From positions 1 to 37,241 of the IMG/VR virus record IMGVR_UViG_3300009170_000012: a stretch of DNA of 37,241 nucleotides; one strand, written 5' to 3'. Positions 1 to 37,241 of this stretch are shown piece by piece. Within the stretch, counting starts at the first letter, position 1. The number at the start of each line of letters is the position of its first letter. The notes under the pieces are model-generated. The model did not search any database and had not been told where the DNA came from. It worked only from the letters and a program-made list of their open reading frames with translations. This stretch comes from a virus. A program made the translations under genes and the position numbers.

Positions 1-253
1 CTGCGACTTTATTTTTAATTTTTTTCTTTAAAGAGTCTCGTTTTAATTGTAACTGATCAACTGATTCCCCAAAAAATGAGAAAATATTACCCTTAAAAGC
101 ACAAGAAAAACAATTAAATATACCTGTTATCTTATCTATTCTAAGACTAGGGTGCAAATCTGGGTGCTCTGGGTTAAGGCAACGGATTACGAAGTCCCCG
201 CCCTGAGGAGCATAAGAAATACCCTTAGATTGTAATAGTTCCTCTACAGTCAT
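1..253 (-). CDS. DNA primase, N-terminal CHC2 zinc-finger part (cut by window edge)
   Basis: Reads MTVEELLQSKGISYAPQGG... from an ATG at 253 and runs off the window after about 84 residues. The segment around residues 20-50 holds the primase zinc-ribbon pattern: RCLNPEHPD gives Cys and His, then GIFNCFSCAFKGNIFSF gives the Cys pair. This CHC2-type finger binds template DNA in DnaG-like primases that make RNA primers. The start overlaps the preceding stop as TAATG. It lies downstream of a DnaB-like helicase in the same transcript, the usual partnership. The catalytic TOPRIM part is outside the window, so the family call rests on the finger alone. Confidence 0.8.
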   Translation of the reverse strand, partial: MTVEELLQSKGISYAPQGGDFVIRCLNPEHPDLHPSLRIDKITGIFNCFSCAFKGNIFSFFGESVDQLQLKRDSLKKKIKNKVA

Positions 254-360
254 TAAAAGATATCCTCTTCAGAATCCTCTTCAGAATCATCTTCATCTTC
301 ACTATAATATCCTAGTATTTCACATATATAATTCCAACAATCTTCAAAATAAAAGTTCAT
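253..360 (-). CDS. Small acidic protein, 35 aa
   Basis: Starts MNFYFEDCWNYICEILGYY and ends in an almost purely Asp/Glu/Ser tail. Not recognised. Tight TAATG coupling to the primase start and a place between helicase and primase support it as a real gene. An acidic tail could mimic DNA or bind a basic partner; this is speculation. Confidence 0.5.
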   Translation of the reverse strand: MNFYFEDCWNYICEILGYYSEDEDDSEEDSEEDIF

Positions 361-362
361 AC

Positions 363-461
363 CTATTCCTTATCTTTAGTCCAATGATATTGAATTATTA
401 CTATTGCCATACCCAATAAGGCTACTACTCCTGAGGCGAAGATTACATCTATAATTGTCAT
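363..461 (-). CDS. Small single-span membrane protein, 32 aa
   Basis: MTIIDVIFASGVVALLGMAI then VIIQYHWTKDKE: one hydrophobic helix with a short charged tail. It belongs to a series of 25-35 residue one-helix proteins in this window (7340, 7435, 8361, 16270, 18978). Function unknown. Confidence 0.5.
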   Translation of the reverse strand: MTIIDVIFASGVVALLGMAIVIIQYHWTKDKE

Positions 462-474
462 ATATTACTCCTAA

Positions 475-1839
475 TTAAAATGGTGGATCTTCAATAGGTT
501 CCCCTGTTTTCAGATCCTCTTTTTCTTTCTTAACAGTTCTAGGATCTATAGCTGAGGATGGCCCCATCTTTAAAGTATCCCAGTCCATATAAGAGGTAAA
601 ACTTAACATTTTACCATCTCTCATTTTTGTACATTCAAAAGTCATTGCCTGATCTTCGTCTTTATGCCTAACTAAAGTATATACTGCGTCCGCGTCAATA
701 AGAATCCCTTTAGAGAAGCTTGCTTCTCCATCTACCTTTGTTTGATAAGGTGAAAACACTGGAATTTCATAAGTGGCTGCAATCGCTTTTAATGCTGTGC
801 TAACTTCTAATTGTTCAACCCAGTCATAGGCACCTCGTCTAGACGGAGTTGCATGTAGTTTAACTTTATTTAAGTAATCTACTATGATTACTCCTATCTC
901 CATGCCACTTCTTAACTTCTTATCTAAATCGGCCTGAATTTTTCCTATAGTTAACATCGGGTCATATACTATATCTATCTGTCTATTGGGAATAAGTTCA
1001 CATTCCTTTGTTAATTTTTCATGAAAAGTTTCAAAGTTTCTATGTTCTAAATAAAACTCTATTACTTTTGTACTATCTGCGAATCTACTTGCCCACCATC
1101 TGGCAACCTCTTCCCACTCCGCATTATTTAGATTCCTGTTCTTTAACCTGGTATTTGAAACACCGGCCCCAATAGAGCATATACGTCGTAGACAAGCTCT
1201 CGGATCCATTTCAGTAGAGTAGGTAACTGAAGATCTACCTATATTAAACATATCACTAGCTAGATTACTACAAGTAATAGATTTACCTGAACCTCTATAG
1301 CCTCCTACAAGGATTAAATCTCTGGTTAAAAATTGATGTTGTGCGTCAAACTCGGCATTAAGACCTAGTTTAAACATCTTTTTATATTCTTCTTCTGATT
1401 CAAACAGTTGGATACGTTGCATACTTTCCTTAGGGTTTTCTACTTCCACTAAAGTTTCAACGTCCATAACCATTTGGTGTAACTCTGCTAGAGAATCCTC
1501 AGCATTTTCAAAAGCTACTGAATTCTCTACATAATTCTCTAATCTATCCAGAATTTCTCTTTGAGCATATTCATTTTTTACATATAGGAGCAGCTGGTCT
1601 GGATCAGCTTCTACTTCAACTGCTTCAATAGAATACAACTTTTCTCGGGTATTAGCGTCTCTAATAGAGAACTTTAAATCTTCAAAGGTTGGTAAAGTAT
1701 GATAGGAGGTACAATGTGTGTCTATTGCATCAAACAAAGTATGATATTCTGCGGTTAGATAGTGCTTACGTACTCCTCCCCAGGTGTCCATGTCTTGACA
1801 CGCTAATACTTGTTTAAATAATGCACTAATTAGATTCAA
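475..1839 (-). CDS. DnaB-like replicative DNA helicase
   Basis: 454 aa, close to the usual length of DnaB-type hexameric helicases. The N-terminal 150 residues are helical. A RecA-type motor follows: Walker A GGYRGSGKS near residue 180, then ATYSTEM-like H1a region (VTYSTEMDPRACLRRI) and Walker B IIVDYLNKV near 320, then SPYQTKVDGEASFSKGILIDAD carrying the sensor and arginine-finger region. It unwinds the fork ahead of the polymerase with ATP. Gene order helicase then primase on the same strand supports the call. The stop lies 13 bases before a small membrane-protein gene. Confidence 0.9.
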   Translation of the reverse strand: MNLISALFKQVLACQDMDTWGGVRKHYLTAEYHTLFDAIDTHCTSYHTLPTFEDLKFSIRDANTREKLYSIEAVEVEADPDQLLLYVKNEYAQREILDRLENYVENSVAFENAEDSLAELHQMVMDVETLVEVENPKESMQRIQLFESEEEYKKMFKLGLNAEFDAQHQFLTRDLILVGGYRGSGKSITCSNLASDMFNIGRSSVTYSTEMDPRACLRRICSIGAGVSNTRLKNRNLNNAEWEEVARWWASRFADSTKVIEFYLEHRNFETFHEKLTKECELIPNRQIDIVYDPMLTIGKIQADLDKKLRSGMEIGVIIVDYLNKVKLHATPSRRGAYDWVEQLEVSTALKAIAATYEIPVFSPYQTKVDGEASFSKGILIDADAVYTLVRHKDEDQAMTFECTKMRDGKMLSFTSYMDWDTLKMGPSSAIDPRTVKKEKEDLKTGEPIEDPPF

Positions 1840-1894
1840 TGTATTCCCCGAATATTAGCGTCCCAAATCGACGACCTCGCTCATATAAATAAGC

Positions 1895-1928
1895 GAACAA
1901 AACCACCCTATTGTTGTAAGGTGGTTCT
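1895..1928 (-). terminator. Rho-independent terminator after the 1950-2702 gene
   Basis: On the minus strand AACCACC, a 12-base loop and GGTGGTT form a 7-bp stem followed by TTGTT. It separates the ligase/Myb operon from the helicase-primase operon. Confidence 0.6.
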
Positions 1929-1949
1929 GTTATTTTGCTTACTTAACTC

Positions 1950-2702
1950 TTATTTAGCAGCTTTTTCTGCTTTTTCTTTTTGATCTACGCCCTTGTAGTC
2001 CTTGCAATTCAGACCACGGCGAGTCAGCATGGTTCTAACACCACGCTCTGACTGGGTAGAACCCTTAGTAGCGGTGATCTTTTCTGCGATCTCAGCTACA
2101 GTCAGTCCAGAGATATCACCTAGTTCAGATAGCGCATCCTTACGGGCGGTATCCTTGGTGAATTCTTGTTTCGGCATGTTGGTGATCAACTCTGCGCGTA
2201 ATAGGCTAAGTGCCTTACCACGAACGCTGCTCAGTTCTTTACCTACTGCTGCTGCGATTGCTTCGATGTAAGCACCTGCATTTGCCATCTTAATAAATAC
2301 CGCCTCTTGTTCAGGGGTATAAGTACGTACTACTTCTGGCTTTGGAGCCGCTTTAACGTGCTCAGTCAGTTCAAGAGACAGAATCTTGCCTTGAATAGAC
2401 TTAGGTGAGAACTTTCCACCAGCAAATCCTGCTGCAATCTCTGCATAGGTATATAAGCCAGAATTGTCAACTACAAACGCTGTTAGCGTTGCGGCCTCTT
2501 CATCAGAGTATGCGCGAGTAGCGCTACTAGAAGCAAGCTCTACTTCATATCCAAGCTTACGAAGCTTGCTAGAAATTGAACGGGTGCTGCACTCAAGCGC
2601 TTCTGCTGCGCCTGCTACGGTTTCCTGTGATACAGGAGATTCATCATCAACAAACGATACTAGGGTTGCAGTACGCTCGTCAGTCCACTTTGGTTGTGTC
2701 AT
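1950..2702 (-). CDS. Multi-repeat Myb/SANT-like DNA-binding protein
   Basis: 250 aa built of about four small helical repeats. Repeat 1 begins WTDERTATLVSFV and ends STRSISSKLRKLGY. Repeat 2 begins YSDEEAATLTAFV and ends SPKSIQGKILSL. Repeat 3 begins YTPEQEAVFIKMA and ends SSVRGKALSLL. The fourth is more divergent (LTVAEIAEKI...SERGVRTMLTRRGL). The pattern of an aromatic followed by T/S-x-E-E/Q, then a recognition helix with Ser/Arg-Ile/Val-x-x-K, is Myb/SANT-like. A basic tail ends KEKAEKAAK. Likely a phage DNA-binding regulator or organiser; the role is not known. Shorter relatives lie at 6034, 12524, 26899 and 27602. Confidence 0.7.
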   Translation of the reverse strand: MTQPKWTDERTATLVSFVDDESPVSQETVAGAAEALECSTRSISSKLRKLGYEVELASSSATRAYSDEEAATLTAFVVDNSGLYTYAEIAAGFAGGKFSPKSIQGKILSLELTEHVKAAPKPEVVRTYTPEQEAVFIKMANAGAYIEAIAAAVGKELSSVRGKALSLLRAELITNMPKQEFTKDTARKDALSELGDISGLTVAEIAEKITATKGSTQSERGVRTMLTRRGLNCKDYKGVDQKEKAEKAAK

Positions 2703-2704
2703 AT

Positions 2705-3454
2705 CTATTTTTCCTCTAAGAAATCTTTAAGATTTGTTACTATAATTACACCAGATTCTCTGGCTTTAATGGTTTTGGCGGATTCAACGCCGCCCTCGTT
2801 TACTAATATCATTACATCTTTAGTTAGGCTTGGTTTAACTATATACCCTAAAGATTCTAGAACTTTTTGCGCTTCAGCCTTTGTTTTATAGCTATTCAAC
2901 TTACCAGTGATGCAGATTATACCTGCTCTACCAGTAGCTTTTGGCTTCTCAAATTTGAAGTTGAAAGGAAGAAGTTCTATTAAGAGTTTATTACTGTTTA
3001 TCCAATCTAACAAGTTTTTAGTTGTTTTCTCACCTAATCCCGCCTGCCTGCAAGTCCATTCATCTATATCATAGATATTATCACAGACTTTAGCCAGTTT
3101 TTCAGATGCTGTGGTGCCAACTAAAGGTATTGCAAATGCGGGTAATAGTCTGTTCAGACTAGCACCAAGGGAATTCTCTAATTCATCGTATAACTTACTC
3201 GCTAATACTCTTGAACCGATAGCTTCTGCTATTTGTTCTTCTGATAATTCATAAAGTTCAGATATACTAGAGATTTCTAATTTAGCAATAGTAGCGGGGC
3301 CTAAACCCTTGATTTTCATTTCTTTTGCAAAATGCTCTAACTGTTTTTCTACTTTAGTAGAACAAGAACTATTTCTGCAAAATAAAAGATTATTAGTCCA
3401 CTCAAGCTTCGACTTGCAGCTTGGGCAAAACTCAGGTGCTTTAATTTCTATCAC
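2705..3454 (-). CDS. NAD-dependent DNA ligase, C-terminal subunit (zinc finger, HhH, BRCT)
   Basis: 249 aa matching the back half of LigA. A four-Cys finger comes first (FCPSCKSKLEW...LFCRNSSCS). The helix-hairpin-helix region follows, about residues 40-160, with KIKGLGPATIAKL and GLGEKTTKNLLDWI. A BRCT domain fills residues 175-249 (ICITGKLNSYKTKAEAQKVLESLGYIVKPSLTKDVMILV). It lacks the adenylation domain, which is encoded at 4373-5293. The two should act together to seal nicks using NAD+. T5-like phages are known for a two-gene NAD ligase, so this is an established arrangement rather than a broken gene. A promoter sits 26-54 bases upstream. Confidence 0.9.
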   Translation of the reverse strand: MIEIKAPEFCPSCKSKLEWTNNLLFCRNSSCSTKVEKQLEHFAKEMKIKGLGPATIAKLEISSISELYELSEEQIAEAIGSRVLASKLYDELENSLGASLNRLLPAFAIPLVGTTASEKLAKVCDNIYDIDEWTCRQAGLGEKTTKNLLDWINSNKLLIELLPFNFKFEKPKATGRAGIICITGKLNSYKTKAEAQKVLESLGYIVKPSLTKDVMILVNEGGVESAKTIKARESGVIIVTNLKDFLEEK

Positions 3455-3479
3455 TATACTTTCCTTTTTTAGAGACTAT

Positions 3480-3508
3480 ATTATCTCAAAGTTTGAGATA
3501 AAAGTCAA
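3480..3508 (-). promoter_or_regulatory. Sigma70-type promoter for ligase C-terminal subunit and Myb-repeat gene
   Basis: Minus strand TTGACT (3508-3503), 17 bases, GATAAT (3485-3480). The -35 overlaps the TGA stop of the 56-aa gene upstream, a layout also seen at 26874-26902. The spacer holds a small inverted repeat, TCTCAAACTTTGAGA, a possible operator. Confidence 0.75.
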
Positions 3509-3675
3509 GATTTATTTTTTGGCAGGTTAATTCTAGGTATCGCCCCACATTCCATAGCGTACTTTTTATTTTTATCTATAGCGTGGTGTAATCTGCCCAC
3601 CTTCTTGGACGCTTTCACATCACTGGTTAGAATGCGGTATAATTCTTCAAAAAAGTCTTCCAATAAAAATCCCAT
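3505..3675 (-). CDS. Hypothetical protein, 56 aa
   Basis: MGFLLEDFFEELYRILTSD then a basic half (KASKKVGRLHHAIDKNKKYA) ending in INLPKNKS. The final codons overlap the -35 of the next promoter. Not recognised. Confidence 0.55.
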   Translation of the reverse strand: MGFLLEDFFEELYRILTSDVKASKKVGRLHHAIDKNKKYAMECGAIPRINLPKNKS

Positions 3676-3692
3676 TATTTACTCCTCTAATG

Positions 3693-3881
3693 TCATTTCA
3701 ATCTTTTTTCTAACTCTAACATAGCAATTAGCCTGGTGTCCGCCTCAAAAGGAGAGACTACCTTTGCTACAAAAGGATTACCTACACAATCTGTAGTATA
3801 ATCTGCTTTATCTCCAAACCAACGCTTCAGTTGGATTGAGCCATTAGAATGCCTGTAACCCCACCACATTATTTTATTCAT
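3693..3881 (-). CDS. Hypothetical protein, 62 aa
   Basis: MNKIMWWGYRHSNGSIQLKR..., aromatic and basic at the N-terminus. Overlaps the end of the next gene by 8 bases, as in a coupled operon. No recognisable domain. Confidence 0.6.
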   Translation of the reverse strand: MNKIMWWGYRHSNGSIQLKRWFGDKADYTTDCVGNPFVAKVVSPFEADTRLIAMLELEKRLK

Positions 3882-4110
3882 CTTTCCAATCCCAAGTCCA
3901 TTCAGTGTGTTTCACACCTTTATATTCAAGAGGGTCGGAACAAAGTATTCCAACCTGGGTTTCAATGTTAAAACTACCATAATCTGCATCTTTAGGTCTG
4001 TAAGCTATATAATGGTCATAACCATTAAAAAATACATTAAGACCCATTTCTTTAGCATCACTTTCCCAATTTTCTAAACTTAGATAAGACATTGCTGTTG
4101 TCATGTTCAT
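3874..4110 (-). CDS. Hypothetical protein, 78 aa
   Basis: Soluble, aromatic-rich (YDHYIAYRPKDADYGSFN) with an acidic Trp-rich end TEWTWDWKDE. Overlaps both neighbours by 4-8 bases within the ligase operon. Not recognised. Confidence 0.6.
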   Translation of the reverse strand: MNMTTAMSYLSLENWESDAKEMGLNVFFNGYDHYIAYRPKDADYGSFNIETQVGILCSDPLEYKGVKHTEWTWDWKDE

Positions 4111-4376
4111 TCCTTCATCAAGTTAACGCCACCATGAAAGAGGCTAAAATTAGTTAGTTCGTAAGAGCCGCCTGCATTATCTGTAATTAATACTTTCATT
4201 ATCGGGCAAGCACCTCTATATTTATTAACAAAATTCCGAAATTGATTAAACTCTTCTGGGGTCAGATTTACTGTTACAGTTAAATCTGACATTACTTTTA
4301 CTACTTCTTCGGGGGAGAACGATATACTCATATTTGGTTCTACTGTTTCGAATCTTTTGTTTTTAAAAAAACTCAT
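4107..4376 (-). CDS. Hypothetical protein, 89 aa
   Basis: MSFFKNKRFETVEPNMSISF then a hydrophobic-alternating central part (VMSDLTVTVNLTPEEFNQFRNFV). Starts 4 bases inside the end of the ligase subunit A gene. Not recognised. Confidence 0.6.
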   Translation of the reverse strand: MSFFKNKRFETVEPNMSISFSPEEVVKVMSDLTVTVNLTPEEFNQFRNFVNKYRGACPIMKVLITDNAGGSYELTNFSLFHGGVNLMKE

Positions 4377-5293
4377 CCTACTCTCCTAACTACACGTGGA
4401 ATAATGTCACCTGAACGTATGACTTCTACATCGCATCCGATCTCCAGGCCTAAGTCTTGTATATATTTAATATTATGAAGTGTAGCCTTTGATACTATTG
4501 CCCCACCTATATTAATAGGTTCTAGTATTGCTACGGGGCTAACTACACCAGATTTACCTAATTGCCATACAACATCTAGCAATTTAGTCCTTATTCCAGC
4601 CGCTTGCACTTTATGTGCGAATGCGCCACGGGGGTGCTTGGCGGTAAAGCCCATAGCTTCATATTCTGCCACACCATTTAAACGATACACTGTTCCATCA
4701 GTTGGGTACTTAGAGATATCAAAATGAAGTACAGTATTATAACCCATAGATTCATAGACTTCCATAATTTCAGTCCAGGTATCAAAGGGATTGGGTTGTA
4801 CATCATATAATACAAAGGTCAGGTCTCTAGTCTTAAATTTATCTATATTTTTTAAGTTTAGAGCGCCCGCAGCATAATTTCTAGCATTTTCAATACTAGA
4901 AGGGGCGATAACTTCGCCAGTAAGTTGAATTATACCTTTGCGTTTCATTGTGTTGGGAACAAGACATTTAACATTTTCAGTAACGTCTTGCCCCAACTTG
5001 CCATCCCCTCGGGTTAGTGCGAGTGATAGCTCTCCGCCAACGAACAGAATTGAAATTGCTGCCCCGTCTAGTTTAGGTGTTTCAACACACGCATTTAAAT
5101 CTAGAGGAGCATTATCTAAATCGTAACATTTGTCAAGCGAGTACATTGAGTAGTAATGAGGTATTCCCCCAGTTACTTTGTAACCTACATCTTTATAATC
5201 AAAATGACTCGCTAAAATATCGAATTCTGCATCTGATATTATAGGATTGCCCTCGTAATATGCTTTAGATGCTGTATCTAAAAAGTCTTTCAT
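4373..5293 (-). CDS. ligA: NAD-dependent DNA ligase, N-terminal adenylation/OB subunit
   Basis: 306 aa. The nucleotidyltransferase motif ETPKLDG near residue 93 supplies the lysine that becomes AMP-linked. TRGDGKLGQDVTENV, GEV and AGALNLKN match later LigA motifs. The OB fold shows as GKSGVVSPVAILEPI followed by GGAIVSKATLHN and SGDIIPRVVR. The protein ends where bacterial LigA continues into its zinc finger; that part is the separate gene at 2705-3454, with four small genes between. The N-terminal Ia domain is short (DAEFDILASHF). Inferred role: catalytic half of a heterodimeric ligase for phage replication. Confidence 0.93.
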   Translation of the reverse strand: MKDFLDTASKAYYEGNPIISDAEFDILASHFDYKDVGYKVTGGIPHYYSMYSLDKCYDLDNAPLDLNACVETPKLDGAAISILFVGGELSLALTRGDGKLGQDVTENVKCLVPNTMKRKGIIQLTGEVIAPSSIENARNYAAGALNLKNIDKFKTRDLTFVLYDVQPNPFDTWTEIMEVYESMGYNTVLHFDISKYPTDGTVYRLNGVAEYEAMGFTAKHPRGAFAHKVQAAGIRTKLLDVVWQLGKSGVVSPVAILEPINIGGAIVSKATLHNIKYIQDLGLEIGCDVEVIRSGDIIPRVVRRVG

Positions 5294-5323
5294 TTAATTA
5301 CCTATTTTTCTAAATTATAATAT

Positions 5324-5352
5324 ATTATATATTATATAACTTAGAAAGTCAA
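5324..5352 (-). promoter_or_regulatory. Promoter for the ligase subunit A operon
   Basis: Minus strand TTGACT (5352-5347), 17 bases, TATAAT (5329-5324), in a run of TATAT. It lies just after the stop of the 5357 gene and 31 bases before the ligase start. Confidence 0.75.
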
Positions 5353-5356
5353 GATC

Positions 5357-5659
5357 TTATTTCACGTAGAGTCCTTTTATTAGGTCTCCAAATTGCTTTT
5401 CAATGACCTCTTGTGATTCCGCCAGGGAGATAATCTCCACCAGGGCTTCAAAAAGATTTCGAGAGTTGTCAAAGTCCAGAGGCATGGTAACACCCTCTTT
5501 AGATGGCATCCATTCTTCTGTGAGAAAATCCTGGTAATACTTGCGTATTGCTAAATACTCAACTCCTTTAAACGTGTTAATGGAGAGTCTTAATTGTAAT
5601 TGTTTAGCCTCATCAAAGTATATCAGTTTTTCATATATTGCTGGTGATGTAAAGTCCAT
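5357..5659 (-). CDS. Hypothetical protein, 100 aa
   Basis: MDFTSPAIYEKLIYFDEAKQ..., soluble, ends KQFGDLIKGLYVK. Shares one base with the upstream stop at 5659. Not recognised. Confidence 0.6.
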   Translation of the reverse strand: MDFTSPAIYEKLIYFDEAKQLQLRLSINTFKGVEYLAIRKYYQDFLTEEWMPSKEGVTMPLDFDNSRNLFEALVEIISLAESQEVIEKQFGDLIKGLYVK

Positions 5660-5994
5660 TATGTATTCTTCAAGGTATCAGATAAGGGTTCAACCTTGAC
5701 TACACTTTCTGGATTTAGTAAGCGATACGAGTCTGTATCCCAACAAAACATTAATAATGTGTCTGGAGTTTCCTTTGCCCGATTCCTCTTTGCTGCTATA
5801 TGCGGCGTTGAAAAATCTAGCGTACATACATTATATTTCAACTTATTAGACTGTTGACTCCTATAAGTTATTGTTGCATCGCCAGCGGCTTCTATAAGTG
5901 ATCTTAATTCTTCTTTTTTCACATCGTTTCCTTGTTGTAGTGTGGTAAAATCCTTTACTCTGCTACGCTCTAGGTCATTATTTTGGATGCGCAA
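5659..5994 (-). CDS. Hypothetical protein, 111 aa
   Basis: The C-terminal two thirds resemble a small WYL/SH3-type beta fold (ATITYRSQQSNKLKYNVCTLDF...TLLMFCWDTDSYRLLNPESVVKVEPL), but I cannot assign a family. Sits between a terminator and the ligase promoter. Confidence 0.6.
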   Translation of the reverse strand: MRIQNNDLERSRVKDFTTLQQGNDVKKEELRSLIEAAGDATITYRSQQSNKLKYNVCTLDFSTPHIAAKRNRAKETPDTLLMFCWDTDSYRLLNPESVVKVEPLSDTLKNT

Positions 5995-6026
5995 AAAATA
6001 GCGGGATCTTTCAACCCCGCTATTTT
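5993..6026 (-). terminator. Rho-independent terminator after the 6034 gene
   Basis: AAATAGCGGG and CCCGCTATTTT pair around a short loop, with a T run on the minus strand. Confidence 0.8.
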
Positions 6027-6033
6027 ATTATAA

Positions 6034-6405
6034 TTACTCAGTAGTTGCAACGATAGCGTTGATAACACTGGTAAAATACACGGCTGCCTTACCCGTAAGT
6101 TTGCTGATAATTTCCTCGTCAGGAGTACCACCAGCAGCTTCAATTGCCGCAGTCAATGCTTCTTGTGAATCAGACTTTGAAACTCTAGGAGTTTTTGCTG
6201 CGTCTGTTTTTGGGTTCTTAGATGGAGCTGCTTTGCCTACATTTACATACACACCAGCCTTACTAAGAATCATACGTACACCATTCGGTGACTGTTCAAA
6301 CTCTTCAGCCAAATCCTTCACGATGTCCATTGAATTCTCTGGGGTTGGTTTTGCTGCTACATACGCTTCTATAACAGAATCCTTTTGCTCTTGAGTCCAG
6401 CTCAT
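6034..6405 (-). CDS. Myb/SANT-like DNA-binding protein, 123 aa
   Basis: N-terminal repeat MSWTQEQKDSVIEAYVAAKP...SPNGVRMILSKAGVYV has the same layout as the repeats of the 1950-2702 protein. A linker rich in Lys, Pro and Ala follows (KAAPSKNPKTDAAKTPRVSK), then a second helical unit (ALTAAIEAAGG...AAVYFTSVINAI). Expressed alone between its own promoter and terminator, which suggests a highly made regulator or DNA-packing protein. Exact role unknown. Confidence 0.65.
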   Translation of the reverse strand: MSWTQEQKDSVIEAYVAAKPTPENSMDIVKDLAEEFEQSPNGVRMILSKAGVYVNVGKAAPSKNPKTDAAKTPRVSKSDSQEALTAAIEAAGGTPDEEIISKLTGKAAVYFTSVINAIVATTE

Positions 6406-6436
6406 TTTTTAGTTCCTTTTTCCATGTTGAATAAAT

Positions 6437-6465
6437 ATTATAAATCAATTTTGACAAAATGTCAA
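6437..6465 (-). promoter_or_regulatory. Promoter for the 6034 Myb-like gene
   Basis: Minus strand TTGACA (6465-6460), 17 bases, TATAAT (6442-6437), a consensus match. The spacer starts with TTTTGTCAAAA, an imperfect palindrome with the -35 that could bind a regulator. Confidence 0.8.
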
Positions 6466-6475
6466 CTACTATTTT

Positions 6476-7144
6476 TTAGATCTTCGAGATATCTACCCCA
6501 TACTCCTCTAGATGTTCTAGTTTTCCGAGATCATAGGCGGGTGCATATGCGAAAAATCCACCCCCTGTAACATACTCAAAATATGTGCCCGCGGAATCCG
6601 TTGGTTCAATTACATAAATTTGATAAACGGTGCAATCGTATCTATTCTCGGGTACTGCCTTTTTAATTATTGCGGGTGCGTGATACTTCGCACTCCATAC
6701 TATTTCTCCCCCTCTAAAAGTTTCTCCAATACAACTTTCTGGTAAGAGGGAAATGTGAGACCTGGCTTCTGATGAACTAGGGCGTACAGGAACTCCAATT
6801 CTTTCAATTGCAGCTTTGACGAATCCTGCGCTGCGATATAAACTCTTGGCAATATTGGAAATTGATTCGCTTTTAAGATACTCCGTAATAATCTGAGCCA
6901 ACTCTTCTTTAGAGGCTCTTTTTCCTTTATTTTCTGCTTTTCTGGAGGCCACGAAAGCTTCTTGGTCAATAAACTCATCTATAATCCTCTGTAATCTAGT
7001 TGTATTATAACTAATATTCAGAATCTCGCACGCCTCTTTTTTCGTTATAGGCTTTGAAGTATCCTTCGGCTGCAACAGATTTATTACATGTCGGATATTC
7101 TGGGAAGTCAATTTCTCGTGGTCTTTCTTCTTTATTCGTGCCAT
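6476..7144 (-). CDS. Helix-turn-helix DNA-binding protein
   Basis: 222 aa. Residues 30-60 (ITKKEACEILNISYNTTRLQRIIDEF) and 80-120 (SKEELAQIITEYLKSESISNIAKSLYRSAGFVKAAIERIG) are two helix-turn-helix-like units. The remaining 100 residues are beta-rich and aromatic (EIVWSAKYHAPAIIKK...TYFEYVTGGGFFAYAPAYDL). The start at 7144 has the upstream AGAAG. It overlaps the 3' third of the DUF3310 gene by 134 bases in another frame, long for this genome, so both ends deserve a check. Target unknown. Confidence 0.65.
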   Translation of the reverse strand: MARIKKKDHEKLTSQNIRHVINLLQPKDTSKPITKKEACEILNISYNTTRLQRIIDEFIDQEAFVASRKAENKGKRASKEELAQIITEYLKSESISNIAKSLYRSAGFVKAAIERIGVPVRPSSSEARSHISLLPESCIGETFRGGEIVWSAKYHAPAIIKKAVPENRYDCTVYQIYVIEPTDSAGTYFEYVTGGGFFAYAPAYDLGKLEHLEEYGVDISKI

Positions 7145-7340
7145 TTCTTCTCTCTATCTCCGAATTCAAATAAAATATAGCTTTCTTTAAATCTTCTACA
7201 GCATCATTTTTTAGATCCGCCCTCCAGATATACTTTATTGCATTACCTAAACAGTAATTCATATGTTTAGTTATTTCAATACACTCCACACCCGAGGGGT
7301 GGTTATTATAATGTGGTGGGTGGTTAATCATATCTACCAT
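7011..7340 (-). CDS. DUF3310 family phage protein
   Basis: 109 aa. Residues 5-65 carry the family signature: INHPPHYNNHPSGVECIEI then HMNYCLGNAIKYIWRADLK then DLKKAIFYLNSEIERR. Found in many phages and prophages, often beside nucleotide-metabolism genes; activity not established. The C-terminal 44 residues lie over the start of the HTH gene and are not part of the conserved domain. Coupled TAATG start to the small membrane gene upstream. Confidence 0.85.
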   Translation of the reverse strand: MVDMINHPPHYNNHPSGVECIEITKHMNYCLGNAIKYIWRADLKNDAVEDLKKAIFYLNSEIERRNGTNKEERPREIDFPEYPTCNKSVAAEGYFKAYNEKRGVRDSEY

Positions 7341-7426
7341 TATTTTCTCACTATATCATACAGCCAAATTATAAAGGCTACCACTGCAATAAGCAGTCCT
7401 GTTAATACCCCAGCAAAAAAATCCAT
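7340..7426 (-). CDS. Small single-span membrane protein, 28 aa
   Basis: MDFFAGVLTGLLIAVVAFII then WLYDIVRK. Shares the layout M-x-F-x-x-G-x-x-T-G with the protein at 7435-7530, so the two are likely paralogues. One helix with a basic tail. Function unknown. Confidence 0.6.
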   Translation of the reverse strand: MDFFAGVLTGLLIAVVAFIIWLYDIVRK

Positions 7427-7434
7427 TATTCCCC

Positions 7435-7530
7435 CTATTTAGTGTTCCAAGGATAAGTCTTGTCTACCCAACGTATGTATACTACTAAAGAAATACCCAC
7501 TCCTGTTACTATTCCAATAAGAAATTCCAT
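7435..7530 (-). CDS. Small single-span membrane protein, 31 aa
   Basis: MEFLIGIVTGVGISLVVYIR then WVDKTYPWNTK. Start coupled (TAATG) to the stop of the 7530-7736 gene. Paralogue-like to 7340-7426. Confidence 0.6.
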   Translation of the reverse strand: MEFLIGIVTGVGISLVVYIRWVDKTYPWNTK

Positions 7531-7736
7531 TATTCCTCCCTACCTTCCTCTCTACCTTCCTCCCTACCTTCAAAACAAGAACAAGCTTCAAACTCTTTAC
7601 AAGTTTCATCTACAGGAAGTTCATCCCAATCCCAACACCAATGTCCCATTTTTCCATTAAGAACATGGCCATAATACTTCATACAATCCCTAGCCCAATT
7701 TGCTTCTAAACCTAAACCTATGTAATCTTTATGCAT
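7530..7736 (-). CDS. Hypothetical Cys/Trp-rich protein with GREE repeat tail, 68 aa
   Basis: Core WARDCMKYYGHVLNGKMGHW then PVDETCKEFEACSCF is clearly related to the protein at 7905-8090 (WAEDCLRYHNRILTGDYLHW, PIDDTCDEMKYCTCF). The C-terminus is three copies of GREE from a 12-base tandem repeat. The conserved Cys and His may bind metal. Function unknown. Confidence 0.65.
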   Translation of the reverse strand: MHKDYIGLGLEANWARDCMKYYGHVLNGKMGHWCWDWDELPVDETCKEFEACSCFEGREEGREEGREE

Positions 7737-7753
7737 CTGATTTTCCTTTAATT

Positions 7754-7912
7754 TCAGTCATAATGCTCTAAATTGTCTAAACGTTTCTCTATAATAGAAA
7801 GGGCGTTGGATATATCTAAGGCCATTTCGGCTATAGCTTCTAGGGTTCGCTTATGTAAGTTAAATAAATCAACTATTGCTACTCTTACGGCTTCTTTTTC
7901 TAGTTCATTCAT
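7754..7912 (-). CDS. Hypothetical helical protein, 52 aa
   Basis: MNELEKEAVRVAIVDLFNLH then a long amphipathic helix ending IEKRLDNLEHYD. Starts 8 bases inside the upstream gene end (AATGAATGA). Lies between the two Cys/Trp-rich paralogues. Confidence 0.6.
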   Translation of the reverse strand: MNELEKEAVRVAIVDLFNLHKRTLEAIAEMALDISNALSIIEKRLDNLEHYD

Positions 7913-8090
7913 TTGATTTTCCCATACTAAAACAAGTACAATATTTCATTTCATCACAAGTATCATCAATCGGTAATCCATCTTGATCTTCACACCAGTG
8001 AAGGTAATCTCCTGTTAAAATCCTATTGTGATATCTTAAACAATCTTCTGCCCATTCTCTACTCAATCCAGTCTTTCTCAATTCAGACAT
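7905..8090 (-). CDS. Hypothetical Cys/Trp-rich protein, paralogue of 7530-7736
   Basis: 61 aa; same spacing of Trp, Asp-Cys, Tyr-His, His-Trp-Cys and a C-terminal CDEMKYCTCF as the paralogue, without the GREE tail. One-base overlap with the upstream stop. Confidence 0.65.
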   Translation of the reverse strand: MSELRKTGLSREWAEDCLRYHNRILTGDYLHWCEDQDGLPIDDTCDEMKYCTCFSMGKSNE

Positions 8091-8371
8091 TAATTATCCT
8101 CTGTATTACTTAGCCGATCTATTCGCTCAATCTCTGCGATTAGTAATGCTGCGGCTCTAACTAAATTTTCTCTATATGATTTGGGTTTCCAATCATCTTT
8201 ACCCCAAGGCCAATCTACAGGGTCTGTTAATCCATCATCATCTGCATAAGCTATGGCTGCTCTACACAGCTCCCTACGGGTATATTGGTCATCATGAGTA
8301 TAGTCCCACTCTTCGCCTTCGAGTTGACGCACGCGTTCATTGATTACATCTATGGATGCTTTATTGCTCAT
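8090..8371 (-). CDS. Conserved phage/prophage protein (EGEEW-DDQYT type), 93 aa
   Basis: Begins with INERVRQLEGEEWDYTHDDQ then RRELCRAAIAYA, a WPW segment, KSYRENLVRAAALLIAEIER and a short tail. This layout is common in small phage and prophage proteins that accompany replication genes; I know no proven activity. Start overlaps the preceding gene as ATGAGCAATAA. Confidence 0.65.
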   Translation of the reverse strand: MSNKASIDVINERVRQLEGEEWDYTHDDQYTRRELCRAAIAYADDDGLTDPVDWPWGKDDWKPKSYRENLVRAAALLIAEIERIDRLSNTEDN

Positions 8372-8453
8372 CGTCTACTCCTATAGCGAAATATACAGTT
8401 ATGATTATGGATACTATCCACATAATAGTTAAAAGTATGCTAAAAGTTAACAT
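8361..8453 (-). CDS. Small membrane protein, 30 aa
   Basis: MLTFSILLTIMWIVSIIITV then YFAIGVDDEQ: one helix with an acidic tail. Overlaps the following gene by 11 bases. Confidence 0.55.
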   Translation of the reverse strand: MLTFSILLTIMWIVSIIITVYFAIGVDDEQ

Positions 8454-8455
8454 GG

Positions 8456-8584
8456 CTATCTACCCAACCATCTGCCTAATCGCCAATACCAATTATCGTG
8501 AATAGCGTAAGAATCAGCACAACTGTATGCCGATATAAAACCTGCACAGAAAATAGATACTGCCCTTTGAAAGTTTAACCACAT
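8456..8584 (-). CDS. Small exported or membrane protein, 42 aa
   Basis: MWLNFQRAVSIFCAGFISAY then SCADSYAIHDNWYWRLGRWLGR: an N-terminal hydrophobic helix followed by a Trp/Arg-rich amphipathic end, which could lie on the membrane surface. ATGA-type overlap with the upstream stop. Confidence 0.55.
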   Translation of the reverse strand: MWLNFQRAVSIFCAGFISAYSCADSYAIHDNWYWRLGRWLGR

Positions 8585-8784
8585 CAATCGAATATTGCCT
8601 CAGCAAGAATAACTAAGCACCCTATAAAAGCAAAAAATGCAAAAGCTATAAAAGTTAAAGGCCATAAAAATCCTAGAGTTAGCCCTATAAGGATTTCTTT
8701 ATCTTTTGTTTCTGGTCTATCTACTATAGCTAAAGCTAATGTTATTGCTATTGATAGAAATACCGCTAATGCAAAATAACTCAT
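8584..8784 (-). CDS. Two-helix membrane protein, 66 aa
   Basis: Helix 1 SYFALAVFLSIAITLALAIV, loop DRPETKDKE, helix 2 LTLGFLWPLTFIAFAFFAFI extending to the C-terminus. Directly downstream of thyX with 4-base overlap. Function unknown. Confidence 0.65.
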   Translation of the reverse strand: MSYFALAVFLSIAITLALAIVDRPETKDKEILIGLTLGFLWPLTFIAFAFFAFIGCLVILAEAIFD

Positions 8785-9428
8785 ATTAAATCCTCAAAAT
8801 AAGGGAAATGCTCTAAGATTATCTTCCAGCATTGATTTGCTACTTCTCTGTGCTCTTTCTGAGTCTCAGGGCCGCAGCGTAATTGACAGTAATGAATCCA
8901 AGAACGTAAAGTTCCGGCCATATACATAGTAGTTTGTGTTAAACCTTCTGGTAAAACAGCTCGCGCTTGTTCTTTAGCGATGCCCTTACTTAAAGCCCAT
9001 GTATAGGCTTCAGTGCAAACATCTAAAACCCCATCTTGCATAGCAGCCCAGCCATCTATTAAATCAAGATCTTCTGTATCAATACTATTCTGACGATTGT
9101 CAGGATCTTGTAACCTGGCTTCCCTAATTAAAAATGATGTAGCTTCTGCATACCTTTGGCTAAATTCCTGGAATTTGAATGAGCCATGCCTTAAAATTTG
9201 ACGCCCTATATCACGAGTCGTGTTAATTTCCAGGGTTAAACTCACCATCTCAAATGGTGACCAATGTTTATGCTCAATAAGATACTTCAGCAATTTAGCC
9301 GAAGTATTTTTATTGTTTTGATTTGACGGATTGCTGACTCTAGCAGCGTAGGCTACGAGTTCAGCCGCTGTCTCACACCCGGTGGAGGGATCTGGTTGTG
9401 TTATTCCTATTAGTTTTACACTACTCAT
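8781..9428 (-). CDS. thyX: Flavin-dependent thymidylate synthase ThyX
   Basis: 215 aa, the normal length. Makes dTMP from dUMP using methylene-tetrahydrofolate, NADPH and FAD. The N-terminal part has AAELVAYAARVSNPSNQ, then KHWSPFEMVSLTLEI, and the signature region RQILRHGSFKFQEFSQRY, where the ThyX motif RHRx7S appears as RHG with the Ser kept. The later AREQAR-like helix (AKEQARAVLPEGLTQTTMYM) and the closing SWIHYCQLR segment are typical. T5-like phages carry such a gene. The third motif residue (Gly for Arg) is unusual and may alter FAD/dUMP contacts. Confidence 0.93.
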   Translation of the reverse strand: MSSVKLIGITQPDPSTGCETAAELVAYAARVSNPSNQNNKNTSAKLLKYLIEHKHWSPFEMVSLTLEINTTRDIGRQILRHGSFKFQEFSQRYAEATSFLIREARLQDPDNRQNSIDTEDLDLIDGWAAMQDGVLDVCTEAYTWALSKGIAKEQARAVLPEGLTQTTMYMAGTLRSWIHYCQLRCGPETQKEHREVANQCWKIILEHFPYFEDLI

Positions 9429-9754
9429 TTTTTATGCTTCCCCATCAAGTGATCAGCAGTTTCTCTCAACCATTTTATTTCTTCAACCCGAGCCTGTTCA
9501 TTAGCAGGCTCTCGAATTTTAGCACTGGGACGTATTCTAGCAGACCATAGTTCATCCATTAAATTTTGAGCTTCTTCAGGTTTAAGAAATAGCATCCAAT
9601 CATTTTTAGTATCATATACTCTATCTTCTTTTTCAGCGAATTCTATTGGTTTGGCTAAATAAACCTTGCCATCTATTTTAGTTATAGCGGCTATTTGATA
9701 GGCCATTCGCATCATACTGTATTCTACATAGAATTCTTTATTAGAAATTATCAT
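9425..9754 (-). CDS. Hypothetical protein, 109 aa
   Basis: MIISNKEFYVEYSMMRMAYQ..., a short beta-rich first half (TKIDGKVYLAKPIEF) and a charged helical second half. Overlaps thyX by 4 bases. First gene after the 9777-9805 promoter. Not recognised. Confidence 0.6.
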   Translation of the reverse strand: MIISNKEFYVEYSMMRMAYQIAAITKIDGKVYLAKPIEFAEKEDRVYDTKNDWMLFLKPEEAQNLMDELWSARIRPSAKIREPANEQARVEEIKWLRETADHLMGKHKK

Positions 9755-9776
9755 TTTTCTTCCAATTCAAAAACAT

Positions 9777-9805
9777 ATTATAGCAAATAAATAGAATCGA
9801 GTCAA
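9777..9805 (-). promoter_or_regulatory. Promoter for the 9425/thyX operon
   Basis: Minus strand TTGACT (9805-9800), 17 bases, TATAAT (9782-9777). Its -35 overlaps the last codons of the gene at 9802. Confidence 0.75.
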
Positions 9806-10047
9806 GAAATATTTTCAACTTTCGTAGGTTCATTTGCTTCCACCTGATGCTTCATGATATATTCTATTCCAGATAGTCCATACAAAGCATATATTGTGTC
9901 AAAAAATACCAGCCCACTAATCTCGGCAAACTCCTCATCTGGAATTATTCCAGGTTCGGCACAACGATCAAAGAACTTTGCTAACCTTATATCTAAATCT
10001 TTCCATTTAATAGTTGTCTTTCTTGTAGGTCTTGGAGGCCCAGTCAT
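9802..10047 (-). CDS. Hypothetical protein, 81 aa
   Basis: Basic N-terminus (MTGPPRPTRKTTIKWKDLDI), then a mainly helical acidic part. Last gene of the lysis operon. Not recognised. Confidence 0.55.
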   Translation of the reverse strand: MTGPPRPTRKTTIKWKDLDIRLAKFFDRCAEPGIIPDEEFAEISGLVFFDTIYALYGLSGIEYIMKHQVEANEPTKVENIS

Positions 10048-10050
10048 ATT

Positions 10051-10458
10051 TTATCCCCTGGCTATTTTTAGCCCGCCATCTAGTATAATAAATCTACAAT
10101 TTAAAGGACGAGTATCAAAATGTAACTTTGATAATAATCTATCCTTTGCCTTCTCATTTAAATGATGTTCTGTCTCTATAACATAAGTTCTACCTGGTAA
10201 TAGTTCCACAGGATTTATAGGTTCAAATGTCATATTTGGGGGTAATGTTAGTAGTTCCATAAGTTCCGGGCTAAAAAATTGTTCTAAAATTGACTTTGCT
10301 TCTTCTAATGTTTCTGGGGTAAAGACTTCGCTTAATATATCATTTAACTGTTTTATTGCAGCTTCTGCTGCTGCTTCTACCTCTTCGGGTGCCATGTCTT
10401 TTATAGTTTCTAGAGCTTTTACAAAATTATCCCAACTAAATACTTCTTCTGTTTTCAT
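10051..10458 (-). CDS. Hypothetical protein, 135 aa
   Basis: First half helical and acidic (APEEVEAAAEAAIKQLNDIL), second half beta-rich with PGRTYVIETEHHLNEKAKDR. Overlaps the lysozyme gene end by 4 bases. No recognised domain. Confidence 0.6.
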   Translation of the reverse strand: MKTEEVFSWDNFVKALETIKDMAPEEVEAAAEAAIKQLNDILSEVFTPETLEEAKSILEQFFSPELMELLTLPPNMTFEPINPVELLPGRTYVIETEHHLNEKAKDRLLSKLHFDTRPLNCRFIILDGGLKIARG

Positions 10459-10901
10459 ATATTTTCCAATCTTCTCATTAATCTTTCCGCCCGATTAGGG
10501 ACTTGGCGGTACCATTTACTATTACGACCTTCTTTCGCAGCCTGGGCCCAATCTCCCAGATCTATAGCTTTATTCATATTTACAAATTTATTTAAACCTG
10601 CATATCCCAGATTGAATATCATATTAACTAATACTTCTTGTACTATATCAGGAAAGTGATTCCAATGTTCTCCATATAATCTTTGACAGTTATTTATGGC
10701 TGTTTTTACATCTTCGGCAAAACAGTCGTGCACCCGTTGATAGTCTACTGAGGCACCTACTGGGTAGGCCCACTCTGGGTCTGATACCTGGGAAACTAAA
10801 TGTCCCACACCGAATGTCTTATACCCTAAATGATCTAGGTATATATGGTATATGACTCCCTCATCTTTTTTAAGATCTTCATGCAGTCTTGCTATATCCA
10901 T
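10455..10901 (-). CDS. Endolysin, T4-type lysozyme (glycoside hydrolase 24)
   Basis: 148 aa, similar in size to T4 gpe. The catalytic triad is visible in the standard spacing: Glu14 (LKKDEGVIY), Asp23 (IYLDHLGY) and Thr29 (YKTFGVGH). The C-terminal lobe has VNMIFNLGYAGLNKF and the usual WYRQVPNRAERLMRRL. It cuts the MurNAc-GlcNAc bond of peptidoglycan at lysis. No signal peptide or SAR helix, so it should need a holin for release; none is obvious next to it. The spanin pair follows immediately upstream. T5 itself uses a peptidase endolysin, so this gene differs from that model. Confidence 0.92.
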   Translation of the reverse strand: MDIARLHEDLKKDEGVIYHIYLDHLGYKTFGVGHLVSQVSDPEWAYPVGASVDYQRVHDCFAEDVKTAINNCQRLYGEHWNHFPDIVQEVLVNMIFNLGYAGLNKFVNMNKAIDLGDWAQAAKEGRNSKWYRQVPNRAERLMRRLENI

Positions 10902-11161
10902 TAATCATTCTGCACCTTTAATGCAGCCTTATACTGTTCCACCTTAATATGACAGGCTTCTACATCTTTTGCATATGCACGTGCAATGTCTTGGTTAGAG
11001 GATTTATCAGTTAAGCTATCTGTAGAAAATACTAAATCTGCTATAATAGGTAGATTCGGGCATTTTTCCATTATAATAGTAGGAACTTCCACAATTCTAT
11101 CTTTATAAACAATTTGAGGTGCACAGCCTGCTAACAATAGTGCTAGAAATATTGCTCTCAT
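10901..11161 (-). CDS. Outer-membrane spanin lipoprotein (o-spanin, Rz1-like)
   Basis: Starting at the ATG at 11161 gives MRAIFLALLLAGCAPQIVYK, a lipoprotein signal with lipobox LLAGC. The rest is a short periplasmic helix (QDIARAYAKDVEACHIKVEQYKAAL). The longer in-frame start at 11185 would bury the signal, so I prefer 11161, which overlaps the i-spanin stop as ATGA. With the i-spanin it should bridge and fuse the two membranes at lysis in a Gram-negative host. Confidence 0.82.
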   Translation of the reverse strand: MRAIFLALLLAGCAPQIVYKDRIVEVPTIIMEKCPNLPIIADLVFSTDSLTDKSSNQDIARAYAKDVEACHIKVEQYKAALKVQND

Positions 11162-11559
11162 TTTTGAATCCTCTCGAACATCCATTTGAATGTCTCTTCA
11201 CAATTCGTAGGAATAGGGGTAACATCTATATCGCTATTTGCTAAATCAGCCTCTAGATCAGCTATTTCCTTATTTGCTTCTGTTATTTTATTTTTGTACT
11301 CTTCATTAAGCTTTTGTGTAGCAGCTAAATCGGTTTTCAACTTCTTTAAAGTTTCATCCATAGTTGCACGTTCTGAAATACAGAGTGTAATTGCTGCTTG
11401 AGACTTTCCTATATCCTCATGAAGATCCTGATTATTGTTATATAATACTATAGTAAATATCAGCCACCCAGAAAATAGTAGAGCTACTACTATATAAAGC
11501 CAGTATTTTCTCAATACTGGGACTGCTTTAGTTCCTAAACCTAGTAACGCTCCCCACAT
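11158..11559 (-). CDS. Inner-membrane spanin (i-spanin, Rz-like)
   Basis: 133 aa. One transmembrane helix at residues 19-40 (YWLYIVVALLFSGWLIFTIV) followed by a long periplasmic coiled coil (DETLKKLKTDLAATQKLNEE...ANKEIADLEADLA). This is the Rz layout. Strong AAGGAG 7 bases before the ATG. Neighbours are the o-spanin and the lysozyme. The start follows the tmRNA coding piece directly. Confidence 0.82.
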   Translation of the reverse strand: MWGALLGLGTKAVPVLRKYWLYIVVALLFSGWLIFTIVLYNNNQDLHEDIGKSQAAITLCISERATMDETLKKLKTDLAATQKLNEEYKNKITEANKEIADLEADLANSDIDVTPIPTNCEETFKWMFERIQK

Positions 11560-11620
11560 ATTTTCTCCTTAATTCTGTGCCACGCTTTGGTAAGAAGGCC
11601 GTGGCTCACCTCCGAGTTGG

Positions 11621-11680
11621 TTATGCTGCTAGAGCAAAATCCATGGCGAAATCCTCATCATCGTCAAATGATGGGAAAGC
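11621..11680 (-). other. tmRNA proteolysis-tag reading frame
   Basis: From a possible GCT resume codon (11680-11678) the frame reads AFPSFDDDEDFAMDFALAA then TAA. The acidic middle and the ALAA end fit an ssrA degradation tag read by ClpXP. The exact resume codon is uncertain, but the end is firm. Confidence 0.75.
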
Positions 11681-11824
11681 GCTCTTCTCTGTAACTGTTG
11701 TATTGTCAGTTAAATTTAGTTTGCTTCTTTGGAATCGCTTTCGTAGTTCGATTCGCTCCACGGCTTTAGCATTGCCGATTCTCAGGTTAATCTACTTATC
11801 CCATGTCGAAGCCTGGTCAGCCCC

Positions 11825-11917
11825 ATCAGAAGTGCATTGTGTTTGTTTGATATACAACTGGTACCAATCATATACCCGTTCGTCCTCAGTCCATCTCTGA
11901 GGTTTTCAATGCACTTG
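11825..11917 (-). other. Internal transcribed spacer joining the two tmRNA pieces
   Basis: 93 bases between CCA (ends 11918) and GGGGCTG (starts 11824). Its ends pair as CAAGTGCATTG-side AAGTGCATTG with CAATGCACTT, a 10-bp stem extending the acceptor stem, plus a CCTCAG/CTGAGG hairpin. Removal by processing would give the two-piece RNA. Confidence 0.75.
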
Positions 11918-12142
11918 TGGTGGAGCTGGGCGGAATCGAACCGCCTTCCACAAGACTTTTAATTTTCCGTCAACGAATATGTTTATCTAGTAGTTGGGTG
12001 GTGATAGGCTTTTACTCCATTATCCCACTTAGCCAGCTTAAAGGACTACTAGATTTTATTTTACTTATAAAAACATACTCTGTCGCTATTTTTGCTACGC
12101 TGGTAATAGCCAAACCTTAAAGAGTATGCTTTTCAAACTTAT

Positions 12143-12184
12143 ATTACTTTTGTACTATTTTTAAAATACATTACTTTTGTACTA
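12143..12184 (-). repeat. Two copies of a 15-base repeat (AGTACAAAAGTAAT on minus)
   Basis: ATTACTTTTGTACTA at 12143-12157 and 12170-12184 on the plus strand. The second overlaps the stop codon of the small membrane gene. Two more copies sit at 27565-27598, also just after a minus-strand stop. Confidence 0.7.
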
Positions 12185-12334
12185 TTCCTCGATCTCTATC
12201 AATCCATTTGCCGTTAGATTGTCTAGAGTACCGTGAATTCCTTGGCGCTTACCCAATTTCCAGCATTGATAACTGCTGAAACTCATGCAGATCAAGAAAC
12301 TTATAATTATTGGTGTTATCAAATCTTTCTCCAT
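12182..12334 (-). CDS. Small membrane protein, 50 aa, upstream of the tmRNA
   Basis: MEKDLITPIIISFLICMSFS then SYQCWKLGKRQGIHGTLDNL and an acidic end. One N-terminal helix, then a cytoplasmic amphipathic tail. It lies between the promoter at 12402 and the tmRNA, so the tmRNA probably shares its transcript. The ribosome-binding site is weak. Function unknown. Confidence 0.6.
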   Translation of the reverse strand: MEKDLITPIIISFLICMSFSSYQCWKLGKRQGIHGTLDNLTANGLIEIEE

Positions 12335-12401
12335 TGAATGGGTTTTAGCCCGGTTTCCTCCACTAAATAATAAAATGTATTATTCATTTTTATATAAATA
12401 T

Positions 12402-12430
12402 ATTATACAGGACGCCGACATGAAAGTCAA
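12402..12430 (-). promoter_or_regulatory. Promoter for small membrane gene and permuted tmRNA
   Basis: Minus strand TTGACT (12430-12425), 17 bases, TATAAT (12407-12402). Confidence 0.78.
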
Positions 12431-12488
12431 GAACTGTTTTTAGCAATGTTAAAGTGAAAATGCCTGGCACTTGGGTAAAAAATAATTC

Positions 12489-12517
12489 TTGACAAATTCC
12501 TCAATTTGAAGTATAAT
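12489..12517 (+). promoter_or_regulatory. Promoter of the leaderless Myb-like gene
   Basis: TTGACA (12489-12494), 17 bases, TATAAT (12512-12517), full consensus. The ATG at 12524 falls 6 bases after the -10, where transcription should begin. Confidence 0.8.
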
Positions 12518-12523
12518 AGTTAT

Positions 12524-12700
12524 ATGAAAAAATATACAGAAAAATCTTGGGAAGATTCGGAGAACTTTTTGCTCCGAGACTATTACTATGTTCTTAGTAA
12601 AGAAGAACTGTATAAAATTCTGCCAGGCCGTAAATTGCCTGAAATCATAAAACAAGTTGCTTATCTTACTAAATGTAATTGGAAATTTAAAAATAGGTAA
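12524..12700 (+). CDS. Single-repeat Myb/SANT-like protein, probably leaderless mRNA
   Basis: 58 aa: MKKYTEKSWEDSENFLLRDY, then LSKEELYKILPGRKLPEIIK and QVAYLTKCNWKFKNR. The Trp, Glu and LL positions, the final QVAxLxKCxW and the overall length match the 55-aa protein at 26899-27066, a clear paralogue. It is the first plus-strand gene at the divergent junction and has no room for a ribosome-binding site, so translation probably starts at the mRNA 5' end. A second in-frame ATG 18 bases upstream lies inside the promoter. Likely a DNA-binding regulator of this region. Confidence 0.7.
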   Translation: MKKYTEKSWEDSENFLLRDYYYVLSKEELYKILPGRKLPEIIKQVAYLTKCNWKFKNR

Positions 12701-12714
12701 ACCCCAAATAAATC

Positions 12715-12743
12715 TTGACAGAATACGGTTTTTTTGATATAAT
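12715..12743 (+). promoter_or_regulatory. Promoter of the plus-strand tRNA operon
   Basis: TTGACA (12715-12720), 17 bases, TATAAT (12738-12743). The first tRNA starts 44 bases after the -10. Confidence 0.82.
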
Positions 12744-12786
12744 AATATTCTGAAAAGAGACATTTTAAGTAAAAAATTAAACTTTC

Positions 12787-12864
12787 GGCTCTCGGGTCTG
12801 CTAGGTGTAGATGCCGCCCTGTCACGGCGGAGACAGACGGGTTCGAATCCCGTGGGAGTCGCCA
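12787..12864 (+). tRNA. tRNA-Asp(GTC)
   Basis: GGCTCTC pairs with GGGAGTC; anticodon arm CCGCC-CTGTCAC-GGCGG; T arm ACGGG-TTCGAAT-CCCGT; CCA encoded. Confidence 0.93.
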
Positions 12865-12869
12865 AATTC

Positions 12870-12945
12870 GCTTCTTTAGCTCAATCGGGAGAGCGCTGCT
12901 CTTACAAAGCGGAGGCAGTTGGATCGTAACCAGCAAGAAGCACCA
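12870..12945 (+). tRNA. tRNA-Val(TAC)
   Basis: GCTTCTT/AAGAAGC acceptor, D arm TAGCTCAATCGGGAGAGC, loop CTTACAA, CCA encoded. The T loop is ATCGTAA rather than the usual TTCGANN. Confidence 0.9.
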
Positions 12946-12990
12946 ATTTAAGGAGATCAAAATGACATATTAATTAATGGAGAAATTATT

Positions 12991-13275
12991 ATGGCTTTTG
13001 ATAACCAACTAGGTCGCGGCAAAGATCGCCGTAGACCCTATTATGACTCAAGAAACTTCGATTCGTCTTGTCGCCACGGAGGTTCTTGTAATTATTGTAG
13101 AAATAGACGCACTTTTGCTAACAAAAGACGTGCGCCAATAGAAGAAGAATTTGCCCTTGTAGCTCAGTTGGTAGAGCAACTGCCTTGTAAGCAGTTTGTC
13201 CGGAGTTCGATTCTTCGCTGGGGCACCAAATTAAGGATAGAAAATGTTAAAAATAAAAATGTGTGGTACTTGTAA
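12991..13275 (+). CDS. Cys-rich basic protein whose frame reads through a tRNA gene
   Basis: MAFDNQLGRGKDRRRPYYDS... with a CRHGGSCNYCRNRR cluster that could bind zinc. GGAG precedes the ATG. The frame has no stop before tRNA-Thr (13153-13228) and continues over it to 13275, adding about 40 residues encoded by tRNA sequence (ALVAQLVEQLPCKQF...). Either the tRNA invaded the 3' end of the gene, or the C-terminus is tolerated junk. The first 54 residues look like the original protein. Confidence 0.55.
   Translation: MAFDNQLGRGKDRRRPYYDSRNFDSSCRHGGSCNYCRNRRTFANKRRAPIEEEFALVAQLVEQLPCKQFVRSSILRWGTKLRIENVKNKNVWYL
13153..13228 (+). tRNA. tRNA-Thr(TGT)
   Basis: GCCCTTG/CTGGGGC acceptor with one mismatch, anticodon arm ACTGC-CTTGTAA-GCAGT, T loop TTCGATT, CCA encoded. 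Lies inside the 12991-13275 reading frame. Confidence 0.92.
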
Positions 13276-13435
13276 ATACTGGAATATGGAAAACTATATA
13301 TTAACTACTATTCCAGGCTTTAATACTGATTTTATGGGGGATCGCATAATATTACGTGAGTGTGTTAAAAGCTCTAAACTTTATCCCCCTTCGGATTATA
13401 CTTGCCACAAATTTTATAAAAAGGAAATTGTATGA
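13244..13435 (+). CDS. Hypothetical Cys-containing protein, 63 aa
   Basis: MLKIKMCGTCKYWNMENYIL..., with CGTC at the start and LRECVKSSKLYPPSDYTCHKF at the end: a possible four-ligand zinc site (CxxC, C, CH). AAGGA before the ATG. Overlaps the tail of the previous frame and the next gene. Confidence 0.65.
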   Translation: MLKIKMCGTCKYWNMENYILTTIPGFNTDFMGDRIILRECVKSSKLYPPSDYTCHKFYKKEIV

Positions 13436-13626
13436 CTGATGCATTGTACGCCCTTAGAGGGGGCATGGGTATAGGACATGTAACCCCGCGAGACTGGTAT
13501 AACTTGTCTAATAGAATAAGAAAAGTAGAAGCAATAGTAGACAAAATAAGACACGCCTGTGACCCTGGATTATATGTACCCGAACTGTTAGAACTGTTCG
13601 ACTCTGATACAGGCGATTTAAAATAA
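13432..13626 (+). CDS. Hypothetical protein, 64 aa
   Basis: MTDALYALRGGMGIGHVTPR then a helical stretch (YNLSNRIRKVEAIVDKIRHA) and an acidic end. ATGA overlap with the previous gene. Not recognised. Confidence 0.6.
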   Translation: MTDALYALRGGMGIGHVTPRDWYNLSNRIRKVEAIVDKIRHACDPGLYVPELLELFDSDTGDLK

Positions 13627-13631
13627 ATTAC

Positions 13632-13707
13632 GCAACTTTAGCAAATGTGGTCATTGCACTGGTCTGAAGAACCAGCCAACTAGGTTCGATCCCTAGAGGT
13701 TGCACCA
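13632..13707 (+). tRNA. tRNA-Phe(GAA)
   Basis: GCAACTT/AGGTTGC acceptor, anticodon arm CTGGT-CTGAAGA-ACCAG, T arm CTAGG-TTCGATC-CCTAG, CCA encoded. Confidence 0.92.
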
Positions 13708-13718
13708 ATAACAGCAAC

Positions 13719-13795
13719 GCCTCGATAGCTCAGCAGGACAGAGCACGAGCCTTCTAAGCTTGGGGTCGGGAGTTCGAGTCTCTCTCGGGGTGCCA
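13719..13795 (+). tRNA. tRNA-Arg(TCT)
   Basis: GCCTCGA/TCGGGGT acceptor, anticodon arm CGAGC-CTTCTAA-GCTTG, T loop TTCGAGT, discriminator G, CCA encoded. Confidence 0.92.
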
Positions 13796-13808
13796 ATTTA
13801 AGGAAATT

Positions 13809-14024
13809 ATGAAAACAGTAACAGGCGTATTAATGTTTATAACAGGTGAAAATGTATTTTGGTTCGAAGATGAACAAAATAACTATACCAAAGTAACATT
13901 TGTTAACCCAGAAACCTCTGTTCCTCTAAATACTAAGATTCATCTTAGTGTAGATGAACAAGCGGGTAGGTATATAGTTCCTGATTTACCTGCACCCTAT
14001 AAAAAGGTTGATCTCTATGCGTAA
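13809..14024 (+). CDS. Hypothetical protein, 71 aa
   Basis: Beta-rich MKTVTGVLMFITGENVFWFE... ending PAPYKKVDLYA. AAGGA before the ATG. Stop overlaps the metalloprotease start by 8 bases, so the two are probably made together. Not recognised. Confidence 0.6.
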   Translation: MKTVTGVLMFITGENVFWFEDEQNNYTKVTFVNPETSVPLNTKIHLSVDEQAGRYIVPDLPAPYKKVDLYA

Positions 14025-15714
14025 AGTACATCTAGCAATATTTAGGCAGGTTCCTTTTGGAACTTCAGATCAAGATAAACTTGAAGCCTTAAAAAAAGAA
14101 ATAGAAAGGGCTGCTGAAGTACAGAAGTATTGGAGAAATTACTGCCGAAATGTTTGGGATGTACAAGTTCGTGCATATGTAATGGAAGGTGAGGAGAATA
14201 CCCATCCTCCATATTATGCTAAAGGTGATATGCGTAATTATATGCAGACCCATGATATGGGTGGGTTTGTGCCTAATTACTTCATGGTACATGGAGGTAC
14301 CTCACAAACTCTTTGTGGCCAAGCCACCTTAGGTGGTAATTATGCAGTATGTTATTTAAACTACTCCTGCAATGTAAAAACTGCTATACATGAATTTGGT
14401 CATAATCTTGGGTTGCACCATGCAGGCACTTGGGATAATGGTGAATGGACTGAATATGGGGATCATACTAATGTTATGTCCTCAGTTACAGTTGCTAGAG
14501 GTTTATCTAGTCCTCATTTGGTATCTCTGAACGTAGAAAGTGATAGAGAGATTTTAGTAGTTGAGACTAGCCAACAAGTATTTGCTGTGCCTATCGAGAT
14601 GCCAGGAATCGGTATGCACCCGAAGGAGTGGCAGCATATTATTGTTAGAAAAGTAGGTTATAATGATGTTCACTTAACGCTAAGAAAGAGCCAAGGTACT
14701 TTATATCCCGCGGGCATACCGACTACTGATCCTAGTATATTATATATCCAAGAGAGAACACAAGATAATCATTCTGCAAGATATATACCTGACATGAAGG
14801 TAGGAATGATTCAAAAGTTATTTAACAATGTTGTTGTCGAATATAAAGACTATAAAAATGAAACGGCAAAGATCAACATTCTATTTGATTTAAATGATGT
14901 TATTGTAGATAGTCCTATTTTAATTGGGTTTCCTGATAAGATACCTGGAGTATTTCTTGAATATGGGCATAGTGGTTTCTGGCATAATAATTATTACAAT
15001 GGCCAGGGATTATTCATTAAAGCCATAAAAGATATGTATGGGATTGATAGGCTGATAGGTTATTGGTATACTTTCAATGAGAGAGAAAGATCTAGAAGAT
15101 TTTATATGTTTAATACTCAAATGAGTGACGCTATAGAAGAATTTGATCTTATTACTATGGTAGAGGGGGATTGGAATGATCCTACTAAAGCCAAAGAACT
15201 TCTAGTTGGTCGAGGGCAGTTATATTTCTATGACCAAGAAAGAGGTGTATTTAATTTCAACTTGCCTGGAGCCCAGGGTCGTGGTGGTTTTGAAATCACG
15301 AGGACGGCGCCGGCTCTCGCCAATCCATTAGATGGGGCTTGGGAGAGCACGGGCAGAACTGGTGAAGGTATAACCTGTCAGTTTATTGATAAAATGGTTA
15401 TGCCAGATGGTTCTATAGTAGACTTTTTTACATCTATTATGTACTCACATGGGCCCAGACCATATAATTTTACTCATGGAGTTATACAGACTCAAAGATG
15501 GTACGTTATAAATGGCATCAAGCAAGAAGATGGCAACTATGTAGTCACTTTCTTAGAGGCAAAAACAGGTGAATGGTTAGATCCTGATGACGTTGGCTTA
15601 GTTCAAGTAGGTGATGGAATTTTAAAAGTGGGTGATACATTATCCCTGGCATTTAATATTAATGCACAGATGGTTTCTGGGTCTTATTCAATAAGTTTAC
15701 ATAAGATCATCTAA
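14017..15714 (+). CDS. Zinc metalloprotease (metzincin type) with two C-terminal G-x-W modules
   Basis: 565 aa from the ATG at 14017. Residues 121-135 read KTAIHEFGHNLGLHHAG: HExxHxxGxxH, with His125, His129 and His135 as zinc ligands and Glu126 as the catalytic base. A Met-turn candidate NVMSS follows near 150. This is closest to gametolysin-like (M11) metzincins. The C-terminus has two copies of a beta module: GFWHNNYYNGQGLFI...GYWYTFNERERSRRF (about 325-420) and GAWESTGRTGEGITCQFI (about 445-565). A related module forms the exported protein at 18228-18683. No signal peptide is visible, so it may act inside the host, at lysis, or on particles. Placement inside a tRNA operon is unusual. Confidence 0.8.
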   Translation: MRKVHLAIFRQVPFGTSDQDKLEALKKEIERAAEVQKYWRNYCRNVWDVQVRAYVMEGEENTHPPYYAKGDMRNYMQTHDMGGFVPNYFMVHGGTSQTLCGQATLGGNYAVCYLNYSCNVKTAIHEFGHNLGLHHAGTWDNGEWTEYGDHTNVMSSVTVARGLSSPHLVSLNVESDREILVVETSQQVFAVPIEMPGIGMHPKEWQHIIVRKVGYNDVHLTLRKSQGTLYPAGIPTTDPSILYIQERTQDNHSARYIPDMKVGMIQKLFNNVVVEYKDYKNETAKINILFDLNDVIVDSPILIGFPDKIPGVFLEYGHSGFWHNNYYNGQGLFIKAIKDMYGIDRLIGYWYTFNERERSRRFYMFNTQMSDAIEEFDLITMVEGDWNDPTKAKELLVGRGQLYFYDQERGVFNFNLPGAQGRGGFEITRTAPALANPLDGAWESTGRTGEGITCQFIDKMVMPDGSIVDFFTSIMYSHGPRPYNFTHGVIQTQRWYVINGIKQEDGNYVVTFLEAKTGEWLDPDDVGLVQVGDGILKVGDTLSLAFNINAQMVSGSYSISLHKII

Positions 15715-15723
15715 AAATAAATC

Positions 15724-15753
15724 TTGACAATTTGCTATAAATTCTGTTATAAT
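15724..15753 (+). promoter_or_regulatory. Promoter for the Leu tRNA group
   Basis: TTGACA (15724-15729), 18 bases, TATAAT (15748-15753), right after the protease stop. Confidence 0.78.
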
Positions 15754-15788
15754 ATATTTGAAAATTAGAAGTATAAAAATAAAATTAT

Positions 15789-15874
15789 GGCTAGGTGGTG
15801 GAGTGGCATACACATGGGACTTAAAATCCCACGCCCGAAGGGGATCGAGAGTTCGAATCTCTCTCTAGCTACCA
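15789..15874 (+). tRNA. tRNA-Leu(TAA)
   Basis: 86 nt class II tRNA. Anticodon arm TGGGA-CTTAAAA-TCCCA, variable arm CGCCCGAAGGGG, T loop TTCGAAT, CCA encoded. Confidence 0.93.
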
Positions 15875-15884
15875 AACAAACAAT

Positions 15885-15966
15885 GCCCCGTTGGTGGAAC
15901 GGCAGACACGCTGCGCTTAGGACGCAGTTCTTCGGAGTGCAGGTTCGAATCCTGTGCGGGGTACCA
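15885..15966 (+). tRNA. tRNA-Leu(TAG)
   Basis: 82 nt class II tRNA. GCCCCGT/GCGGGGT acceptor, anticodon arm CTGCG-CTTAGGA-CGCAG, CCA encoded. Confidence 0.93.
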
Positions 15967-15976
15967 ATTTAAAACT

Positions 15977-16056
15977 TAGAACTCCTTGCTACATACACGG
16001 CACGAGACGTCTCCAAGGGTGGAATAGTAGGGGTGTGTCACCACACGGGAGTTCTA
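15977..16056 (+). ncRNA. Stem-framed RNA between tRNA-Leu and tRNA-Gly
   Basis: TAGAACTCC pairs with GGAGTTCTA over 9 bp, enclosing 62 bases with a GTGTG-tcac-CACAC hairpin near the 3' side. tRNA-sized (80 nt) but without a T loop, anticodon arm or CCA. No promoter of its own; it would be cut from the tRNA transcript. Confidence 0.6.
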
Positions 16057-16060
16057 TTAA

Positions 16061-16137
16061 GTGTCCGAAACATTTAACTGGATGATGCTCAGCCTTCCAC
16101 GCTGATTAACAGAGTTCGATTCTCTGCGGATGCTCCA
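16061..16137 (+). tRNA. tRNA-Gly(TCC)
   Basis: GTGTCCG/CGGATGC acceptor, anticodon arm TCAGC-CTTCCAC-GCTGA, T arm CAGAG-TTCGATT-CTCTG, discriminator T as in bacterial Gly tRNAs, CCA encoded. Confidence 0.9.
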
Positions 16138-16143
16138 AATTTT

Positions 16144-16218
16144 AGGGAGGTGGCCAAGTGGTAAGGCAAGAGCCTTTGACGCTCTGTACCGTAGGTTCGA
16201 ATCCTACTCTCCCTGCCA
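16144..16218 (+). tRNA. tRNA-Gln(TTG)
   Basis: AGGGAGG/TCTCCCT acceptor, anticodon arm AGAGC-CTTTGAC-GCTCT, T arm GTAGG-TTCGAAT-CCTAC, CCA encoded. Confidence 0.92.
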
Positions 16219-16269
16219 AAAGATTATTAAGTGTTCGGCTTTAAAATAAGTCCTAATAAGGAGAGAGCC

Positions 16270-16347
16270 ATGAGACATTTAATACCGACCATAGCTAATG
16301 TTTTAGTAGCTTGTGCATACGTACTCGCTATTTTACCATTACTATAA
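16270..16347 (+). CDS. Small membrane peptide, 25 aa
   Basis: MRHLIPTIANVLVACAYVLA then ILPLL. Good AAGGAG site 11 bases before the ATG. Fits between two tRNAs. Function unknown. Confidence 0.5.
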   Translation: MRHLIPTIANVLVACAYVLAILPLL

Positions 16348-16367
16348 AAGAGGCTGGTCACCTCATT

Positions 16368-16438
16368 GCCCTTGCCTCTGGACAGGTACCAGCCCTACGA
16401 AGGCTAGAATGGGAGTTCGAATCTCTCTGAGGGCACCA
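16368..16438 (+). tRNA. tRNA-Arg(ACG)
   Basis: 71 nt. GCCCTTG/TGAGGGC acceptor, short D arm, loop CTACGAA, T loop TTCGAAT, CCA encoded. The A34 would need host TadA to become inosine and read CGU/CGC/CGA. Confidence 0.88.
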
Positions 16439-16443
16439 AATTC

Positions 16444-16527
16444 AAGTAGTTTGGAACAGATGAAAAGAGTGTATTTCTCCCAGCCAGGCTGGAATGCTAA
16501 AGCACTAAGTAACGAATCAAACTACTT
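16444..16527 (+). ncRNA. Stem-framed RNA between Arg and Thr tRNAs
   Basis: AAGTAGTTTG pairs with CAAACTACTT (10 bp) around 64 bases that contain a CCAGC-cag-GCTGG hairpin. It ends 3 bases before tRNA-Thr. No tRNA arms. Confidence 0.6.
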
Positions 16528-16530
16528 TAC

Positions 16531-16606
16531 GCTGGTGATGCTAATCTGGATAAGCGCTTCCTTGGTAAGGAAGAGACAGGTGGTTCGAACCCACCCTTCA
16601 GCACCA
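16531..16606 (+). tRNA. tRNA-Thr(GGT)
   Basis: GCTGGTG/CTTCAGC acceptor with one mismatch, anticodon arm CTTCC-TTGGTAA-GGAAG, T arm GGTGG-TTCGAAC-CCACC, CCA encoded. Confidence 0.92.
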
Positions 16607-16613
16607 AAACAAT

Positions 16614-16699
16614 GGCGTGAAAATATCCCACAATAAGAGCGATCGCAGGGATGGCCTGTTCGTAAGGCAGGTGGTCTTAGACCTAAAGTAGCGCCACCA
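16614..16699 (+). ncRNA. tRNA-like RNA with acceptor stem and CCA but no normal cloverleaf
   Basis: 86 nt. GGCGTGA/TAGCGCC acceptor (one mismatch) followed by A and CCA. Inside are ATCCC/GGGAT around GCGATCGC, GCCT-GTTCGTA-AGGC, and AGGT/ACCT, but no TTCGANN T loop. Could be a decayed tRNA or a tRNA mimic charged or bound through its acceptor end. Confidence 0.55.
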
Positions 16700-16706
16700 A
16701 TTTAAC

Positions 16707-16780
16707 GGGGAAGTGTCAGAATGGCTATGTAGTCGGCTGCAACCCTTCTTATGCAGGTTCGAGTCCTGTCTTCCCCTCCA
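16707..16780 (+). tRNA. tRNA-Cys(GCA)
   Basis: GGGGAAG/CTTCCCC acceptor, loop CTGCAAC, T arm GCAGG-TTCGAGT-CCTGT, discriminator T (Cys identity), CCA encoded. The anticodon stem is weak, with two mismatches. Confidence 0.85.
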
Positions 16781-16786
16781 AATTAT

Positions 16787-16861
16787 AGCCCCGTAGCTCA
16801 ATGGTAGAGCAGAGTCTCGATAAGGCTTTGGTTATTGGTTCGAGTCCATTCGGGGCTACCA
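16787..16861 (+). tRNA. tRNA-Ile(GAT)
   Basis: AGCCCCG/CGGGGCT acceptor, D arm TAGCTCAATGGTAGAGC, loop TCGATAA, T loop TTCGAGT, CCA encoded. Confidence 0.9.
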
Positions 16862-16866
16862 AATAT

Positions 16867-16943
16867 TGCTAGATAGTTCAGTTGGTCAGAACAGCATCCT
16901 CATACGGTGAATGTCAGTGGTTCGAATCCACTTCTAGCAACCA
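16867..16943 (+). tRNA. tRNA with CAT anticodon (Met or Ile2)
   Basis: TGCTAGA/TCTAGCA acceptor fully paired, so not an initiator type. Loop CTCATAC, T arm AGTGG-TTCGAAT-CCACT, CCA encoded. Whether C34 is modified to lysidine (Ile) cannot be told here. Confidence 0.9.
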
Positions 16944-16969
16944 GGACTTTGTCCAAGCAGGAGAAATTT

Positions 16970-17143
16970 ATGACACGTTTAAAAGCTATTGGCTTATTTT
17001 TACTAGCACCATTTATTGGTTTAGCATATGTATTTGTATTGCCGTGGTATTGTGTTTATCAAGCTATTAGCTGTGGTATAGAGCGTTCAGCTATAGAAGC
17101 AGCAGATATAATGAAGGTAACAGAAGAAGCATTATGCAAGTAA
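16970..17143 (+). CDS. Small membrane protein upstream of bS21
   Basis: 57 aa from the ATG at 16970 (CAGGAGAAATTT before it): MTRLKAIGLFLLAPFIGLAY then FVLPWYCVYQAIS and a helical tail ending EEALCK. Two hydrophobic stretches. Its stop overlaps the bS21 start (ATGCAAGTAA), so the two are translationally coupled. Function unknown. Confidence 0.65.
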   Translation: MTRLKAIGLFLLAPFIGLAYVFVLPWYCVYQAISCGIERSAIEAADIMKVTEEALCK

Positions 17144-17340
17144 TTGTAAGGAATGATAACGTAAATAAAGCACTGTCTATTCTTAGAAAGAAATGTGATG
17201 GGGTAATTCAGGAAGTTCGTGAAAGACAAACTTATGAAAAGCCCACTACTAAAAGGAATAGAAAGAAGAGATTAGCTATTTCTAGAGAGCGTAAACGTCA
17301 GGCTCTAGATAGTGTTCCATCAGTACATAGAAAGTATTAA
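17134..17340 (+). CDS. rpsU: Ribosomal protein bS21 homologue
   Basis: 68 aa, against about 70 for bacterial bS21. MQVIVRNDNVNKALSILRKK matches the N-terminal strand-helix, followed by VRERQTYEKPTTKRNRKKRL, in which YEKPTTKR is almost identical to the E. coli bS21 core (YEKPTTER), then a basic helical tail. bS21 sits on the 30S platform beside the anti-Shine-Dalgarno end of 16S rRNA and helps initiation. Phage copies are known in some large phages and pelagiphages. Here it lies among tRNAs and near a tmRNA, so it may bias host ribosomes toward phage mRNA; that role is inference. Confidence 0.9.
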   Translation: MQVIVRNDNVNKALSILRKKCDGVIQEVRERQTYEKPTTKRNRKKRLAISRERKRQALDSVPSVHRKY

Positions 17341-17358
17341 TGGAGCTAAGGAGAAAAC

Positions 17359-17685
17359 ATGGAATTTTGTTCAGCATGTACTGAAGGAACTTTAGTTCCT
17401 AAAGTTGGAATTAATACCTTTGAATATAAAGAAGGGGAATATGGGGTAGCTTACCATTTCTCGGAGTGTAGTGCTTGTGGTGCTTTAATAGCAGATGCAC
17501 AACAGACACGCCTAAACAAACGTCTGATAAGAGCCTTAAAAGAGGAAATTGATAGTAACATTGGGGTTATTGGTATAGCACCAGAATATGTAATTATAGA
17601 TGATTTAGATGTGGACTATGAAGTAGATTTTGAAATTAAAGAAATGGATAGTGAAGCAGCTGGGATGGCCGGCGACTGGTCTTGA
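17359..17685 (+). CDS. MqsA/YgiT-type zinc-finger protein
   Basis: 108 aa. Two Cys pairs in MqsA spacing (MEFCSACTEGTLV and FSECSACGALI), followed by the family-like LNKRLIRALKEEIDSNIG and APEYVI. MqsA antitoxins then carry an HTH; here the C-terminus is acidic instead (DDLDVDYEVDFEIKEMDSEA), so repressor DNA binding is probably lost. No MqsR-like toxin is next to it. Could be a lone phage antitoxin against a host toxin. The last 23 bases lie inside tRNA-Ser, and its TGA stop is the tRNA anticodon. Confidence 0.7.
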   Translation: MEFCSACTEGTLVPKVGINTFEYKEGEYGVAYHFSECSACGALIADAQQTRLNKRLIRALKEEIDSNIGVIGIAPEYVIIDDLDVDYEVDFEIKEMDSEAAGMAGDWS

Positions 17686-17738
17686 AAATCAGGTCTTGCA
17701 GAAATGTGGGTGGGGTTCGAGCCCTCCGCTATCCGCCA
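17663..17738 (+). tRNA. tRNA-Ser(TGA) lacking a D arm
   Basis: GGATGGC/GCTATCC acceptor, anticodon arm CTGGT-CTTGAAA-ATCAG, long variable region, T arm around TTCGAGC, discriminator G, CCA encoded. Only 6 bases (CGGCGA) separate the acceptor from the anticodon stem, so the D arm is missing. Anticodon TGA (17683-17685) doubles as the stop codon of the preceding gene. Confidence 0.78.
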
Positions 17739-17742
17739 ATCA

Positions 17743-17810
17743 TTAAGTGGTTACAGATGGTCAAGTTAACGTTTAATGTACTGTCTACCTATTCCGACAG
17801 TCCCACTTAA
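17743..17810 (+). ncRNA. Stem-framed RNA after tRNA-Ser
   Basis: TTAAGTG pairs with CACTTAA, and an inner hairpin ACTGTC-tacctattcc-GACAGT sits at the 3' side, where a tRNA T arm would be. 68 nt, no CCA. Confidence 0.55.
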
Positions 17811-17823
17811 GACAAATACAGAC

Positions 17824-17860
17824 GCGGGGTTGTAAGCTGTATTAGTCCGAATGACCCCGC
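17824..17860 (+). ncRNA. Hairpin GCGGGGT/ACCCCGC before tRNA-Trp
   Basis: 7-bp GC-rich stem with a 23-base loop (TGTAAGCTGTATTAGTCCGA and three more). Not followed by T residues, so not a typical terminator. Confidence 0.45.
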
Positions 17861-17872
17861 ACTGAACAATAT

Positions 17873-17946
17873 AGGTCATTAGCATAGGGGCAGTGCAGCG
17901 GTCTCCAAAATCGCCGACGTAGGTTCGAATCCTACATGATCTGCCA
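17873..17946 (+). tRNA. tRNA-Trp(CCA)
   Basis: AGGTCAT/ATGATCT acceptor, anticodon arm GCGGT-CTCCAAA-ATCGC, T arm GTAGG-TTCGAAT-CCTAC, CCA encoded. Confidence 0.92.
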
Positions 17947-17951
17947 ATTAT

Positions 17952-18028
17952 CCGTATAGTAGTTCGGTGGAAGAACAGGGGGCCCGCGGCCTCCGCGTCG
18001 TAGGTTCGAATCCTACCTATACGGCCCA
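17952..18028 (+). tRNA. tRNA of uncertain identity (loop CCCGCGG, formal anticodon CGC)
   Basis: CCGTATA/TATACGG acceptor, D arm TAGTTCGGTGGAAGAACA, stem GGGGG/CCTCC, T arm GTAGG-TTCGAAT-CCTAC, CCA encoded. Position 33 is C instead of the near-universal T, and the discriminator is C, otherwise typical of His. The formal anticodon CGC would be Ala. Confidence 0.7.
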
Positions 18029-18045
18029 GTTTTTAGGAGAATAGC

Positions 18046-18231
18046 GTGGTAGAACACGTTTGTGGTTTGATGGGTTTTAATGGTATGCGGGGTGATAAAT
18101 GCCCTGCGTGCGAAACGAGGTTCAAGAAGAAAATGAAGTGTGAGCATTACTGGGTAGAGGATTTCTCTATCGGCCCCATCACTGAAAGATGGTTTAGATG
18201 TATATTTTGTGGAGTTACGAAAAAGGTATGA
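18046..18231 (+). CDS. Small zinc-finger-like protein, 61 aa
   Basis: GTG start preceded by AGGAGA at 7 bases. Contains CPACETRF, then MKCEHYW and WFRCIFCGVTKKV, a likely four-Cys zinc ribbon. Overlaps the next gene as ATGA. Not assigned to a family. Confidence 0.65.
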   Translation: MVEHVCGLMGFNGMRGDKCPACETRFKKKMKCEHYWVEDFSIGPITERWFRCIFCGVTKKV

Positions 18232-18683
18232 AAGCTACTTTACTAGCGGGGCTACTAGCTATTAGCCCAGGCGCCTTCGCACTAGATTCCTGCATGGCAG
18301 GCAACTGGTACGATCCTACCCGAGAGGATGGAATAGGTTTAGATATATCTTTCACCAATAAAAATACAATAGGTTTAGCTCATTTTTATACTTGGGCTGG
18401 TACAGAACGTATGACTTTTGTATTTCTAGGAAATAATGTTTGGCAGGATGTACTTTATTTTGATACATACCAAACAATACGTTCAGAGAATGGAACTGTA
18501 GAAACACTAGAAAATGGTCGTGGTTCTATAGTTGCACTAGATAATGATACCATTAAGCTTGAGTACATTTTTGTACATGATCACACAAATATTGGCAGTA
18601 TGCCACACTGGTGTTTGAAAGGTTGGTGTTCACTAGATGTTGTTTATACACGCCTTACTCAACCTGTGGAGTGTGATGAATGA
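18228..18683 (+). CDS. Exported protein with the G-x-W beta module of the protease
   Basis: From the ATG at 18228: MKATLLAGLLAISPGAFA is a clean signal peptide with an AFA cleavage site. The mature part starts LDSCMAGNWYDPTREDGIG, matching the GAWESTGRTGEGI and GFWHNNYYNGQGL modules of the 14017 metalloprotease. Four Cys (SCMAG, HWCLKGWC and a final C) could make disulphides in the periplasm. The module is a common beta domain of secreted bacterial proteins; function unknown. May be a partner or inhibitor of the protease, or a lysis-stage factor (speculative). Confidence 0.75.
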   Translation: MKATLLAGLLAISPGAFALDSCMAGNWYDPTREDGIGLDISFTNKNTIGLAHFYTWAGTERMTFVFLGNNVWQDVLYFDTYQTIRSENGTVETLENGRGSIVALDNDTIKLEYIFVHDHTNIGSMPHWCLKGWCSLDVVYTRLTQPVECDE

Positions 18684-18973
18684 AATTACGCACAGCCATT
18701 TTAACGGGTAAGTTCTGTGGTTTAAATACCGTAGATGAATGTGTTTTTAATGCAGAACTGCATTATTTTCCTTGTATCCCTTACTATGAACTAGATCGGG
18801 AAGCAGCAGAATTGTATCAAGAGTATAAAGCCTATATGGATGGTACTCTGATTCTTGACTGGGATGAGATTAATACTCAGGTTAAAAAAGAACAAGATGC
18901 GTATGAAGCCTATTGTGAGGCTCAAGAGAATAAGCAATATAATGATGTTATTGCAGTAGATTTTGGACATTGA
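18680..18973 (+). CDS. Hypothetical acidic protein, 97 aa
   Basis: MKLRTAILTGKFCGLNTVDE... with a helical acidic second half (DWDEINTQVKKEQDAYEAYC). Overlaps the exported gene as GATGAATGAAA. Not recognised. Confidence 0.6.
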   Translation: MKLRTAILTGKFCGLNTVDECVFNAELHYFPCIPYYELDREAAELYQEYKAYMDGTLILDWDEINTQVKKEQDAYEAYCEAQENKQYNDVIAVDFGH

Positions 18974-18977
18974 AGCT

Positions 18978-19061
18978 ATGTGGATAGGAATTGGAATTAT
19001 AGTTTTACTAGGTGTTATCTACTGGATTTTAAGATTGATAGCAACTGGATGGAAGGAATAA
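18978..19061 (+). CDS. Small single-span membrane protein, 27 aa
   Basis: MWIGIGIIVLLGVIYWILRL then IATGWKE. Starts 5 bases after the previous stop and ends just before tRNA-Ser. Like the other one-helix proteins of the window. Confidence 0.5.
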   Translation: MWIGIGIIVLLGVIYWILRLIATGWKE

Positions 19062-19062
19062 T

Positions 19063-19152
19063 GGAAAGTGAATCAGCCAGGGGCTGGGTCCGCCTGCTAA
19101 GCGAGAAGACTTGGGTAACTAGGTTGAGTTTCGAGTACTCCGCTTTCCGCCA
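19063..19152 (+). tRNA. tRNA-Ser(GCT)
   Basis: 90 nt class II tRNA. GGAAAGT/GCTTTCC acceptor, loop CTGCTAA, long variable arm, T loop TTCGAGT, discriminator G, CCA encoded. Unlike the Ser(TGA) gene it keeps a D region. Confidence 0.88.
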
Positions 19153-19161
19153 ACAAACAAT

Positions 19162-19236
19162 GGGGAATTAAGCTAATTGATAAACTGACACCTTTGCACG
19201 GTGTTCTTCGGGGTTTGAATCCCCGATTCTCCACCA
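19162..19236 (+). tRNA. tRNA-Ala(TGC)
   Basis: GGGGAAT/ATTCTCC acceptor with G3-U70, anticodon arm ACACC-TTTGCAC-GGTGT, T arm CGGGG-TTTGAAT-CCCCG, CCA encoded. Confidence 0.92.
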
Positions 19237-19251
19237 ATTTAAGGATAGACA

Positions 19252-19521
19252 ATGAAATATAGAATTTATGCTAGTGGAACTATCATCAATGAAGATGATT
19301 TTGCCGAGTGGGATAACAGCTTGCCTTTATATGATGACTACTCAGAACATGATGTGAATGATGAAATTGAGGCTCACATCCTTGAGGAATCCAAAGAAAA
19401 ATACAAAAAGTTAGAAAAGAAACTTGATATATTAGAAAGCAAATTTTATGATCTAGAGGAAGAAAACGAAGATCTTGAAACAGTACTTGAAAAGATTCGA
19501 AACACAATTAAAGGATATTAA
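19252..19521 (+). CDS. Coiled-coil protein, 89 aa
   Basis: MKYRIYASGTIINEDDFAEW at the start, then a charged coiled coil from residue 45 (KYKKLEKKLDILESKFYDLE to EKIRNTIKGY). Last gene of the plus-strand operon, just before the terminator. Function unknown. Confidence 0.65.
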   Translation: MKYRIYASGTIINEDDFAEWDNSLPLYDDYSEHDVNDEIEAHILEESKEKYKKLEKKLDILESKFYDLEEENEDLETVLEKIRNTIKGY

Positions 19522-19546
19522 AAAAGCCCCGAAAGGGGCTTTTTTA
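19521..19546. terminator. Two-way Rho-independent terminator
   Basis: AAAAAAGCCCC-gaaa-GGGGCTTTTTT, symmetrical, between convergent operons. Confidence 0.92.
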
Positions 19547-19579
19547 TTTCTTTATATGTCAGGAAAACATTATTATTTT

Positions 19580-19628
19580 GCCCATTTGGTGGGCCGGCGC
19601 AGCAAAAAGGACAAAAAGTCCTTTTTGC
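19580..19628 (-). terminator. Hairpins at the end of the minus-strand purA operon
   Basis: GCAAAAAGGAC (19602) pairs with GTCCTTTTTGC (19628); a second small hairpin GCCCA/TGGGC lies at 19580-19594. Together with the two-way terminator they insulate the convergent junction. Confidence 0.6.
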
Positions 19629-19632
19629 TTGG

Positions 19633-19830
19633 TTAGGTTGAGTAAGTTAATGATACTACCGGTTGTGGTGTATATACAGACGTAGTTGCTATTTTTTTAG
19701 CCTGATATACAACCCAAGGAAACCAAGCATAAGCCCCCTCTTTTACAAATAAGTCAACATGAGTAAGTACCTCTTGTTCTGAGTAAAATAAACCCACTAA
19801 CTCTTCATTTTGATTTATTACAATATACAT
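19633..19830 (-). CDS. Hypothetical protein, 65 aa (MYIV paralogue 1)
   Basis: MYIVINQNEELVGLFYSEQE ... PWVVYQAKKI. Same plan as its neighbour at 19830 (MYIVKNADGDD ... PLTIYQAVACI) and loosely as 30637-30822. A tandem duplication; function unknown. Confidence 0.65.
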   Translation of the reverse strand: MYIVINQNEELVGLFYSEQEVLTHVDLFVKEGAYAWFPWVVYQAKKIATTSVYTPQPVVSLTYST

Positions 19831-20027
19831 TACATCTCCCTCACTTTAATAACTTGCTCTACATCTATACAAGCTACAGCTTGGTAGATTGTAAGTGGAA
19901 AACACTCCTTTTCAATCTCATCATCTTCTATAGACCTTTTGATTTCCGCGTGTATCTCTTCTTTCGAATCAAAAGCCCACCTATTTAAATACATATCGTC
20001 ACCATCTGCGTTTTTTACAATATACAT
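19830..20027 (-). CDS. Hypothetical protein, 65 aa (MYIV paralogue 2)
   Basis: MYIVKNADGDDMYLNRWAFD ... TIYQAVACIDVEQVIKV. One-base overlaps with both neighbours place it in the purA-like operon. Confidence 0.65.
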   Translation of the reverse strand: MYIVKNADGDDMYLNRWAFDSKEEIHAEIKRSIEDDEIEKECFPLTIYQAVACIDVEQVIKVREM

Positions 20028-21133
20028 TATTCATCTCCTCTAAAATTTATCACACCATCCCTATACTTTGTAAAAGCTAGTAAGCCACTATCCACACCTA
20101 CCGCATTTAATATACCACTAAGATTCATCGTTTCATTAGCCCAGGTTACCGCAACTTTAAACTTAGCATTTGGATAAAACTGCTTATCTTTTGCTACGTC
20201 TCTAGCCATTCTGTCAAAGTCATGTGTTGCATATCTTAGACCACCCTGGTATTGATTGTGTACATTTGTTTCATCTACATAGCCAGGATTTTGAATTTCA
20301 TTATCAAGAGGTCCAACACCATGCCTAGTAAGATATGAACGTGTTACATAGTATACAGTAGTATCGCAATCGAATCCCTCTAAAAGCTTAGCTACATTCT
20401 CGAGACCTGTGCTAGACCTGGTAACATGAGGAAAATCTTCACTGTACTGATCTAAGCGCAATCCTTGTGCACCCTCAAAAACCAAGTGATCGAACCACTC
20501 CATGGCTTCTACATCTCGTTTAACAATTACTGTTTTCAGAAATAAGGCACAATCATCAAGAAATCTCTGTTCTGCACCATCTAGGAATTCTTTAGTGATG
20601 TCGGGGCGTATGGCATTTAATCCACGCATTAAGGGATAAAAATAGTCTCTGCGTATAATAGATAGCATATTCTGCACAAACAAAGGATTCTTTAAATCCT
20701 TCACTCTTATACTAAACCCTATTTCGTTACGTTTAATAGTTTCTGCAAACCCTATACCACAACTTCCGTTTTTAGTGTGTTTTTCCCTGGCACGATTAAT
20801 CATAACATCATATGGGGTAGTAACAATGCATTCTGGGTCTACATATATGTTCAGACGTCCAAATTCCGTACGTTCCAGCATATACAATACGGGATTTACT
20901 ACAAAGAACCGCGATAGTATAGTCGCGGCTCCTTGCAGAGATCCAGAACCGATGTGATGAAAAACATGACGTTGTGTTGGTGTGTTAACAGTATGCCCAG
21001 CCTGAGCACCACCATTAAAACGGACTACCGCGATTTCATCAGGCACTTCGCCTCTACTAACTAGATAGTCAGTAGTGAGTCCTTTACCCTCGTCCCCGTA
21101 GTTCAACCCAATCACAACGTCAATTTTCTTCAT
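20027..21133 (-). CDS. purA: Adenylosuccinate synthetase-like enzyme (PurA/PurZ family)
   Basis: 368 aa, shorter than bacterial PurA (about 430) and nearer archaeal PurA and phage PurZ. GLNYGDEGKG (residues 9-18) is the GTP-binding start. Asp14 matches the catalytic Asp13 of E. coli PurA, which dGMP-using PurZ enzymes replace by Ser. His47 (GAQAGHTV) is the second catalytic residue. FEGAQGLRLDQ and VTRSSTGLEN near 220-245, then VTRSYLTRHGVGPL, give the IMP and aspartate loops. With Asp kept, IMP plus aspartate to adenylosuccinate is the likelier reaction. Phage PurA-family genes are linked to 2-aminoadenine DNA, but no DatZ, MazZ or DpoZ gene is visible here. Confidence 0.85.
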   Translation of the reverse strand: MKKIDVVIGLNYGDEGKGLTTDYLVSRGEVPDEIAVVRFNGGAQAGHTVNTPTQRHVFHHIGSGSLQGAATILSRFFVVNPVLYMLERTEFGRLNIYVDPECIVTTPYDVMINRAREKHTKNGSCGIGFAETIKRNEIGFSIRVKDLKNPLFVQNMLSIIRRDYFYPLMRGLNAIRPDITKEFLDGAEQRFLDDCALFLKTVIVKRDVEAMEWFDHLVFEGAQGLRLDQYSEDFPHVTRSSTGLENVAKLLEGFDCDTTVYYVTRSYLTRHGVGPLDNEIQNPGYVDETNVHNQYQGGLRYATHDFDRMARDVAKDKQFYPNAKFKVAVTWANETMNLSGILNAVGVDSGLLAFTKYRDGVINFRGDE

Positions 21134-21134
21134 T

Positions 21135-22010
21135 TTACAGTCCTAATGCATATTTTACTGACTCTTTCGCTTTCTTATCTTGCCATGAGTCAATTACTGT
21201 TTGCGGGTCTGCACCCTCATTTACCCGAATGACGGATAAAATTACTTCAGAAATGCACTTATAGTTGTCGAGTAAGATCGCTCGTTTACCTAACAGTTTC
21301 TTCCAACCACTTACAGTCTTATCTCTAGCATAACCCATGTGGTTGCCTTGTTCAACAATAACATGGAATACTTCGAACTTTTCTTGTGCCGCAGCCAAAG
21401 CATCTTCACGCTCTAACTTCTGTCCAATCTTCATACCAGTCATCTTCTCTATTACTTTTGAACTAGAGATACGTGGTACCTCTTCGTCACCGATAGTAAA
21501 CAGATAACCTTTCTTTCCGCGCTTATCAAAACAATCTATCTTAGTCTTGCGTGCTGCAAACAACCAGGCCAAGTCGTAAGACTCGAAGTCATTTCCCCCA
21601 CCGCCACCTTCTAGCCAAATATCAACTATCTGGTCTGAGATACGATTGTCAGCCTCAAATTGTGTAACTTGAAGTGGTGCTTCATCTACGTTAATATCGC
21701 CGATACCCATCATCATAATATGTGGGTCACTAACTGGTTTAGTATCTAAGATACCTTGCACTAGAGTGCCGAGACCTTTCTTAGCGATATGTTCCGCTAT
21801 AAATCCCATGCTACCAGTTACGTCGAGTGCAAAAATAAGGGCGGTAGATTCTGGACTATCTTCAGAATCAAGTGACTCTCGGACTTCGACGAGTCTTGGG
21901 TCGAATTCTTTCGAAACGTCCCTCTTTTGGAACACCTGCTCCCTACTTTGTACACTACGTACTGCGGATTGCACTGAATATGCAGACGAATTCCATGAGC
22001 CATAACCCAT
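21135..22010 (-). CDS. VWA-domain protein
   Basis: 291 aa. A von Willebrand A fold starts about residue 56: LIFALDVTGSMG holds the MIDAS metal motif (Asp63, Thr65, Ser67). Later strands include HIMMMGIGDINVDE, the loop WLEGGGGGNDFESYDLAWLF and KKGYLFTIGDEEVP. The N-terminus is Ser/Arg-rich. VWA proteins bind partners through the metal. Here the next gene upstream makes a Met/Gly-rich protein 13 bases away, a likely partner. Function unknown. Confidence 0.75.
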   Translation of the reverse strand: MGYGSWNSSAYSVQSAVRSVQSREQVFQKRDVSKEFDPRLVEVRESLDSEDSPESTALIFALDVTGSMGFIAEHIAKKGLGTLVQGILDTKPVSDPHIMMMGIGDINVDEAPLQVTQFEADNRISDQIVDIWLEGGGGGNDFESYDLAWLFAARKTKIDCFDKRGKKGYLFTIGDEEVPRISSSKVIEKMTGMKIGQKLEREDALAAAQEKFEVFHVIVEQGNHMGYARDKTVSGWKKLLGKRAILLDNYKCISEVILSVIRVNEGADPQTVIDSWQDKKAKESVKYALGL

Positions 22011-22023
22011 AAATTACTCCCTA

Positions 22024-22986
22024 TTAGTCAAAAAACCCACCAGAACCTTTTCCACCCATTAGTGACATCATCATCATCATCTGCATCATGTTGCCACCAC
22101 CAAGAGCGTCTGCACCTTTACCATCAGTACCTAACTGGCTAAACAGCATCAGAGGCATTAATTTTTCAAGGTTAACATTATCGCCCCCCATTGCAAGCAT
22201 TGGAAGCAACATACCTTGCATACCAGTAAGACCATTAGCCCCACCTGGCAGCATAGTCATTAGACTACGAACTACCATGATACCGCTGTCAAAACCAAGC
22301 ATACTCACTTTTGGAGGAGTCCAGGTTGTTGCTGTGCCTGATGGAGTCATCAGTTTGAAACGCTTTACGTTATCTGCTTCACCAAGGGCTTCAACCACCC
22401 AGCCTTTCACACTATTGCCCTGATAGATGATATCACCAATGGCAACTGACGCCAGGGGCGTATTCTGTGCAAATGCTGGAATTGCCATACCAAATTCATC
22501 AAACAAGTTGATTACTAACTGAGCATTATCTCCAGTTCCTTCAATGGTTGTAATACCTTCAGGGGTCTTTACACCCACACGACCTGTAAACAGATCCCAC
22601 ACCAAACCGTCAACCTTACGGAAGAAACGGTTCATCATTCGATCACCTAAATTTCCAAAACCTTTCATTTCTTTCATATCCTTTTCCTTTTTAACTGAGG
22701 GGATAGCATTGCCATATTCATCAAATAAATCTCGGCTTGCTACACCTATTTTCGTCCCAAATTTCTTACCTACAGCTGTAGGCTGTCTATAAATATCCAT
22801 AATGTTCTTTGTTGCAATTGATGGAGGTGTACTAGAGTGTATAGATGTACACTCTACAATACAGATGCCAGAATACTGTGCATCCACTACTAACATATCA
22901 CCTCGTTTCACGTCTTGAAACTTGCATAGATAACTATATTCCTTATAGTCATCTGGTTTAAATTTTACTTTTACCCATCTAATCAT
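22024..22986 (-). CDS. Met-rich protein with internal repeat, partner of the VWA gene
   Basis: I take the ATG at 22986 (MIRWVKVKFKPDDYKEYSYL), preceded by TAGGA, rather than one 24 bases upstream. 320 aa. Two similar segments are seen: DLFDEYGNAIP and NLFDEFGMAIP, each beside a small beta motif, suggesting a duplicated domain. The C-terminal 110 residues are Met/Leu/Gly-rich (MLPGGANGLTGMQGMLLPML, then NMMQMMMMMSLMGGKGSGGF), low-complexity and hydrophobic. It could self-assemble or touch membrane. Not recognised. Confidence 0.65.
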   Translation of the reverse strand: MIRWVKVKFKPDDYKEYSYLCKFQDVKRGDMLVVDAQYSGICIVECTSIHSSTPPSIATKNIMDIYRQPTAVGKKFGTKIGVASRDLFDEYGNAIPSVKKEKDMKEMKGFGNLGDRMMNRFFRKVDGLVWDLFTGRVGVKTPEGITTIEGTGDNAQLVINLFDEFGMAIPAFAQNTPLASVAIGDIIYQGNSVKGWVVEALGEADNVKRFKLMTPSGTATTWTPPKVSMLGFDSGIMVVRSLMTMLPGGANGLTGMQGMLLPMLAMGGDNVNLEKLMPLMLFSQLGTDGKGADALGGGNMMQMMMMMSLMGGKGSGGFFD

Positions 22987-23194
22987 CGTAATTCCTAAAT
23001 TCAGCACCATTCTTGCAAATTACAATTAGAGTATCTATTCCAATAGCTAGTTTCTCTACCCCATTGTTATTAGCACACACTTTAATAGCATATTCAAGTC
23101 CTTTATTATCAACATTTACTAGAGTATCGCTAATAACTACTAAAAGTATTGCTAAAATAAATCCCACACCTGACCCAATTAAAAAGTTGCCCAT
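22979..23194 (-). CDS. Membrane-anchored small protein, 71 aa
   Basis: Helix MGNFLIGSGVGFILAILLVV then an outside domain with CANNNGVEKLAIG and ICKNGAEF. The TM-plus-C...CxNG plan recurs at 24306 and 24517. Function unknown. Confidence 0.6.
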   Translation of the reverse strand: MGNFLIGSGVGFILAILLVVISDTLVNVDNKGLEYAIKVCANNNGVEKLAIGIDTLIVICKNGAEFRNYDD

Positions 23195-23340
23195 TATTCA
23201 CTACCCCACATTCCTACTGTCATAACGAAAGCTGTAATACTTGCAGCTGTCGCACTATTAAATATAGCCATGATTACTGCTCCGACAGCAATCCCTAGAA
23301 TCAGTGAAACTACCAATTCTAAACTTCTTGTTTTAGACAT
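23194..23340 (-). CDS. Two-helix membrane protein, 48 aa
   Basis: Start chosen at 23340 (MSKTRSLELVVSLILGIAVG), overlapping the previous stop. Two hydrophobic helices separated by NSATAAS. The longer frame to 23406 would lie over the upstream gene. Confidence 0.55.
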   Translation of the reverse strand: MSKTRSLELVVSLILGIAVGAVIMAIFNSATAASITAFVMTVGMWGSE

Positions 23341-23536
23341 CCACATCATTTTCACGAGCAATGAACATTGCTTCCTCCGCAGTAGTACATAAAATTCCAA
23401 AGGCAACTACAGCTGAAAGACTCCATTGTTTTCCATCCCACTTTGCAGAGGATGGAAAAACTCCTTCTTCAATCTCCCAACATAGTAACACAGGATACCA
23501 ACCTGGTACTAGAGGTGTGCCATATTCCCAGATCAT
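23333..23536 (-). CDS. Hypothetical protein, 67 aa
   Basis: MIWEYGTPLVPGWYPVLLCW ... KWDGKQWSLS ... then a short helix. The GWYPVLLCW...W start resembles small phage proteins with a beta-hairpin fold; not assigned. Confidence 0.6.
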   Translation of the reverse strand: MIWEYGTPLVPGWYPVLLCWEIEEGVFPSSAKWDGKQWSLSAVVAFGILCTTAEEAMFIARENDVDV

Positions 23537-23658
23537 TTCTTAAGACGTGGTGAAGTTGGGTGTCTTTTAGCACGGTGAGTGCCGTGAGACACGATCTTTC
23601 CGCCGCGAACGCGCAGCCATTCTGTAATGTTTCTATCTTTGTAAATTGGTGTTTTCAT
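23533..23658 (-). CDS. Small basic protein, 41 aa
   Basis: MKTPIYKDRNITEWLRVRGG then KIVSHGTHRAKRHPTSPRLK. Strongly basic and His-rich, overlapping both neighbours by 4 bases. Likely nucleic-acid binding; unproven. Confidence 0.6.
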   Translation of the reverse strand: MKTPIYKDRNITEWLRVRGGKIVSHGTHRAKRHPTSPRLKK

Positions 23659-23957
23659 GTTAATCCTGCTAATTTATTTAATGTGTTTACAATTCGTTTT
23701 GCCATTGCTGGGAATAAGCTTTGTGTAGCCGCACCTGCTGCCACCTTTTCAAGCCATTCTAAGTCTGCATCATCCAATATTGGTAGACACTCTTTTTTAA
23801 GTATTTCACTTAAGGTTGGTTTGCCATTCAAGGGGAAGTCAGGGTTCTTCATTTCGAAGTCCATTCCAAGGTTATTTGAACAGGCATAGCATATCAATAC
23901 TGAACCACCATCCCTGTATTTAGAATACATATCACATTTGCACTTTGGGCACTTCAT
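23655..23957 (-). CDS. Zinc-ribbon protein, 100 aa
   Basis: N-terminal MKCPKCKCDMYSK and VLICYACSNN form a CxxC...CxxC ribbon. The remaining 60 residues are helical (LEWLEKVAAGAATQSLFPAM). Function unknown. Confidence 0.65.
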   Translation of the reverse strand: MKCPKCKCDMYSKYRDGGSVLICYACSNNLGMDFEMKNPDFPLNGKPTLSEILKKECLPILDDADLEWLEKVAAGAATQSLFPAMAKRIVNTLNKLAGLT

Positions 23958-24121
23958 ACTTCCTCCACATCATGGATATAAGATATTATATTTTCTATGG
24001 TTGAGGTATTAACTATAACATCTTTCTTTAAGTCAATCCACTTCATAAAATCTTCAGCTGCGGTATCCTCGTTGTCAGCAGTCATTTCTACTTCTATATC
24101 TGCTCTTAAATAATATTTCAT
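23954..24121 (-). CDS. Hypothetical protein, 55 aa
   Basis: MKYYLRADIEVEMTADNEDT then AAEDFMKWIDLKKDVIVNTS. Coupled ATGA overlaps on both sides. Not recognised. Confidence 0.55.
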   Translation of the reverse strand: MKYYLRADIEVEMTADNEDTAAEDFMKWIDLKKDVIVNTSTIENIISYIHDVEEV

Positions 24122-24309
24122 TCTTCTATCCTCGATAACATAACTGTTGTATGGTCAATAACTTTGCCATTTTTACCTGATACAGCTATTTGTAGTTCAT
24201 CACCATATTCGTGATATTGGACTGTAATTTGTACCGGATCTTTTCCATATTTGGGCATAGCTGCAAATTTAAGCTCATCACCCTCTTCTATGCATAGTTC
24301 TATAATCAT
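24118..24309 (-). CDS. Hypothetical protein, 63 aa
   Basis: MIIELCIEEGDELKFAAMPK then alternating beta residues ending VMLSRIEE. Small beta protein in a coupled operon. Confidence 0.55.
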   Translation of the reverse strand: MIIELCIEEGDELKFAAMPKYGKDPVQITVQYHEYGDELQIAVSGKNGKVIDHTTVMLSRIEE

Positions 24310-24527
24310 TTGACGTACAAAACTCCATTATCACATTCATATATTGCTACTTTGCGAGCTACTATAACAGTTTTAGCCTCAGAGATCAGTTTACAATTAT
24401 GTTCAGTTTTGTACTCATCCCAAACATTGTTATTAAGGAAAAGGGCAAATACTGCTATGATTAGAATAAACCCCACAAGTATCATCAGAATATCTGAAAA
24501 CTCTGTTGATGTTTTTTTACCGGACAT
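24306..24527 (-). CDS. Membrane-anchored small protein, 73 aa (paralogue pair)
   Basis: One helix (ILMILVGFILIIAVFALFLN) then EYKTEHNCKLI...IYECDNGVLYVK. The tail matches 24517-24705 (EYKTENDCRPLV...VYECKNGVIYVR), so the two are tandem paralogues with two conserved Cys outside the membrane. Confidence 0.65.
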   Translation of the reverse strand: MSGKKTSTEFSDILMILVGFILIIAVFALFLNNNVWDEYKTEHNCKLISEAKTVIVARKVAIYECDNGVLYVK

Positions 24528-24705
24528 AAATTACTCCATTTTTGCACTCATATACTCTTTTGTTTTCGACTATGAGCTGCCCTACAAGGGGTCTACAATC
24601 ATTTTCGGTTTTGTACTCTTTCCATAGAAAGTAATTTACTAGACCCTGAATACTCCAGATTGCTAGACAAAATGCTGCAATAAAAGCTAACGCATCATTA
24701 CTCAT
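24517..24705 (-). CDS. Membrane-anchored small protein, 62 aa (paralogue pair)
   Basis: Helix ALAFIAAFCLAIWSIQGLVN followed by the same YKTENDC...YECKNGVIYVR tail as its neighbour. Overlaps it by 11 bases. Confidence 0.65.
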   Translation of the reverse strand: MSNDALAFIAAFCLAIWSIQGLVNYFLWKEYKTENDCRPLVGQLIVENKRVYECKNGVIYVR

Positions 24706-25292
24706 GGTGTACTCCTATTATGATAATCTTCAAAACTTGTAGTGCGGGTAGCCATGTATGCTATGATTTCCGCCTCACGCCAGGGACGTAGTACGTCTCC
24801 TGTGAATGCTGCCATATCTTTGCTATCTACTCCAACATCCACAGACTTGCCAAGGGAAGGCAGGCTTCCGTGCGAATGTCCGTAGAGATGGAATGTACCA
24901 TAGTGGGACCGATTCCACACTCTTTGCGCGTAGTGGTTCATCACATAGAAGTTCCCATTGATTTTGACTTCTAGATACCCTGGCCTATGCACCTCTTTCA
25001 GAGCACCCGAGGCGAGGAGATTGTGGCAAAAAGTTGCATTAAATCCCTTGTCGTGATTTCCAGTAAGCAGGATTTTATTTCCATTTAGCCTGGTTAGAAT
25101 CCATAGGATTTGATCTTGTGGGAGGAATCCAAAATCCCCCAGCATATATACTGTGTCGCCCACACCAACCACACGGTTGTGGTTGGTGATTAGGCCTTCG
25201 TTCATCTCTTCTACATTAGCCCAACCACGGTTTGGCTGATATTTCAGAATATTAGCGTGACCATAATGTTGGTCTGATGTGAAAAAATTCAT
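24702..25292 (-). CDS. Calcineurin-like metallophosphoesterase
   Basis: 196 aa. All motifs of the fold are present: FTSDQHYGHANI (metal Asp and His), LGDFGF, LLTGNHDKG, MNHYAQRVW and LYGHSHGSLP. Phage relatives are annotated as phosphodiesterases or phosphatases; substrate unknown. One of three such enzymes in the window (also 28163 and 31149). Confidence 0.88.
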   Translation of the reverse strand: MNFFTSDQHYGHANILKYQPNRGWANVEEMNEGLITNHNRVVGVGDTVYMLGDFGFLPQDQILWILTRLNGNKILLTGNHDKGFNATFCHNLLASGALKEVHRPGYLEVKINGNFYVMNHYAQRVWNRSHYGTFHLYGHSHGSLPSLGKSVDVGVDSKDMAAFTGDVLRPWREAEIIAYMATRTTSFEDYHNRSTP

Positions 25293-25585
25293 TACTTTTC
25301 TACTGCCTTTTCCAATTCATTAAAACTATAAAATTTCTTAAGAAGTTTGAGTGCTTCCGGCTTCGAATGTTCTAACCATCTCTTTAACAAATCAAATGCC
25401 TCTTTCACCGTCTTTTCTCCATCATAATCTAAGGAAACATTATCTAGAAATGAATAGTCTAATTTAACGTTTCCCTCGGAGTACTTCCATTCTCTAGCTA
25501 TACGCCACATTAGCCCAATACCTGGGCGGTATGCTATTACATAGGTACCGTTAGTTAATTGGTACAAACGAAACTTCTCGAACAT
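25292..25585 (-). CDS. Hypothetical protein, 97 aa
   Basis: MFEKFRLYQLTNGTYVIAYR ... ends KLLKKFYSFNELEKAVEK. Soluble alpha/beta. One-base overlap with the phosphoesterase start. Not recognised. Confidence 0.6.
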   Translation of the reverse strand: MFEKFRLYQLTNGTYVIAYRPGIGLMWRIAREWKYSEGNVKLDYSFLDNVSLDYDGEKTVKEAFDLLKRWLEHSKPEALKLLKKFYSFNELEKAVEK

Positions 25586-25586
25586 A

Positions 25587-25766
25587 TCAACTCTCCGAAA
25601 CCATTTTCTCTGCTATAGTTTCAAGAGTATCGTACATTTCTCCAGCAATCTTTAATGCTGGTTCGCTAAGTTCTGCGATCTTAGAATCGTATAAAAGTTC
25701 CAGCATATCAACAACAGCCGTACCTAAAATATTCAGCTTGGCCTCTAAAAAATCAGTCTTTTTCAT
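25587..25766 (-). CDS. Hypothetical helical protein, 59 aa
   Basis: MKKTDFLEAKLNILGTAVVD then LYDSKIAELSEPALKIAGEM. Helical and acidic; ATGA-coupled to the gene upstream. Confidence 0.6.
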   Translation of the reverse strand: MKKTDFLEAKLNILGTAVVDMLELLYDSKIAELSEPALKIAGEMYDTLETIAEKMVSES

Positions 25767-26101
25767 GAATTAAACTCCTCATATGCACCATAGAATGCAA
25801 AACGCTCTTGACGATTGTATTTGCCACAAAACTCTTTGTAAGCACGCTTGAATGCAATCGCAGTACCTACTGACTTGTCGAATTGATCATATGCAGAGCA
25901 ATATGCTACACCCTGGAACTGATCTAGTTCTCCATTTTCATCGGTCTCTGGGTCTGTAATAGTAAAAATTGAAGCACCACGAATAGGGACAAAGCTATCA
26001 TCCTCGAAATCTGCCTCGTGGTAACTTTCACACTCAAAGCCATGAAACTCCAGTACATCAATAACGTACTGAATTTCAGGTAACTTTTTTGAAACTCTCA
26101 T
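25763..26101 (-). CDS. Hypothetical protein, 112 aa
   Basis: Acidic with HGFECESYHEADFEDDSFVP and a C-terminal YNRQERFAFYGAYEEF. Not recognised. Confidence 0.6.
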   Translation of the reverse strand: MRVSKKLPEIQYVIDVLEFHGFECESYHEADFEDDSFVPIRGASIFTITDPETDENGELDQFQGVAYCSAYDQFDKSVGTAIAFKRAYKEFCGKYNRQERFAFYGAYEEFNS

Positions 26102-26229
26102 TCTGCTTCCTCTTTATCAAACGGTTCTAATTTTCCACAATGTATGCACTTCAAAAAAGTCATACCATCAATTACTTCTCCTACATAATCATGTAGGGAA
26201 AACCAACAAAATATTTTATACCAGTTCAT
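26098..26229 (-). CDS. Hypothetical protein, 43 aa
   Basis: MNWYKIFCWFSLHDYVGEVI then FLKCIHCGKLEPFDKEEAE. Holds Cys8, His13 and a KCIHCGK pair, the layout of small phage zinc proteins (CW..HD..C.xC). Overlaps both neighbours. Confidence 0.6.
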   Translation of the reverse strand: MNWYKIFCWFSLHDYVGEVIDGMTFLKCIHCGKLEPFDKEEAE

Positions 26230-26837
26230 TTTACACCTGCAAGTTGCTTGTTAAGATAATAAATATGCTGTTCTTTTTTATCTAGTGTTTCTTTCAATTC
26301 TTTAATCCTTAGATGAGCCTGCACAAGTTCGTCACATTTAGTATCTATCAGCGTATTCCGCCTAGCAATTACTGCGATCTGATTTTCCTTCAGCCATTCC
26401 AGCTTTCTCACTGTACCAGCTAGAACACGATTTGCTTCGACTAGTTTTGCGTTGCCCTCACAAACTGCACCATGTTTATTTAACAAACCTTCTTTTTCTA
26501 CTCTAATCTTCTCAAGTTCATAGGTGAGCCACTTATTGGCTTCATACCAATTTTCACAATCCTTCTTCAGTACAGCAATTTCCTCTATCAGTTCAAAGTT
26601 GGACGCCTTCACACCACTATTCTCATTTACCAGTTTGCGATTGAGGTTGATATTGGAGTCAATTAGCTCCTCGATTTCCTCCGCTTGGAAATCTAGACAC
26701 GCGTTCAATACTTCCATGTAATCTTTACGATCTTCAAGTTTGTCTAGAACTTTGTAAATGGCATTAGTTATGTACTCTGCCCCGTTAAACTCTGCTGCTA
26801 GGTGCTCTAGCACACATACTGCTTCTTTTAATTTCAT
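26226..26837 (-). CDS. Long coiled-coil protein, 203 aa
   Basis: Almost wholly helical, with heptad-like charged repeats from about residue 55 to the end (EEIAVLKKDCENWYEANKWL, KELKETLDKKEQHIYYLNKQ). Resembles the generic coiled-coil proteins of many phages. First gene after the 26874 promoter. Confidence 0.7.
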   Translation of the reverse strand: MKLKEAVCVLEHLAAEFNGAEYITNAIYKVLDKLEDRKDYMEVLNACLDFQAEEIEELIDSNINLNRKLVNENSGVKASNFELIEEIAVLKKDCENWYEANKWLTYELEKIRVEKEGLLNKHGAVCEGNAKLVEANRVLAGTVRKLEWLKENQIAVIARRNTLIDTKCDELVQAHLRIKELKETLDKKEQHIYYLNKQLAGVK

Positions 26838-26873
26838 ATTTGCTTTTTCCTGTTGATATTTCGATTAGTATAT

Positions 26874-26902
26874 ATTATAACAAAAATTGAGTTGGATGTC
26901 AA
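26874..26902 (-). promoter_or_regulatory. Promoter of the coiled-coil / phosphoesterase operon
   Basis: Minus strand TTGACA (26902-26897), 17 bases, TATAAT (26879-26874). The -35 overlaps the stop codon of the Myb-like gene, repeating the arrangement at 3480-3508. Confidence 0.82.
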
Positions 26903-27066
26903 GGTTTTTTTGATGCAAAGGTCCACCCGCATTTTCTAAGCCTGGCCACTTGATTGCGTATCTGTTCAGCGGTAGCATTAACAAGTACCTCTAATTCTGA
27001 TATTGGTATCAAATTGTAATGCTTTTTTAATAAGTCTTGTTCTGCTCTAGTCCACTTCTTACTCAA
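26899..27066 (-). CDS. Single-repeat Myb/SANT-like protein, TTG start
   Basis: 55 aa. I choose the TTG at 27066 because GGAGGT lies 5 bases before it and no ATG exists in frame. Sequence LSKKWTRAEQDLLKKHYNLI then ISELEVLVNATAEQIRNQVA and RLRKCGWTFASKKP. It is a paralogue of the leaderless protein at 12524-12700, sharing W..aEx.LL, EL, QVA.L.KC.W.F. Probably DNA-binding. It lies beside the control region at 27067-27600. Confidence 0.7.
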   Translation of the reverse strand: MSKKWTRAEQDLLKKHYNLIPISELEVLVNATAEQIRNQVARLRKCGWTFASKKP

Positions 27067-27098
27067 TGCACACCTCCGATACCCTAGAAAAAAAGTTG

Positions 27099-27127
27099 TT
27101 GACAGTAGTTAAAAAATGTGATATAAT
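27099..27127 (+). promoter_or_regulatory. Plus-strand promoter in the 27.1 kb intergenic region
   Basis: TTGACA (27099-27104), 17 bases, TATAAT (27122-27127). It faces away from the Myb-like gene into 27134-27600, where I find no gene; it probably makes a noncoding RNA. Confidence 0.75.
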
Positions 27128-27564
27128 AAATCATAAATATGAAAGAGTTACAACAGTTTGCATGAACCCGAATAAATTTAATATAAGCCGAAAAGTGGAT
27201 CACGCGATTCTTTCTTAATCACGTTCTTTTTTTTACTGCACCCCCCGGAACGTAAGTGGAGGGGGTGTAAGAAAAATAACGCGCTTGTGAATGGATTAGC
27301 GTGTGATCCACTAACACATTCACAATCGTATCTCAAGATATGTTGAGATTTGGAAAAAATCAATACCAAAGTCATTCAAAAACCCCGCTGCAACTCTGTT
27401 ATAATCGTTTCGATTAGTATTAAGCAACAACAAGCATTATACCCGAAACGAATTGTAAAAATTATAAAAACTTCTGGCTAATATCTCGTATTGTGCAATC
27501 GCATAAAAACGCGATTTATTTCATGCGTTATTTTATGTTGTTCTGATTCTCTATTAAAAAAGGC
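27128..27564 (+). ncRNA. Gene-free structured region, probable noncoding transcript or control region
   Basis: Only tiny frames are present (MKELQQFA, then an overlapping 18-codon frame, without ribosome sites). AGTGGATCAC (27192) pairs with GTGATCCACT (27313) and encloses CACCCCCC/GGGGGGTG-type hairpin arms and T-rich runs. Further on, TCGTTTCG and CGAAACGA (about 27407-27450) form an inverted repeat, and ATCGC/GCGAT a small hairpin near 27500. A TATAAT at 27400-27405 has no good -35. Could be an RNA, an operator region or an origin. Confidence 0.5.
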
Positions 27565-27598
27565 ATTACTTTTGCACTTATTTATTACTTTTGTACTT
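27565..27598 (-). repeat. Two further copies of the AGTACAAAAGTAAT repeat
   Basis: ATTACTTTTGCACTT (27565-27579) and ATTACTTTTGTACTT (27584-27598), directly after the stop of the 27602 gene on the minus strand. Confidence 0.7.
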
Positions 27599-27601
27599 GT
27601 T

Positions 27602-27916
27602 CTAAATTTCAACCTTTTCCAGCGATTTGATACCCGACAGTAGCATCTGTAGTATATTTTTAGGGGCTTTCTCTAGACCTGTAAGTGGGTCTAGCCCTAG
27701 TTCGCTTGATATTTGATGAGTAAGTTCCAGTTTAGTTATAGGAGTTTCGCCTCTTTTAGTAAGATAATTTACTCTACGATACACTCCTTGTTTAGAAAGC
27801 TTACCAATTATTGATCGTTTTGGCTTTTTTAACTCTAAAGATAAGCGGTCTATACAATTCGCATCTAGTAAATACTGGTCTTTTATATACTCGCTCTCTT
27901 CTACTGTATAAGACAT
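27602..27916 (-). CDS. Myb/SANT-like protein, 104 aa
   Basis: MSYTVEESEYIKDQYLLDAN then SLELKKPKRSIIGKLSKQGV: the same aromatic-T-x-E start and Lys/Arg-rich recognition helix as the 1950 and 6034 proteins. A linker RRVNYLTKRGETPITKLELT and a helical end follow. Probable DNA-binding regulator. Confidence 0.65.
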   Translation of the reverse strand: MSYTVEESEYIKDQYLLDANCIDRLSLELKKPKRSIIGKLSKQGVYRRVNYLTKRGETPITKLELTHQISSELGLDPLTGLEKAPKNILQMLLSGIKSLEKVEI

Positions 27917-28170
27917 ACTTTAAACTCCTCCCCATCTATAGCAATAGGTAGATTGTTTGGAATAGCTTCTACCCCGAAGCGATCTACAAACTCACTTATT
28001 GCTGCATTAGCTTTTTCCGCATTAGCAATTAGTTCTTTTCTTAGGAGAACTAATTGCTTTTCAGTTTTAAGAACAAATGCGGCTTGCTTTTCTACTGTTA
28101 AAACTAACTTAGTTAGCTTATCCTTTTCGACTTTATGGTCTTTGGCTGGTAAATAAACTACATTAGACAT
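27901..28170 (-). CDS. Coiled-coil protein, 89 aa
   Basis: Central helix KLTKLVLTVEKQAAFVLKTE continuing to KANAAISEFVDRFG, then a short beta end (AIDGEEFKVCLIQ). Overlaps both neighbours by 8-16 bases. Not recognised. Confidence 0.6.
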   Translation of the reverse strand: MSNVVYLPAKDHKVEKDKLTKLVLTVEKQAAFVLKTEKQLVLLRKELIANAEKANAAISEFVDRFGVEAIPNNLPIAIDGEEFKVCLIQ

Positions 28171-28801
28171 TGAAGAGTTCCTCCACTGATAAAAGTGTCA
28201 GATATCCATCCTTAAACACTGCCCCCGTATCAATGTAAACCATATTACCTAGGTTTAGTACTTCACTAACAGGAGTATGTCCCACAACAACTAGATCAAT
28301 ATTAGCGATTGGTGGATCAATATACCCGTTCTTAGCACCAAAAATCCTAGAACGACTCCAAGTATGTAATTCTTTAAACTCTTCCGAGTTGTCATTCCAG
28401 TCATCACAAGGTTCAGCATGAATAACTCCGACTGTTCCATATGGAGTCTCGATAGTTAAAAACAGTGGCATAGTACTTACCAGCTTTTTCAGTTCATCAA
28501 GTGCTATAGGTTCAATACTGTTAATCCATTCACCACCATTAATCATCCAAACATAGTAGGAATGACTGCCTAACATTAGTTCTTCGTGGTTTCCACGTAC
28601 TGCATGAAACCAGGGTTTGTTTAACAACTGTAGACATTCAACAGACTGTGTACCACGGTCAATCAAATCACCTACAGAGAACACTCTGTCTTTTTCAAAG
28701 TCAAAGTCTACCCTAGTTAATGCGCTCATAAAAGCGTCATAACACCCGTGGAGATCTCCCACAAAAAAGTCGCGACCATCTTTATTTAATTCAAATTTCA
28801 T
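28163..28801 (-). CDS. Lambda-type serine/threonine protein phosphatase
   Basis: 212 aa, near the 221 of lambda phosphatase. Motifs in order: GDLHGCYDAF, VGDLIDRGTQSVECL, AVRGNHEELML, VIHAEPC and VVVGHTPVSE, giving the two-metal site and catalytic His. It removes phosphate from protein Ser/Thr/Tyr; phage relatives are common in T5-like genomes. AGGAG precedes the ATG, and two copies of a 23-base repeat lie in the leader. Confidence 0.92.
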   Translation of the reverse strand: MKFELNKDGRDFFVGDLHGCYDAFMSALTRVDFDFEKDRVFSVGDLIDRGTQSVECLQLLNKPWFHAVRGNHEELMLGSHSYYVWMINGGEWINSIEPIALDELKKLVSTMPLFLTIETPYGTVGVIHAEPCDDWNDNSEEFKELHTWSRSRIFGAKNGYIDPPIANIDLVVVGHTPVSEVLNLGNMVYIDTGAVFKDGYLTLLSVEELFNV

Positions 28802-28817
28802 TTATTTAATACTCCTT

Positions 28818-28883
28818 CTCCGCTTGCAACGCGACTTGAGTTGCAAGTCCTCTACAGGCTCTCCGCTTGCAACGCGACTTGAG
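28818..28883 (-). repeat. 23-base direct repeat, two copies, in the phosphatase leader
   Basis: Copies at 28818-28840 and 28861-28883 (beginning CTCCGCTTGCAACGCGACTT on plus), identical. Between them TTGCAAGTC can pair with GACTTG of copy 1, so alternative hairpins are possible in the mRNA leader. Confidence 0.75.
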
Positions 28884-28894
28884 ACAAGGTGGCT

Positions 28895-28920
28895 GGTTTT
28901 TTCTGAACCGGCATCCGGCG
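28895..28920 (-). ncRNA. Hairpin between tRNA-Met and the phosphatase gene
   Basis: Minus GCCGGTT pairs with AACCAGC around a 6-base A-rich loop; a 3' processing or attenuation hairpin is possible. Confidence 0.4.
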
Positions 28921-28932
28921 CAGATTAAAAAT

Positions 28933-29010
28933 TGGTAGCCCGAGGGGGATTCTAACCCACGATCGAACGATTATGAGTCGTTTGCTTTAGAACGCTAAGC
29001 TATCGGGCTA
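28933..29010 (-). tRNA. tRNA-Met(CAT)
   Basis: TAGCCCG/CGGGCTA acceptor, anticodon arm AACGA-CTCATAA-TCGTT, T arm GTGGG-TTAGAAT-CCCCC, CCA encoded. Second CAT tRNA; Ile2 remains possible. Confidence 0.88.
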
Positions 29011-29018
29011 AATTATGA

Positions 29019-29246
29019 CTAGACGTATTCCTCTTCTTCCTCAGGAACATAAGGCTCAAACTTACCCCCATCGTAGATACTTTCTAGCTCTGCTTCAGTA
29101 ATATTATAGGGTTCTAACACATCAACGGGGTTTGACCATCTATTACCATCAGCCAGGCAGATAAGACCCACTTTGTAGCTATCAACCTGGGCTAGCAAAT
29201 AACCATCCTTCCCGTACCCAACAAAAAGTTGCCCAATACTATACAT
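29019..29246 (-). CDS. Hypothetical protein, 75 aa
   Basis: Starts at 29246 (MYSIGQLFVGYGKDGYLLAQ), with GGAGAAGTATA before the ATG. A beta-rich core and an acidic end (VPEEEEEYV). The longer frame to 29477 is an artefact over the next gene. Confidence 0.6.
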   Translation of the reverse strand: MYSIGQLFVGYGKDGYLLAQVDSYKVGLICLADGNRWSNPVDVLEPYNITEAELESIYDGGKFEPYVPEEEEEYV

Positions 29247-29550
29247 TATACTTCTCCATACGTGCAAAATCATCTTCAAAGGAACCCCCACCACAGCGCT
29301 CATCATCGTGAACCTCAGGGTTGTAATCTTCATAGTGAAAATCAAGCCAGTCTGATTGCCAGCCATCATCGTTTTCTTCCTCGTCATCTTCATAACTAAA
29401 ATAGTGACCAAAGGATTCAGCGTGCTGACAAGCCATTTCAAAGCAGATTTCATGAATTTCATCATCAGTAGCATCATCAGCTACTTGAAAAGCATCAACA
29501 CCGTGTTCTCCACAGAGGCCGGTGTTGATAAAAACAATTAAATTACGCAT
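29239..29550 (-). CDS. Hypothetical acidic protein, 103 aa (tandem paralogue A)
   Basis: MRNLIVFINTGLCGEHGVDA ... CFEMACQHAESFGHYFSYED ... GGSFEDDFARM. Aligns with 29554-29841 along most of its length. Function unknown. Confidence 0.65.
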   Translation of the reverse strand: MRNLIVFINTGLCGEHGVDAFQVADDATDDEIHEICFEMACQHAESFGHYFSYEDDEEENDDGWQSDWLDFHYEDYNPEVHDDERCGGGSFEDDFARMEKYNV

Positions 29551-29553
29551 TTT

Positions 29554-29841
29554 TTACCTCAAATGTATTAAAGTTGGATCGTCACGATAAGGAGCGAAAT
29601 CATCAACCCAAGATCCTCCATCTGGACGAAGTTCATCATGGATTAAAGGTTCATAATCATTAAAGAAGTAACCAATTTCACTATAATTAACTTCAGGCCC
29701 AAAAGATTCAGCATGATCGATAGCCATCCGAAGGCAGGTACGATCTATTAGTTCATGTGGGCAAGAATCAGATACTACCAGTATATCAAAACCCTCTTCT
29801 CCGTAATACCCAGTATACATTGATACGATTAATTCGCGCAT
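29554..29841 (-). CDS. Hypothetical acidic protein, 95 aa (tandem paralogue B)
   Basis: MRELIVSMYTGYYGEEGFDI ... CLRMAIDHAESFGPEVNYSE ... GGSWVDDFAPY. Shares MRxLIV, TG, HAESFG, HDE-R and GGS-DDFA with paralogue A. Confidence 0.65.
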   Translation of the reverse strand: MRELIVSMYTGYYGEEGFDILVVSDSCPHELIDRTCLRMAIDHAESFGPEVNYSEIGYFFNDYEPLIHDELRPDGGSWVDDFAPYRDDPTLIHLR

Positions 29842-29863
29842 TTCAGTTTCCTTAGTTAAAATT

Positions 29864-29939
29864 TGGTGGGCTGCCCAGGGATCGAACCTGATACCGTTTG
29901 GTTAAGAGCCAACTGCTCTACCGAGTGAGCTACCAGCCC
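29864..29939 (-). tRNA. tRNA-Lys(CTT)
   Basis: GGGCTGG/GCAGCCC acceptor, D arm TAGCTCACTCGGTAGAGC, loop CTCTTAA, T arm CAGG-TTCGATC-CCTG, CCA encoded. Confidence 0.9.
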
Positions 29940-29944
29940 GTGTT

Positions 29945-30027
29945 TGGTCAGCCACGCTGGGAATTGAACCCAACAGATAATACAGTGATCACCCCTATAT
30001 ATTATCCGCCCAAGTGCCACACAGCCA
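29945..30027 (-). tRNA. tRNA-like gene with extended anticodon arm (identity unclear)
   Basis: 83 nt. TGGCTGT/GTGGCTG acceptor is mostly G-U wobble. T arm TTGGG-TTCAATT-CCCAG and CCA are good. The anticodon region forms an 11-bp stem (GGATAATA with TATTATCT, then wobble pairs) and a 9-base loop GGGTGATCA. A T33-GAT reading would be Ile, but the geometry is abnormal. Confidence 0.5.
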
Positions 30028-30062
30028 GAGTGGTGATACTCCTTTTGGGACGCGGCCATTTC

Positions 30063-30234
30063 TTATTAAGATAGTCTGATATTTGTAGTTCCTATCGTCC
30101 AAGCAGAGATATGATCCTACCCCAGGCCATGAGGCAGTTCATAGATACTTCTAGAGGATCTTTTATGCTACTGTCCCAAACTGTACACATCTGGGCAATC
30201 GACCCTATATATGACGATCAAACTATCTTAATAA
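30063..30234 (-). ncRNA. Large stem-framed RNA, 172 nt
   Basis: TTATTAAGATAGT pairs perfectly with ACTATCTTAATAA (13 bp). It begins 4 bases after the CCA of tRNA-Lys(TTT) in transcription order. The interior has no coding frame and no tRNA arms. Confidence 0.65.
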
Positions 30235-30238
30235 AAAA

Positions 30239-30312
30239 TGGTAGGTCGTGAGGGGATCGAACCCCCATAGACTGGTTAAAAGCCAGATATTCTACCGTTG
30301 AATTAACGACCC
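30239..30312 (-). tRNA. tRNA-Lys(TTT)
   Basis: GGGTCGT/ACGACCT acceptor, anticodon arm CTGG-CTTTTAA-CCAG, T arm GGGGG-TTCGATC-CCCTC, CCA encoded. Confidence 0.92.
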
Positions 30313-30320
30313 ATTAAACT

Positions 30321-30391
30321 AGATGAGACCCATTACTGGTCTACGTCCAGTACCGCTTTAGACTTCCATCGGCTATTCTGGGGTCTCATCT
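30321..30391 (-). ncRNA. Stem-framed tRNA-sized RNA, 71 nt
   Basis: AGATGAGACCC pairs with GGGTCTCATCT (11 bp). A 5-bp, 7-base-loop hairpin ACTGG-ACGTAGA-CCAGT sits at the T-arm position, but the loop is not TTCGANN. No CCA. Confidence 0.65.
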
Positions 30392-30399
30392 AAAAAAGT

Positions 30400-30438
30400 G
30401 AGAGGCTCATCTCGACAATCCACCTCTCTGCCGATTGT
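30400..30438 (-). ncRNA. Compact H-type pseudoknot 1
   Basis: Minus strand ACAATC-GGCA-GAGAGG-TG-GATTGT-loop-CCTCTC: stem 1 ACAATC/GATTGT, stem 2 GAGAGG/CCTCTC, followed by ACTTTTTT. Same plan as pseudoknot 2 at 30990-31065. Confidence 0.65.
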
Positions 30439-30451
30439 TAGGCATTTTAGG

Positions 30452-30560
30452 TACTGTGACTAGGACTCGAACCTCGAACTATGGGGGCGTCAGATCATCC
30501 CTATAGTTGGCTCTTCTTGGCACCCGCCTTCCGGTCTGACCCGGTAAGAACCCCACAGTA
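30452..30560 (-). ncRNA. Long tRNA-like RNA (109 nt) without assignable anticodon
   Basis: TACTGTG/CACAGTA acceptor and a T-arm-like CGAGG-TTCGAGT-CCTAG directly before it, but followed by CCTA instead of CCA. A 10-bp arm AACTATAGGG/CCCCATAGTT stands where a variable arm would be. Class II-like; no clear anticodon loop. Confidence 0.5.
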
Positions 30561-30574
30561 TTGTTCTAAATGAA

Positions 30575-30628
30575 ACTGGATGTCCAGTAGTGCACTATGC
30601 TTGTGTTAAGCACTAACAAACATCCAGT
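30575..30628 (-). ncRNA. Stem-framed RNA, 54 nt
   Basis: ACTGGATGT/ACATCCAGT (9 bp), inner AGTGC/GCACT. Lies between the MYIV-like gene end and the long tRNA-like RNA. Contains the ACTGGAC word also found in 30321-30391 and 35081-35169. Confidence 0.6.
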
Positions 30629-30636
30629 CTCGTGTT

Positions 30637-30822
30637 CTATACTATCAAAATCTCTGTATAATCTGGATACAGAGGAAGATGTGCAACAGCTTGATTCCAA
30701 GTAGGATAAACAGCCATTGCCTTGTCCTCAACCATAATTATGTATTCTTTCTTATATGGTCTGTTAGGAATTTCAAGACCTGTGATTTCATCAGTCTTGA
30801 ACATAGGTATAACCTTTCCCAT
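30637..30822 (-). CDS. Hypothetical protein, 61 aa
   Basis: MGKVIPMFKTDEITGLEIPN then YIIMVEDKAMAVYPTWNQAV. The second half resembles the MYIV pair at 19633-20027. ACAGGAGAGA before the ATG; driven by the 30860 promoter. Confidence 0.65.
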   Translation of the reverse strand: MGKVIPMFKTDEITGLEIPNRPYKKEYIIMVEDKAMAVYPTWNQAVAHLPLYPDYTEILIV

Positions 30823-30859
30823 AATCTTCTCTCCTGTTGGTTAAATTTCCAGAATGTAT

Positions 30860-30889
30860 ATTATAGTTCATTTTAGCACTGGAAGTCAA
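30860..30889 (-). promoter_or_regulatory. Promoter for 30637 gene and downstream tRNAs
   Basis: Minus strand TTGACT (30889-30884), 18 bases, TATAAT (30865-30860). The bases after the -10 (ATACATTCTGGAAATTTA) nearly match those at the 33690 promoter. Confidence 0.8.
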
Positions 30890-30898
30890 GAATTAAAT

Positions 30899-30977
30899 AC
30901 ACCCTCTACTGCTCTTGGCTTCGCTTTCCTAGATACCGAGCGGGTATCGTCTAGTTTGATCTTACCGTAGAGGGTGT
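30899..30977 (-). ncRNA. Stem-framed RNA, 79 nt
   Basis: ACACCCTCTAC/GTAGAGGGTGT (11 bp) with an inner hairpin CTAGA-TACC/GGTA-TCGTCTAG. Sits just before the 30860 promoter, so it ends the preceding transcript. No T run. Confidence 0.6.
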
Positions 30978-30989
30978 GTAAATAAGTGA

Positions 30990-31065
30990 GAGGAGTCTCA
31001 GCATTCCTTCCAGTTATTGCAAAATCGCTGGGGTGATATACCCTATCCCTCCTCCCGCCGATAGG
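30990..31065 (-). ncRNA. H-type pseudoknot 2, matching pseudoknot 1
   Basis: Minus strand CCTATC-GGCGG-GAGGAG-G-GATAGG, long loop with a CCAG/CTGG hairpin, then CTCCTC. Same order of stems, same GGC first loop and same CTCTCACTT ending as at 30400-30438. Confidence 0.6.
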
Positions 31066-31077
31066 TAGGCGTTTGTG

Positions 31078-31147
31078 TGGGGTGAGGTGGGGAATCGAAC
31101 CCCTTAGCCAGGGTCACAGCCCAACTTGTTCCCAGAACTACCTCAAC
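31078..31147 (-). tRNA. tRNA-His(GTG)
   Basis: Anticodon arm TTGGG-CTGTGAC-CCTGG, T arm GGGG-TTCGATT-CCCC. Discriminator C and a G at -1, the His identity pair; CCA encoded. Confidence 0.92.
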
Positions 31148-31148
31148 A

Positions 31149-31886
31149 TTATACTTCAATAACTAGATCATCCGTAAAATTCGGATTGCTGTCTGACCCT
31201 GCATAACCTCTTGGATTACAAAAGATTTCAGTTCCAGCGTGCGTGATGTGAACTGTATCATGCATATGACCATGAAACCACATATCAATATTGTACTTCT
31301 CAATTAGCCAATCAAGATTGGCAGCAAAGCACTTTGTAAGAAAGTGTCCAACCCAGCGCGGGCGTACACAAACCTCAGCGGGTGCGTGGTGAGTTACGAC
31401 AATCGTCTTACCATCAAACTTGATCTCCAGTTCATCCACCAGAAAATCAACATTTTGAAGGAACAACTCACGAGTATCTGCTGGAGTCAGTACCAGACCA
31501 TCCTTGTAAATACAAGCATAGTCATTTAGATAACGTGCCATTTCTGGATCGTTGGTATGAGTCCACAGGGTGGTTCCGATGATACGAAGATCACCACAAT
31601 CTAGCACACCATTATCAAGCACGTGAAAGTTAGTGCGGTAACGCTGTGCTTTCTTCCACCAGGTTCTAACATCATTCATATCGTTATGATAGAACTCATG
31701 ATTGCCTAGAACATAAACTACATTACGAAACCTTTTTAGCAAAGGATCAATAAACGCCGTAGCGTTATTACCAGTGTGAATATCACCTGCCAGGATTAGA
31801 ATTGTCTCAGCATCCCCTGGCAGAGCTGGAATTTCGTACTTCCGACCCTCCATGTGAAGATCGCTAAATAGTCTAATTTTGTGCAT
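31149..31886 (-). CDS. Calcineurin-like metallophosphoesterase
   Basis: 245 aa. RLFSDLHMEG, ILAGDIHTG, VLGNHEFYHND, VVTHHAPAE and FHGHMHDTV are the five metal-site motifs. This class occurs in many phages and bacteria as a predicted phosphodiesterase; substrate not known. Lies between tRNA-His and a small gene, in the tRNA transcript. Confidence 0.88.
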   Translation of the reverse strand: MHKIRLFSDLHMEGRKYEIPALPGDAETILILAGDIHTGNNATAFIDPLLKRFRNVVYVLGNHEFYHNDMNDVRTWWKKAQRYRTNFHVLDNGVLDCGDLRIIGTTLWTHTNDPEMARYLNDYACIYKDGLVLTPADTRELFLQNVDFLVDELEIKFDGKTIVVTHHAPAEVCVRPRWVGHFLTKCFAANLDWLIEKYNIDMWFHGHMHDTVHITHAGTEIFCNPRGYAGSDSNPNFTDDLVIEV

Positions 31887-31888
31887 AA

Positions 31889-32095
31889 TTACTCCACTAA
31901 ATTCATTGAGACAATTACTATATTACCAAGAATGCCAGAATTTTCTGCCCATTCTGAGGCCGCATCGAAAGTCTTGAATATTGGGGGAAATGGGCCACTA
32001 TAGTATGCACCTGTTGGTACAATTTTAGTTACCTCACCATAATCTCCCTGCCCAAAACATTCCCTAGAAAACGTAGCTATGCCGTATACTTTCAT
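31889..32095 (-). CDS. Hypothetical protein, 68 aa
   Basis: MKVYGIATFSRECFGQGDYG ... FKTFDAASEWAENSGILGNI then VIVSMNLVE. Small alpha/beta protein, two bases before the phosphoesterase start. Not recognised. Confidence 0.6.
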   Translation of the reverse strand: MKVYGIATFSRECFGQGDYGEVTKIVPTGAYYSGPFPPIFKTFDAASEWAENSGILGNIVIVSMNLVE

Positions 32096-32111
32096 TTCTT
32101 ACTCCTTTATT

Positions 32112-32193
32112 TGGTGGATGCTTAAGGAATCGAACCTCTAGCCACAAGACTCCTGGGTTACAGCCATTTATCACTCCCACTTGACGAGCATCC
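32112..32193 (-). tRNA. tRNA-Tyr(GTA), class II
   Basis: 82 nt. GGATGCT/AGCATCC acceptor, loop CTGTAAC, long variable arm, T loop TTCGATT, CCA encoded. The anticodon stem has only three good pairs. Confidence 0.82.
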
Positions 32194-32252
32194 TTAAATA
32201 AAATCTAGAAATCTTATTTAAAGATGCTAGGGACTATAGTGCCCTCCCTAGC
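32194..32252 (-). ncRNA. Two hairpins flanking tRNA-Tyr
   Basis: TTAAATAA/TTATTTAA (32194-32221) and GCTAGGG/CCCTAGC (32226-32252), directly upstream of the tRNA 5' end in the transcript. Confidence 0.5.
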
Positions 32253-32260
32253 AGGGGTCT

Positions 32261-32370
32261 GGTGACTATTGGCAGCCTCTCCAGTACGGCGATGCATTAA
32301 GTGATACCCAAGTCTCCTTTACAATTGAGTGGTTGGTATCAGCAACCTCTCCAGAGTTTGGCGTAATGCA
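32261..32370 (-). ncRNA. Structured RNA with two tandem copies of a CTGGAGAGG motif
   Basis: Minus strand copies CTGGAGAGGTTGCT (32354-32341) and CTGGAGAGGCTGCC (32284-32271), each preceded by a TGCAT...CGCC word. Stems TGCATTA/TAATGCA and TGATACC/GGTATCA link them (32293-32370). Confidence 0.55.
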
Positions 32371-32374
32371 ATTA

Positions 32375-32436
32375 TCAGTAGGAAGGATTCGAACCTTAAT
32401 TTCCTCATAGGGGTCTTGCCGTTAGATGACTACTGA
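32375..32436 (-). ncRNA. Miniature tRNA-like RNA, 62 nt
   Basis: TCAGTAG/CTACTGA acceptor (7 bp), D-arm-like TCATCTAACGGCAAGA, T arm AAGG-TTCGAAT-CCTT. The anticodon arm is shortened to CCTATGAGG, and no CCA follows. Confidence 0.55.
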
Positions 32437-32482
32437 AAAATATTCACGCTAGGGAATACAACGCCTCCCTGCAAGGCTAATC

Positions 32483-32553
32483 GTCATGTAGTACCTACAA
32501 GCTCCTGTATGTTGGATAGCGGTACTAACGCATAACCCAGAGTGTAGCATGAC
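32483..32553 (-). ncRNA. Stem-framed RNA, 71 nt
   Basis: Nested stems GTCATG/CATGAC and AGTACC/GGTACT; lies 6 bases after the CCA of the class I Tyr tRNA in transcription order. Confidence 0.5.
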
Positions 32554-32558
32554 TAATT

Positions 32559-32635
32559 TGGCGGACAGCGAAGGATTCGAACCTTCTGTCTTGAGATTTA
32601 CAGTCTCCTGCTTATGCCGCTTAAGCTTCCCGTCC
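32559..32635 (-). tRNA. tRNA with GTA anticodon, class I shape
   Basis: 77 nt. GGACGGG/GCTGTCC acceptor (one mismatch), anticodon arm GGAGA-CTGTAAA-TCTCA, five-base variable loop, T arm GAAGG-TTCGAAT-CCTTC, CCA encoded. Bacterial Tyr tRNAs are class II, so the short variable loop is odd. Its 5' end overlaps the stop of the next gene upstream. Confidence 0.82.
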
Positions 32636-32797
32636 TTTTTCTTTCTCCATCCAAAATAATACTTCTCTAAACGCCTGGATCTTACCAGAAAAATAATCAA
32701 GAGTAGTAAGAAAGGGTACATCTTTTTTCGCTTCAGTTGTATACTCTTCTACACATCCATCGAGTGCAAACTGTATCATTCTTTTCAAATCAGTCAT
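32621..32797 (-). CDS. Hypothetical protein, 58 aa
   Basis: MTDLKRMIQFALDGCVEEYT ... FREVLFWMEKEKGREA. Its last codons and TAA lie in the 5' end of the GTA tRNA. Similar in plan to the 33232 protein (helical, about 50 aa, KxxAFxxVLxxM). Confidence 0.6.
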   Translation of the reverse strand: MTDLKRMIQFALDGCVEEYTTEAKKDVPFLTTLDYFSGKIQAFREVLFWMEKEKGREA

Positions 32798-32966
32798 GAT
32801 TCATATCCTCTAACACTAAAATAACTTTACCTTTGTAAGCTAGAGGACGCGCACGGGCTTCAGGATAATATGGGGGTGCAGGATTACCTACACAAACCTT
32901 TACATCTTTTAAATCTTCATACTCACGTAAAGCTAACAACATATCAAGTAATTTTTGAGCATTCAT
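32790..32966 (-). CDS. Hypothetical protein, 58 aa
   Basis: MNAQKLLDMLLALREYEDLK then VKVCVGNPAPPYYPEARARP and a final strand KVILVLEDMNHD. ATGACTGA overlap with the next gene. Small alpha/beta protein, not recognised. Confidence 0.6.
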   Translation of the reverse strand: MNAQKLLDMLLALREYEDLKDVKVCVGNPAPPYYPEARARPLAYKGKVILVLEDMNHD

Positions 32967-33235
32967 ACCATATCCTCACAGCAGTTGCCACAAACAACCT
33001 CTTCGTGACCCTCACAATCTTCAACATGACCCAGATAATGCTCACCTGGGTGGCTCCACCAACCACATACTGAGCACTCTTGAATCTCCATATCATCCAG
33101 CATTTTGGCTACAGTTTCTTCATCGACTCCAATTTTTTCTGCAATTACCTCTATTCCAGGTACCATACAAGAGCCAGGGTAAGTGTCTTGAATAAGATTC
33201 ATAAGTTCGGTCATTACTTCACTATTATATCTCAT
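32963..33235 (-). CDS. Helix-turn-helix plus zinc-finger protein, 90 aa
   Basis: Residues 20-50 (CMVPGIEVIAEKIGVDEETV, AKMLDDMEIQ) look like a winged-helix start. The C-terminus has ECSVCGWWSHPGEHYLGHVE and CGNCCEDMV, with Cys/His spacing for one or two zinc ions. Possible regulator. Confidence 0.6.
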   Translation of the reverse strand: MRYNSEVMTELMNLIQDTYPGSCMVPGIEVIAEKIGVDEETVAKMLDDMEIQECSVCGWWSHPGEHYLGHVEDCEGHEEVVCGNCCEDMV

Positions 33236-33378
33236 TCCAGCTCTCCCATCATTAACAATACTGTATTAAAAGCATGGAATCTGCCCTTATTGTATACAGC
33301 TGATTCATCATCTTCATACTTTTCAAACGCTTCATTTAACAGCTTTTCTACTTCGAGGAAAAATTCACGCTTTGTCAT
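33232..33378 (-). CDS. Hypothetical helical protein, 48 aa
   Basis: Starts MTKREFFLEVEKLLNEAFEK at 33378; an upstream extension would run into tRNA-Glu. Ends AFNTVLLMMGELE. First gene after the Glu tRNAs. Confidence 0.6.
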   Translation of the reverse strand: MTKREFFLEVEKLLNEAFEKYEDDESAVYNKGRFHAFNTVLLMMGELE

Positions 33379-33401
33379 TACGATACACCCTTTAATTAAA
33401 T

Positions 33402-33477
33402 TGGCACACCGCGCGGGTCTCGAACCCAGCATTACCGCCTTGAGAGGGCAGCGTCCTAACCTTTAGACGAGCAGTGC
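33402..33477 (-). tRNA. tRNA-Glu(CTC)
   Basis: GCACTGC/GCGGTGT acceptor, anticodon arm CTGCC-CTCTCAA-GGCGG, T arm CTGGG-TTCGAGA-CCCGC, discriminator G, CCA encoded. Confidence 0.9.
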
Positions 33478-33483
33478 ATAATT

Positions 33484-33558
33484 TGGTCTTCCGTACGAGA
33501 TTCGAACTCGTGTAATGGGAGTGAAAGTCCCATATCCTGACCACTAGAAGAACGGAAG
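33484..33558 (-). tRNA. tRNA-Glu(TTC)
   Basis: CTTCCGT/ACGGAAG acceptor, anticodon arm TGGGA-CTTTCAC-TCCCA, T arm ACGAG-TTCGAAT-CTCGT, CCA encoded. Confidence 0.92.
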
Positions 33559-33675
33559 TTTAGGAAAAAGAAGATAGTGTGGGAGTATTACTACTATGTT
33601 ATCCTACATGACTTTCGTCAATTCCGCACGCGATCACTCAGGAACGACGCTGGCACACTTCTTCTTTTTCCTAAA
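33559..33675 (-). ncRNA. Stem-framed RNA at the start of the Glu tRNA transcript, 117 nt
   Basis: A perfect 15-bp terminal stem (33559-33573 with 33661-33675), then AGTGTG/CACACT. Inside is TGAC-GAAA-GTCA, a GNRA-type hairpin. It touches the 5' end of tRNA-Glu with no gap and starts a few bases after the predicted transcription start. Confidence 0.7.
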
Positions 33676-33689
33676 TTTCCAGAATATAT

Positions 33690-33718
33690 ATTATCTCACA
33701 TTTACACTAAAATGTCAA
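33690..33718 (-). promoter_or_regulatory. Promoter of the Glu-tRNA transcript
   Basis: Minus strand TTGACA (33718-33713), 17 bases, GATAAT (33695-33690). Followed by ATTCTGGAAATTTA, as at the 30860 promoter. Confidence 0.82.
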
Positions 33719-33732
33719 GAACTATTTGGTAC

Positions 33733-33757
33733 CTTGAGGATCAAAATTTTGATCTCA
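33733..33757. other. Palindrome between terminator and promoter
   Basis: TTGAG-gATCAAAATTTTGAT-CTCAA, a 25-base near-perfect inverted repeat 15 bases upstream of the 33690 promoter: possible operator. Confidence 0.5.
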
Positions 33758-33774
33758 ATGGTAGGAAAATAAAA

Positions 33775-33806
33775 GAAAGCCCATCACACTCGTTCGGATG
33801 GGCTTC
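33775..33806 (-). terminator. Rho-independent terminator of the 34-37 kb RNA transcript
   Basis: Minus strand GAAGCCCATC pairs with GATGGGCTTTC, followed by TTTTATTTTCC. Confidence 0.85.
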
Positions 33807-33811
33807 CTGCT

Positions 33812-33890
33812 GTTAGATGCCAGTCACGGCTGCTCTTCCCCGGTGGTGTACAGCCACCCTGTAGGTACTTTATTGCATCGAGTGTCTAAC
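33812..33890 (-). ncRNA. Stem-framed RNA, 79 nt
   Basis: GTTAGA/TCTAAC and GATGC/GCATC at the ends, with a GGTGG-tgtacag-CCACC hairpin inside. Confidence 0.5.
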
Positions 33891-33895
33891 CACTC

Positions 33896-33954
33896 TTAGG
33901 TTCACTACTTTTGTTACGTCGGTTCTTTTCTACGTATCAGGACGACCTACCTAA
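33896..33954 (-). ncRNA. Stem-framed RNA, 59 nt
   Basis: TTAGGT/ACCTAA terminal stem and GTCG/CGAC inside. No frame, no tRNA arms. Confidence 0.45.
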
Positions 33955-34107
33955 AATTAGATCCTAGTTCTGTTATGGGAGAACCACTACCTCCACACCT
34001 GCCAGTGGGCTGCAAGGTACTCTCATGGAGTATTAACGGGAGCCTTATCCCGAGTATATGACAGATATACTAGCTGATTGTCCACCTTGACGGGGTGGGA
34101 ATTTGGA
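33955..34107 (-). ncRNA. Hairpin-rich gene-free stretch
   Basis: Successive hairpins GTTCT/AGAAC, CCACT/AGTGG, TACTC/GAGTA, GGGA/TCCC, AGTATAT/ATATACT and CCACC/GGTGG. No protein frame. Probably part of the same set of structured RNAs. Confidence 0.45.
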
Positions 34108-34301
34108 TTGAGTGTTGTAGAAATTATCAGTCGGCTTGACTATCATGCCGAGGATTGGAAGCCTCAGGGCTACTTTTCGCAATGGGTAATTACTCCCTAC
34201 TTATAGCAGACTCTACTTGATCATGCGTTATCATGAATTATAATGATCAAAGATTCATATACAATGGGCTTTAACCATTGTCGTTTAACTACTACACTCA
34301 A
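34108..34301 (-). ncRNA. Large stem-framed RNA, 194 nt
   Basis: TTGAGTGTAGTAG pairs with CTACAACACTCAA (13 bp, one mismatch or wobble). Inside are ACAATGG/CCATTGT, TTGATCAT/ATGATCAA-type and TCGGC/GCCGA hairpins, a branched fold. Confidence 0.6.
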
Positions 34302-34308
34302 AATAGAT

Positions 34309-34431
34309 GACCAGTTGATTCTTTAAGAATCATTAAAGTTAGCCTTCTTGCCACGCCGTCCTCCATGTTTCAGATGCGCATCTGATGCTGTACTAACGGG
34401 ATGTTTGTCATCCAACATAACTTTACTGGTC
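34309..34431 (-). ncRNA. Branched stem-framed RNA, 123 nt
   Basis: GACCAGT/ACTGGTC ends; then a GATTCTTTAAGAATC hairpin and a second stem AAAGTTA/TAACTTT enclosing GGATG/CATCC and TCAGATGCGCATCTGA. Three-way-junction layout. Confidence 0.6.
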
Positions 34432-34437
34432 GTTGAT

Positions 34438-34514
34438 TGGTCGGGCTAGGAGACTCTGGGGAATCTCGAAGATCTTTTCGGGTAATCACCCTACACTGTA
34501 CCTTAGCTAGCCCA
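34438..34514 (-). ncRNA. tRNA-like RNA with acceptor stem and CCA, 77 nt
   Basis: TGGGCTA/TAGCCCG acceptor, A73 and CCA at exact tRNA length. The interior is GGGT-gatt-ACCC and GAGAT/GTCTC hairpins, with no T loop and no anticodon arm. Compare 16614-16699. Confidence 0.55.
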
Positions 34515-34712
34515 AATACGTGGTGGCTTAGGTAACGCCACCAACCGGTACCTGGTTAGCACTCCCAGCACCATCGAGTTGCCCCTTATTCCTGTTGGGC
34601 ATCAGTATGCATTAATAACCCCCTCAGCGCATCGAACTTTAGGATTTAAACCCCCTGTTAATGCGCTAACTCAGGGTCCTTATTCGCCCCTGTGCGGGGT
34701 TTAGGGTATAAC
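34515..34712 (-). ncRNA. Gene-free stretch with hairpins
   Basis: GGTGGC/GCCACC (34522-34542), GCCC/GGGC, GCATTAA/TTAATGC with GCGCAT/ATGCGC, and CCCC/GGGG before tRNA-Met. No coding frame seen. Confidence 0.4.
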
Positions 34713-34784
34713 TGGTAGCGGACTCCGGTAACGATCCGGCTTGAAAGGTTATGAGCCTAACGTGACCCTGTTCACTTATCCGCA
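34713..34784 (-). tRNA. tRNA with CAT anticodon, unpaired 1-72
   Basis: Acceptor TGCGGAT/GTCCGCT leaves T1-T72 unpaired, as 1-72 is in initiator tRNAs. Loop CTCATAA, D arm GTGAACAGGGTCAC, T loop ATCGTTA, CCA encoded. The anticodon stem lacks the three G-C pairs of initiators, so fMet is not certain. Confidence 0.75.
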
Positions 34785-34795
34785 ATTGTAAAAAG

Positions 34796-34846
34796 GTATA
34801 GTCCTTCGTCTGTACTTTAACAATTTCCATGTTTAAAGAACTATAC
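34796..34846 (-). ncRNA. Hairpin RNA between Met and Pro tRNAs
   Basis: GTATAGT/ACTATAC extended by CTT/AAG, with an inner CTTTAAACA/TGTTAAAG hairpin; 51 nt. Confidence 0.5.
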
Positions 34847-34851
34847 TAAAT

Positions 34852-34928
34852 TGGTCGGGGATGCAAGATTCGAACTTGCGGCCACTCGCTCCCAAAGCGA
34901 GTGCTCTACCAGACTGAGCTAAGCCCCG
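34852..34928 (-). tRNA. tRNA-Pro(TGG)
   Basis: CGGGGCT/ATCCCCG acceptor (one mismatch), D arm TAGCTCAGTCTGGTAGAGC, anticodon arm CTCGC-TTTGGGA-GCGAG, T arm GCAAG-TTCGAAT-CTTGC, CCA encoded. Confidence 0.92.
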
Positions 34929-34935
34929 AAAAAGA

Positions 34936-34992
34936 AGTTACTGGATAAGGTGTCCTTAACACGAAGTCATGTCCGTTACTTGCCAATAACTT
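34936..34992 (-). ncRNA. Stem-framed RNA, 57 nt
   Basis: AAGTTATTGG/CCAGTAACTT (10 bp) with AAGT/ACTT and GTGT-taagg-ACAC inside. Confidence 0.55.
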
Positions 34993-34999
34993 AAATAAA

Positions 35000-35075
35000 A
35001 CACCGGAGAAATTGTTGTCTCGCCCCGGTTGGAATCCCTGGCTATGTGTTGACATAGTCCTATATCGCAGGGATT
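35000..35075 (-). ncRNA. Two hairpin RNAs
   Basis: CACCGG/CCGGTTG-type stem at 35000-35031 with inner GAGA/TCTC; then AATCCCTG/CAGGGATT (35033-35075) enclosing CTATGT-gttg-ACATAG. Confidence 0.5.
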
Positions 35076-35080
35076 TATCT

Positions 35081-35169
35081 CATTTAGAAGTATACTTTAT
35101 GGAGTCCAGTACTCCGCCCGGATATGCCGGAACTGTTGAAAGGTTGCTTTTAAAATATACTTTTAAATG
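35081..35169 (-). ncRNA. Stem-framed RNA A of a back-to-back trio
   Basis: CATTTA-AAGTATA at one end pairs with TATACTT-TAAATG at the other (about 17 of 19 positions). Inside GGAGT-ccagt-ACTCC and CCGG/CCGG. Confidence 0.65.
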
Positions 35170-35235
35170 AATCCCCACATTACGACATTACTGATATCAG
35201 TATAGCATACTGCCCTCATGCTGGGGTGGGGTTTC
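35169..35235 (-). ncRNA. Stem-framed RNA in the middle of the trio
   Basis: GAAACCCCAC/GTGGGGATTC (10 bp with one mismatch or wobble), inner CAGTAT-gct-ATACTG and the palindrome ACTGATATCAGT. Abuts A and B with shared end bases. Confidence 0.6.
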
Positions 35236-35317
35236 ATTTAGAAGTGTACTATGCTCGCTTACTCCAACGCCATTACGCGTACTCTTTCGTGCTGAACACA
35301 TAATACACTTTTAAATG
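35235..35317 (-). ncRNA. Stem-framed RNA B, end-paralogue of A
   Basis: Ends CATTTAAAAGTGTATTATG and CATAGTACACTTCTAAATG pair over about 17 positions and match the ends of A base for base with compensating A-G/T-C changes. The interior differs. Confidence 0.65.
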
Positions 35318-36119
35318 AAAAGGTTGAGATTACACCTTTCGTATTCCTCCGTTAGCTTCCCGTACCCAAGGCTTGCGGCATTGGCTAAGAGCGTATCCAC
35401 TATACCCCTTCGCAGGCAATATAGTCTAGGAACATGACAGCCGTTTAATGGCAGGCTTTCACCATAACATACGTTACTACTCAGCTTTCTTCGTACATCC
35501 GATAGCAGCTAACTAGCGAATTGCGGAATCGAACTAACAACTTCAACCTTGCGAGTCTCTATTGTCACACCTTCACTTAAACAGTGGGTGGAATTATGTC
35601 ACTTTCGTAACGTATTGGAGTCGGTCTTTGCTTTTTTGTTTATATGATAGGATTTGAACCTATTACACACTTCTTAAAGGAAGTTGCTCTACCAAATGAG
35701 CTACAATATTGCATACCTACTACAAAGTGCCGACTCCAATACGTTCGCAACCTTCCGGCTACAAAGTCGTACACTCCGCCTACTTTCACTATCTCTAGCT
35801 ACTCGCTGAACCTTAAGACAATGGCTCATTAAACCATCACCTTAATATTCTGGACTTCGCCCTCGTCTCGCGACTCAAACTACTGTCCTACTCTTTGTCT
35901 ATCGAACTCGAATGTTTTGAATGTAGGCCAGGGTTTTTCACACCCTCGGATTCCGCCTTTGATTATTACACGGTCACCTTATCACTACCATTCTTCGCCC
36001 TAGTATCCGCGTCGAACGAATACTCAAAGACTCAGCTTGCATTCTTGTGCCTTAAGGAATTGCTCCTCAAGGTGGAGATATGTAGGAATCTCTCCTTTGG
36101 GCATATTGCTATGCTTGTT
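35318..36119 (-). ncRNA. Long gene-free structured region, candidate ornate large RNA
   Basis: About 800 bases, apparently without a protein gene, dense with hairpins on the minus strand: GGAGA/TCTCC, CCTTGAGGA/TTCCTTAAGG, AGGGT/ACCCT, ATGG/CCAT, GTAT/ATAC, GAAA-closed loops (TACGAAAGTGAC, TACGAAAGGTG). It encloses the helix-framed tRNA-like unit at 35609-35745. GOLLD and ROOL RNAs of phages and prophages are this size and lie near tRNAs, but I cannot match their sequence by eye. Confidence 0.45.
35609..35745 (-). ncRNA. tRNA-like body enclosed in a perfect 16-bp helix
   Basis: AACGTATTGGAGTCGG pairs without mismatch with CCGACTCCAATACGTT. Inside (35637-35710) are D arm TAGCTCATTTGGTAGAGC, anticodon arm ACTTC-CTTTAA-GAAGT with a six-base loop, and T arm ATAGG-TTCAAAT-CCTAT. 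The acceptor pairing is poor and CCA is absent. Confidence 0.6.
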
Positions 36120-36485
36120 TTAACGGATTGATGCTATCCGTGTTTTTAAAGAGGGGTCTCCTCTTTGTACCTTTCGGTTGGCGGCTTGTCTTGTAGACAA
36201 CTCATAGCCCCCAAGTATAAATTCTTTTAATGTGGTATATGTCTTATTTTGTGTATACCATATAATGCTATTTTTTAACTTGCCTGTGTAAGAAAACCAC
36301 TCACCCTGCTGTTTATTAGCTTTGTATACTTCGTGCAATGCTGCTTCTGTCTTAAAATCTCCTGGGATAGTACACAATAATTTTAGTTTCTTTGAGTTTC
36401 CGGTTTGTAATTCTTTCAACCTTGCGGTTGGATTTTTTGAATACCCAATTTTAACACAATTTCCTGCTTTAATAAAGTAAATCAT
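36120..36485 (-). CDS. GIY-YIG endonuclease-like protein (T5orf172/Mug113 type)
   Basis: 121 aa. Begins MIYFIKAGNCVKIGYSKNPT then ARLKELQTGNSKKLKLLCTI, the GIY-YIG strand pair and helix with Tyr and Arg (R22), then FKTEAALHEVYKANKQQGEW with the conserved Glu and EWF. The last 30 residues are a basic tail (TRQAANRKVQRGDPSLKTRI) that lies over structured RNA sequence. The family holds homing-type nucleases. GGAG sits 6 bases before the ATG, and a hairpin loop just upstream is complementary to it. It is the only protein gene in the 33.8-37.2 kb RNA block, consistent with a mobile insert in an RNA gene. Confidence 0.8.
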   Translation of the reverse strand: MIYFIKAGNCVKIGYSKNPTARLKELQTGNSKKLKLLCTIPGDFKTEAALHEVYKANKQQGEWFSYTGKLKNSIIWYTQNKTYTTLKEFILGGYELSTRQAANRKVQRGDPSLKTRIASIR

Positions 36486-36487
36486 CT

Positions 36488-36528
36488 GTCACTCCAGTAT
36501 CTTGGCTAGGGTTGGGAGTGACCAACCC
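36488..36528 (-). promoter_or_regulatory. Possible ribosome-site-sequestering hairpin of the GIY-YIG gene
   Basis: GGGTTGG-TCACTC-CCAACCC (36528-36509) has a six-base loop complementary to GAGTGA within the GGAGTGAC start site (36495-36488). Eight bases GTCACTCC/GGAGTGAC can pair in all. Either pairing hides the ribosome site. Confidence 0.5.
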
Positions 36529-36559
36529 GGGGAGCTACCCTTTTCGCCTTAAAAGTAAA

Positions 36560-36637
36560 AACTTACGTTGTTACCATTTGTTCTCGTAACACTCTTGTCT
36601 CATACTCCCTAGGGGAGAACCTAGTCATGCGTAAGTT
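36560..36637 (-). ncRNA. Stem-framed RNA, 78 nt
   Basis: AACTTACG/CGTAAGTT ends, with CTAGG/CCTAG-type and GTTAC-gagaacaaatg-GTAAC arms: two arms on an acceptor-like stem. Confidence 0.55.
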
Positions 36638-36737
36638 AATTTATGGAGGAGTTCCAGGTTTATGCATTACCCCAATCGCGCGTCTTAGCATAACGTAGAT
36701 GCGCTTCGGATTCTGAAACTCTTTCATAAATTAACTT
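36633..36737 (-). ncRNA. Stem-framed RNA, 105 nt, overlapping the previous stem
   Basis: AAGTTAATTTATG/CATAAATTAACTT, 13 bp perfect; inside GAGTTTCAG/CTGGAACTC-type stem and AATC-GCGC/GCGC-GATT. It shares AAGTT with the neighbouring element, so the two stems compete. Confidence 0.6.
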
Positions 36738-37015
36738 TGCGAAGCCAGCCCCACCAACGCCGCTCAACTGATCCCGGCATCCCCAGAATCCCCATAACCA
36801 TTCATTTCGTACTCGCTAATGGCTATCAAAGCGAGGCGTACTGGTCTATTAATTCTCCCGGCCAGTAGGGTAAATTTGAACCTCAGAGGGTCTGGCAAGA
36901 CCTTGTATGATAAAACTAAGTATCATTGGTTGTATACATCCGCTGAAATTAGTTCACCCTATAGGAACCTGAGTAATTCCTGATCTATTATAGTAACTAT
37001 ACCGCAGTATCACAC
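36738..37015 (-). ncRNA. Gene-free structured stretch with tRNA-like fragments
   Basis: Contains GGTC-TTGCCA-GACC, like a Gly(GCC) anticodon arm with a six-base loop, followed by GAGG-TTCAAAT, like half a T arm, but no matching acceptor. No coding frame. Confidence 0.4.
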
Positions 37016-37108
37016 GGCGACTCGCATAACGGTAGAGCGACCGCGTGGTTGATCTGCACCACGAAGCGCTATTTATAGCGTATGCCCGCTCGGTTAGTCA
37101 GGTTGCCA
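37016..37108 (+). ncRNA. Class II tRNA-like sequence on the plus strand
   Basis: GGCGACT/GGTTGCC acceptor (7 bp with wobbles) and D arm TCGC-ATAACGGTAGA-GCGA are good. CGTGG/CCACG stands where the anticodon arm should be but with a ten-base loop; GCGCTA/TAGCGT resembles a variable arm. No T loop and CCT instead of CCA. Confidence 0.4.
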
Positions 37109-37118
37109 CCTAATAAAC

Positions 37119-37186
37119 TTAAACAAGATTTAAGGATCGGTACTCCCGCCATTACGATGCATATCGCATCGTTAAATCTTGTTTAA
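37119..37186 (-). ncRNA. Stem-framed RNA, 68 nt
   Basis: TTAAACAAGATTTAA/TTAAATCTTGTTTAA, 15 bp perfect, with an inner GATGC-gatat-GCATC hairpin. Confidence 0.65.
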
Positions 37187-37241
37187 ATTTAGTGGAATAG
37201 CCCCGCACTCAACGCCTTCCACTCGACTTGGCCCTCTGCCA

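Follow-up and report, generated by a model that had tools for sequence, protein, structure and literature searches.

A circularly permuted tmRNA gene upstream of the lysis genes in a T5-like phage

Phage two-piece tmRNAs described so far

Phage-encoded two-piece tmRNAs are already known. One was reported in 2022 in the Methylophilales phage Melnitz, and ARAGORN suggested that 53 of 402 tmRNA-bearing phages, from 18,146 genomes, had a two-piece tmRNA (PMC9004378). The Rfam family RF04321 was introduced by the tmRNA database, which includes 79 phage sequences (PMC11915505). The established biology of two-piece tmRNAs is that of Keiler 2000 and Gaudin 2002, cited in PMC3968760 and PMC9004378. Published tags are 8-35 residues long and the resume codon is mostly Ala, sometimes Gly (PMC3968760).

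The RF04321 model recovered the genes of Melnitz (113 bits) and of the Pelagibacter phage HTVC008M (91 bits) and found nothing in two enteric T5-like phages (KKP_3711 and Eos) or in two other controls. A pattern for the permuted layout matched at least 120 IMG/VR stretches, and most of the listed matches were confirmed by ARAGORN. An earlier note on the DNA analysed here had suggested that a permuted tmRNA in a phage might be new. The 2022 report (PMC9004378), the frequency of such genes in virus contigs and the re-detection of those in Melnitz and HTVC008M rule out a first phage permuted tmRNA. In the literature searched, with most subscription journals outside the search, no description of a permuted tmRNA in a T5-like phage was found. 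What is new is mainly the long acidic tag and the place of the gene just before the lysis genes. The T4-like marine myophages already published with two-piece tmRNAs are here joined by T5-like phages.

A permuted gene on the minus strand

The window, a virus record of 37,241 bases without end repeats, is probably 37 kb of a larger genome. To the left of the tmRNA it encodes a DnaB-type helicase, D5, a split NAD-dependent DNA ligase, thymidylate synthase, a lysozyme and an Rz-like spanin; the split ligase, D5 and the helicase make up a T5-type replication module. The ligase matched more than 1200 annotated phages, the best being T5-like Demerecviridae at no more than 47% identity.

When the whole window was searched with RF04321 (tmRNA_permuted), the covariance-model check proposed in the earlier note, a match of 90.2 bits was obtained (curated cut-off 47, E 2.8e-16), well above chance. 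ARAGORN, an independent program, called a tmRNA*, i.e. a permuted tmRNA, with the tag DNTTVTEKSAFPSFDDDEDFAMDFALAA. The betaproteobacterial model RF01850 (beta_tmRNA) gave 67.7 bits (E 5.8e-20, 1.4 kb searched), which misses its curated cut-off of 84 bits. The fold of the 501-nt region was better than those of all of 100 shuffles (z -3.7). No Rfam match to a glutamine riboswitch, as in Melnitz, was seen near the gene.

The gene is complete and consists of an acceptor piece (about 11990-11918, approximate at the mature 5′ end), a spacer of 93 nt (11917-11825) and a coding piece (11824 to about 11579), all on the minus strand. The acceptor piece was placed by the RF04321 alignment and coordinates, and the coding piece by the RF04321 and RF01850 alignments. 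The acceptor 3′ half with its CCA (11928-11918) precedes the 5′ half at 11824, with the spacer between them, which is the permuted order.

In the acceptor piece the RF04321 alignment gives the P2 strands AUUC (from 11978) and UCUUGUG (11955-11949). These are followed by a T arm, GGCGG-UUCGAUU-CCGCC, with a canonical T-loop (11945-11929), the acceptor 3′ half CAGCUCC (11928-11922), A73 and an encoded CCA that ends at 11918. The coding piece opens with the acceptor 5′ half GGGGCUG (11824-11818), which pairs with CAGCUCC at seven of seven positions, G3-U70 included. The 7-bp acceptor, G3-U70, the T-loop UUCGAUU and the CCA are those of an alanine tRNA-like domain. Further along the coding piece are UUCGAC (at 11810), the P2 strands 3′ of it, a small hairpin CGGC/GCCG (11777-11761), the tag frame predicted by ARAGORN (11707-11621, with the stop at 11621) and a 3′ hairpin, GCCACG-GCCUUCUUACCAAAG-CGUGGC (11605-11579), the loop of which carries, in the RF01850 alignment, the motif of the Rfam beta_tmRNA model.

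The spacer, removal of which is predicted to leave two pieces, is closed by a 10-bp stem, AAGUGCAUUG/CAAUGCACUU (11916-11907 with 11839-11830); the terminal stems of spacers in the comparison set are mostly 8-13 bp. The acceptor statistics of that set are informative at pairs 5-7 only, because the search pattern fixed GGGG and CUCC.

The permuted two-piece gene described in the earlier note is therefore borne out by RF04321, ARAGORN and covariation, which agree, and it lies on the minus strand. The elements named there (the 7-bp acceptor with G3-U70, CAGCTCC-A-CCA, the T arm, TTCGAC, an ALAA-ending tag and the 10-bp spacer stem) were all found in the sequence. The interval proposed, 11581-12115, covers the gene but also takes in, at its upstream end, some 120 nt of further structured sequence, which the tmRNA does not need and which is absent upstream of the tmRNAs of two T5-like contigs, L137 and L216.

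Two long inverted repeats lie between a small ORF and the tmRNA on the minus strand, one at 12130-12069 (10 bp, with a T-rich tail) and one at 12053-11986 (9 bp, TCTAGTAGT/ACTACTAGA, around a structured loop). Neither was found at the corresponding place in L137 or L216. They may be a terminator, an additional promoter region or the leader of the acceptor piece. A 17-bp direct repeat, AATAGTACAAAAGTAAT, occurs at 12186-12170 and 12159-12143 (minus strand), directly past the small ORF and upstream of the tmRNA.

Conservation and neighbourhood among T5-like phages

A permuted tmRNA (about 89-390; RF04321, 85 bits) is also present in the T5-like contig L137, the LigA of which is 66% identical to that of the window. 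Seven helices (acceptor, T stem, P2a, P2b, P2c, CGGC hairpin and 3′ hairpin) are kept between the two, with 12 pairs changed on both sides, none changed on one side and every pair standard in both, in a comparison of two sequences only for which the helix strands were picked by eye and the L137 T arm was shifted by one base. Unrelated tRNA-like and hairpin sequences brought together by chance, a reading that has the length of the window and nothing else in its favour, would have to produce this covariation as well as the E value of 2.8e-16 and the ARAGORN call; this reading was ruled out on these three grounds, as was an artefact, and its probability is negligible.

In L137 (89-180) the spacer is 26 nt and the T-loop is without the UUC motif, the acceptor and the other helices being intact, and ARAGORN misses this gene. 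Because the closest T5-like homologue has so odd a T-loop, the permuted tmRNA genes of the window/L137 lineage may be undergoing change or decay there.

In the tmRNA region a sister contig, L122, shows 100% identity over 800 bp, with its aligned flanks at 98-99%. Permuted tmRNAs were found in at least four other T5-like contigs, in three of which they adjoin the small ORF and/or lysis genes; that of L216 scored best with the alphaproteobacterial model RF01849. Two pattern scans for members of the window/L137 branch returned known contigs and chance matches only, and no nucleotide match to a near relative of the window tmRNA was found among annotated phages. By sequence, the window tmRNA is no closer to that of L137 than to those of other phages. 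Similarity therefore does not prove that the gene descended vertically among T5-like phages, a claim that rests on the neighbourhood.

The order in the window is a promoter-like site, a 50-aa ORF, the tmRNA, an Rz-like gene, a possible Rz1-like gene and an endolysin gene, all on the minus strand. The promoter-like site, TTGACT-17-TATAAT (12430-12402, 11/12), points toward the small ORF, the tmRNA and the lysis genes; it is a consensus match only, and matches in the region number at chance level. The ORF (12334-12182) has a hydrophobic N-terminus, CWKLGKRQGIHGTL. The start codon of the Rz-like spanin gene (11158-11559; PHROG phrog_13/739) is 20 nt past the tmRNA 3′ hairpin and has its own Shine-Dalgarno sequence, AAGGAG. 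Its frame is overlapped by a possible Rz1-like spanin lipoprotein gene (10901-11185; a weak PF23793 match below cut-off), and a lysozyme-type endolysin gene (10455-10901; PF00959, 31.7 bits, cut-off 22.3) completes the group. On the plus strand two perfect sigma-70 consensus promoters, TTGACA-17-TATAAT (12489-12517 and 12715-12743), face the rightward tRNA cluster.

L216 keeps the order of the window, with a promoter-like site and a small ORF that resemble those of the window and then the tmRNA; a homologous lysozyme follows after 1.2 kb, and bS21 is nearby on the opposite strand. In L137 the contig end truncates the small ORF, the last part of which precedes the tmRNA; beyond the tmRNA are a spanin-like pair and a peptidase. 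L217 has a similar small ORF upstream of its tmRNA with other ORFs between, and in the stretch of L218 that was read neither the small ORF nor lysis genes were seen. The similarity of the small ORFs among T5-like contigs is modest (24-40% identity). A neighbourhood of small membrane ORF, tmRNA and lysis genes, often with bS21, recurs in T5-like contigs, not universally.

This bears on whether the gene could be a passenger, a copy of host ssrA picked up, for example, via integration at ssrA and functionless in the phage. tmRNA genes are common integration sites, and integration at a tmRNA gene was raised for Melnitz (PMC9004378). The gene of the window, however, is complete and has compensatory changes, several diverged T5-like contigs share a similar neighbourhood, and the window holds a T5-like replication set and no hint of a temperate phage, so a passenger is very improbable.

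The earlier note had also placed bS21 and tRNAs beside the tmRNA, and both were confirmed: the phage ribosomal protein bS21 is encoded at 17134-17340 (plus strand; PF01165, 45.5 bits, cut-off 27), and ARAGORN found 23 tRNA genes in the window. Among T5-like records bS21 is present in five of the six with a tmRNA and in six of the 21 without (Fisher one-sided P 0.027), an association that is weak because the records are fragments and related, the window and G026 being near-identical. SmpB was found neither in the window nor in nine related records, all of which are possibly fragments. As to the host lineage, among lineage-specific models the beta one, RF01850, fits the window tmRNA best, but the nearest matches of bS21, for which the query was a few peptide patterns, are alphaproteobacterial; tmRNA sequence similarity alone singles out no lineage.

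The window also encodes a PurZ-like adenylosuccinate synthetase (20027-21133, minus strand; PHROG 1211), the best phage matches of which are 42% identical and in Vibrio phages. The PurZ family is used in making 2-aminoadenine (Z) DNA. Amid the tRNA genes is a 568-aa protein (14008-15714, plus strand) with a metzincin-type zinc motif, HEFGHNLGLHH, a weak PF13582 match below cut-off and no match among annotated phages. By eye, its end shares phrases (TREDGIGLDISF / GRTGEGITCQF) with a 161-aa protein (18198-18683, plus strand) that has a signal-peptide-like start.

The tag, the proposed function and known systems

The predicted tag, DNTTVTEKSAFPSFDDDEDFAMDFALAA-stop, is 28 aa long with 8 acidic residues and 1 basic, and has a GAC (Asp) resume codon after UAACU. 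It ends in GCUCUAGCAGCAUAA, i.e. ...FALAA-stop, an LAA-type degron. The usual resume codon (Ala/Gly), the usual tag start and the AND motif were not found in it. The L137 tag, of 26 aa, also starts with GAC, after UAAUC, and reaches an ALAA-stop. ARAGORN made calls for 119 comparison loci; the tag is of 10-14 aa in 112 of these, and the longest, a dubious one, has 24 aa. The tag of the window is longer than all of them. As published tags span 8-35 residues, it is unusual yet within the known range. Four other phage permuted tmRNAs (L040, L043, L048 and L071) have a 22-aa tag, AKASKFEYMTVDFSLEAADMVA, the end of which is not LAA.

The long acidic tag could be a misreading, with resumption elsewhere and a short true tag. 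A frame that stays open for 28 codons would not be improbable by chance, most other phage tags have 10-14 aa, and outside ALAA the window and L137 tags are not significantly alike (as good a likeness came from 373 of 5000 shuffles). A second candidate resume codon, UUA (Leu) at 11713, is in frame 6 nt upstream and would give a 30-aa tag. The sequence upstream of the tag, however, aligns with that of L126 (GCAAACUAAAAUAAAC|GCA against GCAAACUAAAUUUAAC|UGAC in the window), which places the resume point next to GAC, and in L137, too, the ALAA-stop is reached only through a long frame. A misread tag is therefore unlikely.

The phage RNA might also be a decoy: a charged, SmpB-binding RNA that tags poorly and inhibits host trans-translation. 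There is a precedent in mycobacteriophage DS6A, where an RNA with only the tRNA-like domain inhibits tmRNA (PMC4131195, PMC11915505), and the tag start and resume codon of the window are non-canonical. A decoy would not need a full coding piece, however, and the window and L137 both keep one, with an open frame (28 aa in the window) to the ALAA-stop and a covarying 3′ hairpin; this makes a decoy decidedly improbable.

It is highly likely, instead, that this T5-like phage gene encodes a circularly permuted tmRNA, which would work in trans-translation with host factors. The gene layout, the tRNA-like domain with its alanine pair, the CCA, the spacer stem, the tag frame and the covarying helices are read directly from the DNA, and the function is proposed by analogy with the known biology of two-piece tmRNAs. 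A single precursor would be transcribed leftward, host RNase P and 3′-end enzymes would cut both ends of the spacer, which would be lost, and pairing in the acceptor and P2 helices would hold the two pieces together. The RNA would be charged by host alanyl-tRNA synthetase via the G3-U70 signal; host SmpB and EF-Tu would bring it into stalled ribosomes, which would be released with the ALAA-ending tag added to the product. During infection, ribosomes stalled on cut or degraded mRNAs would be recycled and the tagged products marked for host ClpXP-type proteases.

The tmRNA probably acts alongside the 23 phage tRNAs and bS21 to sustain translation. That the phage runs its own ribosome rescue, as the earlier note had it, is plausible, but the process is probably host-dependent: because no SmpB was found in the records, host SmpB is probably used and must accept the phage tmRNA.

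In E. coli the AND start of the tag is the adaptor-binding part. A speculative and rather improbable extension is that in one T5-like branch (the window and L137) the tag was rebuilt as a long, acidic, phage-specific one that lost the AND start and kept the ClpX-type ALAA, so that phage tagging would differ from that by the host tmRNA, for example by bypassing or redirecting the host adaptor, timed with transcription of the lysis genes. The long Asp-resume tag offers a natural variant with which to probe the requirements of tmRNA tags and resume signals, and the question of whether phage tmRNA is for ribosome recycling or for selective protein degradation.

Among known systems, the enteric T5-like phages (Demerecviridae) have the replication set of split NAD-dependent ligase, D5 and DnaB-type helicase in common with the window, their ligase being at most 47% identical; KKP_3711 and Eos have no permuted tmRNA and no standard-tmRNA match above cut-off. 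The alphaproteobacterial two-piece tmRNA (RF01849) has the same permutation, but for the window it scores lower than RF01850, and it has a different 3′ hairpin. The betaproteobacterial permuted tmRNA (RF01850) is the best lineage-specific model and shares the 3′ hairpin loop GCCUUnUUACCAAAG, but the spacer and tag of the window are longer and its 67.7 bits fall below the cut-off of 84.

As in Melnitz and HTVC008M, the gene is permuted, with a spacer between CCA and GGGG and a G3-U70 pair, the tag ends in ALAA and the phage also carries bS21. The published glutamine riboswitch of Melnitz has no Rfam match near the gene described here. Those two phages are T4-like myophages (Kyanoviridae), whereas the phage described here is T5-like and its tmRNA, unlike theirs, has a beta-type 3′ hairpin. 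Their tags are of 14 aa (ANDNYVPVDYALAA, Melnitz) and 10 aa (ANFNEYALAA, HTVC008M), whereas that of the window has 28 aa, with Asp first.
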